From positions 2,728,001 to 2,792,000 of the forward strand of contig NC_014924.1 in assembly GCF_000185965.1 (NCBI RefSeq): a DNA stretch of 64,000 nt, given 5' to 3'. The notes under the pieces were generated by a model, which did not search any database, had not been told where the DNA came from, and saw only the letters and a program-made list of their open reading frames with translations. Positions 1 through 64,000 of this stretch are shown here, one piece after another (the stretch's first letter is position 1; every line of letters begins with the position of its first letter). Origin of the DNA: Pseudoxanthomonas suwonensis 11-1. Lineage in GTDB: Bacteria > Pseudomonadota > Gammaproteobacteria > Xanthomonadales > Xanthomonadaceae. The translations under genes were made by a program, and so were the position numbers.

Positions 1-363
1 GGCGTAGGCGGCGCGGCTGGCCTCGGCCACCTCGCGGTAGGCGCCACGGCCGAGGTCGACGAAGTAGTCCACGCTCACCCGCCGGCGCGCGGCCAGGCCC
101 GGGAACAGCCCCGCCACCAGCAGGCAGCGGTCACCCACGTCGCGCAGGGCATCGGCGCGCAGCCGCCCCACCTGCTCCTGGGCGTGCAGCCAGTCCAGCG
201 CATGGGTATGCGCAAGAAGCCGGGCGTCGCCCTGGTAGCGCAGCAGCACGAACACCAGGTAGGCCTCTCGCGATTCATCCAGCGGGTGGCCGGTGCGTCC
301 GGCCGCGTCCCGCACCAGCGCCTGCCACAGCTCGGCCGGCGCCCCCTGTTTCATCTCGAACAT
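1..363 (-). CDS. conserved hypothetical protein, 3' end outside window
   Basis: Reading leftward from an ATG at 363, 121 codons stay open to the window edge, so the C-terminus is missing. The start is supported by AGGAGG five bases upstream (369-374). The visible protein begins MFEMKQGAPAELWQALVRDA and looks soluble and alpha-helical, with no signal peptide or membrane segment. It contains a VSVDYFVDLGRGAYREVAE stretch that looks conserved, but I cannot assign a function. It lies 112 bases downstream of the SMC gene on the same strand, so it may be read from the same transcript. It does not resemble the JetD/MksG nuclease (DUF3322/DUF2220) that completes four-gene Wadjet operons. Confidence 0.75.
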   Translation of the reverse strand, partial: MFEMKQGAPAELWQALVRDAAGRTGHPLDESREAYLVFVLLRYQGDARLLAHTHALDWLHAQEQVGRLRADALRDVGDRCLLVAGLFPGLAARRRVSVDYFVDLGRGAYREVAEASRAAYA

Positions 364-475
364 GTCTTCCTCCTGCCATGAAGACAGGTTCGAGACTAGT
401 ACTGTCCGGCGCGCCGTGCTGGCAGCCGCCCGGGCCGAGTGCCAGCCAGGGCAGGCCTTCCGTTCAGCGACGTGG

Positions 476-3400
476 TCAGGTCGTCGCGCCGGTCTCGCGC
501 GCCAGGCGTTCAAGCTCCCCGGCCAGCAGTTCCGGGTGCAGGTCGAACTGGTCGGACAGCAGCAGCTCGCGCGCCGCTTCCTTGACCTCGATCCGCTCAG
601 CCTGGAGCAGGTCGCCGTCGCGGAACAGCTCGATGTAGCTGTCCAGCACGCCCGACAGCGTGCCCTGCGCGGTGTCCGGCGCGGCCAGCACCAGCTGCAG
701 CCCCAGCGAGCGCAGGTAGTTGGTGGTGGCGCGTGCGTTCTGGGCGTCGATCTTGTCGCCGAACTCGTCCAGCAGGATCACGCCGATGCCGCCCGGATGC
801 GCCTCGCTCTTGCCGTAGGCCGCGGCCAGCGCGGCGCCGGCGATCACGTACAGCGGCGCGCGGTGCTCGCCACCGGAGCCCGAGCGCATGCGCTCGCTGA
901 GGGTGCCGATCACGCGGTCGTCCTGGCGGATCTCCACGCCGAAGTGGAAGAAACGGCGGTAGTCGTCCAGCGGCGAGGCGGCCAGCTTGGCTGCGGCGCT
1001 GTCCTCGATCAGCTGGCGGAACGCCTCCGGAACCTCGCCGGCGCTGCCGAACAGGGTGTCCTCGGCGCCCACGTCCGCCACCTTCTGGATGAAGCGGTGC
1101 AGGTCGCGGTACTCGGCCACCACTTCGTAGTGGAAGCGGTAGCGCTCGTTGTTGGAGAACGCCGGGCTGTTGCGCAGGGTGCGGTTGAGCGCGTCGATCT
1201 GCGCTTTCAGCCGCACGAAGTTGTCGTGCAGGGTGTTGGCGACGTTGGAGCGGAAGGTCTCCACCGCGGTCTCGTAGGCGCGGTCGGCCTCGGCGCGGTA
1301 GTTGACCAGCTCGGTCTCGCGCAGCTGCACCAGCTCGCGCTGCATCAGCGCGCGCGCCGGCTTCCAGGCGTCGGCGGCGAAGTCCAGGTCCAGGCCATGG
1401 CTGCCGGCGTAGCGCTGCAGCTGGCTCCAGGCCTCCGGCAGCAGCGCGGCCAGCTGGCGGTCGTTGTCCTGGGCGCGGCGCTCGCACAGGTTGCGCGCCT
1501 CCTCCAGGCCGGTGCCCTTGGCCTCCAGCTCCTCGCGCAGCTGTTCGACCCGGTTGGGATCGACATGCGGATCGCGGAAGGCCTCCACCGCATTCCGCGC
1601 GACGATCTCCTCCTGCGCCTGCAGCGCGCGCAGCAGCGCCTGGCGCCGCTCCAGTTCGCCCTGGGCCAGGGCCTCGGCGCGCACCAGCGACTCGATCGTG
1701 GACTCGGCCTTCTGCACCTGCGCCTTCAGCGCGGTGGCGCGCTCGCCCAGGCGCAGCAGGTCCGGATCGACCGCGTCGGCATGGCTGCGCTCCATCGCCT
1801 GGTAACGCGCCAGCACCTGGCGGTACTGCAGCAGCAGTTCGTGCAGGCTGCGGGCGACGTCGTCGCCTTCCAGCCGTGCCAGCTTCTGGCGCAGGCCCTC
1901 GGCGCGGCGCGCCTCCGGTTCGCACTGGCGCAGTTCGCGCTCGGCGTTCTCCAGCTCGGCGCGCAGCAGGCGCAGGCGCTCGCCGTCCTGGGCCACGCCG
2001 ATCTTCAGCTCGCCACTGGACGGCAGGCGCCGGCGCTCGATGCCGCCGCCCTTGGCCACCAGGCCGTCGCGGGTCAGGCCCTGGCGCGTGCGCACCACCT
2101 CGGCCTCGGTCTCCACGCAACGCAGGTCGCCAAGCTGGCGGCGCAGGTACGCCACCGCATCGGCGTTGTCGCCCTCGATGAGGGCGGCGACGCTGTCCTC
2201 GGCCAGGCGCTCCTGGCGATGGCTGCGTGCCTGGCTGGGCAGGGCCAGCTTCACGCCGTAGACGGCGCGGGCGCCCTGCAGCGAACGATAGACGCGCACC
2301 GCGTCCTCCTCGCGTCCGGCCGGCACCAGCAGGGCCTCGACATGGCTGCGCAGGTAGGCCTCGATCGCCGGCTGCCAGCGCTTGTCGGTCACGCGCACCA
2401 AGTCGCACACCGGCTGCGCCTCGATCCCGGCCTCGCGCAGGTGGTTGACCAGGCGCATGACCTCGTCGCGCAGGTTGGCCTGGCCGGCATCCAGGCGCTG
2501 CTGGTTGCCGCGCAGGGCGTCACGGCGCGCGCGCGCCAGCTGCCAGGCCTCGTGCGACTGCCGCGCCCACGCGGCGACGGTGGACTGCACCGGCGCGGCC
2601 GCGGCCAGCGCCTGCTTCAGGCGCGCGTGGAATGCATCGGGTGCCGGACCTTCGCCGTCGCCCTCTGCGCTGGCGGCGACTTCCGCATGCAGTTCCTCCA
2701 GCGGCGCCAGCGCCTTGCCCAGCCCGGCCTCATCCACGCCCGGCAGGCGCAGCCCGGCCAGTTCCTGCAGCGGCTCGCGCAGCTGCTCGAGGCGACGCTG
2801 CAGGTCCGACTGCAGGCGCTGCAGCTGTTCGCGGTCGCGGGTGGCGAGTTCGCGGAACGAGGCCTGCTCGCCGTACGCGCTGCTGCCCTGCAGCTGCTCG
2901 CGAACGCGCTCGTATTCTTCCTGCAGGCTGCGCCGCTCGGCGCGCGCCTGCTCCAGGGCCAGGCCGGCGGCGGCCAGTTCCTCGCGGCCGGCATCGCAAT
3001 CGGACTGCGCCTGCTCGACCTGCTCGCCGAGCAGGTCGCGCGCGTACTCGGCGGCCAGCGCGCGGTAGGAGGCGGCGCGTACCGCCTGCGCGGCGACCTT
3101 GCCGTACTGCGCGTCCACCGCCTCGGCCTCGGCGATGCGGCGTTCCAGCTGCTCGATGCGTTCCTTGATCTGGCGGAAGCTGTCCAGCAATGCCTTGAAG
3201 CGGGCAATGTCGGTAGGCCGGTCCTCGGCCACCAGGGTGCGCACGAACAGGTCCACGTCCTCGACGCGCTGCAGGTTGAGCGCGTTCTGGAAGGCCTTGC
3301 GGTAGGCGTTGAAGTCCACGCCGGCGCCGCTGCCGGGACGCAGGCGGTGCAGCAGGTCCTTGACGAAGCGCTCGCCACTGGCGTGGAACTCCGGCGTGGT

Positions 3401-3904
3401 GCCGGCCTTGCGGCAGCGTTTGGCGGCCAGCTCGCGGAAGCGGCTCCACTCCAGCGGCAGCTCGCGGCCGTCGACCCGCTCCAGGTGCTCTTCCAGCTCC
3501 AGGGCCACGCCCGGCAGCAGGAACAGGCCGTGCTGGCGATGCTCGGGCTCGTCTACCGAGGCGCCCAGCGAAATGCCCGCGGTCAGCGGCGTGCCGGTCT
3601 CCTCGTCGCGGAACACCAGGGTCACGTAGGTGGTGGCGGTGCGCCGCTTGCGACCGTCCTCGCCACTGCGGTACACGCCCAGGCAGTAGTCGCGGATGCT
3701 GCGCGCACGCGCCTTGCCGCCGGCCTGGGCATTGAAGTGGATATGGCGGCGGTCGCCGCCGAGAAGGACCAGCTGCAGCGCGTCCAGCAGCGCGCTCTTG
3801 CCCGCGCCGTTGGGCGCGATGATGGCCGAGGTGCGGTCCAGCTGCAGGGTCTTGGCCTCGAACAGGAAGTACTGCACCAGGTGCATGCGCTCAAGCAGCT
3901 GCAT
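476..3904 (-). CDS. MksB/JetC-like SMC ATPase
   Basis: SMC/Rad50-type ATPase of 1142 aa, the motor of an MksBEF or Wadjet (JetABC) complex that extrudes DNA loops. The start is the ATG at 3904 (MQLLERMHLVQYF): GGAGG lies about six bases upstream, and the upstream extension would be unrelated residues inside mksE. Walker A (PNGAGKS, about residues 31-37) is N-terminal. Long Arg/Glu/Gln-rich coiled coils follow, with a hinge-like globular region around 450-620. Near the C-terminus come the ABC signature (SGSGGEHR) and Walker B with D-loop (ILLDEFGDKID). It overlaps mksE by 14 bases. Family relatives act in chromosome organisation or plasmid restriction; which applies here is inference. Confidence 0.9.
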   Translation of the reverse strand: MQLLERMHLVQYFLFEAKTLQLDRTSAIIAPNGAGKSALLDALQLVLLGGDRRHIHFNAQAGGKARARSIRDYCLGVYRSGEDGRKRRTATTYVTLVFRDEETGTPLTAGISLGASVDEPEHRQHGLFLLPGVALELEEHLERVDGRELPLEWSRFRELAAKRCRKAGTTPEFHASGERFVKDLLHRLRPGSGAGVDFNAYRKAFQNALNLQRVEDVDLFVRTLVAEDRPTDIARFKALLDSFRQIKERIEQLERRIAEAEAVDAQYGKVAAQAVRAASYRALAAEYARDLLGEQVEQAQSDCDAGREELAAAGLALEQARAERRSLQEEYERVREQLQGSSAYGEQASFRELATRDREQLQRLQSDLQRRLEQLREPLQELAGLRLPGVDEAGLGKALAPLEELHAEVAASAEGDGEGPAPDAFHARLKQALAAAAPVQSTVAAWARQSHEAWQLARARRDALRGNQQRLDAGQANLRDEVMRLVNHLREAGIEAQPVCDLVRVTDKRWQPAIEAYLRSHVEALLVPAGREEDAVRVYRSLQGARAVYGVKLALPSQARSHRQERLAEDSVAALIEGDNADAVAYLRRQLGDLRCVETEAEVVRTRQGLTRDGLVAKGGGIERRRLPSSGELKIGVAQDGERLRLLRAELENAERELRQCEPEARRAEGLRQKLARLEGDDVARSLHELLLQYRQVLARYQAMERSHADAVDPDLLRLGERATALKAQVQKAESTIESLVRAEALAQGELERRQALLRALQAQEEIVARNAVEAFRDPHVDPNRVEQLREELEAKGTGLEEARNLCERRAQDNDRQLAALLPEAWSQLQRYAGSHGLDLDFAADAWKPARALMQRELVQLRETELVNYRAEADRAYETAVETFRSNVANTLHDNFVRLKAQIDALNRTLRNSPAFSNNERYRFHYEVVAEYRDLHRFIQKVADVGAEDTLFGSAGEVPEAFRQLIEDSAAAKLAASPLDDYRRFFHFGVEIRQDDRVIGTLSERMRSGSGGEHRAPLYVIAGAALAAAYGKSEAHPGGIGVILLDEFGDKIDAQNARATTNYLRSLGLQLVLAAPDTAQGTLSGVLDSYIELFRDGDLLQAERIEVKEAARELLLSDQFDLHPELLAGELERLARETGATT

Positions 3905-4553
3905 GGTCGTCCTCCGCGTCCAGGGTGTCGGCGTCGCCATCGGGGTCGCCTTCGGCATCGGGCCCGCCGCCGCCCAGGTTGTGCTGGTCCAGGCGGTGCA
4001 GCCACTGCTCGCCGACGATGTCCACGATCGCCGGCCGCACCACCAGGTGGAACGGCTGCAGGTCGTCCGGCTCGCCCTCGACCAGGCGGCACACGCCCCA
4101 GCGGCGCGCGGTGGCGGCCAGCGCGCGCAGCGCGCCGACCTCAGGCATCGGCCGCCCGGTCAGCGCCGGCCAGGCCTCCTGCAGGTCCGGCAGCTCGACT
4201 ACCACCTCGCCCAGCTCCTCGACCAGGCCCTGCTTCATGCCCTCGTCGTAGCGCTGGCGCAGGACCAGCAGCAGCAGGGTTTCGTCCAGGCGCACCGGCG
4301 TGCCCTCGCCGTGCCTGGGCAGGGCGACCACGTAGCGGTGGTGGGCGTTGCGCTCCAGGCGGATGCCCAACGGGTCCAGCGCGGAGGCGAAGTCCTCGAG
4401 GTAGGCCTCCACCAGGTGGTAGGCGCTGCGCGAGCGCGCATCGCTGGCGTACAGCACCTGCTCGGTGACCAGGCGGTAGGCGGCGCGCTCGAAGTCGGCC
4501 ACGGCGTACATGCCGTTGGACTGCTGGCTGAGGGTGTTCCAGGAACGTTTCAT
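3891..4553 (-). CDS. MksE/JetB-like SMC accessory protein (DUF4194 type)
   Basis: A 220-aa protein beginning MKRSWNTLSQQSNGMYAVAD, with the size, position and helical N-terminal region of JetB/MksE proteins. In these complexes it forms a winged-helix dimer bridging the kleisin (MksF/JetA) and the SMC heads (MksB/JetC). Its ATG overlaps the mksF stop (ATGA, 4550-4553) and its acidic C-terminus (AEDDHAAA) overlaps the mksB start by 14 bases, so all three genes appear translationally coupled. The assignment rests mainly on operon context and general resemblance; no catalytic motif is expected. Confidence 0.82.
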   Translation of the reverse strand: MKRSWNTLSQQSNGMYAVADFERAAYRLVTEQVLYASDARSRSAYHLVEAYLEDFASALDPLGIRLERNAHHRYVVALPRHGEGTPVRLDETLLLLVLRQRYDEGMKQGLVEELGEVVVELPDLQEAWPALTGRPMPEVGALRALAATARRWGVCRLVEGEPDDLQPFHLVVRPAIVDIVGEQWLHRLDQHNLGGGGPDAEGDPDGDADTLDAEDDHAAA

Positions 4554-6043
4554 GCGGGATCGGGCTCGGCCTGCGCCGTGGTGCGCGCGGCATTGGAAGC
4601 GGAGGGGCCGCGGCCTGCGGCGTGGTGGACGACGAAGCGCGGGGCGCGCAGCCAGCCGTTGTCGCCGGGCTCGCCGCCGTCGACCAGTTCGACCCGGAAG
4701 CCGCGCAGCAGGCGGCCCAGCGGGTCGTCGCGGCGCAGGCCGCCGGGGCGGCTGCCGCGCAGGGCCAGGGTCAGCAGGGTCTGGTAGGCGCGCAGGTCCT
4801 GGATGCTGGCCACGTCCAGGGTTTCGGAATCGATGCTGCCGCCGGGCGGCAGCTGCCTGCCGACGTAGGCCGCCATGTCCTCGGCGGTGACCAGGCGCAC
4901 CCGCTTCATCCGCCGCAGCAGGCCCAGCCGCGCGATCTGCTCGGCGCTGGGCTGGGCATTGCTGTTGGCACTGCGCGGGATCGGCTGCGGACGGCGGCGC
5001 GGCGCACGCAGCTGGGTCTCGTCCATCAGCCCACCCGGACCGACCGGCATGCGCAGCGCGTTCTCGTCGGCGGCCAGCGCACCCCTGGCGGCGCGGTGCA
5101 GCAACACGTCCAGCCGGTCCGGCGCACGCAGGCGGTAGTCCAGGAACGCCAGCGCGCGGCGGTTGGCCTGGCGCATGTCCTCGTCCAGGCGTGCGAGGTA
5201 CTCATCGATGCGCTCGAGCTCGCGCAGGCGCATCAGGCTGCGCTGCAGCAGCTGGCCGGCACGGGCATCGTCGCCCTCGGCCACGTGCTCGCGGTACCAG
5301 GCGGCAATGGCCTCGTGCAGCGGGCCGTTCTCGATCTCCTGCACCATCAGCAGGATCTGCGCGCGCCGCGCCAGCGGGTGGTCGGCGCGGTGCAGGTCGG
5401 CGTAGTCGCGGATGAAGAACTGGGCCACGTAGCGCTCGAACCACTGCCGCGCGAACTGCGCGGTGGTCTCCGAGCGCACCAGCTCGGGCATCAGGTCGCG
5501 CACCTGCAGGCTCATCGCCGCCAGCGAGGACAGCAGCCGGCGCGCCTGCTCGGCGGCCTCGTCCAGCGCCTCGCCACCGGCGCGGCCTTCCACCACCTGC
5601 TGCAGCTGCAGCTCGATCGAGCGGATCTTGGCCGAGACGAAGGTCGGCCCGCGGTCGGCGAACTCCACCAGGGTGGCCAGCAGCTGGGCCAGGGACGGCG
5701 GCATCAGCACCATCTCGCGCGCGCCGAGCTTGTCCTGGCGCAGCCAGCCGGCCTGGCGCAGGCGCTCGTAGACGGCCGTGGCGCGCGCGGCCAGGCCGCC
5801 GTGCAGGGGCGCATCGCCCTCGTCCTCCCAGATTTCCTCGGCCAGCAGGTAGCGCTCCAGCGCGGCCACGATCTCGCGCCGGGCAAAGCCGTGGCTCGGC
5901 GGCAGCGGCGCGTCGGGGCCGAAGTATTCGTCGAACAGCCGGCACAGCAGGCGCCAGTAGCGCTCGCGGTTGGGCGAGGCCAGCGGCCCGAAGGCCGCCG
6001 AAGGCACATGCGCGAACAGGGACGGGAACGCGGTACTGCTCAA
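4550..6043 (-). CDS. MksF/JetA-like kleisin subunit
   Basis: A 497-aa protein, first gene of the three-gene SMC operon, matching the JetA/MksF kleisin family, which links SMC heads and binds MksE. It starts at a TTG (MSSTAFPSLFAHVPS) with AGGA eight bases upstream; no ATG gives a better N-terminus. An N-terminal winged-helix-like region (about 20-110) is followed by helical domains (about 120-380) and a C-terminal helix-turn-helix-like segment near 390-470. It lacks membrane segments. It is transcribed divergently from metE, across 542 bases. Confidence 0.82.
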   Translation of the reverse strand: MSSTAFPSLFAHVPSAAFGPLASPNRERYWRLLCRLFDEYFGPDAPLPPSHGFARREIVAALERYLLAEEIWEDEGDAPLHGGLAARATAVYERLRQAGWLRQDKLGAREMVLMPPSLAQLLATLVEFADRGPTFVSAKIRSIELQLQQVVEGRAGGEALDEAAEQARRLLSSLAAMSLQVRDLMPELVRSETTAQFARQWFERYVAQFFIRDYADLHRADHPLARRAQILLMVQEIENGPLHEAIAAWYREHVAEGDDARAGQLLQRSLMRLRELERIDEYLARLDEDMRQANRRALAFLDYRLRAPDRLDVLLHRAARGALAADENALRMPVGPGGLMDETQLRAPRRRPQPIPRSANSNAQPSAEQIARLGLLRRMKRVRLVTAEDMAAYVGRQLPPGGSIDSETLDVASIQDLRAYQTLLTLALRGSRPGGLRRDDPLGRLLRGFRVELVDGGEPGDNGWLRAPRFVVHHAAGRGPSASNAARTTAQAEPDPA

Positions 6044-6123
6044 GCGGGAATCCTGCCGGGCGCCGGGCCCGGATCGGCCGCCATTTTCCCAGATCGCGGC
6101 CTCCGCCGCGCACGCCGCCGCGG

Positions 6124-6153
6124 TTGACCCCGTCCCCGGGAACCGGCTACCTT
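6124..6153 (+). promoter_or_regulatory. putative sigma-70 promoter of the metE leader
   Basis: TTGACC (6124-6129) resembles a -35 box. TACCTT (6148-6153) could be the -10, with an 18-base spacer. The predicted transcription start (about 6160) falls at the first base of the cobalamin aptamer, which is the expected geometry. The -10 is weak (3 of 6), so the support is mainly positional. Confidence 0.45.
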
Positions 6154-6159
6154 CTCCGC

Positions 6160-6366
6160 GCCGAAGGTTTCATCGCTTCATCCAGATGTAGCGATGAATT
6201 AAAAGGGAAGTCCGGTGCGTCCTGCCCTGCAGGACAATTCCGGCGCTGCCCCGCAGCGGTAATTGGAAACGAACCCCGCCATCGCACTGGCCCACCGGCC
6301 GGGAAGCGGCGGACAGTAGGCACGCGGCCTTCGCCGCCCGTCCATGAGCCCGAAGACCTGCCCCGG
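6160..6366 (+). promoter_or_regulatory. cobalamin (B12) riboswitch upstream of metE
   Basis: The leader has the order of conserved blocks of the cobalamin aptamer: GGTTTC-like 5' closing strand (near 6166), AAAAGGGAAGTCCGGTG (about 6200-6217), the GCTGCCCCGCAGCGGTAA core (about 6244-6261), CCGGGAAG with GGACAGTAGGCACG further on, and the closing GAAGACC (6352-6358). It sits directly before the B12-independent methionine synthase gene, the standard target: cobalamin binding should switch metE off so that a B12-dependent enzyme can be used. Exact edges are approximate. Confidence 0.85.
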
Positions 6367-6448
6367 CCGGAAGACGCGTCCGTCTTCCGCCTGACCTGGA
6401 GCCTCCGCGGGGAGGTGGCCGGAGGCATCGCGTGGCCGTGGCCACGCA
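6367..6448 (+). promoter_or_regulatory. hairpin-rich expression platform between riboswitch and metE
   Basis: Three compact hairpins follow the aptamer. GGAAGACG-CGTC-CGTCTTCC (6369-6388) is perfect. CCTCCGCGGGGAGG lies near 6401-6415. GCGTGGC-CGTG-GCCACGC (6430-6447) is perfect. None is followed by a T tract, so they could be Rho-independent-like or Rho/translation-linked elements; which one switches with ligand cannot be decided by eye. The remaining 6449-6585 shows no further obvious element apart from GAGGA, about ten bases before the metE ATG. Confidence 0.4.
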
Positions 6449-6585
6449 GTGTTCCCGCGCCCGTCCCCGTGGCTGCTCCGGCTCGCCCGCGGGGGCGAAG
6501 GTCGCCATGGCGGCGTACGCGGTGTCCAGCCGCGCACGCCGCCGGTCCTTCGTTCCTCATCGTCCACGCATGAGGAATCACATCG

Positions 6586-8871
6586 ATGACACTGACCACC
6601 AACCTCGGCTTTCCCCGCATCGGGCCACGCCGCGAACTGAAGCAGGCCCTGGAAGCCCACTGGCGCGGCGAGATGCCGGCCACGCAACTGCTCGACACCG
6701 CGCGGCAGCTGCGCGCCCGCCACTGGCGGCTGCAACGGGAGGCCGGCATCGACCTGCCGCCCTCCAACGACTTCTCGCTGTACGACCAGGTCCTGGACAC
6801 CGCGTTCCTGTTCGATGCGATCCCGCGGCGCTACCGCGCCCTGGTCGACGCGGCGCCGCTGGCCGGCTACTTCGCCATGGCGCGCGGACTGCAGCGCCCG
6901 GGCACCGACCTGCACGCGCTGGAGATGACCAAATGGTTCGACACCAACTACCACTACCTGGTGCCCGAGCTGGAGGCCGGCCAGGACTTCGCCCTGCGCG
7001 GCGACGCGCCGGTGGCGCAATACCTGGAGGCGCGCAGGCTCGGCATCGAGACCCGGCCGGTCCTGATCGGGCCGGTCACCTTCCTGTGGCTGTCCAAGAC
7101 GGTCGACGGCAGTGACCGCTTTGCGCTGCTGGACCGGCTGGTCCCGGCCTATGCGCAGCTGCTGGAGAAACTGCACGCGGCGGGCGCGGGCTGGGTCCAG
7201 GTCGACGAGCCGGCGCTGGTGCTGGACCTGCCGGAGCCGGTTCGCGACGCCTGCCGCCGGGCCTATGCGGCTCTGGCAGCCGGCCCCCGGCCGAAACTGA
7301 TGCTCGCCTCCTACTTCGGCGCGCTCGGCGACAACCTGCAGCTGGCCGCATCGCTGCCGGTGGACGGCCTGCACCTGGACCTGGTCCGCGCCCCCGAGCA
7401 GCTGGAAGCGGCGCTGGATGCGCTGCCGCCCGGGCGCATGCTGTCGCTGGGCCTGGTGGACGGGCGCAACGTATGGCGCACGCGCCTGGACAACGCGCTG
7501 CTGCTGGCGCGGTACGCACGCAACCGGGTCGGCGCGGACAACCTGTGCCTGGCGCCGTCCTGTTCGCTGCTGCACGTACCGGTGGACCTGGAAGGCGAAA
7601 AGGCGCTGGATGCGGACCTGAAGTCCTGGCTGTCCTTCGCCAGGCAGAAACTGGGCGAGGTCCGCGTGCTGGCAGATGCCCTGGAAGGCCGCCCGGGCGC
7701 CGAAGCAGCTTTGGAGGACGCCCGCCTCCGGTTCGAGTCGCGCCGGACTTCGGCGCGCGTGCACCGGCCCGAGGTGGCGCAGCGCCTGGCCACGATCAGC
7801 CCGGCCCTGGCACAACGTGGCTCGCCCTACCCGGCGCGCCGCCAGGCCCAGCAGGCGGCCCTGGCATTGCCGCCGTACCCGACCACGACCATCGGCTCGT
7901 TCCCGCAGACCCGCCAGGTGCGCGAGGCGCGGGCGAAGTTCAAGTCGGGCAAGCTGGAGGGGGCGGCCTATGAGGCGTTCCTGGAGGCGCAGACCGAACA
8001 GTGCGTGCGCTTCCAGGAGCAGGTCGGGATCGACGTCCTGGTCCACGGCGAGTTCGAGCGCAACGACATGGTCGAGTATTTCGGCGAACAGCTGGACGGC
8101 TTCGCGTTCACCAGGCTGGGCTGGGTGCAGAGCTACGGCAGCCGTTGCGTGAAACCGCCGATCATCTTCGGCGACGTGGTCCGGCCGGCGCCGATGACCG
8201 TGCGCTGGTCGACGTTCGCCCAGTCGCTCACCGCGCGACCGATGAAGGGCATGCTCACCGGCCCGGTGACCGTGCTGCAGTGGTCGTTCGTGCGCGACGA
8301 CCAGCCCCGCGCCGACACCTGCAGGCAGATCGCACTGGCCCTGCGCGACGAAGTCCTGGACCTGGAGGCGGCCGGCATCCGGGTGATCCAGATCGACGAA
8401 CCGGCCCTGCGCGAGGGGCTGCCACTGCGGCGCGCGCACTGGGACGCCTACCTGGAATGGGCGGTCGAATGCTTCCGCCTGTGCGCGTCCGGGGTGGACG
8501 ATGCCACCCAGATCCACACCCACATGTGCTACGCCGAATTCAACGACATCATCCAGGCGGTGGCGGCGATGGACGCGGACGTGATCTCGATCGAGACCTC
8601 GCGCTCGCGGATGGAGCTGCTGGATGCCTTCGCCAGGTTCCGCTACCCCAACCAGATCGGCCCGGGCGTGTACGACATCCACTCGCCGCGCATCCCCACC
8701 ACCGCCGAAATGGTGGAACTGCTCGAAAAGGCGCGGAAGGTGCTGGCACCGGACCAGCTGTGGGTGAACCCGGACTGCGGACTGAAGACACGCGGTTGGG
8801 AGGAAACGGAAGTGGCCCTGCGCAGGATGGTCGAAGCGGCGGTGGTCATGCGCGGGTCGGCGACCCAGTGA
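6586..8871 (+). CDS. metE: cobalamin-independent methionine synthase MetE
   Basis: 5-methyltetrahydropteroyltriglutamate-homocysteine methyltransferase, 761 aa, the normal family length (about 755-765). The N-terminal half opens with [17 protein letters not shown]. The C-terminal catalytic barrel carries the zinc ligands in [13 protein letters not shown] (His and Cys) and in [13 protein letters not shown] (Cys), plus the linker motif [10 protein letters not shown] at the domain junction. It makes methionine from homocysteine in the cytoplasm without B12. The cobalamin riboswitch directly upstream predicts repression when B12 is available. The gene is convergent with glmS. Confidence 0.97.
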
Positions 8872-8878
8872 GGCGGCG

Positions 8879-8900
8879 GGGTGGCGCCATGGCGCCACCC
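8879..8900. terminator. palindromic hairpin between convergent metE and glmS
   Basis: GGGTGGCGCC-AT-GGCGCCACCC is a perfect 10-bp inverted repeat eight bases after the metE stop. It is symmetric, so it could end transcription from both sides, although neither side has a run of T. Confidence 0.5.
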
Positions 8901-8941
8901 TCGTGCAGGCCGCGCCCGGCTGGCGCCCTCCGGGTGCCGGC

Positions 8942-10774
<1,833 letters not shown>

Positions 10775-11041
10775 GCCGTTCTTCCAAGCGGTGACAGGTC
10801 CGCGATTCTACCGGAGCGCACGGGCGGGCCGGCGGACGCGACACCAGGACGCACAGTCGGCGGTCAGGCGGGCGCGGGCCGGCGGGAACGGCAGGAACGG
10901 CGATGGCGCCGGTGGCCCGCCCTCCCCTCCCGGCCCAGGAGAGCCGGCGGAGGGGGTCGAGGCCCTGGCGGCCTGCAGCGGGCCTGTTGGGGCCCGGGTG
11001 CGCAATGCGCAGGGCCGCAGCCCTGCGGACCGCCCTTTCGC
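10775..11041. other. gene-free GC-rich spacer upstream of glmS
   Basis: This stretch runs from the glmS start to the first full unit of the 42-bp array. It should contain the glmS promoter, but I see no confident -10/-35 pair. Open frames here are uninterrupted only because of high GC; none has a ribosome site or recognisable protein. About 11000-11041 may hold a degenerate array unit. Confidence 0.4.
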
Positions 11042-11415
11042 GCAAGGCAGGAAGCCTTGCGGGCGGAGCTCCGGGCCTTGCGTGCAAAGAAAGAAGCTTC
11101 GCGGTTGGAGCTCCGGGCTTCGCGCGCAAGGCAAAAAGCCTTGCGTTTGAAGCGTCCGGCTTTGCGCGCAGAGCTAAAAGCCTTGTACCTGGAGCTCCAT
11201 GCCTTGCGTGTGCAAGGCAGATAGCCTCGCGCTCGGAGCTCCGGGCTTTGCGTGCAAGGCAAAAGGCTCCGCGATTGGAGCCCGGGGCTTTGCGCGCAAG
11301 GCAGGAAGCCTTGCACCCGGAGCTCCAAGCTTTGCGTGCAAGGCAGGAAGCCTTGCGGTTGGAGTTCCGGGCTTTGCACGCAAGGAAGAGCCTCGCGGGG
11401 CAGGACTTCCAGCCC
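11042..11415. repeat. 42-bp tandem array of palindromic units, eight copies plus one degenerate
   Basis: Units begin at 11042, 11084, 11126, 11168, 11212, 11254, 11296, 11338 and (degenerate) 11380. All full units are 42 bp except the fourth, which is 44. Each has GCAAGGC-AGGAA-GCCTTGC (7-bp hairpin) and then GGAGCTCC (8-bp palindrome). Junctions form GCCTTGCGCGCAAGGC-like palindromes. There are no unique spacers, so it is not a CRISPR array. It stays open in several frames as a 14-residue repeat but has no start signal. It lies just upstream of the putative enhancer and sigma-54 promoter of the exporter operon. Confidence 0.85.
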
Positions 11416-11421
11416 CCACCG

Positions 11422-11480
11422 GTGTCCGGCCTGGGGCCCGGATGGTGTCCGCCCAGGTGTCCGGCGGACACAGCGGACAC
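11422..11480. promoter_or_regulatory. putative upstream activator site: nested GTGTCC/GGACAC inverted repeats
   Basis: GTGTCC-GGC-GGACAC is a perfect inverted repeat at 11457-11471. It is flanked symmetrically by GTGTCCGC (11445-11452) and GCGGACAC (11473-11480), itself a perfect 8-bp inverted pair with nearly the same centre. A further GTGTCCGG half-site lies at 11422-11429. The centre is about 85 bases upstream of the start predicted from the sigma-54 promoter, a usual distance for an enhancer-binding protein. The likely ligand is the NtrC-family regulator at 16593; that pairing is inference. Confidence 0.6.
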
Positions 11481-11521
11481 TCCGCACCCGTCGCGAACCC
11501 TTTCCAATCAAAGGCTTGGAG

Positions 11522-11539
11522 TTGGCACGGGACCTGCAA
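11522..11539 (+). promoter_or_regulatory. sigma-54 (-24/-12) promoter of the ABC exporter operon
   Basis: TTGGCACGGGACCTGCAA matches the RpoN consensus TTGGCACG-N4-TTGCA at all but one of the conserved positions. The GG (11524-11525) and GC (11536-11537) elements have the obligatory 12-base offset. The predicted start is near 11549, about 29 bases before the adaptor ATG. A sigma-54-type activator gene lies at the end of the same cluster. Confidence 0.8.
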
Positions 11540-11577
11540 CAGGGAACCCGGACACCAACACGACCACCCGCGCCCAC

Positions 11578-12852
11578 ATGATCCCCGACACCTCCGCCCA
11601 GGACCGCCCCCTCTCTTCCGCAGCCGGCAGCCGTCCGGCGTGGCGCCGCTGGCTGCTGCCGGCGGCCGGCGCGGCGGTCGTGCTGGCCCTGGCCGGCTGG
11701 GTGGTCTCCGGCTGGAGCGCCGGCTCGCGCTCCTACGACGGCTCGCGGATCCGCATCGCCGAGGTCAAGCGCGGCGACCTGGTCCGCGACATCTCCGCCG
11801 ACGGCAAGGTGATCACCGCCAACAGCCCGGTGCTGTACGCCATCGCCGGAGGCACCGTGAGCCTGAAGGTGGTGGCCGGCGACGTGGTCGAGAAGGGCCA
11901 GGTGCTGGCGGTGATCGACAGCCCCGAGCTGCACAGCAAGCTGGTGCAGGAGGAATCGACCCTGGCCAGCATGGAGGCCGAGGCCAGCCGTGCCCAGCTG
12001 GATGCGCGCATCGCCAGCCTCAATGCGCGCAAGGCCCGCGACCAGGCCCTGATCGACCACACCGCAGCCCAGCGCGACCTGGAGCGCTACGAGCGCGCCC
12101 ATGCCGGCGGCGCGGTCTCCAACAACGAGCTGGCCCGCGCCCAGGACGAGCTGAAGAAGGCCCGGATCGGCCTGGAGGCCGCGCGCAGCGATGCCGGCCT
12201 GCAGGAACAGGGCGCGGCGCTGGATGCGCGCAACAAGCGCCTGCTGGCCGACCGCCAGAAGGCGGTGGTCGATGAGCTGCGCCGCCAGGTCGACCTGCTG
12301 ACCCTGCGCGCCCCGTTCGACGGCCAGGTCGGCCAGGTCCAGGTCTCGCAGGGCACCAACGTGGCGATCAATGCGCCGATCCTGGGCGTGGTCGACCTCA
12401 GCGAGTTCGAGGTCGAGATCCGGGTGCCGGAGAGCTTCGCCCGCGACCTGGGCATCGGCGTGCCGGCGCAGGTCACCAGCCAGGGCAAGGCCTGGCCGGC
12501 CAAGGTCTCGGCGGTGTCGCCGGAAGTGGTCAACGGCGAGGTCACCGCCCGCCTGCGCTTCGACGGGGGCCAGCAGCCGCCGGGCCTGCGCCAGAACCAG
12601 CGCCTGTCCACGCGGATCGTGCTGGACACCAAGAAGGACGTGCTGATGGTCGAGCGCGGTCCGTTCGTCGAGCAGGGCGGTGGCAACTCCGCCTGGGTCG
12701 TGGAAGGCCGCAGCGCGGTGCGTCGCCCGGTGCAGACCGGCGTCAGCAGCCTCGGCTACGTGGAGATCGTCGACGGCGCGAAGGAAGGCGACCGCATCGT
12801 GGTCTCCGGCTCCGACCAGTTCGGAGATGCAGAAAGGGTCGCAATCAATTGA
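11578..12852 (+). CDS. HlyD/MacA-like periplasmic adaptor of an ABC exporter
   Basis: A 424-aa membrane-fusion protein. One N-terminal membrane anchor (about residues 26-46) is followed by a lipoyl/barrel-sandwich half (SLKVVAGDVVEKGQVLAVID), an alpha-helical hairpin (about 125-235), the second lipoyl half (LRAPFDGQVGQVQVSQGTNV) and a beta-barrel domain. It would connect the inner-membrane permeases to an outer-membrane channel, which is not encoded here. The ATG at 11578 is chosen because the membrane anchor follows at once and the sigma-54 start lies 29 bases upstream; no strong ribosome site is visible. First gene of the exporter operon. Confidence 0.88.
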   Translation: MIPDTSAQDRPLSSAAGSRPAWRRWLLPAAGAAVVLALAGWVVSGWSAGSRSYDGSRIRIAEVKRGDLVRDISADGKVITANSPVLYAIAGGTVSLKVVAGDVVEKGQVLAVIDSPELHSKLVQEESTLASMEAEASRAQLDARIASLNARKARDQALIDHTAAQRDLERYERAHAGGAVSNNELARAQDELKKARIGLEAARSDAGLQEQGAALDARNKRLLADRQKAVVDELRRQVDLLTLRAPFDGQVGQVQVSQGTNVAINAPILGVVDLSEFEVEIRVPESFARDLGIGVPAQVTSQGKAWPAKVSAVSPEVVNGEVTARLRFDGGQQPPGLRQNQRLSTRIVLDTKKDVLMVERGPFVEQGGGNSAWVVEGRSAVRRPVQTGVSSLGYVEIVDGAKEGDRIVVSGSDQFGDAERVAIN

Positions 12853-12856
12853 TTGC
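12841..12856. repeat. perfect 16-bp palindrome over the adaptor stop codon
   Basis: GCAATCAATTGATTGC reads identically on both strands and includes the TGA stop of the adaptor gene. It could form a short hairpin at the start of the adaptor-ATPase gap or be a protein-binding site; nothing else supports a role. Confidence 0.5.
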
Positions 12857-12861
12857 TCGTG

Positions 12862-13045
12862 GTTGGTGATTCGGGATTCGTAACAGCAGAAGCAACTGCC
12901 ACCCGCTCACTCCCGGCCACCAGGCGAATCACCAATCACCAATCACCAATCACCAATCACCAATCACCAATCACCAATCACCAATCCCGAATCACGAATC
13001 ACCAATCCCGAATCCCGAATCCCGAATCCCGAATCACCAATCACA
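12862..13045. repeat. heptad repeat array (AATCACC/AATCCCG) between adaptor and ATPase genes
   Basis: Seventeen consecutive 7-mers run from 12927 to 13045, mostly AATCACC, then mixed AATCCCG. A short inverted copy (GGTTGGTGATTCGGGATTCG, 12861-12880) lies upstream, so the transcript could fold into a stem-loop. Arrays of this heptad are common between genes in xanthomonads. The array stops just before the ribosome site of the ATPase gene. Reading through it as protein gives only a low-complexity ITNHQSP repeat, so it is not coding. The same heptads recur at 57571. Confidence 0.9.
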
Positions 13046-13056
13046 AGGAACCTCCA

Positions 13057-13764
<708 letters not shown>

Positions 13765-13774
13765 GGAGGCCGCC

Positions 13775-15076
13775 ATGTTCGCCTACTACTTCAACCTGGC
13801 CCTGCGCAGCTTCCGCCGCGACAAGGCCCTGACCGCGCTGATGGTGCTGGCCATCGCCCTGGGCATCGGCGCGTGCATGACCACGCTGACCGTGTTCCAC
13901 GTGCTGTCCGGCGACCCGATCCCGACCAAGAGCGACCGCCTGTTCTACGTCCAGCTCGACCCGGCCGAGATGATGGGTTACACCCCCGGCGAGGAACCCT
14001 CCGCCCAGGTCACCCGCTACGACGCCGAGGCCCTGCTGCGCGAGAAGCGTGGCCTGCGGCAGGCGATGATGACCGGCGGCAACGTCTCGGTAACGCCCGA
14101 GCGTGACGGCCTGCCGCCGTTCCTGGGCACCGCGCGCTACACCAGCGCCGACTTCTTCCCGATGTTCGAGACCCCGATGCAGTACGGCCAGGGCTGGAGC
14201 GCCAACGAGGACGAGGCCCATGCGCGGGTCGCGGTGATCTCGAAATCGCTCAACGAGCGCGTGTTCGGCGGCGGCAACAGCGTCGGCAAGCAGCTGCGCC
14301 TGGACCAGGCCGACTTCACCGTGGTCGGCGTGATCGACGAATGGCGGCCCACGCCGCGCTTCTACGACATGTACAGCGACCAGTACGGCCAGCTGGAGGA
14401 CGTGTTCCTGCCCTTCAGCACCTCGCGCGACCTGAAGATGTCCCGCAGCGGCAGCATGGACTGCTGGGGCGACAGCGGCGGCGATGCGACCACGATCAAC
14501 GCGCCCTGCGTGTGGATCCAGTACTGGGTCGAGCTGGAATCGGCCGGCAAGGCCGGCGAGTACCGCGACTACCTGGTCAACTACTCCGACCAGCAGCGCG
14601 CGGCCGGCCGCTACAAGCGCCCGACCAACGTGCGCCTGCGCAACGCGATGGAACTGCTGGAGTTCAATCGGGTCGTGCCTCGGGACGTGGTGATGCAGCT
14701 GTGGCTGGGCTTCGGCTTCCTGCTGGTGTGCCTGGTCAACACCGTGGGCCTGCTGCTGGCCAAGTTCCTGCGCCGCGGCAGCGAGATCGGCGTGCGCCGC
14801 GCCCTGGGCGCCTCGCGCAAGGCGATCTTCGCCCAGTGCCTGGTCGAGGCCGGCACGGTCGGACTGGCCGGCGGCATCCTCGGCCTGGTGCTGTCGCTGC
14901 TCGGCCTGTGGGGCGTGCGCCAGCAGCCGGCCAGCTACGCCGAGCTGGCCCACCTGAACCTGGGCATGCTGCTGCTGACCTTCGTCCTGGCCGTGGTCGC
15001 CAGCGTGCTCGCCGGGCTGCTGCCCGCCTGGCGCGCCATGCAGGTCACGCCCGCCATCCAGCTCAAGAGCCAGTAA
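13775..15076 (+). CDS. FtsX/MacB-like ABC exporter permease, first subunit
   Basis: A 433-aa permease with an N-terminal membrane segment (about 20-42), a large MacB-type periplasmic domain (about 45-305) and three C-terminal membrane segments with the FtsX core (about 310-425), including EIGVRRALGASRKAIF. It starts at an ATG preceded by GAGGAGG. With the next gene it would form a heterodimeric channel-less pump of the MacB mechanotransmission type, carrying substrate from periplasm to the adaptor. The substrate is unknown; peptides, macrolides or lipids are family precedents. Confidence 0.88.
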   Translation: MFAYYFNLALRSFRRDKALTALMVLAIALGIGACMTTLTVFHVLSGDPIPTKSDRLFYVQLDPAEMMGYTPGEEPSAQVTRYDAEALLREKRGLRQAMMTGGNVSVTPERDGLPPFLGTARYTSADFFPMFETPMQYGQGWSANEDEAHARVAVISKSLNERVFGGGNSVGKQLRLDQADFTVVGVIDEWRPTPRFYDMYSDQYGQLEDVFLPFSTSRDLKMSRSGSMDCWGDSGGDATTINAPCVWIQYWVELESAGKAGEYRDYLVNYSDQQRAAGRYKRPTNVRLRNAMELLEFNRVVPRDVVMQLWLGFGFLLVCLVNTVGLLLAKFLRRGSEIGVRRALGASRKAIFAQCLVEAGTVGLAGGILGLVLSLLGLWGVRQQPASYAELAHLNLGMLLLTFVLAVVASVLAGLLPAWRAMQVTPAIQLKSQ

Positions 15077-15111
15077 CGGGCCGGCCGGCCCGCGCCCCAA
15101 CGGAGACCCAC

Positions 15112-16344
15112 ATGGACATCCGCCCCATCCTTTCCACCCTGCTGCGGCACCGGACCGCCGCCTCGCTGATCGTCATCGAGGTCGCGCTGACCTGCGCCAT
15201 CATCTGCAACGCGCTGTTCATGATCAGCGACCGCATCACCGAGGTCCGCGAGACCAGCGGCCTGGTCGAGGACGAGCTGGTGCGCATCCAGATCACCAGC
15301 GTCGGCAACGACCCCGAGGAGGACGCGCGCACCCGCAGCGACCTGGCCGCGCTGCGCGCCCTCCCCGGGGTCAAGGCCGCCACGGTCACCAACCAGGTGC
15401 CGTTCGTGAACTCGTCCTGGAACAACGGCGTGCGCCTGGACGCCGACCAGCAGCAGGTCACGATGAACGCGGCCATGTACATGGCCGAGGAACAGTTCCT
15501 CGAGACCCTGGGCCTGAAGCTGGTCGCCGGCCGTGCGTTCACGCCTGACGAGTACAAGGACGCCGCCAGCCTGATGGCGGGGCTGTCCGAAGGCAGCCTC
15601 CCCTCGGCGATCGTCACCCGCAAGATGGCCGAGCGGCTGTGGCCGGGCGAGGACCCGATCGGCAAGGGCTTCTACAGCGGCGACGAGCAGCCCACCCGCG
15701 TGGTCGGCGTGGTCGAGCACCTGGTCCGGCCCAGCCAGCTGGGCGGCCCCAGCGCGCGCGAGTACTCGATGATCCTGCCGCTGCGCCCGCACTACAACAT
15801 CGGCGGCAACTACGTGATCCGCACCGATCCCGACCGCCGCCAGGAGGTGCTGGAGGCGGCCAGGAAGGTGCTGCAGGCCAATGGTGCCGACCGCATCATC
15901 CTGGAGGACCAGACCAAGACCTTCGAGGAGCTGCGCTCGGAGTACTACCAAGGTCCGCGCTCGATGGCATGGCTGCTGGGCATCGTCTGCGTCGCCCTGC
16001 TGCTGATCACCGCGCTGGGCATCATCGGCCTGGCCAGCTTCTGGGTGCAGCAGCGCACCAAGCAGATCGGCATCCGCCGCGCGCTTGGCGCCACCCGCGG
16101 CCAGGTGCTGCGCTACTTCCAGACCGAGAACTTCCTGCTGGCCTCCATCGGCATCGCCCTGGGCATGCTGCTGGCATTCGCCATCAACCAGGTGCTGATG
16201 GGCAAGTACGAGCTGGCGCGGCTGCCGCTGTACTACCTCCCCGCCGGCGCGGTGCTGCTGTGGGTACTGGGCCAGCTGGCGGTCTACGCCCCCGCCCGGC
16301 GTGCGGCCTCGATCCCGCCGGCCACGGCGACCCGCAGCGTATGA
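15112..16344 (+). CDS. FtsX/MacB-like ABC exporter permease, second subunit
   Basis: A 410-aa paralogue of the preceding permease with the same layout: one N-terminal membrane segment (about 20-40), a periplasmic MacB domain and three C-terminal segments, including QIGIRRALGATRGQVLRYF. It starts MDIRPILSTLLRHRTAAS at ATG 15112, after GGAG, 35 bases beyond the first permease. Two distinct permeases plus a separate ATPase mean that the functions fused in MacB are split among three proteins here. Its stop overlaps a small downstream ORF (ATGA). Confidence 0.86.
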   Translation: MDIRPILSTLLRHRTAASLIVIEVALTCAIICNALFMISDRITEVRETSGLVEDELVRIQITSVGNDPEEDARTRSDLAALRALPGVKAATVTNQVPFVNSSWNNGVRLDADQQQVTMNAAMYMAEEQFLETLGLKLVAGRAFTPDEYKDAASLMAGLSEGSLPSAIVTRKMAERLWPGEDPIGKGFYSGDEQPTRVVGVVEHLVRPSQLGGPSAREYSMILPLRPHYNIGGNYVIRTDPDRRQEVLEAARKVLQANGADRIILEDQTKTFEELRSEYYQGPRSMAWLLGIVCVALLLITALGIIGLASFWVQQRTKQIGIRRALGATRGQVLRYFQTENFLLASIGIALGMLLAFAINQVLMGKYELARLPLYYLPAGAVLLWVLGQLAVYAPARRAASIPPATATRSV

Positions 16345-16556
16345 GCCGCCGCGCGCGCCAGCGGACGGCACGCAACGACCGCGCGACCCTCTGGTACGCG
16401 GTCGCCGCGGCGGCGGTCGCCGTGGTGTGGCTGGCCTGCGTGTTCCCGGCCTCCACGCCCGGCGCCGCCACCGACCGCCCTGGCGCTCCCCGCCTCGCCG
16501 ACGCCGGGCACGACCGCGGGTCGGATCGCGGCCACCCGCCGGCCGCGAGCAGGTAG
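16341..16556 (+). CDS. small single-pass membrane protein (hypothetical)
   Basis: A 71-aa open frame whose ATG overlaps the permease stop codon (ATGA, 16341-16344), the arrangement of translational coupling. It has a basic N-terminus (MSRRARQRTARNDR), one hydrophobic helix (about residues 18-37, TLWYAVAAAAVAVVWLACVF) and a polar tail. It ends 36 bases before the response regulator. I do not recognise a family. It may be a small accessory or sensor-linking peptide of the exporter, or a chance open frame in GC-rich DNA. Confidence 0.45.
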   Translation: MSRRARQRTARNDRATLWYAVAAAAVAVVWLACVFPASTPGAATDRPGAPRLADAGHDRGSDRGHPPAASR

Positions 16557-16592
16557 CCTTTGCGGCACGCAAACAGGATCCGTCCCGAATAC

Positions 16593-17930
16593 ATGTCCAC
16601 CATCCTGGTCATCGACGACAACCCGGCCGTCGCCACCGCGCTGGAAGTGCTGTTCTCGCTGCACGACATCGCCACCGTGCATGCCATTGGCCCGGAGGAA
16701 GGGCTGGCCCTGCTCGAGCGCGAGCCGGTGGACCTGGTGATCCAGGACATGAACTTCACCGCCGACACCACCTCCGGCGACGAGGGCCGCGAGCTGTTCG
16801 CCGCGATCCGCGACCGCCACCCGGACCTGCCGGTGATCCTGCTCACCGCGTGGACCCATCTGGAAAGCGCGGTGGAACTGATCAAGGCCGGTGCCGCCGA
16901 CTACGTGGCAAAGCCCTGGCAGGACGCCAAGCTGCTGGCCACGGTCAACAACCTGCTGGAGCTGTCCGAGGCGCGGCGCGAGCTGGACCAGCGCCGCCAC
17001 GGCGAGCGCCGCCGGCGCGAGGACCTCACCCGCCGCTACGACCTGCGTGGCGCGGTATTCGCCGACCCGGCCAGCGAGCGGGTGGTTGCGCTGGCCTGCC
17101 AGGTGGCGCGCTCGGAACTGCCGGTGCTGATCACCGGACCCAACGGCAGTGGCAAGGAGAAGATCGCCGAGATCATCCAGGCCAACTCGCCGATGCGCGA
17201 CGGCCCGTTCGTGACCCTCAACTGCGGCGCGCTGCCGGCCGACCTGATCGAGGCCGAACTGTTTGGCGCCGAAGCCGGCGCCTACACCGGCGCCAACAAG
17301 GCGCGCGAGGGCAAGTTCGAGGCCGCCGACGGCGGCACCCTGTTCCTGGACGAGATCGGCAACCTGCCGGCCGCCGGGCAGATGAAGCTGCTGCGGGTGC
17401 TGGAGACCGGCCGCTTCGCGCGGCTCGGCTCCAACCGCGAACGCCAGGTGCGGGTACGCGTGGTCAGCGCCACCAATGCCGACCTGCCGGCGATGATCCG
17501 CGAGGGCGGGTTCCGCGAAGACCTGTACTACCGGCTCAACACCATCGAGCTGTCGATGCCGCCGCTGGGGGAGCGTCCCGGCGACGTGCTGCCGCTGGCC
17601 GAGCACTTCGGCGCCGGCGGCAAGCCGCTGTCGCCGGCGGCGGTCGCGGCGCTGCAGCGCCATTCCTGGCCGGGCAATGTGCGCGAGCTGCGCAACGTGA
17701 TCCAGCGCGCGCAGCTGCTGGCGACCGGCCCGCGGATCGAGCCGGACGACCTGGCCCTGCCACGCGCGCAGGCCACCCGCCCGGGACCGGCGCGCGAGCC
17801 GGAACGCGAGCAGATCGAGGCCGCCCTGCAGCGTGCCGGCGGGGTGATCGCCCAGGCCGCCGCGGAACTGGGCATGAGCCGCCAGGCGCTGTACCGGCGC
17901 ATGGAGCGCCATGGCCTCAAGAGTCCCTGA
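16593..17930 (+). CDS. NtrC-family sigma-54-dependent response regulator
   Basis: A 445-aa activator with three domains. The receiver (1-120) has Asp9/Asp10, phospho-acceptor Asp52, Thr85 and Lys107. The AAA+ domain (about 155-380) has Walker A GPNGSGKE (182-189), the sigma-54-contact loop as GAYTGA (229-234; usually GAFTGA, Tyr is also seen) and Walker B TLFLDE (about 249-254). A Fis-type helix-turn-helix (AAAELGMSRQALYRRM) closes the protein. It likely activates the sigma-54 promoter at 11522 through the inverted repeats at 11445-11480. The start is MSTILVIDDN at 16593; its ribosome site is weak. Confidence 0.93.
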   Translation: MSTILVIDDNPAVATALEVLFSLHDIATVHAIGPEEGLALLEREPVDLVIQDMNFTADTTSGDEGRELFAAIRDRHPDLPVILLTAWTHLESAVELIKAGAADYVAKPWQDAKLLATVNNLLELSEARRELDQRRHGERRRREDLTRRYDLRGAVFADPASERVVALACQVARSELPVLITGPNGSGKEKIAEIIQANSPMRDGPFVTLNCGALPADLIEAELFGAEAGAYTGANKAREGKFEAADGGTLFLDEIGNLPAAGQMKLLRVLETGRFARLGSNRERQVRVRVVSATNADLPAMIREGGFREDLYYRLNTIELSMPPLGERPGDVLPLAEHFGAGGKPLSPAAVAALQRHSWPGNVRELRNVIQRAQLLATGPRIEPDDLALPRAQATRPGPAREPEREQIEAALQRAGGVIAQAAAELGMSRQALYRRMERHGLKSP

Positions 17931-17936
17931 CGCCCG

Positions 17937-19289
17937 ATGCTCCGCCGCACCCTGACCCTGCGACTCTTCCTGCGGCTGCTGCCGGTACTGGCGCTCGCCG
18001 CGGCGCTGCCGTGGGCCTTCGCCTACTGGATCAACCACGGCTGGATGCTGGCCGCGCTGTCGGTCGCGATCCTGCTGGCATTGATGTGGTGGAGCCTGCA
18101 CCGCGCCCTGGCGCCGCTGCGGGCCCTGTTCCGCGCACTTGCCGGCAGCGTCAATACCTACCGCGACGGCGAGTTCAATTTCGGCGTGCACTGGGAGAGC
18201 CGCGACGAGGTCGGCGACCTGGTGCGCGCCCACTCCGCGCTGGGCGAGGTCCTGCGCCAGCAACGCCAGGAACTGGCGCAACGCGAGCTGCTGCTGGACA
18301 CCATGGTCCAGAACACGCCGGTGGCGATGGTGCTGTGGGCCGAGGGCGGCGATGGCCTGGCGCGGGTGGTCTACGCCAACCTCGCCGCGCGCAAGCTGCT
18401 CAACGACGGGCGCAAGCTCGAAGGCCAGCACATGGACCAGGTGCTGGAAGGCCTTCCGGCCGAGCTGTGCGAGGCCGTGGCCCGTGGTGGCGACAGCCTG
18501 TTCGGCGTGCGCGGCGAGGACAGCGGAGACGGCCCGGAAGAGGAGGAAGAGGTCTACCACCTCTCCCGCCGCCGCTTCACCCTCAACGGCCGCCGCCACG
18601 AACTCCTGCTGCTGCGCCTGCTCACCCCCGAGCTGCGCCGCCAGGAAGTGCAGACCTGGAAGAAGGTGATCCGGGTGATCAGCCACGAGCTCAACAACTC
18701 GCTGGCACCGATCGCCTCGCTCGCCCACTCCGGCGCCGAACTGGTGCGGCGCGGGAAGTACGAGCGCCTGGGCGAGGTGTTCGCCACGGTCGAGGACCGT
18801 GCCCGCCACCTGGAAGGCTTCATCCGCGGCTACGCACGCTTCGCCAAGCTGCCGCAACCGCAGCTGCAGGCGGTGGACTGGGCCGATTTCCTGGCCCGCC
18901 TGCAGCGGCAGATCGGCTTCGAGCTGGACGGCGAGGCGGCCGACCTGCGCGCCCGGATCGACGTGGCGCAGATGGAGCAGGCCATGCTCAACCTGCTGAA
19001 GAACGCGCACGAGGCCGGCCAGGAAGCCCAGCCGGCGCAGGACGAGGTGCGCGTGCGCCTGCGCCGCCTGCCCGGCTGGACCCGGCTGGAAGTGCTGGAC
19101 CGCGGTCCGGGCATGAACGAGGCGGTGCTGCAGAACGCGCTGCTTCCGTTCTATTCCACCAAGCGCAACGGCACCGGCCTGGGCCTGGCCCTGTGCCGCG
19201 AGATCATCGAGGCCCATGGCGGCCGCCTGTCGCTGCAGAACCGCTCCGACGGCGGCCTGTGCGTGGCGGTGATGCTGCCGGAGCCGTAG
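17937..19289 (+). CDS. NtrY-like membrane histidine kinase
   Basis: A 450-aa sensor kinase six bases downstream of the response regulator, evidently its partner. Two membrane segments (about 11-30 and 35-53) are separated by almost no periplasmic loop, so sensing may occur in or near the membrane. A HAMP-like linker (about 54-105) and a PAS-like region (about 120-225) lead to the phospho-acceptor His250 in VISHELNNSLAPIA and to an ATPase domain with NLLKNAHEAG (N box), DRGPGMN and GTGLGLAL (G boxes). An acidic run (EEEEE, about 201-205) in the linker is unusual. Last gene of the exporter cluster. Confidence 0.9.
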   Translation: MLRRTLTLRLFLRLLPVLALAAALPWAFAYWINHGWMLAALSVAILLALMWWSLHRALAPLRALFRALAGSVNTYRDGEFNFGVHWESRDEVGDLVRAHSALGEVLRQQRQELAQRELLLDTMVQNTPVAMVLWAEGGDGLARVVYANLAARKLLNDGRKLEGQHMDQVLEGLPAELCEAVARGGDSLFGVRGEDSGDGPEEEEEVYHLSRRRFTLNGRRHELLLLRLLTPELRRQEVQTWKKVIRVISHELNNSLAPIASLAHSGAELVRRGKYERLGEVFATVEDRARHLEGFIRGYARFAKLPQPQLQAVDWADFLARLQRQIGFELDGEAADLRARIDVAQMEQAMLNLLKNAHEAGQEAQPAQDEVRVRLRRLPGWTRLEVLDRGPGMNEAVLQNALLPFYSTKRNGTGLGLALCREIIEAHGGRLSLQNRSDGGLCVAVMLPEP

Positions 19290-19323
19290 GTCGCGGGCGC
19301 TGGTGCGGCCGCGGACGTCGGCA

Positions 19324-19847
19324 TTACCCGGGTTGTCCCAGCCTGCGCTGCATCACCACCCGCAGGCGCATCGGGAAGCCGAGGCCGTGCTCCTCCGCGA
19401 GCGTGGCGCGCAGGCCGGGCGTGTATCGCGCCGGCTCCAGCACCTCGAACCCGGCGCTGGCATAGAAGGGCGCGTTCCATGGCACGTCGCGCAACGTGAC
19501 CAGGGTGATGCGCCCGAAACCTTCCCCTGCCGCGCTGGCGCAGGCACGTTCCAGCAGTGCGCGGCCCATGCCGCGGCGCCCGTGGTCCGGATCCACGTCC
19601 ATCTGCACCAGGTACGCCTCGCCGTCGACGCACGAGTAGAGCGCGTAACCCACCGCCCGCCCGTCGGACTCCGCAACCCACAGCCGCCCGCGGGCCGCTG
19701 CTTCGACATGGTCATCGGCCGCCAGGGTGCTGCGCGCGAACACCGGGTAGGCCTCGTGCCCGCGGAGCAGCTCGCAGGCGCGCCCCCGATGGCGACCAGG
19801 GTCGCGGCGTCGGCGGCGCGGCCGGGACGCAGCGACCACCCGGTCAC
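19324..19847 (-). CDS. GNAT family acetyltransferase with apparent frameshift near its start
   Basis: The GNAT core is clear: [18 protein letters not shown] (acetyl-CoA loop) and [15 protein letters not shown]. The continuous frame begins at GTG 19839 with an implausible Arg-rich N-terminus. In another frame, a GTG at 19847, overlapping the glmU stop as GTGA, encodes a natural-looking start ([20 protein letters not shown]) that breaks at a run of five C (19783-19787), after which [13 protein letters not shown] continues in the core frame. One extra or missing base there, real or a sequencing error, explains this. Substrate unknown. It ends 35 bases from the kinase stop, convergently. Confidence 0.72.
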
Positions 19848-21214
19848 TTCTTCTTTTTCTCCGGCCGCTTCCAGCCTTCGACGATGGACTGGCGCGCGCG
19901 GGAAATGGTCAGGGTGTCGGCCGGGGCATTGCGCGTGATCACCGAGCCGGCGCCAATCGTCGCCCCGGCGCCGATCTCCACCGGCGCCACCAGCGAGGAA
20001 TTGGAACCGACGAAGGCGCCATCGCCGATGACCGTGGCCGACTTGTTCACCCCGTCGTAGTTGCAGGTGATGGTGCCGGCGCCGATGTTCACCGCGGCGC
20101 CGATCGTGGCATCGCCCAGATAGGCCAGGTGGTTGGCCTTGCTGCCCACGCCCATCACCGTCTTCTTGGCCTCGACGAAGTTGCCGATGCGCACGCCGTC
20201 GGCCAGCACGGTGCCCGGGCGCAGGCGCGCGAACGGGCCGACCTGGGCCGCACCCTCGGTGACCACGCCTTCCAGGTCGCAATGCGCCAGCACCTCGGTG
20301 CCCGGGCCCAGGCGCACGTCCTTGAGCCGCACGAACGGGCCGATGCGTACGCCGTCGGCCAGGTCGACCTCGCCTTCCAGCACCACGTTGACGTCGATCT
20401 CCACGTCGCGCCCGACCCGCACCGTGCCGCGCTGTTCGACCCGCGCCGGATCGAGCAGGCGGGCGCCGGCCAGGCACAGCTCGCGCGCGCGGCGCAGCTG
20501 CCAGGCGCGCTCGAGCTGCGACAGCTGCCAGGGATCGTTGGCGCCCTCGGCCTCGATCGGGTCCTCGACCCGCACGATTTCCGCCGGGTTGTACTCGGCC
20601 GCGGCCATCGCGAACACGTCGGTGAGGTAGTACTCGCCCTGCGCGTTCTCGTTGGACAGGCGCGACAGCCAGCGCTTCAGCGCGTCGGACTCGGCGGCGA
20701 TGATGCCGGTGTTGACGATGCCGATGCGGCGCTGCTCCTCGCTGGCGTCGCGGTGCTCGACGATCTCCGCGACCCGGCCCTGCGGGTCGCGCACGATGCG
20801 GCCGTAACCGGTCGGGTCCTCCGGCTCGGCCACCAGCACGCGCAGCAGGCCGTCGGCCTGCAGCAGGCGGCGCAGGGTGTCGGCCGAGGTCAGCGGCACG
20901 TCGCCGTACAGCACCAGCACGTCGGCCAGCTCGGGGATCCCGGGCATGGCCTGCTGCACGGCGTGGCCGGTGCCCAGCTGCCGGGCCTGCTCCACCCACA
21001 CCAGGTCGTCCTGGCCGGCGAAGGCATCGCGCACCGCGTCGCCGCGGTGGCCATGGACCACGTGGATGCCGGCAGGCTGCAGCCGGCGCGCGGTGTCGAT
21101 CACGTGCGCCAGCATCGGCCGCCCGCCCACCGGCTGCAGCACCTTGGGCAGGTCCGATCTCATGCGCTTGCCCTCGCCGGCGGCAAGGATCACCACGTGC
21201 AGGGGCTGGGTCAT
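19844..21214 (-). CDS. glmU: bifunctional GlmU (GlcNAc-1-P uridyltransferase / GlcN-1-P acetyltransferase)
   Basis: A 456-aa enzyme, the same length as E. coli GlmU. It starts [20 protein letters not shown], the nucleotidyltransferase signature; [16 protein letters not shown] follows. The C-terminal half is a left-handed beta helix with hexad repeats ([29 protein letters not shown]) and acetyltransferase residues in [20 protein letters not shown]. It makes UDP-GlcNAc for peptidoglycan and LPS, downstream of GlmS in the pathway. Its stop overlaps the restored start of the acetyltransferase gene, suggesting a two-gene transcript. It ends with a basic tail (RPEKKKK). Confidence 0.96.
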
Positions 21215-21337
21215 GGAGCGGCGCTTCTCTATGCGGAAAGCGGTGATTCTATCCCTCCCGGCACGTTGCCCCCACGGTTCACGTGGCGCAAAGGTGCCCG
21301 GTTTAGACTCGCGCCCATTCCGCCGACGGATCCACCC

Positions 21338-21727
21338 GTGCCGATGCTCCTCCTGCGCCAGGGCAGCCAGTACCTCGCCTTCGGCCTGCTGCAGCTGCTG
21401 GTCGACTGGGCCATGTTCGTGGCCGCGACCGCGCTCGGGCTGGATGCGGTGCCGGCGAACCTGCTGGGCCGTACCAGCGGCGCCATGATCGGGTTCTGGC
21501 TCAACGGCCGCTACACCTTCGCCGGCGAGGAAGGTGCCCGCCTGGGCTGGCAGCGCTTCCGCCGCTTCGGCGTGCTGTGGATCGCCATGACCATCACCAG
21601 CACGGTGCTGGTGCACGAGGTCGAACGCCAGCTCGGCCTGCATTCGGCATGGCTGGCCAAGCCGCTGGTCGAAGGCGGCCTGGCGATGGCGACCTTCTTC
21701 CTGCTGCGCCGCCTGGTCTACCGCTGA
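21338..21727 (+). CDS. GtrA-family membrane protein
   Basis: A 129-aa protein if started at GTG 21338, or 127 aa from ATG 21344 ([14 protein letters not shown]); GGA before the GTG slightly favours the former. It has four hydrophobic segments and the GtrA pattern [30 protein letters not shown] and a C-terminal basic LLRRLVYR. GtrA proteins help to flip polyprenyl-linked sugars in cell-surface polysaccharide modification. It is divergent from glmU and convergent with trpG, whose stop is six bases away. Confidence 0.88.
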
Positions 21728-21733
21728 GGCGCG

Positions 21734-22312
21734 TCAGCGCTCGAGGAAGTTCTTCAGCAGGGCGTGGCCGTGCTGGGTCAGGATCGATTCGGGGTGGAAC
21801 TGCACGCCCTCGACCGGATGTTCGCGGTGGCGCAGGCCCATGATCTCCTCCATCGATCCGTCCGGGTTCTCGGTCCAGGCGGTGATTTCAAGGCACTCCG
21901 GCAGCGAGGACTTCTCCACCACCAGCGAGTGGTAGCGGGTGGCCTCGTAGCCGTCCGGCAGGCCGGCGAACACGCCCTTGCCCTGGTGCCGGATCGGCGA
22001 AGTCTTGCCGTGCATGATGTTGCCGGCGCGCACCACCTTGCCGCCGTAGGCCTGGCCGATGCCCTGGTGGCCCAGGCACACGCCCAGGATCGGCGTGGTC
22101 GCGCCCAGCCTCTCGATCACCTCCAGCGACACGCCCGCCTCGTTGGGCGTGCACGGACCGGGCGAGATCACGATCTGCTCCGGTGCCAGCTTCCGGATCT
22201 GGTCGACGCTCATGGCGTCGTTGCGCACCACCTCCACCTCGGCGCCCAGCGCCTGCAGGTACTGCACGAGGTTGAAGGTGAAGCTGTCGTAGTTGTCGAT
22301 CATCAGTAGCAT
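21734..22312 (-). CDS. trpG: anthranilate synthase component II (glutamine amidotransferase)
   Basis: A 192-aa class I glutamine amidotransferase supplying ammonia to TrpE for anthranilate, the first committed step of tryptophan synthesis. It starts [19 protein letters not shown] at ATG 22312. The oxyanion strand [13 protein letters not shown] precedes the nucleophile Cys79 in [16 protein letters not shown], and the His/Glu pair lies in [10 protein letters not shown]. It is third in a trpE-SIMPL-trpG run with 10 bases to the SIMPL gene. trpD and trpC, often next, are absent here. Confidence 0.94.
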
Positions 22313-22322
22313 TGCGACGGCC

Positions 22323-23045
22323 TCACTCGACCAGGGTGTAGATGATGTAGACATCCTGGGCGAGCTCGATGCTGCCCTCCTTCAACACCGCCGGGGCCGC
22401 GGCGGCGCGGCTTCCGGTCACCGCGATACTGTCCAGTTCGACGCCTCCGCCTGAAGTGGCGTACCGGACGTTGAAGCCCTGGTTGGAGATGTTGTGGACG
22501 GTACCGAGGCGCCTGCCGACCGAGGCGGCCATGGCCTCGGCGGTGCCGCGCGCGTCCTCGACAGCGGCCGCCAGCAGCTCCTTGCGCAGCTCGTCGGCGC
22601 GGGAGAGCTGAAACCCGCCAGTGCTGAGCTGGAGCTGGGGGGCCGCGGGCAGCGACGAGATCATCGCCTGCAGGTCGGCGAGCCTGCGGAACCTGAGCTT
22701 GATCCGGCGCTCGTAGGTGTTGCCGAGGAACACCTGGGTATCGTCCCGGTCGTTGTAGCGGTACTCGGGCTCGACGTCGAGGTTGGAGATATCGATGTCG
22801 CGGCCTTCCAGCCCCAGCCCCTGCGCCAGCTCCAGCACGCGCTGGGCCAGCGACTCGATCTGGCGCTGGGTCCTGGCCGCGTCCTTGCTCGTTTCCGACA
22901 GGGTGATGTGGAGCGGGAAGATGTCCGGCACCACCTCCGCCTTCGCCTTGCCATGCACGGCGATGAAGGGCGCGCCGCTGATCGATTGGGCCTGCGCACC
23001 CAACGCCAGGAACGACAGCAGTAGCGCGGCGATGATTCCTTTCAT
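22323..23045 (-). CDS. secreted SIMPL-domain (DUF541) protein
   Basis: A 240-aa protein starting [20 protein letters not shown], a signal peptide with likely cleavage after AQA; GGAGG is six bases before the ATG. The SIMPL domain (about 30-235) shows ISVxGxG-like [32 protein letters not shown] and a C-terminal [13 protein letters not shown] strand. Members are periplasmic or outer-membrane proteins of poorly defined function, with stress roles reported for some. It is unexpectedly placed between trpE (23 bases) and trpG (10 bases), so it is probably cotranscribed with the tryptophan genes. Confidence 0.88.
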
Positions 23046-23068
23046 GCTGGGCCTCCGCGGTGAAGTCT

Positions 23069-24544
23069 TCATAGTCCCTGCGCCGCCTGCGCCACCGCGC
23101 GGAACAGCGCGCGGCCCTTGTTCATGGTCTCGTCCCACTCCTTCTGCGGATCGGAGTCGTAGACGATGCCGGCGCCGGCCTGCACGTGCAGGCGGCCGTC
23201 CCTGATCACGGCGGTGCGGATGGCGATGGCGGTGTCGGCATCGCCGTGCCAGCCGATGTAGCCGATGCTGCCGGCGTAGACGTTGCGCTTGATCGGTTCC
23301 AGCTCGCGGATCACTTCCAGCGCGCGGATCTTGGGCGCGCCGCTGACGGTGCCGGCCGGGAAGGTGGCGCGCAGCACGTCGGCATAGCTCAGGCCCGGCA
23401 GCAGCCGCCCGGTGACCTCGCTGACGATGTGCATGACGTGGCTGTAGCGCTCGATCACGAAGCGCTCGCCGACCTCGACGCTGCCCGGCTCGGACACCCG
23501 GCCGACATCGTTGCGACCCAGGTCGATCAGCATCACGTGCTCGGCCAGCTCCTTGGGATCGGCCAGCAGCTCCTGCTCCAGGGCCAGGTCCTCGGCCGGG
23601 GTGGCACCGCGCGGACGGGTGCCGGCGATCGGGCGCACGGTCACTTCACCGCCCTGCAGCCGCACCAGGATCTCCGGCGACGAACCGACCACCTGCACTT
23701 CGCCGGTATCGAGGAAGTACATGTACGGCGACGGGTTGAGCGCGCGCAGGGCGCGGTACACGTCCACCGGGCGGGCGTTGAACGGCACGCTCAGGCGCTG
23801 GCTCAGCACCACCTGGAACACGTCGCCGGAGCGGATGTATTCCTTGGACTTCTCCACCGCCTCGATGAAGCCCTCGCGGGTGAAGCCGGAGACGAAGTGG
23901 CTCTCGTCCAGCACGTCGCGGCTGATCGGCGCCGGGTACTGGCCGGGCTGGCGCAGCTTTGCCACCAGCGCGTCCAGCCGCTCCTGCGCCGCTTCCCAGG
24001 ATCCGGACTGGCGCGGATCGGCATGCACGATCAGGTACAGGCGGCCCTTGAGGTTGTCGAAGACGGCCAGCTCCTCGGACAGCATCAGGTAGATGTCCGG
24101 GGTGCCGATCTCGTCGCGCGCGGTGTTGCCGGCCAGGCGCGGCTCGATGTAGCCGATGCACTCGAAGCCGAACCAGCCGACCAGGCCGCCGGTGAAACCG
24201 GGCAGGCCTTCCAGCTGCGGTACCGAATAGGAGGCGCGCAGGGCCTCGACCTCGGCGAACGGATCGGCGACCTGGCGGGAGTCGACCACGCGGCCGTCCT
24301 CGCGGGTTTCCATGGTGTGGCCACGGAAACTGACGGTGCGGCGCGCCGGCAGGCCGATGATCGAGTAGCGGCCGAAGCGTTCGCCGCCCTCGACCGATTC
24401 GAAGAGATAGGTATGCGGGGCGTCTGCGAGCTTCAGGTAGACCGAAAGCGGGGTGTCGAGGTCGGACAGGACCTCGCGGACGACGGGGACGCGGGTATGG
24501 CGGGCTTCAGCGGCGTGGCGCTGGAACTGTTCGGACGTGATCAA
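23069..24544 (-). CDS. trpE: anthranilate synthase component I
   Basis: A 491-aa chorismate-binding enzyme converting chorismate to anthranilate with TrpG. The TTG at 24544 (ITSEQFQRHAAEARHTRVPV) is preferred because GGAAGGAAG lies about nine bases upstream; in-frame ATGs at 24574 and 24589 are alternatives. The N-terminal feedback region has the LLES-like YLFESVEGGERFGRYSIIG. The catalytic region has GTRPRGATPAEDLALE, DLGRNDVGRVSEPGSV and FPAGTVSGAPKIRALE, with a C-terminal QAGAGIVYDSDPQKEW. No leader peptide or attenuator is evident in the 157 bases upstream. Confidence 0.95.
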   Translation of the reverse strand: MITSEQFQRHAAEARHTRVPVVREVLSDLDTPLSVYLKLADAPHTYLFESVEGGERFGRYSIIGLPARRTVSFRGHTMETREDGRVVDSRQVADPFAEVEALRASYSVPQLEGLPGFTGGLVGWFGFECIGYIEPRLAGNTARDEIGTPDIYLMLSEELAVFDNLKGRLYLIVHADPRQSGSWEAAQERLDALVAKLRQPGQYPAPISRDVLDESHFVSGFTREGFIEAVEKSKEYIRSGDVFQVVLSQRLSVPFNARPVDVYRALRALNPSPYMYFLDTGEVQVVGSSPEILVRLQGGEVTVRPIAGTRPRGATPAEDLALEQELLADPKELAEHVMLIDLGRNDVGRVSEPGSVEVGERFVIERYSHVMHIVSEVTGRLLPGLSYADVLRATFPAGTVSGAPKIRALEVIRELEPIKRNVYAGSIGYIGWHGDADTAIAIRTAVIRDGRLHVQAGAGIVYDSDPQKEWDETMNKGRALFRAVAQAAQGL

Positions 24545-24701
24545 GGCAGGCTTCCTTCCGGCAATACGGGGCATGGCAAACGACGGCATGGGGCCGCCAT
24601 CGCCAGGCCTGGCGAGCGGAGGAGCGGTGGAGCCTGATCGTCTGGCCGAACATGCCGCCCACTTTACCCGCAACCGCGGGCGTTCGCAGCCGCCCCGGGG
24701 C

Positions 24702-25655
24702 TCAGGACGGTTGCGCGAGCAACGGGCTTTGCGGCGGCAGGTGCATGCGCAACCGGCCCGGCACGCAGTCGACGCGGAAGCGGCGGGCCTGCAGTGGCTC
24801 GCCGTCGAGGTTGAGGGTGAACGGGCCAGCCAGGCCTTGCAGTTCCACCCATGGTAGGCGCGCGCGCACCGCGCTGCGTTCCAGCGCGGCACGCTGGCCA
24901 TTGCGGACCAGGGTGCCGAGGGTGGCCGCCAGTTCGCCCGACAGCTCGGGGATCACGGTCAGCTCCAGCAGGCCGTCGTTGACCAGCGCCTCCGGGCACA
25001 GCTCGCGGCCGCCGCCGGCCTGGCGTCCGTTGCCCAGGCCCAGGGCAATCAGGCCGCCCTCCCAGTCGAAACCGTCGCCGTGCACGCGCACTTCGACCGG
25101 CTCGATCCGGCCCAGCTTGGCGATCCCGGTGACCAGGTAGGCCAGGCCGCCGAGCAGGCTCTTCAGGCCCTCGTCGGTCTCCACCGTGACCTCGGTGCCG
25201 AAGCCGCCACTGGCGAGGTTGGCGCACCAGTGGACCCGCTCGCCGGTATCGATCCGCAGCAGGTCCACCGGCACGGGCGGCGCCTGCAGCGCCAGTTCCA
25301 GCGCCTCCTCCGGAACATCGGGAATCCCGGCGGCGGTGGCGAAGTCGTTGGCCGTGCCCAGCGGCAGCAGGGCCAGCGCCGGCAGCGATGCGGCATCACC
25401 CGGCTGCGCGGCCAGGGCCTCCGCAACCTCGCTGAGGGTGCCGTCGCCGCCAGCGGCGACGATGGTGCGCGCCCCGGCCTCCAGTGCCTCGGCCACGTAG
25501 CGGGCGGCGTCGCCGTCCTCCCAGGTCACCCGTACCGCCACGGGATGCCCCTGGCCGCGCAGCGCGGCAACGGCCTCGCGGACGGGATCCTCGCCAGCGG
25601 ACTTGCCGTTGAGGACCAGCCACAGGCCGGGGGAACTCAGGTCGGGAGCAGGCAT
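24702..25655 (-). CDS. YegS-like diacylglycerol/lipid kinase
   Basis: A 317-aa protein of the DAGKc family. The N-terminal catalytic domain carries the nucleotide-binding GGDGT at residues 69-73 ([15 protein letters not shown]) and [17 protein letters not shown]; the C-terminal beta-rich domain includes [16 protein letters not shown]. It is about 300 aa in relatives such as E. coli YegS, which phosphorylate lipids using metal-bound ATP. The start at 25655 ([20 protein letters not shown]) gives a normal N-terminus. It is upstream of trpE on the same strand, but with 157 bases between them. Confidence 0.9.
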
Positions 25656-25787
25656 GCACGCACCACGTGGGGAAACGTGCGAACGCTAGCAACGCGCCGA
25701 CGGAGCAGGCGTGAAGCCGGCCCGGGACCGGTGGAGGCGCAGGGTTCCGGCGCTCCCCGGGCTACCAGGTACGGCGATGCGGGGCGA

Positions 25788-26474
25788 TCAGCCGCGCGTG
25801 GCGGCGACCGCGGCCTTCATCCGGCCGACCACGTCGGCGTAGTGCTCGCGGGTGCGCGGCTCGGCGAAGATCGCCGAGCCGGCGACGAAGGTGTCGGCGC
25901 CGGCGGCGGCGATCTGGCCGATGTTGTCGGCCTTGACCCCGCCGTCGATCTCAAGCCGGATCGGCTTGCCGGTCTTGTCGATCATCGCCCGCACCGCGCG
26001 CAGCTTGTCCAGGGTCGAGGGAATGAAGGCCTGGCCGCCGAAGCCCGGGTTGACCGACATCAGCATCACCAGGTCCAGGTCCTCCAGCACCCAGTCCAGC
26101 GCCTCGACCGGGGTGGCCGGGTTGAGCACCAGGCCGGCCTGGCAGCCGTGCGACCTGATCAGCTGGATCGTGCGGTGGACGTGGCGGCTGGCCTCGGGAT
26201 GGAAGCTGATGAGGTTGGCGCCGGCGGCGGCGAAGTCCGGGACGATGCGGTCCACCGGCTCGACCATCAGGTGCACGTCGATGAAGGCCTGCACGCCATG
26301 CTTGCGCAGCGCCTGGCAGACCATCGGGCCGATGGTGAGGTTGGGCACGTAATGGTTGTCCATCACGTCGAAGTGCACCCAGTCGGCGCCGGCGGCCAGG
26401 ACGTTGTCGACTTCCTCGCCGAGGCGGGCGAAATCGGCCGAGAGGATGGACGGGGCTATGACGGTGGGCTGCAT
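25788..26474 (-). CDS. rpe: ribulose-phosphate 3-epimerase
   Basis: A 228-aa TIM-barrel enzyme interconverting ribulose-5-P and xylulose-5-P in the pentose phosphate pathway. Motifs: [16 protein letters not shown], the metal-binding [18 protein letters not shown] (His and Asp), [19 protein letters not shown] and [12 protein letters not shown]. Length and start ([11 protein letters not shown]) are typical. It follows the small J-protein gene on the same strand with 35 bases between them, so they may share a transcript. Confidence 0.96.
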
Positions 26475-26509
26475 GGCTCGGCTCGGTCGGGATGCGGGGG
26501 CGGCGCGCC

Positions 26510-26848
26510 TCAGCGGCGCTTGCGCAGGGCGCGGATGCGGTCGTAGGCGGCGTTGATCGCGGCGGCGCGCCGTTCGGCCTGCTCGCGCTGCTCCGGTTCG
26601 GCGCCGGCGACGCGGTCTGGGTGGTACTGCGACATCAGCCGGCGGTAGGCCTGGTCGATCTCCGCATCGCTGGCATCGCTGGTCAGGCCCAGCTCGGCAT
26701 AGGGGTTCTCGCGCCTGCCCAGGCCGAACCAGTCGATATCGAACGCATGGCCAATGAGCAGGCCGATGACCGCGCCGAACAGCGGATTGGGCCGGAACAG
26801 CAGCGCTCCGGCGACCAGCCCCAGCAGTTTTCCGTACCAGCGATTCAT
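26510..26848 (-). CDS. small membrane-anchored J-domain protein
   Basis: A 112-aa protein: a hydrophobic N-terminal segment (about 8-36, [20 protein letters not shown]) in the style of DjlA, followed by a C-terminal J domain (about 49-110) with the HPD triad at residues 76-78 ([10 protein letters not shown]). The J domain would recruit DnaK to the membrane; there is no zinc-finger or client-binding domain. It is divergent from purC over 147 bases. The domain and membrane anchor are clear, but the specific role is unknown. Confidence 0.88.
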
Positions 26849-26995
26849 GCGGCGGCGCGCCCTGGCGGGGTCCACGACGGGAGCGGGCGATTGTACGGCA
26901 CAGCCGGCCCTGCTCGCCGTACACTGTGCGACCGGCCGCCGCCCGGGTACCGTCCGCGGCGACCCTGTCAACCTGAGCACTGCCCGGAGACTGCG

Positions 26996-27949
26996 TTGTC
27001 CACGACCCTGCTCCAGTCCGATCTTCCCGGCCTGCCGCTGCGCCACCGCGGCAAGGTGCGCGACGTGTTCGACCTGCCCCGCGAATGCATTCCGGAGGCG
27101 GCCCTGGCCGCTGCAGGCCCCGGTGCGGTGTCGGCCGACGGCTACCTGCTGATGGTGGCGACCGACCGCCTGTCCGCGTTCGACGTGGTCCTGCCCGACC
27201 CGATCCCGGGCAAGGGCGAGATGCTGTGCCAGATCTCCAACTTCTGGTTCGGCAAGACCGCGCACCTGATGCCCAACCACCTGACCGGCATCGACGTGGC
27301 CGCGGTCCTGCCCGAGGGCGTGGACCCGGCGCTGTACGCGAAGCGCGCGGTGGTGACCCGCAAGCTCAAGCCGGTACCGGTGGAGGCCATCGCCCGTGGC
27401 TACCTGATCGGCAGCGGCTGGAAGGACTATCAGCGCACCGGCAAGGTCAGCGGCATCGCCCTGCCCCCGGGCCTGCGCCAGGCCGAGCAGCTGCCGGAGC
27501 CGATCTTCACCCCGTCGACCAAGGCCGCCGTCGGCGACCACGACGAGAACATCGACTTCGACGCCATGGTGCGCGCGGTCGGCGCCGACCTGGCCGAGCG
27601 CGTGCGCGACGCCACCCTGCGCCTGTACCGCTTCGCCGCCGCCTACGCGGCCGAGCGCGGCATCCTGCTGGCGGACACCAAGTTCGAGTTCGGCACCGAC
27701 GCCGACGGTCGCCTGTACATCATGGACGAGATGCTGACCCCGGACTCCTCGCGCTACTGGCCGGCCGACGAGTACCAGGTGGGCACCAGCCCGCCGAGCT
27801 ACGACAAGCAGATCGTGCGCGACTACCTGGAGACCCTGGACTGGGGCAAGACCCCGCCGGGCCCGACCCTGCCGGCCGAGGTGATCGAGCGCACCCGCGC
27901 CCGCTACGCCGAGGCGCTGCAGAAGCTGGCCGGGATCAGCGTCGACTGA
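26996..27949 (+). CDS. purC: SAICAR synthetase PurC (long form)
   Basis: A 317-aa phosphoribosylaminoimidazole-succinocarboxamide synthase (purine biosynthesis step joining CAIR and aspartate). It starts at TTG 26996 ([22 protein letters not shown]) with GGAG seven bases upstream. Family motifs: [33 protein letters not shown], the [15 protein letters not shown] loop, LADTKFEFG and LTPDSSRYW. At about 317 residues it is of the longer yeast-like type rather than the 237-aa E. coli form. Confidence 0.95.
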
Positions 27950-28038
27950 ACCGCAGGCCGGGCCGCCACGCGCGGCCTGGCCCCGCCCCGCCCGGGCTAT
28001 GCTCGGGCCCCGGGGACCGTCCTGGTCCGGGAGCATCC

Positions 28039-28518
28039 ATGGAAGCCACCGTCCAGCGGAAGATCGACCGCTACTTCGCCAGCTATTCGGACGACCACCG
28101 CGATCCTCTGAACCAGCGGATCCACCTGGTGGCGGTGCCGGCGATCCTGTGGTCGGTGGTCGCCCTGGTGTGGTGCGTGCCCTCGTTCGGCACCTGGACC
28201 CGCACCGGGATCTGGGCCGCGCTGGCGATGTTCGGCGCCTGGTCCTTCTACAACCGGCTCTCGCGCCGCCTCGGCCTGGGCATGCTGGCGTTCTTCTTCT
28301 TCTGCGGCTGCGTGTGCCGGCTGGTCGAGATACGCCTTGGGCTCAACGCGCTGCTCGCCGGCGCGGCCACGGTGTTCGTGGTCGCCTGGATCGCCCAGTT
28401 CATCGGCCACCACCATGAAGGCCGGCGCCCGAGTTTCCTCACCGACCTGGTCTACCTGCTGATCGGCCCGGCCTGGGTCATGGCCAAGGCCTACCGCCGC
28501 CTGGGCTGGAAGTACTGA
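28039..28518 (+). CDS. Mpo1-like (DUF962) membrane protein
   Basis: A 159-aa protein with four hydrophobic segments and the DUF962 pattern: YFASYSDDHRDPLNQRIHLV near the N-terminus and AQFIGHHHEGRRPSFLTDL in the second half, supplying conserved His residues. Yeast Mpo1 is an iron-dependent 2-hydroxy fatty acid dioxygenase; bacterial members are usually inferred to act on fatty acids. It lies 89 bases after purC on the same strand and 93 before mrpA. Confidence 0.82.
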   Translation: MEATVQRKIDRYFASYSDDHRDPLNQRIHLVAVPAILWSVVALVWCVPSFGTWTRTGIWAALAMFGAWSFYNRLSRRLGLGMLAFFFFCGCVCRLVEIRLGLNALLAGAATVFVVAWIAQFIGHHHEGRRPSFLTDLVYLLIGPAWVMAKAYRRLGWKY

Positions 28519-28611
28519 GCGTTCCATCCGGTCCGCGGCTGCGGCCACGCAGCGGCCACCCGGCCCGCTGTTAAACTCCCGGATCCGCCTCGACGGTCAA
28601 GACCGCAACGG

Positions 28612-31455
28612 ATGATCCCGTTCCTGGAAGTACTCCTCGCCCTGCCCTTCCTGGCAGCGGCGCTGCTGGCCCTGCTGCGCCCACGATCGCGCGCGGCCGC
28701 CGCATGGATCGCCGGAGCAGCCCCATTGCTGGGCCTTGCCGTACTGGGCTGGCTGGCCCCCTCGATCCTGCAGGGCTGGATCGTCCGCGGCGAACACGCC
28801 TGGATCCCGCAGATAGGCCTGGACTTCGACCTGCGCCTGGACGGCCTGGCCTGGATGTTCGCCGGCCTGGTGCTGGCGATCGGCGCGCTGGTGGTGCTGT
28901 ACGCGCACTACTACCTGTCCGCGCGCGACAGCGCGGTGCGCTTCTTCAGCTACCTGCTGCTGTTCATGGGCTCGATGCTGGGCGTGGTGGTGGCCGGCAA
29001 CCTGCTCCTGCTGCTGGTGTTCTGGGAACTGACCAGCATCAGCTCGTTCCTGCTGATCGGCTTCTGGACCCACCGCCAGGACGCGCGCGAAGGCGCGCGC
29101 ATGGCCCTGGCCATTACCGGTGGCGGCGGCCTGGCCCTGCTCGGCGGCGTGCTGCTGATCGGGCGCATCGTCGGCAGCTACGACCTGGACGCGGTGCTGG
29201 CCTCCGGCGAGCTGATCCGCAACAGCGAGCTCTATCCGTGGGCGCTGGGCCTGGTCCTGGCCGGCGTGTTCACCAAGAGCGCGCAGTTCCCGCTGCACTT
29301 CTGGCTGCCGCACGCGATGGCCGCGCCCACCCCGGTGTCGGCCTACCTGCACTCGGCGACCATGGTGAAGGCCGGCGTGTTCCTGCTGGCGCGGCTGCAT
29401 CCGGCGCTGGCCGGCAGCGACCTGTTCTTCTACGTGGTCAGCGGCATCGGTGCGGCGACCCTGCTGCTGGGTGCCTGGTTCGCGATCTTCCAGCATGACC
29501 TCAAGGGCCTGCTGGCCTACTCGACCATCTCCCACCTGGGCCTGATCACCCTGCTGTTCGGCCTGTCCACGCCGATGGCGGTGGTCGCCGGCGTGTTCCA
29601 CATCCTCAACCACGCCACCTTCAAGGCCTCGCTGTTCATGGCCGCCGGCATCATCGACCACGAGACCGGCACCCGCGACATCCGCCGCCTGGGCAACCTG
29701 AGGAAGGCGATGCCCATGACCAGCGCGCTGGCGGTGATCGCCTCGCTGGCGATGGCCGGCATCCCGCTGCTCAACGGCTTCCTGTCCAAGGAAATGTTCT
29801 TCACCGAGGCGCTGGACATCCGTGGCCACGGCTACATGCGCCTGGCCATCGCCGTCGCCGCCCTGCTGTACGGCATCTTCGGCGTGGCCTACAGCCTGCG
29901 CTTCGTCTACGAGACCTTCTTCGGCAAGGGTCCGCGCAACCTGGACCGCGAGCCGCACGAGCCGCCCCGCTGGATGAAGATCCCGGTCGAGGTGCTGGTG
30001 GTGCTGTGCATCGCGGTGGGCGTGTTCCCGGCCTGGACCATCGCCCCGGTGCTGCATGCCGGCGCCGGCGCCATCCTCGGCGCGGACATGCCCGAGTACA
30101 GCCTGGCGGTGTGGCACGGGCTCAACGTGCCGCTGCTGATGAGCCTGTGCGGCATCGTCGGCGGCATCGCCCTGTACTTCGGCCTGCGCCGCCTGTTCGA
30201 CCTGCACGCCATCGTGCGCGGCTCGCTGGGCCGCAACGTGTTCCGCTGGAACATGGAAGCGCTGTACGCGCTGGCCAACCGCTTCACCACCCGGATCGCC
30301 AACGGCAGCGTCCAGCGCAGCATGCTGCTGCTGGTGCTGGCGGCCCTGTTCGCCGGCGCCGCCCCGTTCGTGGATTCGCTGGGCGGTGGCGACCTGCCGG
30401 CGCTGCGCGCGCCGTCGTCGATGCCGCTGCTGGGCTGGTTCCTGTGGTTCGTGATGGTGGCCTGCACCGCCTGGACCATCCGCCTGTACCGCCAGCGCCT
30501 GCTGGCCCTGCTGGTGGTCGGCGGCATCGGCCTGATGGTCAGCATGGCCTTCGTGTTCCTGTCCGCCCCGGACCTGGCCCTGACCCAGCTGCTGGTGGAG
30601 ATGGTCAGCCTGGCCTTGCTGCTGCTGGGCCTGCACTACCTGCCGCCGCGCTCGCCGCCGGAACGCCGCCCCGCGCGCCGCTACCGCGACATCGGCATCG
30701 CCGCCGCCGCCGGCCTCGGCATCGCGCTGCTGGCGTACGCGATGATGACCCGCGACCCGAGCCCCGACGCGGCCAGCGTGGAGATGCTGGCGCGCTCGCT
30801 GCCGGAGGCCTACGGCCGCAACGTGGTCAACGTGATCCTGGTCGACTTCCGCGGCTTCGATACCTTCGGCGAGATCACCGTGTTCGGCGTGGCCGCGCTG
30901 ATCGTGCACGCCCTGCTGCGGCGCGCGCGGATGGCACCGGAAAAGGTCATGTCCGGCGGCCCGGTGAAGCTGCCGGTGCCGGCCGACCTGGCCCAGCTGC
31001 TGTTCCCGCTGACCCTGACGGTGTCGGTGTTCCTGTTCCTGCGCGGCCACAACGCGCCCGGCGGTGGCTTCATCGCCGGCCTGGTGCTGGCGGTGCCGCT
31101 GCTGATCCAGTACGTGATCCAGGGCGCAGCCTCGGTCGAGTCGCGTTTCGGCTTCGACTACATCCGCTGCATCGGCGTGGGCCTGATCGTGGCCGCGGTC
31201 AGCGGTGCGGCCTCGCTGGCGTTCGGCGTGCCGTTCCTTGCCAGCGGCCACCTGGAGCTGGAGCTGCCGCTGGTCGGCACGTTGGAACTGGCCAGCGCCA
31301 TGGGCTTCGACACCGGCGTGTACCTGGTGGTGTTCGGCGGCGCCATGCTGATCCTGTCGATGCTCGGCACCATCCGGCCCTCGCGCACCACCGTGGCGCG
31401 GCAGGGCGTGATCGAACCGGGGCAGCGCTCCACCCGCACCGGGGAACTTGGTTGA
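28612..31455 (+). CDS. mrpA: MrpA/MrpB fused subunit of Na+(K+)/H+ antiporter
   Basis: A 947-aa polytopic protein, the largest Mrp subunit. The NuoL-like core (about 1-500) has the conserved GSMLGVVVAGNLLLLLVFWELTSISSFLLIG and HSATMVKAGVFLLARLHP stretches. The C-terminal part (about 620-930) contains MbhD-like and MrpB domains (VILVDFRGFDTFGEITVFG, RGHNAPGGGFIAGLVLAVPL). A separate mrpB is absent because it is fused here, as in the PhaAB-type operons of proteobacteria. The complex exchanges cytoplasmic Na+ or K+ for protons at high pH or salt. The ATG has no strong ribosome site. Confidence 0.94.
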   Translation: MIPFLEVLLALPFLAAALLALLRPRSRAAAAWIAGAAPLLGLAVLGWLAPSILQGWIVRGEHAWIPQIGLDFDLRLDGLAWMFAGLVLAIGALVVLYAHYYLSARDSAVRFFSYLLLFMGSMLGVVVAGNLLLLLVFWELTSISSFLLIGFWTHRQDAREGARMALAITGGGGLALLGGVLLIGRIVGSYDLDAVLASGELIRNSELYPWALGLVLAGVFTKSAQFPLHFWLPHAMAAPTPVSAYLHSATMVKAGVFLLARLHPALAGSDLFFYVVSGIGAATLLLGAWFAIFQHDLKGLLAYSTISHLGLITLLFGLSTPMAVVAGVFHILNHATFKASLFMAAGIIDHETGTRDIRRLGNLRKAMPMTSALAVIASLAMAGIPLLNGFLSKEMFFTEALDIRGHGYMRLAIAVAALLYGIFGVAYSLRFVYETFFGKGPRNLDREPHEPPRWMKIPVEVLVVLCIAVGVFPAWTIAPVLHAGAGAILGADMPEYSLAVWHGLNVPLLMSLCGIVGGIALYFGLRRLFDLHAIVRGSLGRNVFRWNMEALYALANRFTTRIANGSVQRSMLLLVLAALFAGAAPFVDSLGGGDLPALRAPSSMPLLGWFLWFVMVACTAWTIRLYRQRLLALLVVGGIGLMVSMAFVFLSAPDLALTQLLVEMVSLALLLLGLHYLPPRSPPERRPARRYRDIGIAAAAGLGIALLAYAMMTRDPSPDAASVEMLARSLPEAYGRNVVNVILVDFRGFDTFGEITVFGVAALIVHALLRRARMAPEKVMSGGPVKLPVPADLAQLLFPLTLTVSVFLFLRGHNAPGGGFIAGLVLAVPLLIQYVIQGAASVESRFGFDYIRCIGVGLIVAAVSGAASLAFGVPFLASGHLELELPLVGTLELASAMGFDTGVYLVVFGGAMLILSMLGTIRPSRTTVARQGVIEPGQRSTRTGELG

Positions 31456-31474
31456 TGCAAAGGAAGGATTCCTG

Positions 31475-31951
31475 ATGGAACTGGCGATGGCGAGCGCAAT
31501 CGGCATCCTCACCGCGGCGGGCGTGTACCTGCTGCTGCGGGCGCGCAGCTTCGACGTGATCCTCGGGCTGACCCTGCTGTCCTACGCCACCAACCTGCTG
31601 ATCTTCTCCAGCGGGCGGCTGGTGACGGGCAAGCCGCCGGTGCTGCGCGATGGCATCCCGGCCGATCCGGCGTACTACACCGACCCGCTGCCGCAGGCCC
31701 TGGTGCTGACCGCCATCGTGATCGCGTTCGCCATGACCGCGGTGATCATCGTGCTGGCCATCCGCAGCCGTGCCGACAACCACAGCGACCACATCGACGG
31801 CAGCCGCGCCGAGGCCGAGTTCCAGCGCCGCGAGCAGCTGCGCCACGAGGAGTCGCGCCTGGCCGCGCACGCGGCCGAGCTGGTGGCGGGCAACGAATCG
31901 GTGCCGGCACGCGGCGCGATGCCGGAGCCCGGCCACGAGGGCCGCGCATGA
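31475..31951 (+). CDS. mrpC: Mrp antiporter subunit C (NuoK-like)
   Basis: A 158-aa protein with three membrane segments matching NuoK/MrpC (ASAIGILTAAGVYLLLRARS, SYATNLLIFSSG, QALVLTAIVIAFAMTAV). The family is usually about 110-125 aa; here a charged hydrophilic tail of roughly 45 residues (RAEAEFQRREQLRHEESRLA) extends into the cytoplasm. The start at 31475 (MELAMASAIG) has GGAAGGA seven bases upstream. Its stop overlaps the mrpD start (ATGA). Confidence 0.92.
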   Translation: MELAMASAIGILTAAGVYLLLRARSFDVILGLTLLSYATNLLIFSSGRLVTGKPPVLRDGIPADPAYYTDPLPQALVLTAIVIAFAMTAVIIVLAIRSRADNHSDHIDGSRAEAEFQRREQLRHEESRLAAHAAELVAGNESVPARGAMPEPGHEGRA

Positions 31952-33516
31952 GCGCGCACCTGCCGCTGCTGCCGATCCTGGTGCCGCTGGTGGCCGCGGC
32001 GCTGGCGCTTATGTTCGAGCATCGCCGCTTCGGCATGGCGCCGCAGCGGATCGTGGCCTGGATCTCGATGGCGCTGATGCTGGTGCTGGCGGCGATGCTG
32101 GTCGGCCGTGCCGGCAGCGGCGAGATCGGCGTGTACCTGCTCGGCGACTGGCCGGCACGGCTGGGCATCACCCTGCTGGTGGACCGGCTGGCGGCGCTCA
32201 TGCTGCTGGTGGCGGCGCTGCTGGGCATCGGCTGCCTGCTACACGCCTGCGCCGGCTGGGACCGGCGCGCGCCGCATTTCCATGCCTTCTTCCAGATCCA
32301 GATGATGGGCATCAACGGCGCCTTCCTCACCGGCGACGTGTTCAACCTGTTCGTGTTCTTCGAGATCCTGCTGATCGCCTCCTACGGCCTGATGCTCAGC
32401 GGCGGCCGCGGCGAGCGAATGCGCGCCGGCCTGCACTACGTGTCCTTCAACATCGCCGCCTCGACCCTGTTCCTGATCGCCCTGGGCCTGGTCTACGGCC
32501 TGCTCGGCACCCTCAACATGGCCGAGCTTGCGGTGCGCGTGGCCGAGGCGGCGCCGCAGGACCGTGCCCTGGTCCAGGCCGCCGGCGGCCTGCTGCTGGT
32601 GGTGTTCTGCGCCAAGGCCGCGCTGCTGCCGATGTACCTGTGGCTGCCCGAGACCTATACCCACGCGCCGGCGGCGGTGGCGGCGCTGTTCGCGGTGATG
32701 ACCAAGGTCGGCCTGTACGCGGTGCTGCGTGTCGGCAGCCTGGTGTTCGGCCTGGCCGGGCCGCTGGCCGGTTTCGCCTGGCCGGCGATGCTGGTGCTGG
32801 GCGCGATCACCCTGGTGCTGGCGGCGCTGGGCGTACTGGCCGCGCGCCGGCTGCGCTCGCTGGCCGCCTACCTGGTGCTGTCCTCGGCGGCGACCCTGTT
32901 CCTGTCCTTCTCCCTGGACACCGCCGGCACAGTCGGTGCCGGCCTGTACTACCTGGCGCACAGCACCTTCGCCGGTGCCGCCCTGTTCCTGCTGGCCGAC
33001 CTGGTGCGCCGCCGCCGTGGCGCCGCCAGCGACCGCAAGGACGTGGTCGCCGCCCTGCCCGGCTCCGCCGTGCCGGCCGCCCTGTACCTGGTGGCGGCGG
33101 TGTCGCTGGCCGGCCTGCCGCCGCTGTCGGGCTTCATCGGCAAGCTGGTGATGCTGGAGGCTGTGCCGGAAGGCCCGCGCACGTTCTGGGTCTGGCTGCT
33201 GGTGCTGGGCAGCAGCTTCATGATGCTGGTCGGCCTGGCCCGCGCCGGCACCCGCCTGTTCTGGCGCCAGGAGCTCTGGCCCGACGCCACCGACGCACAG
33301 GTCGCGCAGTACGTGCCGCGCGAGCAGATGCGCGAGGCGCCCAGCCGGCCACTGGAAACCGCCGCCATCGTGCTGCTGCTGGGCTATGGCGTGGCCATGG
33401 TCCTGGCTGCCTCGCCGATGCTGGAATACACCCGCGCCACCGGCGCGCAGCTGCAGGCGCCGGAAGCCTACGTCGAGCAGGTCCGAGCCGCCGTGCCGCA
33501 GTCGAGGGCGCCATGA
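31948..33516 (+). CDS. mrpD: Mrp antiporter subunit D (NuoN-like)
   Basis: A 522-aa membrane protein of the NuoM/N antiporter family with about fourteen hydrophobic segments. Conserved sequences include FNLFVFFEILLIASYGLML (proton-channel Glu), KAALLPMYLWLPETYTHAP and VSLAGLPPLSGFIGK. It is part of the ion-translocating core of the Mrp complex. It is coupled to mrpC upstream and mrpE downstream through ATGA overlaps. Confidence 0.94.
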   Translation: MSAHLPLLPILVPLVAAALALMFEHRRFGMAPQRIVAWISMALMLVLAAMLVGRAGSGEIGVYLLGDWPARLGITLLVDRLAALMLLVAALLGIGCLLHACAGWDRRAPHFHAFFQIQMMGINGAFLTGDVFNLFVFFEILLIASYGLMLSGGRGERMRAGLHYVSFNIAASTLFLIALGLVYGLLGTLNMAELAVRVAEAAPQDRALVQAAGGLLLVVFCAKAALLPMYLWLPETYTHAPAAVAALFAVMTKVGLYAVLRVGSLVFGLAGPLAGFAWPAMLVLGAITLVLAALGVLAARRLRSLAAYLVLSSAATLFLSFSLDTAGTVGAGLYYLAHSTFAGAALFLLADLVRRRRGAASDRKDVVAALPGSAVPAALYLVAAVSLAGLPPLSGFIGKLVMLEAVPEGPRTFWVWLLVLGSSFMMLVGLARAGTRLFWRQELWPDATDAQVAQYVPREQMREAPSRPLETAAIVLLLGYGVAMVLAASPMLEYTRATGAQLQAPEAYVEQVRAAVPQSRAP

Positions 33517-34022
33517 ACGCGAAGAAGAAGCCCCTGTTCCGCCGGATCGTCCCCTCGCTGCCGCTGGCGGCGACGGTGTTCGTGTTCTGGCTGCTGATGA
33601 ACTCCGAGCTCAGCGTCGGCCAGGCACTGATGGGCCTGCTGCTGGCGCTGGTGATCCCGCCCTTCGCCGCGCGCCTGGACCGCGAGTTCGCCCGCATCGG
33701 CCGGATCAGCGGGATCCCGCGGATGTTGTGCGTGCTGGCGCTGGACGTGGTCCGCTCCAACGTCACCGTGGCCCGCCAGGTGCTGGGCCCGGAGGAGGAG
33801 ATCACCCCCGGCTTCATCTGGCTGCCGCTGGACATCCAGAACCTGCATGGCATCGCCGCCCTGACCAGCATGATCACCCTGACCCCGGGCACGGTCTCGG
33901 CCGCGCTGTCGGACGACCGCCGCTACCTGCTGGTGCACGTGCTCAACCTCAAGGACGCGGACACCGTGATCCAGGAGATCAAGACCCGCTACGAGGCGCC
34001 GCTGATGGAGATCTTCCCGTGA
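33513..34022 (+). CDS. mrpE: Mrp antiporter subunit E
   Basis: A 169-aa protein: a basic N-terminus (MNAKKKPLFRR), two or three hydrophobic segments (VFVFWLLMNSELSVGQALMG) and the MrpE signature region with ALDVVRSNVTVARQVLGP and MITLTPGTVSAALSDD. It is needed for assembly of the Mrp complex. Its start overlaps the mrpD stop and its stop overlaps the GTG of mrpF. Confidence 0.93.
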   Translation: MNAKKKPLFRRIVPSLPLAATVFVFWLLMNSELSVGQALMGLLLALVIPPFAARLDREFARIGRISGIPRMLCVLALDVVRSNVTVARQVLGPEEEITPGFIWLPLDIQNLHGIAALTSMITLTPGTVSAALSDDRRYLLVHVLNLKDADTVIQEIKTRYEAPLMEIFP

Positions 34023-34303
34023 CCCCGCAGGCACTGGTCGGCTGGGCCATCGTCGGCGCCATGCACGTGACCGCCTTCGCCATGCTGCTGGCGCTGTACC
34101 GGCTCCTGCGCGGCCCTTCGGTGCCGGACCGCATCCTCGCCCTGGACACGCTGTCGGTGGCCGCGATCGCCCAGCTCATCCTGCTGGGCATGCACCTCAA
34201 TACCGCGATCTACTTCGAGGCCGCGCTGATCATCGCCATGCTCGGCTTCGTCAGCACCGTGGTGCTGAGCAAGTACGTACTGCGCAGGGACATCGTCGAA
34301 TGA
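34019..34303 (+). CDS. mrpF: Mrp antiporter subunit F
   Basis: A 94-aa protein with three membrane segments and the typical LYRLLRGPSVPDRILALDTLS loop. It starts at a GTG overlapping the mrpE stop (GTGA, 34019-34022), with no alternative ATG before the first membrane segment. A small subunit of the Mrp complex, and coupled to mrpG by an ATGA overlap. Confidence 0.92.
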   Translation: MTPQALVGWAIVGAMHVTAFAMLLALYRLLRGPSVPDRILALDTLSVAAIAQLILLGMHLNTAIYFEAALIIAMLGFVSTVVLSKYVLRRDIVE

Positions 34304-34659
34304 GCTGGGTCATCGCCATCTTCCTGGTCTTCCTGCTGGCCGCCGGCTCGTTCTTCATCGTGGTCGGCTCGCTGGGCATGGTGAAGCTGTCGGAGTTCTT
34401 CAAGCGCCTGCATGCGCCAACCAAGGCCAGCACCCTGGGCGTGGGCTGCGTGCTGCTGGCCTCGGTCGGCTACCACTGGCTGGCCGAGACCGATCCGCAG
34501 CCGCGCGAACTGCTGATCACCGCGTTCCTGTTCATCACCGCGCCGATCGGCGCGCACCTGATGGCCAAGGCGGCGCTGTCGCTGCACATGGCCGAACGCC
34601 CGGCGCAGCCGGGCAGCGAACCGGTGGGCGAAGGCCGCGGACCCGACGCAGACGCCTGA
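34300..34659 (+). CDS. mrpG: Mrp antiporter subunit G
   Basis: A 119-aa protein with three hydrophobic segments and the MrpG signature LGMVKLSEFFKRLHAPTKASTLG, followed by FITAPIGAHLMAKAAL. It closes the mrpA(B)CDEFG operon and lies tail to tail with the CaCA exchanger, seven bases apart, with no terminator between them. Confidence 0.93.
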   Translation: MSWVIAIFLVFLLAAGSFFIVVGSLGMVKLSEFFKRLHAPTKASTLGVGCVLLASVGYHWLAETDPQPRELLITAFLFITAPIGAHLMAKAALSLHMAERPAQPGSEPVGEGRGPDADA

Positions 34660-34666
34660 GCCCCGC

Positions 34667-35614
34667 TCAGAGCAGCAGCAGCTCCAGCACCACCCAGGCC
34701 ACGAACACCAGCACCAGCAGCCCGCCCTCGCCGCGCGAGAGGCGACGGTCGCCACGCAGCATCGGCCACGCCAGCAGCGCCAGCACCAGCAGCGCCGGCA
34801 GCTCCACCCGCACGAACGAGGCCGGCAGCGCCAGCGGCTGCACCAGGGCCGTGCCGCCGATCACCAGCAGCAGGTTGCACAGGCTGGAGCCGAACACGTG
34901 GCCGGCGATCAGGTCGCCCTGGCCACGACGGGCAGCGGCGATGGCCGCGGCGATCTCGGGCAGGGTGGTGCCGATGGCCACCGGCAGCAGGCCGGCCAGC
35001 AGCGGGCCCAGGCCCCAGGCCTCGCCCAGTGCCAGGCCGTTGCCGACCACCCAGCGCGCGCCGAACCACAGCAGCGCCAGGCCGATGGCCAGGCGCACCA
35101 CGTTCTGGGCGGTCATCGTGGAGGTGACCGCATGCTCGGCGAGCGCTTCCCGCACGTCGGGCGCCTCGGCCGCGCCGCGGCGCAGGACGAAGGCCAGCAC
35201 CGCGACGAATCCCGCCACCAGCACCAGGCCATCGACGCGGCCAATGCGGCCGTCCAGGCCAAGTCCCACCATCACCACGGCCGCCAGCACCACGGCCAGC
35301 AGCTGCGGCAGCAGCAGGCGCGCGCGCAGCAGCAGCGGTGCGACCAGCGCGGCCAGGCCCAGGCTCAGGCCAAGGTTGGCGATGGTGCTGCCCATGGCAT
35401 TGCCCAGCGCCAGGTAGGGCTGGCCGATCCAGACCGCACGCAGGTTGACCACCAGCTCCGGCAACGAGGTGGCGAAGGCCAGCAGCAGGACGCCGGCGGT
35501 GAACGGACGCAGGCCCAGCCGTTGCGCCAGGCCGGACACGCCCTTGACCGTCGAATCGCCTCCCAGGGCCAGCATCAGCAGGCCCAGCGCGAACCATCCA
35601 AGTGTCGCCGCCAT
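34667..35614 (-). CDS. CaCA-family Ca2+/Na+ (K+) antiporter
   Basis: A 315-aa protein with about ten membrane segments in two inverted halves. The alpha repeats are visible as LLLAFATSLPELVVNL (first half) and VAIGTTLPEIAAAIAAARRG followed by HVFGSSLCNLLLVIGG (second half). An acidic/basic loop (EAPDVREALAEH) separates the halves. The start MAATLGWFALG at 35614 has a strong GGAGGGAGGG upstream. It resembles E. coli YrbG/ChaA-type exchangers; the actual ion is inference. Placement next to mrp suggests a cation-homeostasis neighbourhood. Confidence 0.9.
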   Translation of the reverse strand: MAATLGWFALGLLMLALGGDSTVKGVSGLAQRLGLRPFTAGVLLLAFATSLPELVVNLRAVWIGQPYLALGNAMGSTIANLGLSLGLAALVAPLLLRARLLLPQLLAVVLAAVVMVGLGLDGRIGRVDGLVLVAGFVAVLAFVLRRGAAEAPDVREALAEHAVTSTMTAQNVVRLAIGLALLWFGARWVVGNGLALGEAWGLGPLLAGLLPVAIGTTLPEIAAAIAAARRGQGDLIAGHVFGSSLCNLLLVIGGTALVQPLALPASFVRVELPALLVLALLAWPMLRGDRRLSRGEGGLLVLVFVAWVVLELLLL

Positions 35615-35680
35615 CGCAATCCCTCCCTCCGGAGGACCGATTCTATGCGGCCCGGGCAACCGCCGGGCGCCGCAGCGGGA

Positions 35681-36358
35681 TCAGCTGCAGCCTTCGACGT
35701 AGTCGGCCTGCGGCGGCACGCCCACCCGCCAGCGCTGGACCTTGCCCTCGGGCGAGACCTCGAACACCAGCACGGACGGACTGTCGTCCGGCACTACGCG
35801 CAGGTACAGCGCGCCCTCGACGTACTTGTGCGGCCGCTCCTCGACCTGGCCGGGATAGAGCGCCTGGATCTCCGCCGCATCCATGCCGATGCGGCCACCG
35901 CCCGGAGCGACCGCGCCGGACTGGTCCACGTCCACCCGCACGAAGTGGCCGCCCTCGATCATGAAGGCGGTGCCATGGCCCTGCTCGGGCCGCGGCTGCG
36001 GGAACAGGTAGTAGCAGGCCTGCGGATCGTTCGCGTCGGGCTGGCCTTCCAGCTGTCCACGCCAGGCCTGGCGCAGCTCGTCGGCAGTGGCGCCAAACGG
36101 TACCGGGCCGAAGCCGTCGAAGCTGGTGGCCAGCGGCACCAGCGCCGAGGCCGCATGCGGGACGGTGGCCGGCGGGATCACCCCGCCTTCGTCGTCCGCA
36201 TCCACCGCGTGCTGGTGGTCGTCGGCCTGGTCCCAGGCCGGTTCATGCGCCGCGGCTTCCTGTGCGCTGGCGTCGGTGTCCGGTGGCCGGGTGCAGGAGG
36301 CAAGCCCCAGGGCCAGCATCAGCAGGCAGGCATCGATCTTCCTGGTCGACGACGACAT
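35681..36358 (-). CDS. hypothetical lipoprotein
   Basis: A 225-aa protein starting MSSSTRKIDACLLMLALGLASC, a lipoprotein signal with LASC lipobox, behind GGGGGAG. A low-complexity acidic/His region (DQADDHQHAVDADDEGG) links to a globular domain (about 85-225) starting FGPVPFGATADELRQAW and containing GRIGMDAAEIQALYPGQVEE and the terminal PPQADYVEGCS. The domain is reminiscent of small periplasmic proteins that monitor flux, but I cannot name a family. It precedes the CaCA gene on the same strand, 66 bases away. Confidence 0.75.
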   Translation of the reverse strand: MSSSTRKIDACLLMLALGLASCTRPPDTDASAQEAAAHEPAWDQADDHQHAVDADDEGGVIPPATVPHAASALVPLATSFDGFGPVPFGATADELRQAWRGQLEGQPDANDPQACYYLFPQPRPEQGHGTAFMIEGGHFVRVDVDQSGAVAPGGGRIGMDAAEIQALYPGQVEERPHKYVEGALYLRVVPDDSPSVLVFEVSPEGKVQRWRVGVPPQADYVEGCS

Positions 36359-36458
36359 GGCTCCCCCTGGACACGACTTCATCCACGGAGGCTGCCCGAG
36401 CACCTGTCAACGGCGGGCGAAAGTGGCGGGTGACGGCCAGTGCCGCCACCACGCCGCT

Positions 36459-36488
36459 CCGCGGCCCGGCCCAGTGGCCCGGCCGCGG
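36459..36488 (-). terminator. GC-rich hairpin downstream of hmgA
   Basis: CCGCGGCCCGGCC-CAGT-GGCCCGGCCGCGG forms a 13-bp stem with one mismatch, ten bases after the hmgA stop. There is no T tract, so termination is plausible rather than certain. Confidence 0.4.
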
Positions 36489-36498
36489 GATATCCGCG

Positions 36499-37803
36499 TC
36501 AGGCCGGCGGGCTGAAGTGCTTCCGCAGCCCCGTCCAGCACTGCAGGTATCCGCGCTGGCGGTGCGGCGCGTCGATCGCCTGCGCGGTAGGACGCAGCAC
36601 GGCGCGGGTCTCGAACATGAAGGCCATGGTCCCGCTGATCACGTCCGGCTGGGACAGGTCTGCGCTGGAGGCTTTCTCGAAGGTCGCCGCGTCCGGGCCA
36701 TGCCCGCTCATGCAGTTGTGCAGCGAGCAGCCGCCGGGCACGAAGCCGTCCGCCTTGGCGTCGTACGCGCCATGCACCAGGCCCATGAACTCGCTGGCCA
36801 CGTTGCGGTGGAACCACGGCGGACGGAAGGTGTCCTGCGCCACCAGCCAGCGCGGCGGGAAGATCACGAAGTCCATGTTGGCCGTGCCCGGAGTGTCGCT
36901 GGGCGAGGTCAGCACGGTGAAGATCGACGGATCCGGGTGGTCGTAGCTGATCGAGCCGATGGTGTTGAACCGGCGCAAGTCGTAGCGCCACGGCACGTGG
37001 TTGCCGTGCCAGCCGACCACGTCCAGCGGGCTGTGGTCGATCGGCGCGCGCCACAGGTGTCCCTGGAACTTGGCCACCAGCTCGAAGTCGCCCTCGAGGT
37101 CCTCGTACGCGGCCACCGGCGCCTGGAAGTCGCGCGGGTTGGCCAGGCCGTTGGAACCGATCGGCCCCAGGTCCGGCAGGCGCATGTGCGCGCCGAAGTT
37201 CTCCAGCACGTAGCCGCGCCCGGCGCCGTCGGGCAGTTCCACCCGGAAGCGGATGCCGCGCGGCACCAGCGCCACCTGCTGCGGCTCGACCTCGATCACG
37301 CCCAGCTCGGTGGCGATGCGCAGCCGGCCCTGCTGCGGCACCAGCAGCAGCTCGCCGTCGGCGTCGTAGAAGTAGCGGCCGGCCATGTCGCGGTCGGCCG
37401 CGTACAGGTGCACGCCCACGCCCGCCTGCGCCGCCGCCGAGCCATTGCCGGCCACGGTGTACAGGCCTTCGATGAAGTCCGCGGACGCTTCGGGCAGCGG
37501 CAGCGGGTCCCAGCGCAGCTGCTCCGGGGTGACCGGGCCATTGCCGAAATCGTTGTGGAAGCGCGGCTGCGCGAACGGCGCGAAGCTGCCATGCACCGAG
37601 GCCGGGCGGATGCGGTAGAGCCAGCTGCGCCGGTTCTGCGCGCGCGGCGCGGTGAACGCGGTGCCGGAGATCTGTTCGGCATAGAGCCCATGGGCCACCC
37701 GCTGCGGCGAGTTGCGTCCCTCCGGCAGCGTCCCCGGGATCGCCTCGCTGGCGAACTCGTTGCCGAAGCCGGTCATGTACTGCAGTTCAGTCACAGCGTT
37801 CAT
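36499..37803 (-). CDS. hmgA: homogentisate 1,2-dioxygenase
   Basis: A 434-aa iron enzyme opening the ring of homogentisate to maleylacetoacetate in tyrosine catabolism. It starts [20 protein letters not shown]. The jelly-roll core ends with the iron ligands: His and Glu in [16 protein letters not shown] and His in [16 protein letters not shown]. Length matches the family (about 430-445). It follows hppD by 58 bases on the same strand, so both steps are probably made from the MarR-controlled promoter. Confidence 0.96.
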
Positions 37804-37861
37804 CGTTGTTCGCCCTTGCAAGCCCCTCCCCATCCCGGGGAAGGGCTTTCCCGTCCTGCTG

Positions 37862-38986
37862 TCAGAGAACCCCGCGCCGCATCTGGTCGCGCTCGATGCT
37901 CTCGAACAGCGCCTGGAAGTTGCCCTCGCCGAAGCCTTCGTTGCCCTTGCGCTGGATGATCTCGAAGAAGATCGGGCCGATCGCGTTCTGGGTGAAGATC
38001 TGCAGCAGCTTGCGCTTCTTGGTCTCCGGGTCGGCGTCGATCAGGATGCGGTTGCGGCGCAGCCGCTCCACGTCCTCGCCATGCTCGGGGATGCGCTGGT
38101 CGATCACGTCGAAATAGGTGTCGGGCGTGTCGAGGAAATCGACGCCGGCCTCGCGCATCTTCTCCACCGTCACGTAGATGTCGTCGGTGAAGCAGGCGAT
38201 GTGCTGGATGCCCTCGCCGTGGTACGCATCGAGGTACTCGTTGATCTGCGACTTGGGATCGGACGACTCGTTGAGCGGGATGCGCACCATGCCGTCCGGC
38301 GCGGTCATGGCCTTGGAGAACAGGCCGGTCTTGGCACCCTTGATGTCGAAGTAGCGGATCTCGCGGAAGTTGAACAGCCGCTCGTAGTAGTCCGCCCACT
38401 TGGACATGTTGCCCTGGTACAGGTTGTGGGTCAGGTGGTCGATGAAGGTCAGGCCGAAACCGGCCGGCTTCAGCTGCACGCCTTCCTCGTACACGTAGTC
38501 CGGGTCGTGGATCGTGCCCTTGGCGTCGTAGCGGTCGACCAGGTACAGCATGCAGTCGCCGATGCCCTTGATCACCGGCGCGGCCACGGCCTTGCTGAGC
38601 TCGTCCTCGGCGCCGAACGCCTCGGCGCCGTTCTTCAGCGCCTGGGTGCGCGCCCAGTCGGCCAGCTTCTTGACCCGGATCGCGAAGCCGCAGGCGCTGG
38701 GGCCGTGCTTCTCGGCAAAGCGTGCCGCGAAGGAGTCCGGATCCTCGTTCAGCAGGAAGGTGCAGTCGCCCTGGCGGTAGGTGCTGATCGGCCGGGTGCG
38801 GTGGCGCGCCACCTTGGTGAAGCCCAGCTTGCGGAAGTAGTCGTGCAGCTGGCCGGCCTGGCCTGCCGGGGCGGCGAACTCGACGAACTCGAAGCCGTCG
38901 ATGCCCATCGGGTTCTCGAAAGTGGTCACCGACATGCCCGGGGTCGGGGCGGTGGCGGACGAAAGGACTTGCGGTTGCACGCTCAT
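37862..38986 (-). CDS. hppD: 4-hydroxyphenylpyruvate dioxygenase
   Basis: A 374-aa vicinal-oxygen-chelate iron enzyme making homogentisate from 4-hydroxyphenylpyruvate. Iron ligands: His in [14 protein letters not shown], His in [14 protein letters not shown] and Glu in [20 protein letters not shown]. It starts [14 protein letters not shown] with AGGAAG upstream. First gene of hppD-hmgA, transcribed divergently from a MarR regulator gene. Confidence 0.97.
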
Positions 38987-39018
38987 GATGGCTTCCTGAT
39001 CGCTCCCCGCCGGGGAAC

Positions 39019-39039
39019 GGGGTCTTTGGGATAGACCCC
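39019..39039 (-). promoter_or_regulatory. 5' leader hairpin of hppD
   Basis: GGGGTC-TTTGGGATA-GACCCC forms a 6-bp stem just inside the predicted hppD transcript start. It may stabilise the message or tune initiation; there is no further evidence. Confidence 0.35.
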
Positions 39040-39068
39040 TTTATAGTTACGTGTGCAACCACATGCAA
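39040..39068 (-). promoter_or_regulatory. hppD promoter with MarR-type operator in its spacer
   Basis: On the minus strand TTGCAT (39063-39068) and TATAAA (39040-39045) are separated by exactly 17 bases. The -10 matches 5 of 6; the -35 is weak. The spacer holds the imperfect palindrome GTTACGTGTGCAAC (39046-39059). A MarR gene starts at 39083 on the other strand, so occupancy of this site could repress both genes. Regulator identity and ligand are inferred. Confidence 0.55.
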
Positions 39069-39082
39069 GGTGCCCTGCCGCA

Positions 39083-39595
39083 ATGACTGCAAATGCCAGC
39101 CAAGACGTAACCGGGTCCGCTAATGCAAGGGACGCTGCCGGCCACGCCCAGCTCGAACTGGAACGCTTCCTGCCGTACCGCCTCAGCGTGCTGTCCAACC
39201 GGGTCAGCCAGACGATCGCCGACATGTACCAGAAGCGTTTCGGCCTGGCGATCACCGAGTGGCGCGTGATGGCCGTGCTCGGCCGTTTCCCGGATCTTTC
39301 CGCCAACGAGGTCGCCGAACGCACCGCCATGGACAAGGTCGCCGTCAGCCGCGCGGTCGCGCGCCTGCTCGAGCGCAGCCTGATCAAGCGCGAGATCCAC
39401 AGCGACGACCGTCGCCGCTCGGTGCTGTCGCTGTCCGAGGTCGGCTACACCGTCTACGACGAGATCGCGCCGATGGCGCTGTCGGCCGAGGCGCGCCTGG
39501 TGGCGGCGCTGGACGACGGCGAGCGCGAGGTGCTCGACCGGTTGCTGACCAAGCTCGCGGGTCCGGGCCTGACCGCCCTGCGCGACGGCAACTGA
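39083..39595 (+). CDS. MarR-family transcriptional regulator
   Basis: A 170-aa winged-helix protein. The core (about 30-150) shows ITEWRVMAVLGRFPDLSANE, the recognition-helix region MDKVAVSRAVARLLERSLI and the wing REIHSDDRRRSVLSLSE. It starts MTANASQDV at 39083. It is divergent from hppD with 96 bases between them, including the putative operator, so the simplest model is control of tyrosine catabolism, perhaps relieved by 4-hydroxyphenylpyruvate or homogentisate (inference). Confidence 0.9.
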   Translation: MTANASQDVTGSANARDAAGHAQLELERFLPYRLSVLSNRVSQTIADMYQKRFGLAITEWRVMAVLGRFPDLSANEVAERTAMDKVAVSRAVARLLERSLIKREIHSDDRRRSVLSLSEVGYTVYDEIAPMALSAEARLVAALDDGEREVLDRLLTKLAGPGLTALRDGN

Positions 39596-39601
39596 GCACC
39601 A

Positions 39602-39621
39602 CGCGCGGAGGGGACCGCGCG
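39602..39621. terminator. hairpin between convergent marR-type and thioredoxin-like genes
   Basis: CGCGCGG-AGGGGA-CCGCGCG, a perfect 7-bp stem, lies six bases after the regulator's stop. No T tract; a weak terminator candidate. Confidence 0.3.
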
Positions 39622-39671
39622 GTAGACGCTGTTGGGGGGATGAAACGGGGGGGGAATCGGCCGATGCCGGT

Positions 39672-40265
39672 TCAGGGCGCCGGGGGCGCCCAGGTCTCGA
39701 GGAATTCCCGGATCTGCTTCACGTCGGCGCGGCCGTCGCGCAGCAGCGCGTCGCCCGCACTGGCGTGGAGCACCCGTGCGTCGGCGTCCAGCACCACCAG
39801 GTGCGGCGCCGGCGCCTCCGCCGCGTCGGCGTAGGCCGCCACGAACCCGGCATTGCCGGGCGCACTGCGGTCCACCCGCACCCACACGAACTCCGCGTTG
39901 CGCCGCGAGCGCAGGGCGGCATCGCCCTCGATCCCGGCGGCCAGCGCCTCGCAGGGCCCGCAGCCGGGCTGCCCAAACTCCAGCACGATGCGGCGGTTGC
40001 CGCGTCGCGCCTCGACCTGCGCGGTTTCCAGGTCATCGGCCGCGCTGCGGGACGGATCGAACGCCGCCCGCAGCCCGGCCAGCGCGGCGACGTCCGCCGC
40101 CGCGCGGGTGTTGCCCGACGCCACCTTCTCGCTGGCGTCGTGGGTGTGCGCCTGCTGCGGCGTGGTGTCGACCGGCTGTGCCGGACCGGCCGGGTGCGGG
40201 GATTCGAGCCCGCAACCGGCCAGGGCCAGCAGTACCGATGCCGTCATCGCGCCGCGCGCACCCAT
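39672..40265 (-). CDS. thioredoxin-like lipoprotein
   Basis: A 197-aa protein with a lipoprotein signal (MGARGAMTASVLLALAGC, lipobox LAGC) and a C-terminal thioredoxin fold (about 80-190) with the redox motif CGPC in EFGQPGCGPCEALA. An Ala/Pro/Gln-rich linker precedes the fold. It would be a periplasmic, membrane-tethered thiol oxidoreductase. Its ATG overlaps the stop of the peptide transporter gene (TGATG), so the two are translationally linked; the functional reason is unclear. Confidence 0.85.
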   Translation of the reverse strand: MGARGAMTASVLLALAGCGLESPHPAGPAQPVDTTPQQAHTHDASEKVASGNTRAAADVAALAGLRAAFDPSRSAADDLETAQVEARRGNRRIVLEFGQPGCGPCEALAAGIEGDAALRSRRNAEFVWVRVDRSAPGNAGFVAAYADAAEAPAPHLVVLDADARVLHASAGDALLRDGRADVKQIREFLETWAPPAP

Positions 40266-41791
40266 CACTTCACTCCGTGCATCAGCTTCTGGATCAGCGG
40301 CGCGATCAGGAACAGCAGCACGCCGGCGCCCAGCAGCGCCCAGAAGCCGAAGGTGTAGCCGGCCAGCGCCGAAGCGGTGGTCATGCCGCCTTCGCCGCTG
40401 ACGCTGGAGGCGAAGATGCCCGACAGGTTGTTGCCGATGGCGATCGACAGGAACCAGCCGCCCATGGCCAGGCCGGTCAGCTTGGCCGGTGCCAGCTTGG
40501 TGGTCATGGACAGGCCGATCGGCGACAGGCACAGCTCGCCCACCGACTGGATCACGTAGACCATGAACAGGGTCCAGAACGGGATCTTCAGGGTTTCCGG
40601 GTCGACCAGGCTGGACAGGGCGAACATCAGCAGCAGGAAGGCCAGGCCGTTGAACACCAGGCCCAGGCCGAACTTGCGCGGGATCGAGGGGTTGGCGCGC
40701 CCCATCGCCACCCACAGCCAGGCCAGCACCGGGGCCAGGGTGATGATCGCGATCGAGTTGACCGACTGGAACCAGCCGACCGGGAAGATCCAGCCGCCGA
40801 AGTCGCGGTCGACGATGTTCTGGGCCAGGAAATTGAACGAGCTGCCAGCCTGCTCGAAGAACATCCAGAACAGCACGTTGAAGCCGAAGATGATCAGCAT
40901 CGCGATCACCATGTCGCGCTGCACCTTGCCCTCGCGGATGCCCTCGACCAGCAGCATGATCGCCGGGGCGACGAACAGGGCGATCAGGATCCAGTTCAGC
41001 GCGCCTGCCGGGATGGTCAGCAGCCAGTAGTAGACCGGCACGGCGACCAGGGCGCCGACGATGACCATGGCCACGCGGCCCAGGCCGGTGGCATTGGCCG
41101 GCGGTGCGCCGATGCCCTTCAACTGGGCGCGGCCGAACCAGAACCACAGCAGGCTGCACAGCATGCCGATGCCCGAGGCGATGAACACCACCTTGTAGGC
41201 CGGCAGTTCCGGGGTGCCACCGAACATGCGCTCGGCCAGCCAGCCGGTCAGGATCGGGGCGATGAAGGCACCGAGGTTGATGCCCATGTAGAAGATGGTA
41301 AAGCCCGAATCGCGACGGTCATCGCCGGTGGCGTAAACCTTGCCGACCAGGGTCGAGATGATCGGCTTGAACAGGCCGTTGCCGACGATGATGGTCGCAA
41401 GGCCCAGCTTCAGCCAGGTGTCGCTGGGGATCATGATCAGGAACAGGCCCAGCGCCATGAAGAAGGCGCCGACCAGGATCGAACGCTGGTAGCCGATCAG
41501 CTTGTCGGCCACGTAGCCGCCGAAGATGGCCGCGGCATAGACCAGGGCCAGGTAGGCGCCGTACAGCTCGCTGGCCGGGCCTTCGCCGGTGGCGCTGCCG
41601 TTGTGGAACTGGGCCACGATGTACAGCACCAGCGCCCAGCGCATGCCGTAGAAGGCGAAGCGCTCCCAGAACTCGGTCATGAACAGCATCCACAGCGGAC
41701 GCGGATGACCCAGGGTCTGGGCGAATTCGGGAAGGGAGGGTGGCGTCTGCGGCGGGGCCGCGACCTTGGGCTCGACGACGTCGGCGCTCAT
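40265..41791 (-). CDS. proton-dependent oligopeptide (POT/PTR2) transporter
   Basis: A 508-aa MFS transporter of the POT family that imports di- and tripeptides with protons. Signatures: TEFWERFAFYGMRWALVLYI (ExxER-like motif in helix 1), FGGYVADKLIGYQRSILVGA, FTIFYMGINLGAFIAPILTG and QSVGELCLSPIGLSM. About fourteen membrane segments. AGGA precedes the ATG. It fits a peptide-consuming lifestyle together with the catabolic genes around it. Confidence 0.94.
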   Translation of the reverse strand: MSADVVEPKVAAPPQTPPSLPEFAQTLGHPRPLWMLFMTEFWERFAFYGMRWALVLYIVAQFHNGSATGEGPASELYGAYLALVYAAAIFGGYVADKLIGYQRSILVGAFFMALGLFLIMIPSDTWLKLGLATIIVGNGLFKPIISTLVGKVYATGDDRRDSGFTIFYMGINLGAFIAPILTGWLAERMFGGTPELPAYKVVFIASGIGMLCSLLWFWFGRAQLKGIGAPPANATGLGRVAMVIVGALVAVPVYYWLLTIPAGALNWILIALFVAPAIMLLVEGIREGKVQRDMVIAMLIIFGFNVLFWMFFEQAGSSFNFLAQNIVDRDFGGWIFPVGWFQSVNSIAIITLAPVLAWLWVAMGRANPSIPRKFGLGLVFNGLAFLLLMFALSSLVDPETLKIPFWTLFMVYVIQSVGELCLSPIGLSMTTKLAPAKLTGLAMGGWFLSIAIGNNLSGIFASSVSGEGGMTTASALAGYTFGFWALLGAGVLLFLIAPLIQKLMHGVK

Positions 41792-41847
41792 TGGGATCCT
41801 TGCAGGTACGAACGGGAATGCACGGCGCTGTGCGCCGGAACCGGGCG

Positions 41848-41876
41848 AGAATCACCGACCGGCACCGCATCGTCAA
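41848..41876 (-). promoter_or_regulatory. putative promoter of the peptide transporter gene
   Basis: On the minus strand TTGACG (41871-41876) and GATTCT (41848-41853) are spaced by 17 bases, about 57 bases before the ATG. The -35 is 5 of 6, the -10 only 3 of 6. Confidence 0.4.
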
Positions 41877-42020
41877 TGCACGGGCGCGCCGAAACCACCC
41901 CGTAACCGGCGCGATTCTCCTTTTGAATCAGCATGTTGCATCGGAAACGGCCGCGTATAGCCGGAGCGCCCTTGACGCTGCCTGAAGCGGCCAGGACGGG
42001 CGCCCCGCCCGCCCCGTGGC

Positions 42021-42881
42021 TCAGGTGCCGATGCTGGTGCGGACCTCGAACAGCTCCGGGAAGAAGCTCAGCTCCAGCGCCTCGCGCAGGAAGCCCACCC
42101 CGCTGGACCCACCGGTGCCGCGCTTGAAGCCGATGATGCGCATCACCGTGCGCATGTGGCGGAAGCGCCAGGTCTGGAACTGGGTTTCCAGGTCGACCAG
42201 GTCCTCGCACAGCGAGTATTCGCGCCAGTAGCGGTCGGTGTCCTCGTAGATGCGTTCGAACACCTGGCGCAGCGCCGGGTCGCTGACGTGCGAGCTGCTC
42301 CAGTCGCGGCCCGGCTGCAGGTATCCGGCCGGTATCGCATGGCCGAAACGTGCCAGGTACAGCAGGAACTCCTCGTACAGGCTGGGCCGTTCCAGCTCGG
42401 CGCGCAGCGCCACCTGGCCCTGCGGGTCGTGGGCGAACACCTTCACCATGTCCGCGTTCTTGTTGCCGAGCAGGAACTCGATCGCGCGGTACTGCAGCGA
42501 CTGGAAGCCGGACGACGGACCCAGCAGGTCGCGGAAGCCCATGTACTCCGACGGCGTCATCGTCTCCAGCACCGACCACTGCTCGACCAGCTGGCGCAGC
42601 ACCTGCTTGCCGCGGGCCATCACCTTGCGGGTCTGCCAGACCTGGTCCTGCTGCAGGAAACCGCGCGCGGCCAGCAGTTCGTGCATCAGCAGCTTCAGCC
42701 ACAGCTCCGAGACCTGGTGCTGGATGATGAACAGCATCTCGTCGTGGTGAGCGGGATCGGACAGCGGCTTCTGCGCCGACAGCAGCTGGTCCAGTTGCAG
42801 GTAGCCTGAATAAGTCATGCGGCCCTGCAGATCCGTGTGGATCCCGGGTTCGAGCGAGCGCTGGTTCTTGTCGAGGGTCAT
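42021..42881 (-). CDS. kynA: tryptophan 2,3-dioxygenase
   Basis: A 286-aa haem enzyme converting tryptophan to N-formylkynurenine. It starts [14 protein letters not shown]. Family landmarks: [40 protein letters not shown] (substrate-binding His/Phe region), the haem-ligand His in [14 protein letters not shown] and the GTGGSSG loop. Very similar in length to the structurally known xanthomonad enzyme. Divergent from the oxo-acid dehydrogenase operon; the 224 bases between them show no confident promoter. Confidence 0.96.
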
Positions 42882-43105
42882 CGGTCGCAACAGCAACGCG
42901 CGCGTGCCGCGCAAGGCCGGCAAGGGTAACGCAGCACCATCGCCCGGGTGATGGCTGGCGCTGTCATCGGTTCAGGGGAACTCGCGGCGATGCGGCAAGT
43001 CCATGTCCTGCAAGCGTTGTTGCGCTGCACGGCGGGTTTTCGCAAGCAAGTCCGTACCATGTGCAACTTTCCTGTCCGCCATCGCGTGCAAGGGTGACTC
43101 CCCCG

Positions 43106-44191
43106 ATGACACTCGCCGCCAGTTTCGAAATCCATTACCTGCAGTACCTCGACGAGGAAGGACGCCAGGTGCGCGAATTCCCGCAGGCGCTGCGCGATCC
43201 GGCGGCGCTGCTGCCGCTGTTCAAGCGCATGCTGTTCGTGCGCGCGTTCGACAGCAAGGCCATCGCCCTGCAGCGCACCGGCAAGCTGGGCACCTACGCG
43301 CCCAGCCTGGGCCACGAGGCGACCCATGTCGGCATCGGCGCCTCGATGCGCAGCGGCGACGTGTTCGCGCCCAGCTACCGCGAGATCGGCACCATGTTCG
43401 AGCGTGGCGTGCGTCCGCGCGACATCCTGATGTACTGGGGTGGCGACGAGCGTGGCAGCGACTTCCCGCGCGACAGCGACGCGGTGGCCGACTTCCCGAT
43501 CTGCGTGCCGATCTCGACCCAGTGCCTGCACGCGGCCGGCACCGCGCTGGCGTTCAAGCTGCGCGGCCAGCCGCACGTGGCCGTGGCCACCTGCGGCGAC
43601 GGCGGCACATCCAAGACCGACTTCTACGCCGCGCTGAACTCCGCCGGCGCCTACCAGCTGCCGCTGGTGCTGGGCGTGGTCAACAACGGCTGGGCGATCT
43701 CGGTGCCGCGCAGCGCGCAGACCGGTGCCCAGACCCTGGCGCAGAAGGGCATCGCCGGCGGCCTGCACGTGCTGCAGGTCGATGGCAATGACCTGGTCGC
43801 CGTGCTCGACGCGATGGGCCAGGCCATGGAGCGCGCGCGCTCCGGCCAGGGCGGCTCGGTGATCGAGTTCCTCACCTACCGCCTGTCCGACCACACCACC
43901 GCCGACGACGCGCGCCGCTACCGCGAGGACGCCGAGGTCAAGGCCGCCTGGCAGCGCGAACCGATCGCGCGCCTGCGCACCTGGCTCACCGCCCAGGGCG
44001 CGTGGAGCGAGGCCGAGGAAGCCGCGTGGAAGATCGAATGCGAGCGCGAGGTCAACGCCGAGGTCGACGCCTACCTGGCCACCACCGCGCAGCCGGTGGA
44101 GGCGATGTTCGACTACCTGTACGCCGATCCGCCGGCGGACCTGCTCGCGCAGCGCGCCGCCGCCCTCGCCCTGGAGCAGCGCCATGGATGA
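43106..44191 (+). CDS. bkdA1: branched-chain 2-oxo-acid dehydrogenase E1 alpha subunit
   Basis: A 361-aa thiamine-diphosphate enzyme subunit that decarboxylates branched-chain oxo-acids from Val, Leu and Ile. Start MTLAASFEIHYLQYLDEEGR at 43106. The cofactor motif begins GDGGTSKTDFYAALN and ends VVNNGWAISVPR. TYRLSDHTTADDARRYR corresponds to the phosphorylation-loop region of E1alpha. It is followed by E1beta and E2; no E3 gene is in the window. Assignment to branched-chain rather than acetoin substrates rests on sequence type. Confidence 0.92.
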   Translation: MTLAASFEIHYLQYLDEEGRQVREFPQALRDPAALLPLFKRMLFVRAFDSKAIALQRTGKLGTYAPSLGHEATHVGIGASMRSGDVFAPSYREIGTMFERGVRPRDILMYWGGDERGSDFPRDSDAVADFPICVPISTQCLHAAGTALAFKLRGQPHVAVATCGDGGTSKTDFYAALNSAGAYQLPLVLGVVNNGWAISVPRSAQTGAQTLAQKGIAGGLHVLQVDGNDLVAVLDAMGQAMERARSGQGGSVIEFLTYRLSDHTTADDARRYREDAEVKAAWQREPIARLRTWLTAQGAWSEAEEAAWKIECEREVNAEVDAYLATTAQPVEAMFDYLYADPPADLLAQRAAALALEQRHG

Positions 44192-44294
44192 CATCCGCAG
44201 CCACCGTGCCGACAGCAGCCTGGCCGGTGTCCACGCAGCCGCCGGTGCCGGCGACAGCGCGCCGGCGCCCGCTCCCCGTGGTGGAGACCAGCCG

Positions 44295-45293
44295 ATGAGC
44301 CAGACCCCGACCGCGACCCCGATCACCCTGATCGAGGCGATCACCCGCGCCCTGGCCTGGGAGCTGGAGCACGATCCGTCCGTGCTGGTGCTGGGCGAGG
44401 ACGTGGGCGTGAACGGCGGCGTGTTCCGCGCCACCGCCGGCCTGCAGCAGAAGTTCGGCCCGCAGCGCGTGCTCGACACCCCGCTGGACGAGACCACCAT
44501 CGCCGGCCTCTCGGTCGGCCTGGCCGCGCAGGGCATGAAGCCGGTGGCCGAGGCCCAGTTCGACGGCTTCGTCTACCCGATGCTCGACCACCTCATCTGC
44601 CACGCCGCGCGCCTGCGCAACCGCACCCGTGGCCGCCTGCACTGCCCGATGGTGCTGCGCGTGCCGTGGGGTGGCGGCATCCGCGCGCCGGAGCACCACA
44701 GCGAAGCCAACGAGGCGATGTTCACCAACGTCCCGGGACTGCGCGTGGTGATGCCGTCCTCGCCGCAGCGCGCCTACGGCCTGTTGCTGGCCGCGATCCG
44801 CGACGAGGACCCGGTGATCTACATGGAGCCCAAGCGCATCTACCGCCAGTACAAGGAACTGGTGGTGGACGACGGCGAGGCGCTGCCGCTGGACGTGTGC
44901 TTCGTCCTGCGCGACGGCACCGACGTGACCCTGGTTGCCTGGGGCGCGCAGGTGAAGGAAGCGCTGGAGGCCGCCGAGGCGCTGGAAGCCGAAGGCATCA
45001 GCGCCGAGGTCATCGACGTGGCCACCCTGCGTCCGCTGGACTTCGCCACCATCGCCGAGTCCGTCTCGCGCACCGGCCGCTGCGTGATCGTGCAGGAAGC
45101 CCCGCGCACCGCCGGCTTCGGCGCCGAGATCGCCGCGCGCCTGGCCGAGGAGTCGATGTACGACCTGGTTGCCCCGGTGCAGCGCGTGACCGGCTGGGAT
45201 ACCCACATCCCGCTGTTCCGCCTGGAAATGAAGTTCCTGCCCAGCGTGGAGCGCATCGTTGCCGCGGCCCGCGCGGCGATGGCCCACGGCTGA
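44295..45293 (+). CDS. bkdA2: branched-chain 2-oxo-acid dehydrogenase E1 beta subunit
   Basis: A 332-aa transketolase-like beta subunit; contains VLGEDVGVNGGVFRAT, DTPLDETTIAGLSVGLA and HHSEANEAMFTNVPGLRVVMPSS. The ATG at 44295 (MSQTPTATPITLIEAITRAL) is chosen because GGTGGAGA precedes it and it gives the usual length. A longer version from 44184 would overlap E1alpha and add 37 Ala/Pro/Gly-rich residues. Forms the alpha2-beta2 E1 with the upstream product. Confidence 0.92.
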   Translation: MSQTPTATPITLIEAITRALAWELEHDPSVLVLGEDVGVNGGVFRATAGLQQKFGPQRVLDTPLDETTIAGLSVGLAAQGMKPVAEAQFDGFVYPMLDHLICHAARLRNRTRGRLHCPMVLRVPWGGGIRAPEHHSEANEAMFTNVPGLRVVMPSSPQRAYGLLLAAIRDEDPVIYMEPKRIYRQYKELVVDDGEALPLDVCFVLRDGTDVTLVAWGAQVKEALEAAEALEAEGISAEVIDVATLRPLDFATIAESVSRTGRCVIVQEAPRTAGFGAEIAARLAEESMYDLVAPVQRVTGWDTHIPLFRLEMKFLPSVERIVAAARAAMAHG

Positions 45294-45431
45294 TCCGGGA
45301 CCGCGTGCGGCCCCGGCCGCCGCGGTCCGTTACCTTGAAGACCCGGACGGCATGCCGCGGCCCCGAGCCGCGGCGGCACGCCCCCGCCCGTCGATCCGCG
45401 TGATCGACCGACCGATCGAGAGAGTTACGCG

Positions 45432-46820
45432 ATGAGCCAGACCAAGACCTTCCACCTGCCCGACCTGGGCGAGGGCCTGCCGGACGCGACCATCGTCGAG
45501 TGGTTCGTCAAGGAGGGCGACATCATCCGCCTGGACGAGCCGCTGGTCTCGATGGAGACCGCCAAGGCGGTGGTGGAAGTGCCCTCGCCGGTGTCCGGCA
45601 AGGTCCTGCGCCTGGCCGGCAAGGCCGGCGACGTGGTGGTCACCGGCGCGATGCTGGCCGAGTTCGAACCCGATGCCAGCCTGCCACAGCGCGCCGAAGG
45701 CCATGACACCGGCCACCACCACGGCGCCCCGGCCAAGCCCGCCAAGGCCACCGCCAGCGACGACTGCGGCGAACTGCCGGTGCAGCCGGCGCCGTCGGAA
45801 GCGCGTGGCGGGGACGCCGGCACCGTGGTCGGCGCGATGCAGAGCTCCGACGCCGTGCACGCCGAGCGTGCGATTGCGGTCGGCGGGGTCAAGGCCATGC
45901 CTGCGGTACGTGCACTGGCGCGCAAGCTGGGCGTGGACCTGGCCCGCGTCCCCGCCACCGGTCCGGACGGCACCGTCAGCCTCGCCGACGTGAAGCAGGC
46001 CGCGGCCGATCCCGCGCGCCTCCTCCCCTCCACCGCCAACACCCAGGGTCGGACGGCGCAGGCGCCAGCTCCGGCCGCCGCTTCGGCGCCCGCTCCCTCC
46101 GTGCAGCAGCGCACTCCCGTCTCCGCCGCCGGCCGCCCGATGCGTACCCGTCCGCCGGGCGCCGACGCCGGTGCCGCCGCCAGCGGCCAGCCCGAGCAGC
46201 TCAAGGGCGTGCGCCGCAACATGGCGCGGGTGATGGCCGATGCGCACAGCAAGGTCGTGCCGACCACCCTGGTCGACGACGCCGACCTGCACGCCTGGAT
46301 CGGCAAGCAGGACATCACCGCGCGCCTGGTCCGAGCGATCGTGGCAGCGTGCAAGGCCGTGCCCGCGCTCAATGCCTGGTTCGACGGCGAGGCGCTGGCG
46401 GTCACCCGCCATCCGCACGTGGACGTGGGCATCGCCGTGGACACCGACGACGGCCTGTTCGTGCCGGCGCTGCGCAACGCCGACATGCTCGATGCCAACG
46501 GCATCCGCGCCGGCATCAACCGCCTGCGCGCGCAGGTCGAAGAGCGCAGCATCGCCGCCAGCGAGCTGTCCGGCTACACCATCTCGCTGTCCAACTTCGG
46601 CATGTTCGCCGGCCGCTACGCCACCCCGGTGGTGGTGCCGCCGTGCGTGGCCATCGTCGGCGCCGGCAAGCTCAGCCACGACGTGGTCGCGGTCATGGGC
46701 GGCATCGAAGTCCACCGCCGCCTGCCGATCTCGCTGACTTTCGACCACCGCGCAGCCACCGGCGGCGAAGCCGCCCGCTTCCTGCGCGCCCTGCTCGACG
46801 ACATGGCCCTGCCGAACTAG
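45432..46820 (+). CDS. bkdB: dihydrolipoyl acyltransferase E2 of branched-chain complex
   Basis: A 462-aa E2 core: N-terminal lipoyl domain with lipoyl-Lys45 in SMETAKAVVEVPSP, an Ala/Pro linker, an E3-binding domain (AMPAVRALARKLGVDLARV, about 155-190), a second flexible linker and the acyltransferase domain (about 250-462). The active-site motif, HxxxDG in most family members, reads HRAATGG here (DHRAATGGEAARF): the His and Arg are kept but the Asp position is Thr. GAGAG precedes the ATG. It lies 138 bases after E1beta. Confidence 0.93.
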   Translation: MSQTKTFHLPDLGEGLPDATIVEWFVKEGDIIRLDEPLVSMETAKAVVEVPSPVSGKVLRLAGKAGDVVVTGAMLAEFEPDASLPQRAEGHDTGHHHGAPAKPAKATASDDCGELPVQPAPSEARGGDAGTVVGAMQSSDAVHAERAIAVGGVKAMPAVRALARKLGVDLARVPATGPDGTVSLADVKQAAADPARLLPSTANTQGRTAQAPAPAAASAPAPSVQQRTPVSAAGRPMRTRPPGADAGAAASGQPEQLKGVRRNMARVMADAHSKVVPTTLVDDADLHAWIGKQDITARLVRAIVAACKAVPALNAWFDGEALAVTRHPHVDVGIAVDTDDGLFVPALRNADMLDANGIRAGINRLRAQVEERSIAASELSGYTISLSNFGMFAGRYATPVVVPPCVAIVGAGKLSHDVVAVMGGIEVHRRLPISLTFDHRAATGGEAARFLRALLDDMALPN

Positions 46821-46852
46821 GGCCAGCGTCACTGCAAGCAAAAAAAAACCGA

Positions 46853-46981
46853 AAAACCGGGGTCAGAGTGCAATTTCCCAGGCCGGCGCCTACGTGGCAG
46901 CCGCGGCGGATGGCAGGAAATTGCACTCTGACCCCGGTTTTCTTTGCTTCGACGGAAATTGCACTCTGACCCCGGTTTTTT
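46853..46981. repeat. three copies of a GGGGTCAGAGTGCAATTTCC element (REP/MITE-like)
   Basis: Copy A (46853-46878) reads AAAACCGGGGTCAGAG then TGCAATTTCC. Copies B (46916-46941) and C (46954-46981) are its reverse complement. A and B are a 26-bp inverted pair around about 37 bases and would form a long hairpin; C repeats the right arm. T-rich ends after B and C could also terminate the bkd transcript. I recall this 20-mer as recurrent in xanthomonad genomes, often near REP-associated transposases; none is encoded here. Confidence 0.85.
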
Positions 46982-47032
46982 GCGGGCGCGCGGGGGTATC
47001 TTCGGGGCTGGTCCCGCAGCCGGAGCAAGCCG

Positions 47033-47416
47033 ATGCCGCACCACAGCCGCCTGAGCACCCTGGTCCTGGACTGCCACGTCGACGACCTGCAACCCGCGCT
47101 GGAGTTCTGGAGCGCGGCGCTGGGCAAGCCGGTCGCCACTCCTGACGAGGATGGCGATGGCCGCTACGGCGTGCTCGCCACGGACGAGGACGAGCCGATC
47201 ATCCTGCTGCAGAAGGTCGAGCACGAATCGCGCGTGCACCTGGACATCGAGAGCGACGACATCGATGCCGAGGCCGACCGGCTGGAGCGCCTGGGCGCGC
47301 GCAAGGTCGCCTTCGTCAAGCGCTGGTGGGTGATGGAAGCCCCGACCGGGCACCGCTTCTGCGTGGTGCGCCCGCAGCGCGAGCGCTTCGGCAGCCACCT
47401 CAACCGTTGGGACTAG
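47033..47416 (+). CDS. VOC (glyoxalase-like) family protein
   Basis: A 127-aa protein of the vicinal-oxygen-chelate fold: LVLDCHVDDLQPALEFWSAAL at the N-terminus, RVHLDIESDDIDAEADRLERLGA in the second half and a C-terminal APTGHRFCVVRPQR strand. Metal ligand positions (His14, Glu/His later) are partly kept. The specific substrate is unknown; such small single-domain members include glyoxalases and resistance proteins. GGAG lies before the ATG. Convergent with the MBL-fold gene. Confidence 0.85.
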   Translation: MPHHSRLSTLVLDCHVDDLQPALEFWSAALGKPVATPDEDGDGRYGVLATDEDEPIILLQKVEHESRVHLDIESDDIDAEADRLERLGARKVAFVKRWWVMEAPTGHRFCVVRPQRERFGSHLNRWD

Positions 47417-47432
47417 CCTGGACCAGCGCCGC

Positions 47433-48386
47433 TCAGCCGCGGCGGCGGCTGCGGTCCAGCCAGATCTCCAGGCCCTGGGCGTTGAGTTCGATGTCCATGC
47501 CCAGCAGCTCCAGCACGCCCGCATCGTCCATCGGCACGCCATGGGCCTGGGCGCGCTCGAGGTAGTACTCCGACAGCGCCGCGACCAGCGCGCGGTGGCG
47601 GTCCGGGCCGCCATCGCAGGCCTGGGCCAGCGAGACCATGGCGTCGATCTGCTCGTGCAGGTCCGCGGCCAGGCGGCGGACTTCGGTGACCAGGCCGTAG
47701 TGGGTCAGGTACATCAGCTGCGGCGCGGTCTCGAGCATGCGCCGGATCGAGGCCTGCAAGGCCTCCGGCTCGAACTGCACCGGGGAGGACGTCGGCAGGA
47801 TGAAGGCGCCGGCGGCGCTGTCCAGCTGCCGGTAGGACAGGCCGAAGGTGTCGCCGGCGAACCAGCCGCGGCTGCGCTCGTCCCAGATGCACATGTGGTG
47901 GCGGGCATGGCCGGGTGTGTCCAGGCAGCGCAGCGCGCGGCCTGCCAGGTCGATGACGTGGCCATCTCCGGCCACCACCACGCGCTCATCCGGCACCGGC
48001 ACCAGCTGGCCGTAGTGGCGGGCGAACTCCTCCTCGCCGTACACCGCGGTGGCACCGGCGACCAGGCGCTGCGGATCGACCATATGCGGGGCCGCGCGCG
48101 GATGCGCCACCAGCTTCGCTTTGGGCAGCTGCTGCATCAGCAGGCCGGCGCCGCCGGCGTGGTCGAGGTGGGCGTGGGTCAGGACCAGCCAGTCCACCGC
48201 CTCCGGCCCGAGCCCGGCATCGGACAGGGCCTGCAGCAGCAAGGGCACGCTGTGGTTGGTGCCGCAGTCCACGAACGCCGCCCTGCCCTGCTCGACCACC
48301 AGGTAGGCGGCACCGAAGGAAGGCCGGACGTACCCGGTGTCGAGGGTATGGATGCCGTGGCTGGCCGCCAGCTGCTGCTGCCGCAT
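47433..48386 (-). CDS. MBL-fold metallo-hydrolase
   Basis: A 317-aa metallo-beta-lactamase-fold protein with the dinuclear metal motif HxHxDH in LTHAHLDHAGGAG, further ligands in DTPGHARHHMCIW (His) and WFAGDTFG (Asp), and His in YLTHYG. A C-terminal helical domain of about 90 residues follows. Related proteins hydrolyse thioesters, lactones or cyclic nucleotides; the substrate cannot be told from sequence. Confidence 0.9.
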   Translation of the reverse strand: MRQQQLAASHGIHTLDTGYVRPSFGAAYLVVEQGRAAFVDCGTNHSVPLLLQALSDAGLGPEAVDWLVLTHAHLDHAGGAGLLMQQLPKAKLVAHPRAAPHMVDPQRLVAGATAVYGEEEFARHYGQLVPVPDERVVVAGDGHVIDLAGRALRCLDTPGHARHHMCIWDERSRGWFAGDTFGLSYRQLDSAAGAFILPTSSPVQFEPEALQASIRRMLETAPQLMYLTHYGLVTEVRRLAADLHEQIDAMVSLAQACDGGPDRHRALVAALSEYYLERAQAHGVPMDDAGVLELLGMDIELNAQGLEIWLDRSRRRG

Positions 48387-48516
48387 TTTCGGGACTGCCT
48401 GGGGGTGATGCGGGCAGCCTAGTCAGGCCCCATCACCGGCACGATCCGGCTTTGGTCGTAGTGACACCGGCGCCGGGTGCGGCCGGTCACGTTTCGTGCC
48501 GGCCCGGCCTGCCTTC

Positions 48517-48825
48517 TCAGCCCCGGGTCCAGCCCTGGGACAGGCGCATGCGCAGCGGGATGGCCACCGCCAGCACCGCCAGGAAGGCGCCGTAGGCGTA
48601 GAGCACCGCCAGCACCTGGCGCCAGATCGGGCCGGCGCCACGCCAGGCCAGGCCCTCGTGGTAGCCCCAGTGCATGCCGGCCACGCTCAGCACCAGCGCC
48701 AGCAACAGGACCACCAGGTCGAACCTGCGGCGCGCGGCCGGGCGCGGCGTGCGCGGGAACAGCCAGTACAGGCCGCCGAGGACAGCGAACCAGGGCAGGA
48801 ACAGCAGCAGCGACAGCCAGGCCAT
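48517..48825 (-). CDS. small three-helix membrane protein (hypothetical)
   Basis: A 102-aa protein starting MAWLSLLLFLPWFAVLGGLY, with three hydrophobic segments (about 3-22, 36-55, 70-92) joined by Arg-rich loops (PRTPRPAARRRFD). Its ATG overlaps the trpS stop (TGATG) and has GGAGG seven bases upstream, so translation is probably coupled to trpS. I do not recognise a named family. Confidence 0.75.
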   Translation of the reverse strand: MAWLSLLLFLPWFAVLGGLYWLFPRTPRPAARRRFDLVVLLLALVLSVAGMHWGYHEGLAWRGAGPIWRQVLAVLYAYGAFLAVLAVAIPLRMRLSQGWTRG

Positions 48826-50192
48826 CAGCCGGCCTCCGCCTCGGACAGCTGGCGCAGGGCCTCGATCACCACGTCGACCCCGGCCACGTCCGCGCCCAGG
48901 GTGCCCACGCGCTCGCCCATCAGGCCGACCGCGCCCTGCTCCAGCGCATGCAGCGCGTTGATGCCCTCGCGGCGCAGCCGGGCGATGCGCTCGCCAGCCT
49001 CGCGCGGGGATCCGGAGCCGTCGCCCTGCAGCAGCACGCGGCCTTCGGCATCGACCAGCTTGAAGTGGAAGCGGCCATCGGCCTCGCGGTACTGCTTGAA
49101 TTGCGGCAGGCGCGCGGCGGGCTTTTTCTTCTTCTCGACAGACTGCGTGACCGCCACCTGGAAACCACCCAGGCCGACCGCACGCTGCAGGCCGTCCAGC
49201 AGCGGCACGGTGGTCTCGCGCGCCTTGCGCGCGCCCTCCTGCAGGATCTCCTCCAGCTGCGCCGGCCTGGCGATCAGCTGCGCGTACTGCTCGCGCATCG
49301 GCGCCACAGCGTCCTCGATGCGGGCCACCAGGCGCTGCTTGGCATCGCCCCAGCCAATGCCCTCGGCGAAGGCGTGGCGCATCTCCTCGGCCTGCTCCGG
49401 CGTGGCGAAGGCCTGGTACAGCTGGAACACGGCCGAACCCTCGGTGTCCTTGGGCTCGCCGGGCGCGCGCGAGTCGGTGACGATCGACATCACCAGGCGC
49501 TTGATCTCCGCCGGCGGCGCGAACAGCGGGATGGTGTTGTCGTAGCTCTTGGACATCTTGCGGCCGTCCAGGCCCGGCAGGGTGGCCACGTTCTCGTCGA
49601 TCTGCACTTCCGGCAGCACCAACGGCTCGCCGGACTGGCCGGTGGCCTGGCGCCAGGCGTCGCCGTAGAGGTGGTTGAAACGCTGGCCGATGTCGCGCGC
49701 CATCTCGATGTGCTGGATCTGGTCGCGGCCCACCGGCACCTTGTGCGCGCCGAAGGCGAGGATGTCGGCGGCCATCAGCACCGGATACATGTACAGCCCG
49801 GCGGTGACGCCCGCATCGGCGTCCTCGCCTGCCTCGGTGTTCTTGTCGACCGCGGCCTTGTAGGCGTGCGCGCGGTTGAGCAGCCCCTTGGCGGTGACGC
49901 AGGTCAGCAGCCAGGTCAGCTGCGGGATCTCGGGGATGTCCGACTGCCGGTAGAACACGACCTTTTCCGGATCCAGGCCGCAGGCCAGCCAGGTCGCGGC
50001 GATCTCCAGGCGCGAGCGGGCCACGCGGCGCGGGTCGTCGGCCTTGATCAGGGCGTGGTAGTCGGCCAGGAAGAAGAAGCTCTCCACCCCGGGCGCGCGC
50101 GAGGCGGCGACGGCGGGACGGATGGCACCGGCATAGTTGCCCAGGTGCGGGGTGCCGGTGGTGGTGATGCCGGTGAGGACGCGAACGGTCAT
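48825..50192 (-). CDS. trpS: tryptophan-tRNA ligase with C-terminal extension
   Basis: A 455-aa class I aminoacyl-tRNA synthetase. HIGH-type motif TPHLGNYAG near the N-terminus, the tryptophan pocket VGRDQIQHIEMARD and the KMSKS loop (GRKMSKSYDN). Standard bacterial TrpS is about 330-340 aa. Here about 110 extra residues follow a Lys-rich linker (EKKKKPAARL): FKQYREADGRFHFKLVDAEG looks like a DUF1508/YegP-type beta repeat and then a helical tail. Charging of tRNA-Trp is certain from the core; the role of the tail is unknown. Confidence 0.94.
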   Translation of the reverse strand: MTVRVLTGITTTGTPHLGNYAGAIRPAVAASRAPGVESFFFLADYHALIKADDPRRVARSRLEIAATWLACGLDPEKVVFYRQSDIPEIPQLTWLLTCVTAKGLLNRAHAYKAAVDKNTEAGEDADAGVTAGLYMYPVLMAADILAFGAHKVPVGRDQIQHIEMARDIGQRFNHLYGDAWRQATGQSGEPLVLPEVQIDENVATLPGLDGRKMSKSYDNTIPLFAPPAEIKRLVMSIVTDSRAPGEPKDTEGSAVFQLYQAFATPEQAEEMRHAFAEGIGWGDAKQRLVARIEDAVAPMREQYAQLIARPAQLEEILQEGARKARETTVPLLDGLQRAVGLGGFQVAVTQSVEKKKKPAARLPQFKQYREADGRFHFKLVDAEGRVLLQGDGSGSPREAGERIARLRREGINALHALEQGAVGLMGERVGTLGADVAGVDVVIEALRQLSEAEAG

Positions 50193-50278
50193 GGTGCACG
50201 CAGTCGGGGAAACGTGCCGATTCTACCCCTGCCCGGCCTTGGCCACCCGCGCGCCCTTCCTCCCCGGGAAGCGGACAG

Positions 50279-50315
50279 GAAAAAGCCCGGGCCGGCGGCT
50301 CGCCGTGGCCCGGGC
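50279..50315 (-). terminator. Rho-independent terminator of the CsbD gene
   Basis: GCCCGGGCC (50285-50293) and GGCCCGGGC (50307-50315) form a perfect 9-bp stem. Read on the minus strand it is followed by TTTTT, 15 bases after the CsbD stop. Confidence 0.85.
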
Positions 50316-50330
50316 CTGGGTCGCCACTGC

Positions 50331-50546
50331 TTAGTGGTGGTACTTCTGGTCGAGGGTCTTCTCGAAGTCGCGGATCTCGCGCTCGGCGTGATCCTTCTCC
50401 CAGCCATAGCGCTCCTGCAGCTTGCCGGCCAGGTACTCGGCATTGCCCTCGGCCACGTCGAACACGTCGTCGGTGAGGTCGCCCCACTTGGCCTTCATCT
50501 GGCCCTTAAGCTGCTTCCAGTTACCAGCGATGATGTCGCGGTTCAT
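50331..50546 (-). CDS. CsbD-family stress protein
   Basis: A 71-aa hydrophilic protein, [20 protein letters not shown], with [20 protein letters not shown] and ending LDQKYHH: the CsbD/YjbJ family, abundant under general stress with uncertain function. AAGGAG lies six bases before the ATG. It has its own downstream terminator. The next minus-strand gene upstream, entericidin-like, is another small stress gene. Confidence 0.93.
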
Positions 50547-50740
50547 ACGTGCTCCTTGTAGTCGGGGGTTAGGCACCCGGTTTCGTTCCGGGTTGGACAC
50601 AGCTTCGCAGCGGCGGCGTTCGCCGGCGGTCCAGCCGCCGTCAATGCGAAGTTAGGTGGCTGAACGCTGGCCTGTATTAACGCTGGCCTGTAGTGATTCC
50701 TTCCCATGAAGAATCCGCACCGCCTTGCGGCGCGGACAAC

Positions 50741-50768
50741 AAAAGGCGGAGCCATCACTGGCTCCGCC
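50741..50768 (-). terminator. Rho-independent terminator of the entericidin-like gene
   Basis: GGCGGAGCC (50745-50753) and GGCTCCGCC (50760-50768) form a perfect 9-bp stem with a 6-base loop. On the minus strand it is followed by TTTT. The rest of 50547-50846, between the two small genes, shows only GC-rich partial dyads and presumably the CsbD promoter. Confidence 0.85.
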
Positions 50769-50846
50769 CGCTTGCAACTCCATCTGCGCACTTCCTCTGT
50801 GCCCGGCGCTTCCTGGCGCTTACCGGTTCCTCTCGAACTCCTCAGC

Positions 50847-50999
50847 TCAGCACTTGCCGTCCTTGCAGTCCTGGGCCTTGTCTTCGAGCTTTTCGCCGCC
50901 CTTCTGGATGTCCTTGCCGGCGCCGGCCATGGTGTTGCAGGCGGTCAGGGCGGAGATCGAGAACAGGCTGATGAAAGTCAGGGCAACGATGCGCTTCAT
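50847..50999 (-). CDS. entericidin-like small lipoprotein
   Basis: A 50-aa protein, MKRIVALTFISLFSISALTA then Cys21, a typical short lipoprotein signal with an LTAC lipobox. The mature part, NTMAGAGKDIQKGGEKLEDK, matches the entericidin A/B pattern (NTxxGxGxDIxxGGExIxxAA), with a Cys-containing tail (DCKDGKC) instead of the usual Ala-rich end. Entericidins are stress-induced membrane lipopeptides linked to stationary-phase lysis. GGGAG precedes the ATG. Confidence 0.9.
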   Translation of the reverse strand: MKRIVALTFISLFSISALTACNTMAGAGKDIQKGGEKLEDKAQDCKDGKC

Positions 51000-51099
51000 A
51001 GGGGCTCCCATCGGATGTCATGCCCGCACGGCATGTGCGGGGCTGGGCGCCACTTTTCCCGGTCGCCCGTCGTCCCGGCGTGAACCCTTTGCTGACGTT

Positions 51100-52023
51100 T
51101 CAATCACGCATCAGGGTGGACTTGCCGAACAGGCTCTCGACCAGGTCCACCGCCAGCTCGGCCGTCGCGTTGCGCGTATCGAGCACGGGATTGAGCTCGA
51201 CGATGTCCAGCGAACCCAGGCGGCCGGTGTCGGCGATCATCTCCATCACCAGCTGCGCCTCGCGGTAGTTCACGCCGCCCGGCACGGTGGTACCCACGCC
51301 CGGAGCGATGCCCGGATCGAGGAAGTCCACGTCGAAGCTGACATGCAGGTGCGTGCCCTCGTCCACGCCGTCCAGCGCCTGCTGCATCACCGCCTTCATC
51401 CCGACCTCGTCGATGTAACGCATGTCGTAGATGTCCAGGCCATGCTGCTTGACCAGGCGCTTCTCCTCCGGATCCACCGAGCGGATGCCGATCTGCCGCA
51501 CCTGCGCCGGGGTGATCGCCGGGCCTTCGCCATCGAGGCTGACCAGTTCGCGCGGGCCGATACCGCACAGGCAGGCCACCGGCATGCCATGCACGTTGCC
51601 CGAGGGCGTGACCTCGCTGGTGTTGAAGTCGGCATGTGCGTCCAGCCACAGCACGCGCAGCTGCTTGCCGGTCTCGCGGCAGTGGCGCGCCACCGCGCTG
51701 ATCGAACCCATCGCCAGGCAGTGGTCGCCGCCCAGCATCACCGGCATGCGCCCGCGGCGCAGCTCGGCCAGGCTGGCCTGCATCAGGCTGCGATTCCACT
51801 GCACCACCTGCTCCAGATGGCGGTACCCGGCGACCGGAGGCTGCCAGGGATTGGGCGGGCCGGACAGGTTGCCGGTGTCCAGCACCTCCACCCCGCGCGC
51901 GGCCAGTGCCTCGCCGATCCCGGCGATGCGCAGGGCGTCGGGGCCCAGGGAGGCGCCACGGTGCCCGGCACCAACGTCGGTGGGAACGCCGATCAGGGAA
52001 ACAGGGGGATAGCTGCGAGGCAT
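51100..52023 (-). CDS. rocF: arginase
   Basis: A 307-aa ureohydrolase converting arginine to ornithine and urea. Manganese-binding signatures: MLGGDHCLAMG, WLDAHADFNTSE, and SFDVDFLDPGIAPGVG. VHGMPVA and the substrate loop near DAHADFNTSEVTPSGN fit arginase rather than agmatinase. Start MPRSYPPVSLIGVPTDVGAG. Together with the Tyr, Trp and branched-chain catabolic genes it indicates use of amino acids as carbon and nitrogen. Confidence 0.94.
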   Translation of the reverse strand: MPRSYPPVSLIGVPTDVGAGHRGASLGPDALRIAGIGEALAARGVEVLDTGNLSGPPNPWQPPVAGYRHLEQVVQWNRSLMQASLAELRRGRMPVMLGGDHCLAMGSISAVARHCRETGKQLRVLWLDAHADFNTSEVTPSGNVHGMPVACLCGIGPRELVSLDGEGPAITPAQVRQIGIRSVDPEEKRLVKQHGLDIYDMRYIDEVGMKAVMQQALDGVDEGTHLHVSFDVDFLDPGIAPGVGTTVPGGVNYREAQLVMEMIADTGRLGSLDIVELNPVLDTRNATAELAVDLVESLFGKSTLMRD

Positions 52024-52131
52024 TGACGGTATCCGTTGAAACTTTCCCGCAGTCTAGCGGGGAGGCTTCGGGACCACGCGCCGCAGCGCAGCAGACGCTG
52101 GTTTCACGGCCAGACTGCTATCCAAGACGCC

Positions 52132-52470
52132 ATGACCACCACCACCTGCCTGCCCCCTGTCGCTCCCGCGGCCCGTGTCCCGGCCGCGGTCGTCCCGGCG
52201 GCCACTACGGCCAGCGACGAGCCGCCGCCGTTCAACGTGCCGCTGACCCTGCTGGCCGAGGCCGACGGCCGGACCGACATCCTCCACGGGTTCCACGACC
52301 TCCACGGGTTCCACGACGGCGAGGCCTGGTACGCCTACGACCTGCCGTCCCAGGGCCAGTGGCGTGTGGTTGCGTGGCAGGCGGGCTACCGCTGGCCGCC
52401 AGGCCTGCCCGATGGCGTGCGCCTGTCGCGTCCGGCGCCGCTGTATGCGGCCTGCGGCCTGCTGCCCTGA
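52132..52470 (+). CDS. hypothetical protein with in-frame hexapeptide duplication
   Basis: A 112-aa open frame starting MTTTTCLPPVAPAARVPAAV, an Ala/Pro/Val-rich N-terminus, then a small globular-looking part (FNVPLTLLAEADGRTDILHG, GEAWYAYDLPSQGQWRVVAW). A perfect 18-bp tandem duplication (52282-52317) gives LHGFHDLHGFHD. I do not recognise a family, and no strong ribosome site is seen. It could be a real lineage-specific gene. Confidence 0.5.
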   Translation: MTTTTCLPPVAPAARVPAAVVPAATTASDEPPPFNVPLTLLAEADGRTDILHGFHDLHGFHDGEAWYAYDLPSQGQWRVVAWQAGYRWPPGLPDGVRLSRPAPLYAACGLLP

Positions 52471-52499
52471 GGCAGGCTGGAAGCAGGCGCGCGGAAGAT

Positions 52500-52575
52500 T
52501 GGTGCCGCTTGTCCGAATCGAACGGACGACCTACGGTTTACAAGACCGTTGCTCTACCAACTGAGCTAAAGCGGC
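52500..52575 (-). tRNA. tRNA-Thr (anticodon UGU)
   Basis: The minus strand gives a complete cloverleaf of 76 bases: acceptor GCCGCTT/AAGCGGC, D arm AGCTCAGTTGGTAGAGC, anticodon stem-loop CGGTCTTGTAAACCG with anticodon TGT, variable AGGTC, T arm GTCCGTTCGATTCGGAC, discriminator A and encoded CCA (52500-52502). It stands alone, between arginase/hypothetical and the SPOR gene. Confidence 0.97.
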
Positions 52576-52601
52576 AGGGGCGGCGATTCTAGCGCAGCCG
52601 C

Positions 52602-53306
52602 TCAGCTGCCGGTGCCGCGCACCCGGCTGCAGTTGATCGCGCGGGCGTCGCCCGCGACCTGGCGGACCTTCGCTTCCTCGGTGGTGGCCAGCAACAGCCA
52701 CCAGCGCGGCGGCTGGCCGCGTCCCATCTCGCGCAGCTCGGCCGGGAATCCCAGCTGCTGCATCGCGGCCACGCGACGCTCGGCCATGTCGCGGTTGCGG
52801 AAGGTGCCCAGCGCCACGGCGTTGGCTTCGGCACCCTGCTGCAGCACCAGCATGTCGTTGAAGCCGGCCTCCTGCAGGCGGGCCACGGTCGCCTGGGCCG
52901 CCTCGCGGCTGGCCACCGGCGGCAGCAGCACGCGGTACATCTCGGCCTCGCCCGCGTCCTCCTCCAGGCGCGAACGTTGCAGCAGTGCGCCCAGGCGCGA
53001 CTGCAGCGCGGCGGCCTCGTCGCGACCGGCGAACGGACCGGTGCGCAGGCAGACGGTCGCAGGCGCGGCTGGCACGGGTGCTGCCAGTGCGGTGCCAGGG
53101 GCGGGGGCAGGCGCGGAGGCCGCTGCGGGCACCGGGGCGGGTGCGGGGCGCGATCCGGGATCCAGCGTGCGCACCAGCTCCAGGGTGGCCACGCCGGCCG
53201 GCGGTTGCGGGACCGCGGGCGCGGCCGGCTCGGGGCGCAGCAGCCACCAGGTGGCGACGCCGAGATTGAGGACGGCGAGCAGGACGATGAGGGCGCGGAC
53301 GATCAT
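52602..53306 (-). CDS. SPOR-domain-like membrane protein
   Basis: A 234-aa protein starting MIVRALIVLLAVLNLGVATWW, one N-terminal membrane anchor. A Pro/Ala-rich linker (about 30-85) follows, then a C-terminal SPOR-like region with two repeats: RTGPFAGRDEAAALQSRLGA and ALGTFRNRDMAERRVAAMQQ. SPOR domains bind denuded peptidoglycan at division sites. It is downstream of coaX on the same strand with a 45-base gap. Confidence 0.8.
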   Translation of the reverse strand: MIVRALIVLLAVLNLGVATWWLLRPEPAAPAVPQPPAGVATLELVRTLDPGSRPAPAPVPAAASAPAPAPGTALAAPVPAAPATVCLRTGPFAGRDEAAALQSRLGALLQRSRLEEDAGEAEMYRVLLPPVASREAAQATVARLQEAGFNDMLVLQQGAEANAVALGTFRNRDMAERRVAAMQQLGFPAELREMGRGQPPRWWLLLATTEEAKVRQVAGDARAINCSRVRGTGS

Positions 53307-53351
53307 GACCCCGATTCTAGGGGAGCGCGCCGGCGCGCGGCCGGCCGCCGG

Positions 53352-54074
53352 TCAGCGCGAGGCGTCCGCTTCGCCGGCCCAGATCGCCAGGCCTTCCAGC
53401 ACCAGCGACGGACGCAGCCGTGCCTGCGGCAACAGGGGTGCCAGTGCCTCGGCGCCACCGCCGTGCAGCAGAAGCGCCGGGTCGCGGCCCAGCAGCTGCC
53501 TGCCCTGTTCCAGCGAACGCAGCACCAGGGCCACGGCGGCACCGTCGCAGCCGGAGGCCAGGGCGTCGTCGGTATCGTCGGCGAATTCGCGGTATTGCCC
53601 GCCCTGCGCCGGCAGCTGCGCGGCACGCGCGTGCAGGATCTCGCGCATCAGCGTCGGCGAGGGCGCGATGCGGCCGCCGTGGTGGCGCCCGCTGGCATCG
53701 AGCAGGTCGATGGTCAGCGCGGTGCCGATCCCGGCCAGCAGCACGTCGCCGCCGTCCTTGTGCGCGGCCAGCAGGGCCAGGAAGCGGTCCACGCCGAAAC
53801 GCTGCGGCTGCGGATAGGCCACCTGCACCCCGGCGCACCCGGCCTGGCTGCGGGCGACATGGACCTCGTCGAAGTTCGCGTGCAGCCGCTCCAGCACCGC
53901 CGCGGTCAGGGCCTGGCTGGCGACGCTGGCGACGAAGGCGCGGCGCCCGCGCGGCACCGGCGCCTGGTGGATGTCCTCGCCATGCGGCCAGGCCTGCACC
54001 TGCCCAGGCGCACCGCCGCTCCACGGCGCGGCCTTGAAGCGCGAGTTGCCGAGATCGAACAGCCAGTCGCTCAT
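53352..54074 (-). CDS. coaX: type III pantothenate kinase
   Basis: A 240-aa ASKHA-fold kinase of CoA biosynthesis: phosphate-1 motif FDLGNSRFKAA, the GVDRFLALLAAHKDG substrate motif and phosphate-2 motif GIGTALTIDLLDASGRHHGG. Type III enzymes are not feedback-inhibited by CoA and use a monovalent cation. Its ATG overlaps the birA stop (ATGA), the conserved birA-coaX coupling of many gammaproteobacteria. Confidence 0.95.
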   Translation of the reverse strand: MSDWLFDLGNSRFKAAPWSGGAPGQVQAWPHGEDIHQAPVPRGRRAFVASVASQALTAAVLERLHANFDEVHVARSQAGCAGVQVAYPQPQRFGVDRFLALLAAHKDGGDVLLAGIGTALTIDLLDASGRHHGGRIAPSPTLMREILHARAAQLPAQGGQYREFADDTDDALASGCDGAAVALVLRSLEQGRQLLGRDPALLLHGGGAEALAPLLPQARLRPSLVLEGLAIWAGEADASR

Positions 54075-55045
54075 TGCCGCCTCACGCTCACTTCGCCGGC
54101 GTGTACCCGGCGCTCGCCGTCACCGGTGGAGACGCGCAGGGCGCCGTCGGGGGCCAGGCCAAGCGCGCGCCCCTCGAAATCGCCGCGGCTGTCCAGCACC
54201 CGCACCGGATGCCCGGCCAGCGCGTCCAGTGCCGCATAGCGCGGCAGGAACGGCGCCAGGCCCTCCCTGTCGAACAGTTCCAGCGCCTGCAGCAGCGCGT
54301 CCAGCACGGCGATGGCCACCGCGTTGCGCGAAGGCACGCGGCCGCCGCCCAGCCGGCCCAGGTCGGTCCAGGGCTGGTCGATATCGTCCGTCGGGCCGAG
54401 GTCGACGTTGATGCCGATGCCGATCACCGCGTGCACCGGGCCGCCGTGCTCGCCGCCGCCTTCCACCAGCAGGCCGGCCAGCTTGAGGCCGCCGGCGACC
54501 AGGTCGTTGGGCCACTTCAGGCCCACCATCGGATAGCCGCAGGCACGCAGGGCCTCGGCCACCGCGACGCCGGCCACCAGGCTCAGGCCGCCCAGCCGGG
54601 CCAGGCCGCCCTGGAAGCCGCGCCGTACCGACATGCAGACCTGCCCACCCAGCGGCGACACCCAGCGCCGGCCGAGGCGGCCGCGGCCGGCGTTCTGGCG
54701 CTCGGCCAGCAGGACCTCGGTGCCGGCCTGCAGCGGACGCCGCAGCAGCTCGGTGTTGGTCGAATCCAGGCTCCAGGCCACGTCCAGCGCGTGCAGGCCG
54801 GAAGCGGCTGCAGGCGAGAGGCCTGCGCGCAGGCGCACCGGGTCGAGCAGTTCCAGCGGGGCGTCCAGCACGTAGCCACGGCCCGGGCGGGCTTCGATCC
54901 GCGCACCGGCCGCGCGCAGTCCCTCGATCCGCTTCCAGACCGCCGCGCGGGTGATGCCCGCGTCGCGCGCCAGTGCGTCGCCCGAGCCCCCCCCCGCTGC
55001 CAGCCGCCGCAGCAGCTCCCGATCGTCCACAACCGCTCCATCCAT
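54071..55045 (-). CDS. birA: bifunctional biotin-protein ligase / biotin operon repressor BirA
   Basis: A 324-aa protein. The N-terminal winged helix (about 5-65, LLRRLAAGGGSGDALARDAG, AAVWKRIEGLRAAG) would bind DNA. The ligase core has ERQNAGRGRLGRRWVSP (biotinyl-AMP loop) and VGLKWPNDLVAGGLKLAG (catalytic Lys in KWPND), followed by a C-terminal SH3-like domain. It attaches biotin to carboxylases such as AccB. An operator for it is not visible in the window. Confidence 0.95.
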   Translation of the reverse strand: MDGAVVDDRELLRRLAAGGGSGDALARDAGITRAAVWKRIEGLRAAGARIEARPGRGYVLDAPLELLDPVRLRAGLSPAAASGLHALDVAWSLDSTNTELLRRPLQAGTEVLLAERQNAGRGRLGRRWVSPLGGQVCMSVRRGFQGGLARLGGLSLVAGVAVAEALRACGYPMVGLKWPNDLVAGGLKLAGLLVEGGGEHGGPVHAVIGIGINVDLGPTDDIDQPWTDLGRLGGGRVPSRNAVAIAVLDALLQALELFDREGLAPFLPRYAALDALAGHPVRVLDSRGDFEGRALGLAPDGALRVSTGDGERRVHAGEVSVRRQ

Positions 55046-55146
55046 CCTGCAAGGGCGGGATTATCCGGCATCGGCGGCCGCCGCGCCCGTTGCGCGGGGC
55101 GGTTCCGCGTTATATTCGACGCCTTGCCGGCCGTCCGGAACGACCC

Positions 55147-55443
55147 ATGCGCCGTTACCTCACGCTCCTGCTGCTGACCTGCCCCACCCTGTGCCTGGCC
55201 GCGCCCGGAGTCCCGGAACCGGACCAGAAGCAGGGCGCCTGCGTATACGCCCGCCCGGCCGCGACCGTGGCCGAGCGCGCTGGCGAGGAAGCCCCGCAGG
55301 CGCGTCCGGCGGTACCGCCGGTGGCCCGCACCACTCCGCGCCAGGCGACGTCCGGCGGCGGTGGCGGCGATGCCTCCGACGCGGTCGTGCCGCGCGCCCG
55401 CAGTGGCCGCTGGCACAGCTTCCTGCCGGGTATGTTCCGCTGA
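55147..55443 (+). CDS. short secreted hypothetical protein
   Basis: A 98-aa protein with a clear signal peptide (MRRYLTLLLLTCPTLCLAAP) and a Pro/Ala/Arg-rich, Gly-containing low-complexity mature region ending ARSGRWHSFLPGMFR. No family recognised. CGGAA before the ATG is a weak ribosome site. Its stop overlaps the apparent start of mtfA. Confidence 0.65.
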   Translation: MRRYLTLLLLTCPTLCLAAPGVPEPDQKQGACVYARPAATVAERAGEEAPQARPAVPPVARTTPRQATSGGGGGDASDAVVPRARSGRWHSFLPGMFR

Positions 55444-56198
55444 TCTCCAGGCTTTCGCGCTGGCTGCGCATCGGCGCGGCACCCATCGACGACGACCTCT
55501 GGCAGCAGGCCTGCCAGGCCCTGCCGTGGGCACGCAGGCTCGACGACGCGCGCCTGGCCCGGCTGCGCGGACTGGCCGCGCGTTTCCTGCACGAGAAGAC
55601 CATCACCCCGCTGGGCGGGCTGGAGCTGGCGGACGGCGACCGGGTGCTGCTGGCGGCGCTGTGCTGCCTGCCGCTGCTGGAGTTCGGCGAGCAGGGCCTG
55701 CGCGGCTGGTCGCAGCTGCTCGTCTATCCCGACGCGTTCCGCGTGCGCCGCAGCCACGTGGATGCCGCCGGCGTGCTGCACGAATGGGACGACGAGCTGG
55801 CCGGCGAGGCCTGGGACCACGGCCCGCTGGTGCTGTCCTGGGCCGACGTCCGCGCCGACCTCGAGGAGCCGGACGCCGGCTACTGCGTGGCCGTGCACGA
55901 GATGGCGCACAAGCTGGACGTGCTCGACGGCGAACTGGACGGCACCCCGCCCCTGCCCGGCGCCTGGCACCGGCAGTGGGCACGCGATTTCCAGCGCGCG
56001 TACGACGCCTTCTGCGCGCAGGTAGACGCCGGCGCCGAAACCGCGATCGATCCCTACGCGGCCGAGGCACCGGAAGAGTTCTTCGCGGTGGCCACCGAGT
56101 ACCACTTCTCCGCGCCCGCGCTGCTCGAGGAAGAGATGCCGGAAGTGGCGGCGCACCTGGCCCGCTTCTACGGCCCCTCGCCCCTGCGCACCGCGTAG
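55440..56198 (+). CDS. mtfA: MtfA-like M90 zinc peptidase, non-canonical start
   Basis: About 252 aa of the MtfA (DUF980/peptidase M90) family: N-terminal ISRLSRWLRIGAAPIDDDLW, catalytic HExxH in VAVHEMAHKLDVLDG with further Glu in APEEFFAVATEYHF. E. coli MtfA acts on the glucose repressor Mlc. The frame has no ATG, GTG or TTG near the expected N-terminus. A CTG at 55440 overlaps the upstream stop (CTGA), so a coupled CTG start is proposed; the true start could differ. The IS element lies seven bases after its stop. Confidence 0.82.
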   Translation: MISRLSRWLRIGAAPIDDDLWQQACQALPWARRLDDARLARLRGLAARFLHEKTITPLGGLELADGDRVLLAALCCLPLLEFGEQGLRGWSQLLVYPDAFRVRRSHVDAAGVLHEWDDELAGEAWDHGPLVLSWADVRADLEEPDAGYCVAVHEMAHKLDVLDGELDGTPPLPGAWHRQWARDFQRAYDAFCAQVDAGAETAIDPYAAEAPEEFFAVATEYHFSAPALLEEEMPEVAAHLARFYGPSPLRTA

Positions 56199-56205
56199 CC
56201 CCTAA

Positions 56206-57528
56206 CAGCTTGTTGAAATTCTCCCGCGCCAGAGCTTGCTTTCAAGCCCTCTGTTTGCGATATCGACCTCAGCCATAGTGGAGGGCGTGGGATGCGCGGT
56301 GCAGACGTCACTCAGGAATCGTTGTTCACGGTCGCCAAGCTCGCCGACTTCGTCCCGGCGGACCATCCGCTCCGATCCATTCGGGAGCTGGCCGATGAGG
56401 CGCTCAGGCGCATGAGCGGCCTGTTTTCGGCGCTGTACGCCGATACCGGCCGCGCCTCCATCGCGCCGGAGAAACTGATGCGGGCGCAGCTGCTGCAGCT
56501 GTTCTACTCGATCCGGAGCGAGCGGATGCTGATGGAGCAGCTCCACTACAACCTGCTGTTCCGCTGGTTCGTCGGTATCGCGATCGACGAGCCGGTCTGG
56601 GATCACTCCGTGTTCTCGAAGAACCGGGATCGCTTGAACGGAAACGAGGTGGCGAGCGAGTTTCTGGCCGAGGTGGTGCGGTTGGCGGAAAAGCGGGGCC
56701 TGATGTCGGACGAGCATTTCTCGGTCGACGGCACGCTGCTGCAGGCGTGGGCCTCGCACAAGAGCTTCCGTCCCAAGGATGGGACGCCGAAGGACCCACC
56801 GGGTGGTGGGCATCGCAACGCCCAGCCTGATTTCAAGGGTCAGAAGCGTCGCAACGACACGCACGAATCGGCCAGCGATCCGGACGCCAGGCTTTACCGC
56901 AAGGGCAATACCGGGGCGCAGCTGAGCTACCAGGCCCATGTGCTCATGGAGCATCGCAGCGGCCTGGTGCGTGCAGCGTGTGTCACGCAGGCCAGCGGCC
57001 ATGGTGAGCGTGACGCGGCGTTGGCGATGCTTGGTTCGCTGCGCGGCCGACGACGGCGCACGCTGGCCGCGGACAAGGGGTACGACACGGCGGACTTCGT
57101 CGCGGGCTGTCGGGCCATGGGTATCACCCCGCACGTTGCGCAGAACACCTCGCACCGCCGCAGCGCCATCGATGGCCGCACTACCCGACACGCCGGGTAT
57201 GCGATCAGCCTGCGGACGCGCGCCTGGATCGAAACGCACTTCGGATGGCTCAAGGCGGCTGCCGGAATGCGTCAGGTCAAGCAGCGCGGCCTTACGAAGG
57301 TCGAGGCGCTGTTTCAGCTGGCGATGGCGGCGAGCAACCTCGTCCGCCTGCCGAAGCTGATCGCCGCGGGGGCCGCGTGATGGCGGCCCCGGCGGGGAAG
57401 GTGCGCCTGGAAGCCCGAAAGCGGGCTTGTTTCAGAGCGCGGGACGCGCTTGCGGAGCGCTTGAGCAGCGAGAAATCCGCGCTGCCGACCGAGTCGGGGG
57501 CTTCGCCGGGTCGAATTTCAACAGGCTG
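56206..57528 (+). mobile_element. IS5-family insertion sequence, complete, 1323 bp
   Basis: The ends are inverted repeats: left CAGCTTGTTGAAATTC (56206-56221) and right, reverse-complemented, CAGCCTGTTGAAATTC (57513-57528), one mismatch in 16. Both ends are bordered by CTAA (56202-56205 and 57529-57532), the 4-bp YTAR target duplication of IS5-type elements. One intact transposase lies inside. The clean duplication suggests a recent insertion, just after mtfA and not interrupting a gene. Confidence 0.93.
56292..57380 (+). CDS. IS5-family DDE transposase
   Basis: A 362-aa transposase with the N-terminal DUF772-type region (SLFTVAKLADFVPADHPLRS) and a DDE nuclease core: Asp146 in FSVDGTLLQAW, Asp261 in LAADKGYDT and Glu314 in WIETHFGWLK, with the basic Y(2)R-like RTRAWIETHFGWLKAAAGMR context. 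All three catalytic residues are present and the frame is intact, so the element looks active. Base composition is somewhat lower in GC than the neighbours. Confidence 0.94.
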   Translation: MRGADVTQESLFTVAKLADFVPADHPLRSIRELADEALRRMSGLFSALYADTGRASIAPEKLMRAQLLQLFYSIRSERMLMEQLHYNLLFRWFVGIAIDEPVWDHSVFSKNRDRLNGNEVASEFLAEVVRLAEKRGLMSDEHFSVDGTLLQAWASHKSFRPKDGTPKDPPGGGHRNAQPDFKGQKRRNDTHESASDPDARLYRKGNTGAQLSYQAHVLMEHRSGLVRAACVTQASGHGERDAALAMLGSLRGRRRRTLAADKGYDTADFVAGCRAMGITPHVAQNTSHRRSAIDGRTTRHAGYAISLRTRAWIETHFGWLKAAAGMRQVKQRGLTKVEALFQLAMAASNLVRLPKLIAAGAA

Positions 57529-57570
57529 CTAAGCCCGCAAAGCGAAGCGCATCCGGGCCACGCGCTTACG

Positions 57571-57619
57571 AATCCCGAATCCCGAATCCCGAATCCCGAA
57601 TCACCAATCCCGAATCCCG
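57571..57619. repeat. heptad repeat array (AATCCCG), seven units
   Basis: Seven consecutive 7-mers: four AATCCCG, one AATCACC and two AATCCCG, ending four bases before the stop of the sensor kinase gene. Same family as the array at 12927. It lies 38 bases beyond the right target duplication of the IS and probably belonged to the original intergenic space. Confidence 0.9.
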
Positions 57620-57623
57620 GCCG

Positions 57624-59048
57624 TCAAAGCCCCGGCGGCAGCGTCACTTCGAACCGGGCGCCGCCCAGTTCCTGGGAACGGGTGACCTGCAGCTCGCCGC
57701 GGTAGTCGCGTACCAGGTCCTGCACGATGGACAGGCCGATGCCGTGGCCCTGCACCCGCTCGTCGCCGCGCACGCCACGCTGCAGCACCTTGGCCACGTC
57801 CTCCGGGGCGATGCCGGGACCGTCGTCGTCCACCGCCAGCAGCAGGCCGGCACGGCGGTTGGGCGAGGTCACAGGGCCCGGGCGCGCGGTCAGCACCACG
57901 CGGTGCTTGGCCCACTTGAAGGCGTTCTCCAGCAGGTTGCCCAGCAGCTCCTGCAGGTCGCCGGCCTCGCCGTAGAAGCGGGCGTCGGCGGCGATGTCGA
58001 ACTCGCACAGCACGCCCTTGCGCGTGTAGACCTTCTCCAGCCCGCGCACGATCTCCTCGGCGGTGGACTCGATCGGCACCGGTGCCGAGAACAGCTTGTG
58101 GCCACCGGAGGCGGCGCGCGCCAGCTGGTAGGAGACCAGGTCGTTCATGCGCCGCAGCTGGGTATCCAGTTCCTGGCGCAGTGGCGTGTCCGCGGCACCG
58201 GAGTCGAGCTGGGTACGCAGCACCGCCAGCGGGGTCTTCAGGCTGTGGGCCAGGTCGGCCAGGGTGTTGCGCTGGCGCTCGAGGTTCTCGCGCTCCGAAT
58301 CGATCAGCGCGTTGATGCTCTCGGTCAGCGGTTCCAGCTCGCGCGGGTGGTGGCCGCTCATGCGCTGCAGCTGGCCGCGCTGGACCCTGGTCAGCTCGGT
58401 GATCACCCGCTGCAGCGGGCGCAGGCTCCACTGCAGGATCACCGCCTGCAGCAGCAGCAGGATCAGGCCGGCGCTGCCGAGGTTCATCCACAGCGCGCCG
58501 CGGAACACGCGGACCTGGGCATCCAGGGTCTGCGTGTCCTCCATGACGTAGATGGTGTACGGGAATTCGGCGTCCGGCCCGCGCTCGCCCCAGACCAGGC
58601 CGATGCCGTAGCGGTAGACCTCGCCGCGGCTGCCGTCGATCTGGGTGACCGGCAGCGGCCCCTCGAAGCGTTCCTCGCGCGGGTTGAGGGTGGCCTCGCC
58701 CTCCGGCAGCAGCGGGCCCTCGGCCGACATCGAGGCCCAGCGCCCGTCAGGCAGCACGACCTCGGCGTAGAGGCCGCTGCCGGGGCGGTGGAAACGGGGA
58801 TCGGGGCCGACCTCGGGGGTGTACAGCGAACCGTCGCGGCCGAAATCGATGTTGTCCGCGTACGCCATGGCGTAGGCCTTCAGCCGCTGGCGCAGGTTGT
58901 TCTGCGCGGTCTCGGCGAAGGAGCGGTCCAGGGCGACGCCGGCCAGCATCAGGAATGCGACCAGGCCGATGGAGGCCGCCATCAGCTGGCGGGCCTTCAG
59001 CGATCGCGGCCGCCAGGGGCGGAACCGGGGCCTGTTGCTCCCTTCCAC
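57624..59048 (-). CDS. phoQ: PhoQ-like sensor histidine kinase
   Basis: A 474-aa membrane kinase: membrane segments at about 24-41 and 188-208 flank a periplasmic domain of about 145 residues. The dimerisation helix has phospho-acceptor His268 in LADLAHSLKTPLAVL, and the ATPase domain has NLLENAFKWAKH, DDDGPGIAPEDV and GHGIGLSIVQDLVRDY. The H-box form and the partner regulator are those of PhoPQ, which senses Mg2+, pH or antimicrobial peptides; the ligand here is not determined. It lies 19 bases after phoP. Confidence 0.88.
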   Translation of the reverse strand: MEGSNRPRFRPWRPRSLKARQLMAASIGLVAFLMLAGVALDRSFAETAQNNLRQRLKAYAMAYADNIDFGRDGSLYTPEVGPDPRFHRPGSGLYAEVVLPDGRWASMSAEGPLLPEGEATLNPREERFEGPLPVTQIDGSRGEVYRYGIGLVWGERGPDAEFPYTIYVMEDTQTLDAQVRVFRGALWMNLGSAGLILLLLQAVILQWSLRPLQRVITELTRVQRGQLQRMSGHHPRELEPLTESINALIDSERENLERQRNTLADLAHSLKTPLAVLRTQLDSGAADTPLRQELDTQLRRMNDLVSYQLARAASGGHKLFSAPVPIESTAEEIVRGLEKVYTRKGVLCEFDIAADARFYGEAGDLQELLGNLLENAFKWAKHRVVLTARPGPVTSPNRRAGLLLAVDDDGPGIAPEDVAKVLQRGVRGDERVQGHGIGLSIVQDLVRDYRGELQVTRSQELGGARFEVTLPPGL

Positions 59049-59067
59049 GAGACCCCGCTAGCGCGGC

Positions 59068-59751
59068 TCAGCCGTCGGTGCGCGGGATCGCGAAGCGGTA
59101 GCCGCGGCCACGCACGGTCTCGATCGGCTTGAGCTCGCCTTCCGGATCCAGCTTCTTGCGCAGGCGGCCGATGAAGACCTCGAGCACGTTGGAGTCGCGG
59201 TCGAAGTCCTGCTGGTAGATGTGCTCGGTGAGGTCGGCCTTCGAGACCAGCTCGCCGGCGTGCATCATCAGGTACTCGAGGACCTTGTACTCGTAGCTGG
59301 TCAGGTCGACGTTGCTGCCGCTGACGGTGACCGTCTGCGCGGCGAGGTCCAGCGCGACCGGGCCGCACTCCAGCACCGGCTTGCTCCAGCCCGCGGCGCG
59401 GCGCACCAGCGCGTTCAGGCGCGCCAGCAGCTCTTCGACGTGGAACGGCTTGACCAGGTAGTCGTCGGCGCCCTGCTTGAGGCCCTCGACCTTGTCCTGC
59501 CAGCTCGAGCGGGCGGTGAGGATCAGCACCGGGAAGTTCTTGCCCTCGTCGCGCAGCGCCTTGATCAGCTCCATGCCCGACATCTTGGGCAGGCCCAGGT
59601 CAATGATCGCCACGTCGAACGGGACCTCGCGTCCCATGTAGAGGCCTTCCTCGCCATCCTGCGCGGCATCAACCGCGAAGCCCTCGCGCTTGAGGCGGGC
59701 GGCGAGGGTCTCCCGCAGCGGGGCCTCGTCTTCGACCAGAAGGATTCGCAT
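59068..59751 (-). CDS. phoP: PhoP-like OmpR-family response regulator
   Basis: A 227-aa regulator: receiver domain with acidic Glu7/Asp8, phospho-acceptor Asp51 (IIDLGLPKMSG), Thr79 and Lys101; a C-terminal winged helix with LTSYEYKVLEYLMMH, the recognition helix SNVLEVFIGRLRKKL and the wing ETVRGRGYRFAI. It is followed by its kinase and preceded, 65 bases upstream, by a small secreted protein gene on the same strand. Confidence 0.93.
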   Translation of the reverse strand: MRILLVEDEAPLRETLAARLKREGFAVDAAQDGEEGLYMGREVPFDVAIIDLGLPKMSGMELIKALRDEGKNFPVLILTARSSWQDKVEGLKQGADDYLVKPFHVEELLARLNALVRRAAGWSKPVLECGPVALDLAAQTVTVSGSNVDLTSYEYKVLEYLMMHAGELVSKADLTEHIYQQDFDRDSNVLEVFIGRLRKKLDPEGELKPIETVRGRGYRFAIPRTDG

Positions 59752-59816
59752 GCACTCTCCCTGAGTTGCAGTCAGTAGGTTGCCGGCAGCTGCCGGCTCC
59801 CCATGGTCCAGCGGTT

Positions 59817-60230
59817 TTAGTGATCGTCGCGTCGCGACGACCTGCGGCTGCGTTCGCCAGGACCGGGGTCATCCATATAGCGGACCCGGCCGCGATCGTC
59901 CATGTACTTCACGCGGGTGATGTTGCGGCCCTCGTACGGGACCAGCTCGGCGCCGAGGATCTGGCCGCCGGTGGAACGCTGCACCCAGCGCACCGCCTCG
60001 GAAACGCTGCGACGCGATTGGCGCGCCTCCGCGTTGGCATGGGGCTCGCGCGACACCGGCCGCTCGCCATGGGGCGCGGGCCGTTCGCCGCGGGGGACCG
60101 GACGTTCGCCACGGGGCGGGCCGCCGCGCTCGCCGATTCCCGGCCCGGCCACGGTCGGCTGGGCAGCTGCCAGGACCGGCAGGCCAGCCAGCAGGAGGAC
60201 GGTGAGGAGACGGCGCGAGGCAGACATCAT
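59817..60230 (-). CDS. PepSY-like small periplasmic protein with GERP repeats
   Basis: A 137-aa protein: signal peptide (MMSASRRLLTVLLLAGLPVL, cleavage near AAAQ), then a low-complexity stretch with five GER(P/G)-type repeats (GERPVPRGERPAPHGERPVS), and a C-terminal PepSY-like segment, ILGAELVPYEGRNITRVKYM. Such proteins can inhibit peptidases or modulate sensors. Its position before phoP-phoQ suggests a link to signal input, which is inference. AGGA precedes the start. Confidence 0.75.
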   Translation of the reverse strand: MMSASRRLLTVLLLAGLPVLAAAQPTVAGPGIGERGGPPRGERPVPRGERPAPHGERPVSREPHANAEARQSRRSVSEAVRWVQRSTGGQILGAELVPYEGRNITRVKYMDDRGRVRYMDDPGPGERSRRSSRRDDH

Positions 60231-60427
60231 TGCAATCCTAACGAACGGCGCGGGTCTTTCATACGGCCTGCACACGCGGGACTGCATGTGCGGCCAAGGC
60301 CCTTGGCTGGACTGGCATGGTCGTTAGAAGGCGGTGAATCCGGTCTGAACTTATCCACACCCTCGGCGGGCGCCGTTCAGCCACGAAAACCACTGGTTTT
60401 CAGGCCTCCGCGGGAAACGGACCCCGA

Positions 60428-61441
60428 TCAGCCGGCGGCCAGCGCCCCGGCGGTGGCGTCCAGGGCCTGCTCGACCAGGTCCCAGCCGGCGCCCGGGCGG
60501 TGGGCGCCCTCGCTGAGCACCTGGCGGAACAGGCGCCCGCCCGGCTGGCCGTGGAACAGGCCCAGGACGTGGCGGGTGATGTGCTTGAGCGCCAGCCCGG
60601 AGGCCAGCTGCGCCTCCACGTAGGGGCGCAGCCGGCGCAGCAGGCTTGCCCGGTCGGCCAGCTCGCCGCCGTACAGGGCCACGTCCAGGCGGTGCAGCAG
60701 GTAGGGGTCGTGGTAGGCCGCGCGGCCCAGCATCACCCCGTCCACGTGGGCCAGCTGCTCGTGGACCTGGGCCTCGGATGCAATCCCGCCGTTGACCAGG
60801 ATCTCCAGCCCCGGGCGCTCGCGCTTGAGCCGCCAGGCCCAGTCGTAGCGCAGCGGCGGGACCTCGCGGTTCTCCTTGGGCGAGAGCCCCTGCAGCCAGG
60901 CGTTGCGGGCGTGGACCACGAAAGTCCGGCAGCCGGCGGCGGCGACCGCGTCGATGAAGGCCGCGAAGCGCTCGTACTCGTGGTCCTCGTCCACGCCCAG
61001 GCGGCATTTCACCGTGACCGGGACATTGCGGCCGCTGGCCGCGGCGCCCTCGATCATCGCCGCCACGCACTCGGCCACCAGGCTCGGCTCGCGCATCAGG
61101 CAGGCACCAAAGCGCCCCGCCTGGACCCGGTCCGAGGGGCAGCCGCAGTTGAGGTTGACCTCGTCGTAGCCCCACTCGGCGCCGATGCGGGTGGCATTGG
61201 CCAGCGCCCCGGGCTCGCTGCCGCCCAGCTGCAGGGCGACCGGGTGCTCGACCGGATCGAAGCCCAGCAGCCGCCCGCGGTCGCCCAGGACCACGGCGTT
61301 GGCGTGGACCATCTCCGTGTACAGCCTCGCATGCGGCGCCAGCAGGCGGTGGAACACCCGGCAGTGGCGGTCCGTCCAGTCCATCATCGGGGCGACGGAC
61401 AGGCGGGCGGAGGCGGCGTAGGAGGCGGGGACGGCAGGCAT
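60428..61441 (-). CDS. dusA: tRNA-dihydrouridine(20/20a) synthase DusA
   Basis: A 337-aa FMN enzyme reducing uridines in the tRNA D loop. SVAPMMDWTDRHCRVFHRLL at the N-terminus, the catalytic Cys101 in NLNCGCPSDRVQ, VKCRLGVDE, VHARNAWLQGLSPKENRE and the FMN-binding VNGGI and GVMLGRAAYHDPYLL. DusA-specific features are the GLSPKENREVPPL sequence and overall length. Start MPAVPASYAASARLSVAPMM at 61441; longer in-frame alternatives upstream add an unlikely Pro/Gly-rich extension. Confidence 0.95.
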   Translation of the reverse strand: MPAVPASYAASARLSVAPMMDWTDRHCRVFHRLLAPHARLYTEMVHANAVVLGDRGRLLGFDPVEHPVALQLGGSEPGALANATRIGAEWGYDEVNLNCGCPSDRVQAGRFGACLMREPSLVAECVAAMIEGAAASGRNVPVTVKCRLGVDEDHEYERFAAFIDAVAAAGCRTFVVHARNAWLQGLSPKENREVPPLRYDWAWRLKRERPGLEILVNGGIASEAQVHEQLAHVDGVMLGRAAYHDPYLLHRLDVALYGGELADRASLLRRLRPYVEAQLASGLALKHITRHVLGLFHGQPGGRLFRQVLSEGAHRPGAGWDLVEQALDATAGALAAG

Positions 61442-61531
61442 GGCAAGAACCGGCGGGGGGCGGGGATTGTCCCCCATCCCCCGCGGCTTGCCCAACCGGA
61501 TGGCTGAACGGCGCCGGCGTCGACAGTCGCC

Positions 61532-61572
61532 CCCGCACCCGGCCGGCCCACGGAATACCGGCCGGGTGCGGG
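61532..61572. terminator. 15-bp perfect hairpin downstream of the TonB receptor gene
   Basis: CCCGCACCCGGCCGG (61532-61546) and CCGGCCGGGTGCGGG (61558-61572) pair perfectly around an 11-base loop, 22 bases after the receptor stop. No T tract follows on either strand, but the stem is strong enough to end or protect the transcript. Confidence 0.5.
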
Positions 61573-61594
61573 ACCGCGCTGCCCACCCTGCCCG

Positions 61595-64000
61595 CTACCA
61601 GCGGTACTCGATGCTGGCCGAGTAGAAGCCGCCGTCGGCCGAGACCGGGCCATTGACCGGATACGAGTAGTACTGGCCCGGCTGGGTCAGGACCGCCGGC
61701 AGCCTGTCGGGCAGCTGGTTGAACAGGTTGCTGGCGGTCACCGCCAGGCGCAGGTGGTCGTTGAGCTGGAAGCCGATGTCCAGGTCGGTGATCCAGACCG
61801 GGTCGAGGGTGTAGGCCACCTCCTCCGAGGCCGGGCGGCCGACCGGGACGCCGTAGCGCTCCAGCGAGCCGTAGCGGGTGAACCGCAGCAGGGTGCTCCA
61901 GCGGCCCAGCTCCCAGTCGGCGCTGAGGATCTGCTTGCTCTTGGGTGACAGCAGCAGCAACAGGTTGGAGTTGCCGCGGCTGAACACCGGCACGTCGTAG
62001 TCGGCCAGCACCGCCGGCGTGGGCGCCACGCTGCGCAGCTCGCCGCGGGTCCAGTTGCCGGCGGCGGTCCAGCGTACCGAGCCGAAGCGGCCCAGGTCGC
62101 TGGAAGCCTCGAACGTCGCCTCCACGCCCTCGTTGCGGGTATTGGCCGCGTTGAGCAGGTAGGAGACCGCGTCGGCGCGCCCGTAGCCCAGCGACTGCAG
62201 CAGCGGCAGCGCACCGGGATAGCTGTCGCCGGAGATCGAGGTGGAGGTGGCGATGCGGTTGTCCACGTCGATCCGGTACACGTCCAGCGCCGCGCTGGCG
62301 CCGTCCCAGGGCTGGAACACCAGGCCGATGCTGTAATTTTCCGACTCCTCCGGTCTCAGCGGCCGCGCGCCCAGCGCCTGGGCCTGCGGCGAGCCCACCT
62401 GCAGGGTGTAGGTCACGCCGGCCGGCGAGTTCTGGGTGAACTTGTGCGCCTGGGCGGCCAGTGCCGGCGCCTGGAAACCGGTGCTGGCGGTGCCGCGCAG
62501 CGCCCAGCGCCGGCCCAGCTCCACGCGCGAGGACAGGCGCCAGGTCGAGGCGGTGCCGAAATCCTCGTAGTCCTCGTGGCGGGCGGCCAGGTCCACGGTC
62601 CAGCGCTCCACCGGGTTGAGGGACAGGCCGGCGTACACCGCCCAGTTGTCGCGCCCGACCTCGACCGCGTCGTCTGGGCTGAAGCCGGCCAGCGCCTGCG
62701 AGTAGCCCACCGCGCGGCTGTACGGCTTGCCGGCGTTGGGGCCGTCCAGGATCAGCCCGCCGCCGTGGGTGTAGGACTGCGGATCGCCGGCCCACTTGCG
62801 GTAATCCTCCTGGCGCGCCTCCGCGCCCAGCGACAGTTCCAGCGGACTGGCCAGGCCGACCTCGAAGCCGCGGCGCAGGTCCAGGTTCCAGGTGGTGGCC
62901 GCGTAGCGCACCTTGCCCAGGTAGAAGCTGGTCTGGCTGTCCAGGCCGAAGGTCGGGTTGATGGAGTCGTGGATATAGGCGCGGATCGCGTCCTGGCCGT
63001 GGGTCACGCTGGTTTCCCACTGCCAGTCGCCGGCCAGGCTGCCGCGCAGGCCGATGGTGCCGCCCACGCTCTGCTCGCGGATCTCCTCCTTCGGCTGGAA
63101 GCCGTCCGGATGGATCACGCGCACCACATCGTCGCGCCACACCGGGCGGAAGAACTGCGGCGCCCAGGCCTGGCGGCGGGCGTGGTTGAAGAACGCGAAC
63201 AGCTCGGTCGATTCGCCCAGCGGCGTACCGGCATTCGCGGTGAAGCCGCGCAGCTCGGACTTGCGCCGGCCGTTGATCGGCCAGCGCCACCTGCCGCGGT
63301 CGACCTCGTGTTCGCGCGGGTCCAGCGTGGCGCCTTCCGGGATCTGCGGCCGCCACACCGAGCCTGTGGGCACCACCGGGTTGCCGTCGGCATCGCGCAG
63401 GAAGAACAGCGGATAGTCCAGCGGCACGTCGGTGCTGGTGATGGTCGGGTCCTGGTCGTCGTACTGGATCGCGAAGTTGATGTAGCCCTCCTGGCCCAGG
63501 CCGAACCCCGCCCTGGCGGTGAGCGTGTGCAGCTCGCCCTCGCCGCCGTCGTTGACGCCGTAGCGGTAGGCCACCTCCCCGCCCTCGGCCTGCTGGCTGG
63601 TGATGATGTTGACCACGCCGGCGATGGCGTCCGAGCCGTAGATCGCCGAGGCACCATCGCGCAGCACCTCGAGGCGCTGGATCGCACCGGTCGGGAAGGT
63701 GGCCAGGTCCACCGGCGCCTGGCCGGTAAGACCGCCGGCGCCGAACAGCGCGGTGGTATGCCAGCGCTTGCCGTTGACCAGGACCAGGGTGTGGTTGGGA
63801 CTGAGGCCGCGCAGCTGGCCGACGCGGATCATGCTGCCCAGGTCCGAGGCATTGGCCCGCACGGGGGTGTTCCAGGCCGGCAGGGTGTTGTTGAGCGCCT
63901 CGAACAGGTCGGTGCGGGTGGTGCTTTCCAGTTCCTGGGCGCTGATCACGTCGATCGGCGCCGGGCTGTTCTCGATGGTGCGGCCGGTGGCACGCGCGCC
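61595..64000 (-). CDS. TonB-dependent outer-membrane receptor, N-terminus outside window
   Basis: 801 residues are visible; the signal peptide and TonB box lie beyond the right edge. The plug domain (IENSPAPIDVISAQELESTT, GLSPNHTLVLVNGKRWHTTA, VLRDGASAIYGSDAIAGVVN) is followed by a 22-strand-type barrel and a terminal aromatic (SASIEYRW). The plug's YGSDAIAGVVNI pattern is common in receptors for organic substrates such as carbohydrates or peptides as well as siderophores; the ligand is unknown. Two Cys are absent, so there is no disulfide-linked plug. Confidence 0.93.
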   Translation of the reverse strand, partial: GARATGRTIENSPAPIDVISAQELESTTRTDLFEALNNTLPAWNTPVRANASDLGSMIRVGQLRGLSPNHTLVLVNGKRWHTTALFGAGGLTGQAPVDLATFPTGAIQRLEVLRDGASAIYGSDAIAGVVNIITSQQAEGGEVAYRYGVNDGGEGELHTLTARAGFGLGQEGYINFAIQYDDQDPTITSTDVPLDYPLFFLRDADGNPVVPTGSVWRPQIPEGATLDPREHEVDRGRWRWPINGRRKSELRGFTANAGTPLGESTELFAFFNHARRQAWAPQFFRPVWRDDVVRVIHPDGFQPKEEIREQSVGGTIGLRGSLAGDWQWETSVTHGQDAIRAYIHDSINPTFGLDSQTSFYLGKVRYAATTWNLDLRRGFEVGLASPLELSLGAEARQEDYRKWAGDPQSYTHGGGLILDGPNAGKPYSRAVGYSQALAGFSPDDAVEVGRDNWAVYAGLSLNPVERWTVDLAARHEDYEDFGTASTWRLSSRVELGRRWALRGTASTGFQAPALAAQAHKFTQNSPAGVTYTLQVGSPQAQALGARPLRPEESENYSIGLVFQPWDGASAALDVYRIDVDNRIATSTSISGDSYPGALPLLQSLGYGRADAVSYLLNAANTRNEGVEATFEASSDLGRFGSVRWTAAGNWTRGELRSVAPTPAVLADYDVPVFSRGNSNLLLLLSPKSKQILSADWELGRWSTLLRFTRYGSLERYGVPVGRPASEEVAYTLDPVWITDLDIGFQLNDHLRLAVTASNLFNQLPDRLPAVLTQPGQYYSYPVNGPVSADGGFYSASIEYRW

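Follow-up and report, generated by a model that had tools for sequence, protein, structure and literature searches.

A putative sigma-54-driven regulon connecting a MacAB-like exporter with an unlinked secreted protein in Pseudoxanthomonas suwonensis 11-1

Exporter and two-component genes at the locus

In the window (the whole 64,000-nt stretch of Pseudoxanthomonas suwonensis 11-1 DNA that was analysed), Pfam searches identified a periplasmic adaptor, a separate ABC ATPase, two permeases, an NtrC-type response regulator and a histidine kinase (Table 1), bearing out the gene set described in an earlier note made from the sequence alone. The same note had counted a small membrane ORF (16341-16556, 71 aa) among the components, which did not hold: the ORF had no Pfam or NCBIfam match and is not conserved across orthologous loci, with a match at one of 40 (partial, 44% over 34 aa); the locus whose regulator is closest (97%) leaves a gap of just 76 nt there. 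Division of the operon by an intrinsic terminator was also rejected; the region 11000-19500 held two terminator-like matches, against a mean of 3.0 in shuffles, and the sole match on the plus strand lies inside the kinase gene.

Table 1 Operon genes and upstream elements, with positions in the window
Feature	Position	Strand	Evidence
GTGTCC/GGACAC half-site array, candidate regulator-binding region	11422-11480	.	five TGTCC/GGACA inside
Extra GTGTCC, besides nested repeats	11422-11427		
Nested repeats, outer pair	11445-11452 / 11473-11480		GTGTCCGC / GCGGACAC
Nested repeats, inner	11457-11471		GTGTCC-GGC-GGACAC
-24/-12 sigma-54 promoter element	11522-11539	+	TTGGCACGGGACCTGCAA; 11/12 fixed positions of TGGCACGN4TTGCW
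Periplasmic adaptor (membrane fusion protein, RND_mfp/MacA-like)	11578-12852	+	Pfam HlyD_D23, HlyD_3
ABC ATPase, separate polypeptide	13057-13764	+	Pfam ABC_tran, 108.5 bits
Permease 1	13775-15076	+	Pfam MacB_PCD + FtsX
Permease 2	15112-16344	+	Pfam MacB_PCD + FtsX
NtrC-family response regulator (REC, AAA+ with GAYTGA, Fis-type HTH)	16593-17930	+	Pfam Response_reg + Sigma54_activat + HTH_8
Histidine kinase	17937-19289	+	Pfam HATPase_c; PAS_8 sub-threshold; HELNNSLAPI H-box

With its adaptor, ABC ATPase and MacB_PCD + FtsX permeases, the exporter resembles the Type VII ABC exporters typified by MacAB-TolC, but its ATPase forms a polypeptide of its own, two unlike permeases replace the one MacB, and none of the operon genes was matched by Pfam as an outer-membrane factor. 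The adaptor exceeded the cut-off of TIGR01730 in NCBIfam (126.2 bits vs 94.9) and the top PDB matches of permease 2 were MacB chains, while the NCBIfam equivalog cut-offs for MacA and MacB were not reached (ATPase and permeases scored 210.9, 46.8 and 51 bits against MacB model NF007826, cut-off 966). Permease 1 aligns with the first half of the ADOP model TIGR03434 (positions 7-401 of 803; 175.7 bits) and permease 2 with the second (positions 412-801; 225.4 bits), both scores being below the cut-off of 622.3; unlike in the duplicated ADOP permeases, these halves are separate genes. The best NCBIfam match of the ATPase was DarD of the DarBCD darobactin exporter, although this too fell below its equivalog cut-off (266.3 bits vs 375), as did the scores for DarB (36.9 vs 700, permease 2) and DarC (49.3 vs 450).

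All domains of the regulator exceeded their Pfam cut-offs (REC, 72.9 bits; Sigma54_activat, 216.3; Fis-type HTH, 51.4), and its phosphorylation residues (D8, D9, D52, T85 and K107) and Walker A residues were invariant across 13 aligned sequences, in agreement with the predicted NtrC-type protein; the GAYTGA loop was present in 12 of the 13 orthologues (GAYTSA in L064). Read by eye, the kinase has H-, N- and G-boxes and two hydrophobic stretches joined by ~five residues, and in 8/8 aligned kinases two such stretches flank a short loop bearing W-[ILM]-[DN], a layout that would fit a kinase with almost no periplasmic domain; a short loop is also a feature of the kinase BceS. The regulator and kinase are reminiscent of PrsR and PrsK of the XrtA/PEP-CTERM system, PrsR being the best NCBIfam match of the regulator, but both scored below cut-off (326.3 bits vs 502.6 and 74.5 vs 300, respectively) and the gene context differs. 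The BceRS-BceAB modules of Firmicutes likewise couple a two-component system to a MacB-related transporter (available text of PMC5985334); the present system differs from them in its NtrC/sigma-54-type regulator and in a transporter built of two MacB-like permeases and an adaptor.

Conservation of the promoter and half-sites

Both the -24/-12 element and the symmetric nested inverted repeat reported earlier are present upstream of the adaptor gene, and both withstood the comparison with related genomes on which the earlier note had staked its reading. Within 200 nt, elements scoring at least 10/12 occurred in 31 of 33 upstream regions, against 0.45 expected from dinucleotide shuffles, and the 33 regions together contained 144 TGTCC/GGACA half-sites vs 16.3 expected, with weak enrichment (p > 0.05) in five. 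This set leaves out eight of the 40 fetched loci, in which the adaptor start could not be placed (L045, L048, L057, L063, L066, L067, L070 and L071). Half-site order and spacing differ among genera, and in 20 of the 31 operon promoters whose element was scored the nearest GGAC core begins 48-50 nt ahead of the -24 box. The half-site palindrome alone is unspecific, TGTCCN{0,12}GGACA occurring 51 times in the own genome vs 12 for the control. Strong conservation of promoter and repeats upstream of orthologous operons in several genera supports sigma-54 control and a repeat-bound activator.

No second sigma-54 promoter scoring at least 10 was found before the regulator in 30 corresponding gaps from relatives (60-1500 nt; three score 9), and the best score in the window's own gap was 8. 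No half-site array was seen in 10 upstream regions outside Gammaproteobacteria and of one Burkholderiales MAG; four of these ten (L212, L213, L216 and L217) have a -24/-12-like element scoring 10, and in L212 a single GGACAC stands above it.

A second, unlinked promoter

A search of the own genome with the combined pattern GGACAN{28,58}TGGCAYN6TGC returned five distinct sites (six rows), the operon among them, and reversed-pattern controls returned 0 and 0. One site (G000:C1:133635-133697, minus strand) has the same core, TTGGCACGGGACCTGC, and the same 63-nt span as that of the operon, and lies at 0.13 Mb on the chromosome, with the operon at 2.74 Mb. It stands ~145 nt upstream of a gene for a 135-aa secreted protein, residues 1-117 of which resemble positions 1-122 of 146 of the NCBIfam 'XAC0231 family' (NF052303) at a score below cut-off (67.6 vs 140 bits); the name of this model, matched over cut-off in 20 of 149 genomes searched, gives no function. 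TTGGCACN6TGC occurs at 12 sites in the own genome, of which only the operon and this second target have at least four TGTCC/GGACA in the 140 nt above. Of the remaining sites, two stand before genes named by eye as pilA-like and glnA-like. The glnA-like promoter carries NtrC-type GCACC/GGTGC sites; inspection by eye showed none at the second target, so control of the latter by NtrC is unlikely.

The secreted-protein gene was located in 43 genomes, and in 41 of these a -24/-12 element (0.8 expected from shuffles) lies 134-157 nt before the start codon (144-149 in 38/41), each with at least three GTCC/GGAC cores above it; in total, 212 cores were counted vs 48.5 expected from shuffles. Weak or duplicate matches (L151, L152, L154-L156, L301, L308, L309 and L312) and matching genomes without a locus are omitted from this set. 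The distance from the -24 box to the nearest GGAC core has its mode at 49 nt for operons and 48 nt for second targets, and falls within 4 nt of each other in 20/31 operons and 32/40 second targets (40 of the 43 loci, leaving out L147, L300 and L306). Evidence for at least one unlinked target with a matching promoter does not support the terms 'self-contained' and 'closed loop' that the earlier note had applied to the operon.

Regulator matches of 64-97% identity occurred in 40 of 59 relatives (four covering part of the protein; G023, at 56% and partial, is not counted), 17 of which also carry a clear secreted-protein homologue. Several genomes count against a coupling of the two targets, G009 among them (see below). 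G005 has the operon and a second-target copy without the promoter; G006 keeps the second target, and its broken regulator gene retains just a C-terminal part, next to a kinase frame that is intact. In keeping with sigma-54 control by such an activator, the order-level relative G037 has a similar promoter ~2.1 kb upstream of a 45%-identical permease 1 homologue far from the regulator, and G023 has one ~2.5 kb ahead of a 68%-identical homologue, both figures being promoter-to-permease distances. Across 60 genomes, the combined pattern gave 218 matches vs 99 for the reversed control, so that chance matches are to be expected in relatives.

Proposed regulon and alternative explanations

From these sequence comparisons, we consider it probable that the locus is part of a two-component, sigma-54-driven envelope regulon, in which a membrane-sensing switch drives both the exporter and an unlinked secreted protein. 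The kinase would read a signal in or at the inner membrane, its two helices and tiny loop being its only apparent non-cytoplasmic part, and would phosphorylate the adjoining NtrC-type regulator, as the residues present would allow. Conservation and spacing suggest that the regulator binds GTCC/GGAC arrays ~45-100 nt upstream of the -24 box and may open two sigma-54 promoters, that of its own operon and that of the secreted-protein gene; activation of the former would raise exporter and switch together. The exporter itself would be a MacAB-like Type VII machine of a separate ATPase, two unlike permeases and an adaptor, and would depend on an outer-membrane channel from another locus. Judged by the shared promoter architecture, the likeliest role of the secreted protein is that of a cargo or of a partner in the periplasm for this exporter; as substrate or partner, it would offer an alternative to the lipid- or membrane-active compound that the earlier note had put forward as a possible substrate.

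It is quite possible, if somewhat short of an even chance, that the secreted protein is instead a periplasmic protector, which binds or buffers a noxious compound or modifies the envelope, such that exporter and protein form parallel arms of one envelope-stress response; this reading overlaps with the proposed regulon and concerns the role of the secreted protein alone. Both genes share a promoter architecture while being unlinked, and 23 of the 40 relatives with the regulator lack a clear secreted-protein homologue, both of which favour a protector; cargo would fit equally well: according to the available text of PMC5985334, MacAB-type machines take substrates from the periplasm, where STII toxin arrives by Sec. 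A two-step secretion along such lines, in which the XAC0231-like protein would pass through Sec and then be ejected by the MacAB-like exporter, the kinase switching on both through sigma-54 and an envelope-protective or antagonistic repeat protein being released, is speculative and, in our view, rather unlikely. Absence of the homologue from those 23 relatives is also consistent with a self-contained detoxification loop, in which the regulator acts on its own operon only, the exporter expels an external membrane-active compound, and the second promoter either arises by coincidence or answers to another regulator. Such a loop would also be in line with a 2025 computational study (PMC12316311, available text), in which sigma-54 promoters were linked to COG0577 permeases in Gammaproteobacteria, Opitutia and Bacteroidia, and such control was reported for FtsX-type antimicrobial-peptide permeases; that text makes no mention of the present regulator, its sites or the unlinked target. 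However, the second promoter shares the core, 63-nt span and half-sites of the first, with element and cores kept in 41/43 genomes, which makes such a loop distinctly improbable.

Control of the secreted-protein gene, alone or jointly, by another enhancer-binding protein reading the same half-site is unlikely, though G009 keeps the second target and its promoter, with no orthologue of the regulator or permease 1 found. Two Sigma54_DBD genes are present in the own genome, where the regulator search recovered, besides REC-only proteins, four other activator-like proteins: NtrC (683.3 bits, over cut-off), two that are presumably PilR- and FleQ-like from their C-terminal helix and neighbourhood, and L187, which had no NCBIfam match at 1e-60. 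NtrC, PilR and FleQ have other known targets. Variation of half-site order and spacing between genera could point to half-sites binding a repressor or nucleoid protein, with the regulator binding elsewhere, but the nearly fixed distance of the nearest core from the -24 box at both targets and the co-occurrence of half-sites with the sigma-54 element leave this explanation very improbable.

A literature search of titles and abstract openings returned no description of this operon or regulon and no match to 'XAC0231', and the available portions of PMC7280030 (Xanthomonas RpoN1/RpoN2) and PMC4494728 (GntR/YtrA motifs) contain nothing on this operon. The regulator motif could help to trace the regulon in further genera, and the small exported protein of unknown function offers a testable lead to the role of the exporter. 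For many MacAB-like exporters no substrate is known; being pointed to an unlinked partner gene by a conserved regulator motif would turn the question of exporter substrate into a direct genetic test. The proposed regulon would also be a specific example of envelope transport under sigma-54 control, which the available text of PMC12316311 describes as a statistical enrichment.

Operon content and promoter region

An earlier note had described the region as an exporter with its own two-component system, and Pfam bore this out, identifying genes for an adaptor and an ABC ATPase, two permeases that each combine MacB_PCD with FtsX, a regulator with the domains REC-Sigma54_activat-HTH_8 and a kinase with a HATPase domain. 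In the ADOP model, which describes a duplicated permease, permease 1 and permease 2 each matched a different half, below cut-off; in NCBIfam the ATPase was matched best by DarD, likewise below cut-off, and in the PDB permease 2 was matched best by MacB chains. No outer-membrane factor was found among the operon genes. The 71-aa small membrane ORF previously listed as a component is not counted here, because it has no family match in Pfam or NCBIfam and a single partial match among 40 orthologous loci, and only 76 nt separate permease 2 from the regulator in the locus whose regulator resembles this one most closely. In one relative's locus (L045), at least one further permease-like pair, seen by eye, lies between permease 2 and the regulator, which suggests that some genera have duplicated the permease pair; large gaps in four others (L041, L048, L052 and L063) may hold the same extra permeases.

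The proposed sigma-54 promoter and nested repeats were both present on reading the sequence, with all repeats upstream of the promoter and an additional GTGTCC upstream of these. The flanking glmS-like and glmU-like genes both have matches in 26 of 40 orthologous stretches. The tandem array of 42-nt units, which lies after the glmS-like gene and before the exporter promoter, has no counterpart among the 40 BLAST matches listed (loci as far as L047), and repeats resembling (AATCACC)n occur in the adaptor-ATPase gap of L033, L034, L036 and L038.

Features and their coordinates (window positions unless a genome or locus is named)
Feature	Position	Remarks
Cobalamin riboswitch	6147-6379	99.4 bits; upstream of metE-like gene (named by eye)
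glmS-like gene	8942-10774	named by eye
Tandem array	11035-11398	~8.7 imperfect 42-nt units; internal GCAAGGC...GCCTTGC palindromes
GTGTCC	11422	additional copy
GTGTCCGC	11445-11452	nested repeat
GTGTCC-GGC-GGACAC	11457-11471	nested repeat
GCGGACAC	11473-11480	nested repeat
-24/-12 promoter	11522-11539	TTGGCACGGGACCTGCAA
(AATCACC)n	12925-13044	simple repeat, adaptor-ATPase gap
glmU-like gene	within 19844-21643	named by eye
(CGAATCC)n	57569-57619	repeat
glnA-like gene promoter	G000:C1:105412-105485 (own chromosome)	TGTCC-N9-GGACA palindrome just upstream of sigma-54 element; NtrC-like sites
Second-target site	133635-133697, minus (own genome)	core TTGGCACGGGACCTGC
Region with GGTG-N16-CACC palindrome	L101:9081-9640 (own genome, outside the window)	palindrome upstream of secreted-protein gene, in a conserved TTAGGTGTaTTACtTTACTACCACACCAC block; also in relatives
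Unlinked permease, relative G037	5608401-5609708, minus	45% identical to permease 1

Conservation of the operon promoter and its regulator

Searching 60 genomes (our own and 59 relatives) returned regulator matches of 64-97% identity in 40 of the relatives, four of which cover part of the protein only. Scoring covered 33 upstream regions, the window's own and those of the 32 loci, out of 40 fetched, with a placeable adaptor start. A -24/-12 element matching at least 10 of 12 positions lies within 200 nt in 31 of these 33, against 0.45 expected from dinucleotide shuffles, and TGTCC/GGACA half-sites total 144 against 16.3 expected (p <= 0.05 in 28 of the 33). By eye, the half-site core is often GTCC, 2-4 nt, GGAC, with more GGACAC copies towards the promoter; order and spacing differ between genera; GTCC-GC-GGAC also occurs in two Stenotrophomonas loci and in one Pseudoalteromonas locus with a poor -12 half. 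The earlier note had named a lack of conservation of the repeats or the element in related genomes as grounds for rejecting its claim; on this point the claim therefore survives, both being kept upstream of orthologous operons. The G037 permease, far from the regulator, has a candidate GGACA...TTGGCACGTCGATTGC promoter ~2.1 kb upstream, and in G023 a similar candidate promoter lies ~2.5 kb upstream of a permease 1 homologue (68% identity).

Thirteen aligned regulators all share D8, D9, D52, T85 and K107 as well as the Walker A residues, and 12 carry the activator loop GAYTGA. The regulator of locus L064 has GAYTSA in this sigma-54 contact loop. Eight aligned kinases, judged by eye, have a loop of about five residues between two hydrophobic stretches and intact H-, N- and G-boxes. 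Two genes of our own genome encode a sigma-54 DNA-binding domain.

A second, unlinked candidate target

A pattern of GGACA 28-58 nt upstream of TGGCAYN6TGC gave five distinct sites in our own genome and none when reversed. One is the operon itself, which is no evidence because the pattern was derived from it, so that the evidence lies in a second site and its conservation; another precedes a glnA-like gene and one lies among flagellar-looking genes (by eye). The 63-nt span and core of the second site are identical to the operon's, with a cluster TGTCC..TGTCC..GGAC-GTCC-GGACA..GGACAC above the promoter, which stands ~145 nt before a 135-aa frame with a putative signal-peptide-like N-terminal stretch. 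Among 12 TTGGCACN6TGC sites in a second listing, only the operon (five) and this target (four) have at least four TGTCC/GGACA in the 140 nt above.

The predicted secreted protein has no Pfam match and scores 67.6 of the 140 bits required for the NCBIfam 'XAC0231 family', thus sub-threshold. Matches to it, several of them weak, occur in 23 of the 60 genomes, our own among them, and of 149 genomes of the family 36 have a match to the NCBIfam model, which exceeds the cut-off in 20. For 43 loci drawn from both searches, one per genome, the -24/-12 element precedes the gene in 41 (0.8 expected), the exceptions being G005 and G069, and lies 134-157 nt before the start codon (144-149 nt in 38 of 41). 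In each of these 41 the 110 nt above the element contain three or more GTCC/GGAC cores, 212 in total against 48.5 expected. The GGAC core closest to the promoter starts at a modal distance of 49 nt before -24 in the operons, where 20 of 31 fall at 48-50; at the second target the mode is 48 nt (32 of 40 at 47-50). Upstream of the secreted-protein gene, 42 of 43 loci have a GGTG-N16-CACC palindrome no more than 330 nt from the start (a raw count); it resembles a GntR/YtrA-type operator, and a second input besides sigma-54 is therefore possible at this gene.

Proposed control of the target and possible role of the secreted protein

At the level of sequence, the operon parts, key residues, conserved promoter and half-sites, and second conserved promoter are established. 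That the regulator would also control the second target is suggested by the shared motif and spacing. TGTCCN{0,12}GGACA is common in our own genome (51 against 12 in the control), and single pattern matches in relatives mean little because the combined pattern gave 218 matches in 60 genomes against 99 for the reversed control. Among the 40 regulator-bearing relatives, 17 have a clear secreted-protein homologue. G005 has the operon and lacks the target promoter; G009 keeps the target promoter, and a search there for regulator and permease 1 orthologues found none. In G006 (locus L186) the regulator is reduced to its C-terminal part beside an intact kinase frame, and glgB-like sequence (named by eye) follows in the contig, reflecting either a rearrangement or a join made during assembly.

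Enrichment of sigma-54 at permeases of the COG0577/FtsX type was described for Gammaproteobacteria, Opitutia and Bacteroidia in a 2025 computational study, which terms this the "first evidence" (PMC12316311). Among 80 loci, 10 have matches to the adaptor, the ATPase and one or both permeases beside the regulator and most do not; six of the 10 (L213, L214, L216, L217, L221 and L241) are from Bacteroidota, Opitutia or KSB1. The titles and abstract openings listed in searches of an open-access library gave no account of the operon, of its motif or of a target unlinked to it.

In the mechanism we propose, the kinase would take up its signal at the membrane and pass phosphate to the regulator, which would bind the half-site arrays and activate sigma-54 promoters, including that of its own operon (autoregulation), and the exporter would transport a substrate. 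The secreted protein is a natural candidate for that cargo, because it may be co-regulated and MacB-type machines take periplasmic substrates, STII reaching MacAB via Sec (PMC5985334). A periplasmic protective role, in which it would not be cargo, is at least as likely; the Vibrio cholerae VC1639-VisP case offers a comparison (PMC5636140). With our confidence slightly reduced because the palindrome is common and control matches are frequent in relatives, we still think it fairly probable that a membrane-sensing two-component switch drives, via sigma-54, both a MacAB-like exporter and an unlinked secreted protein.
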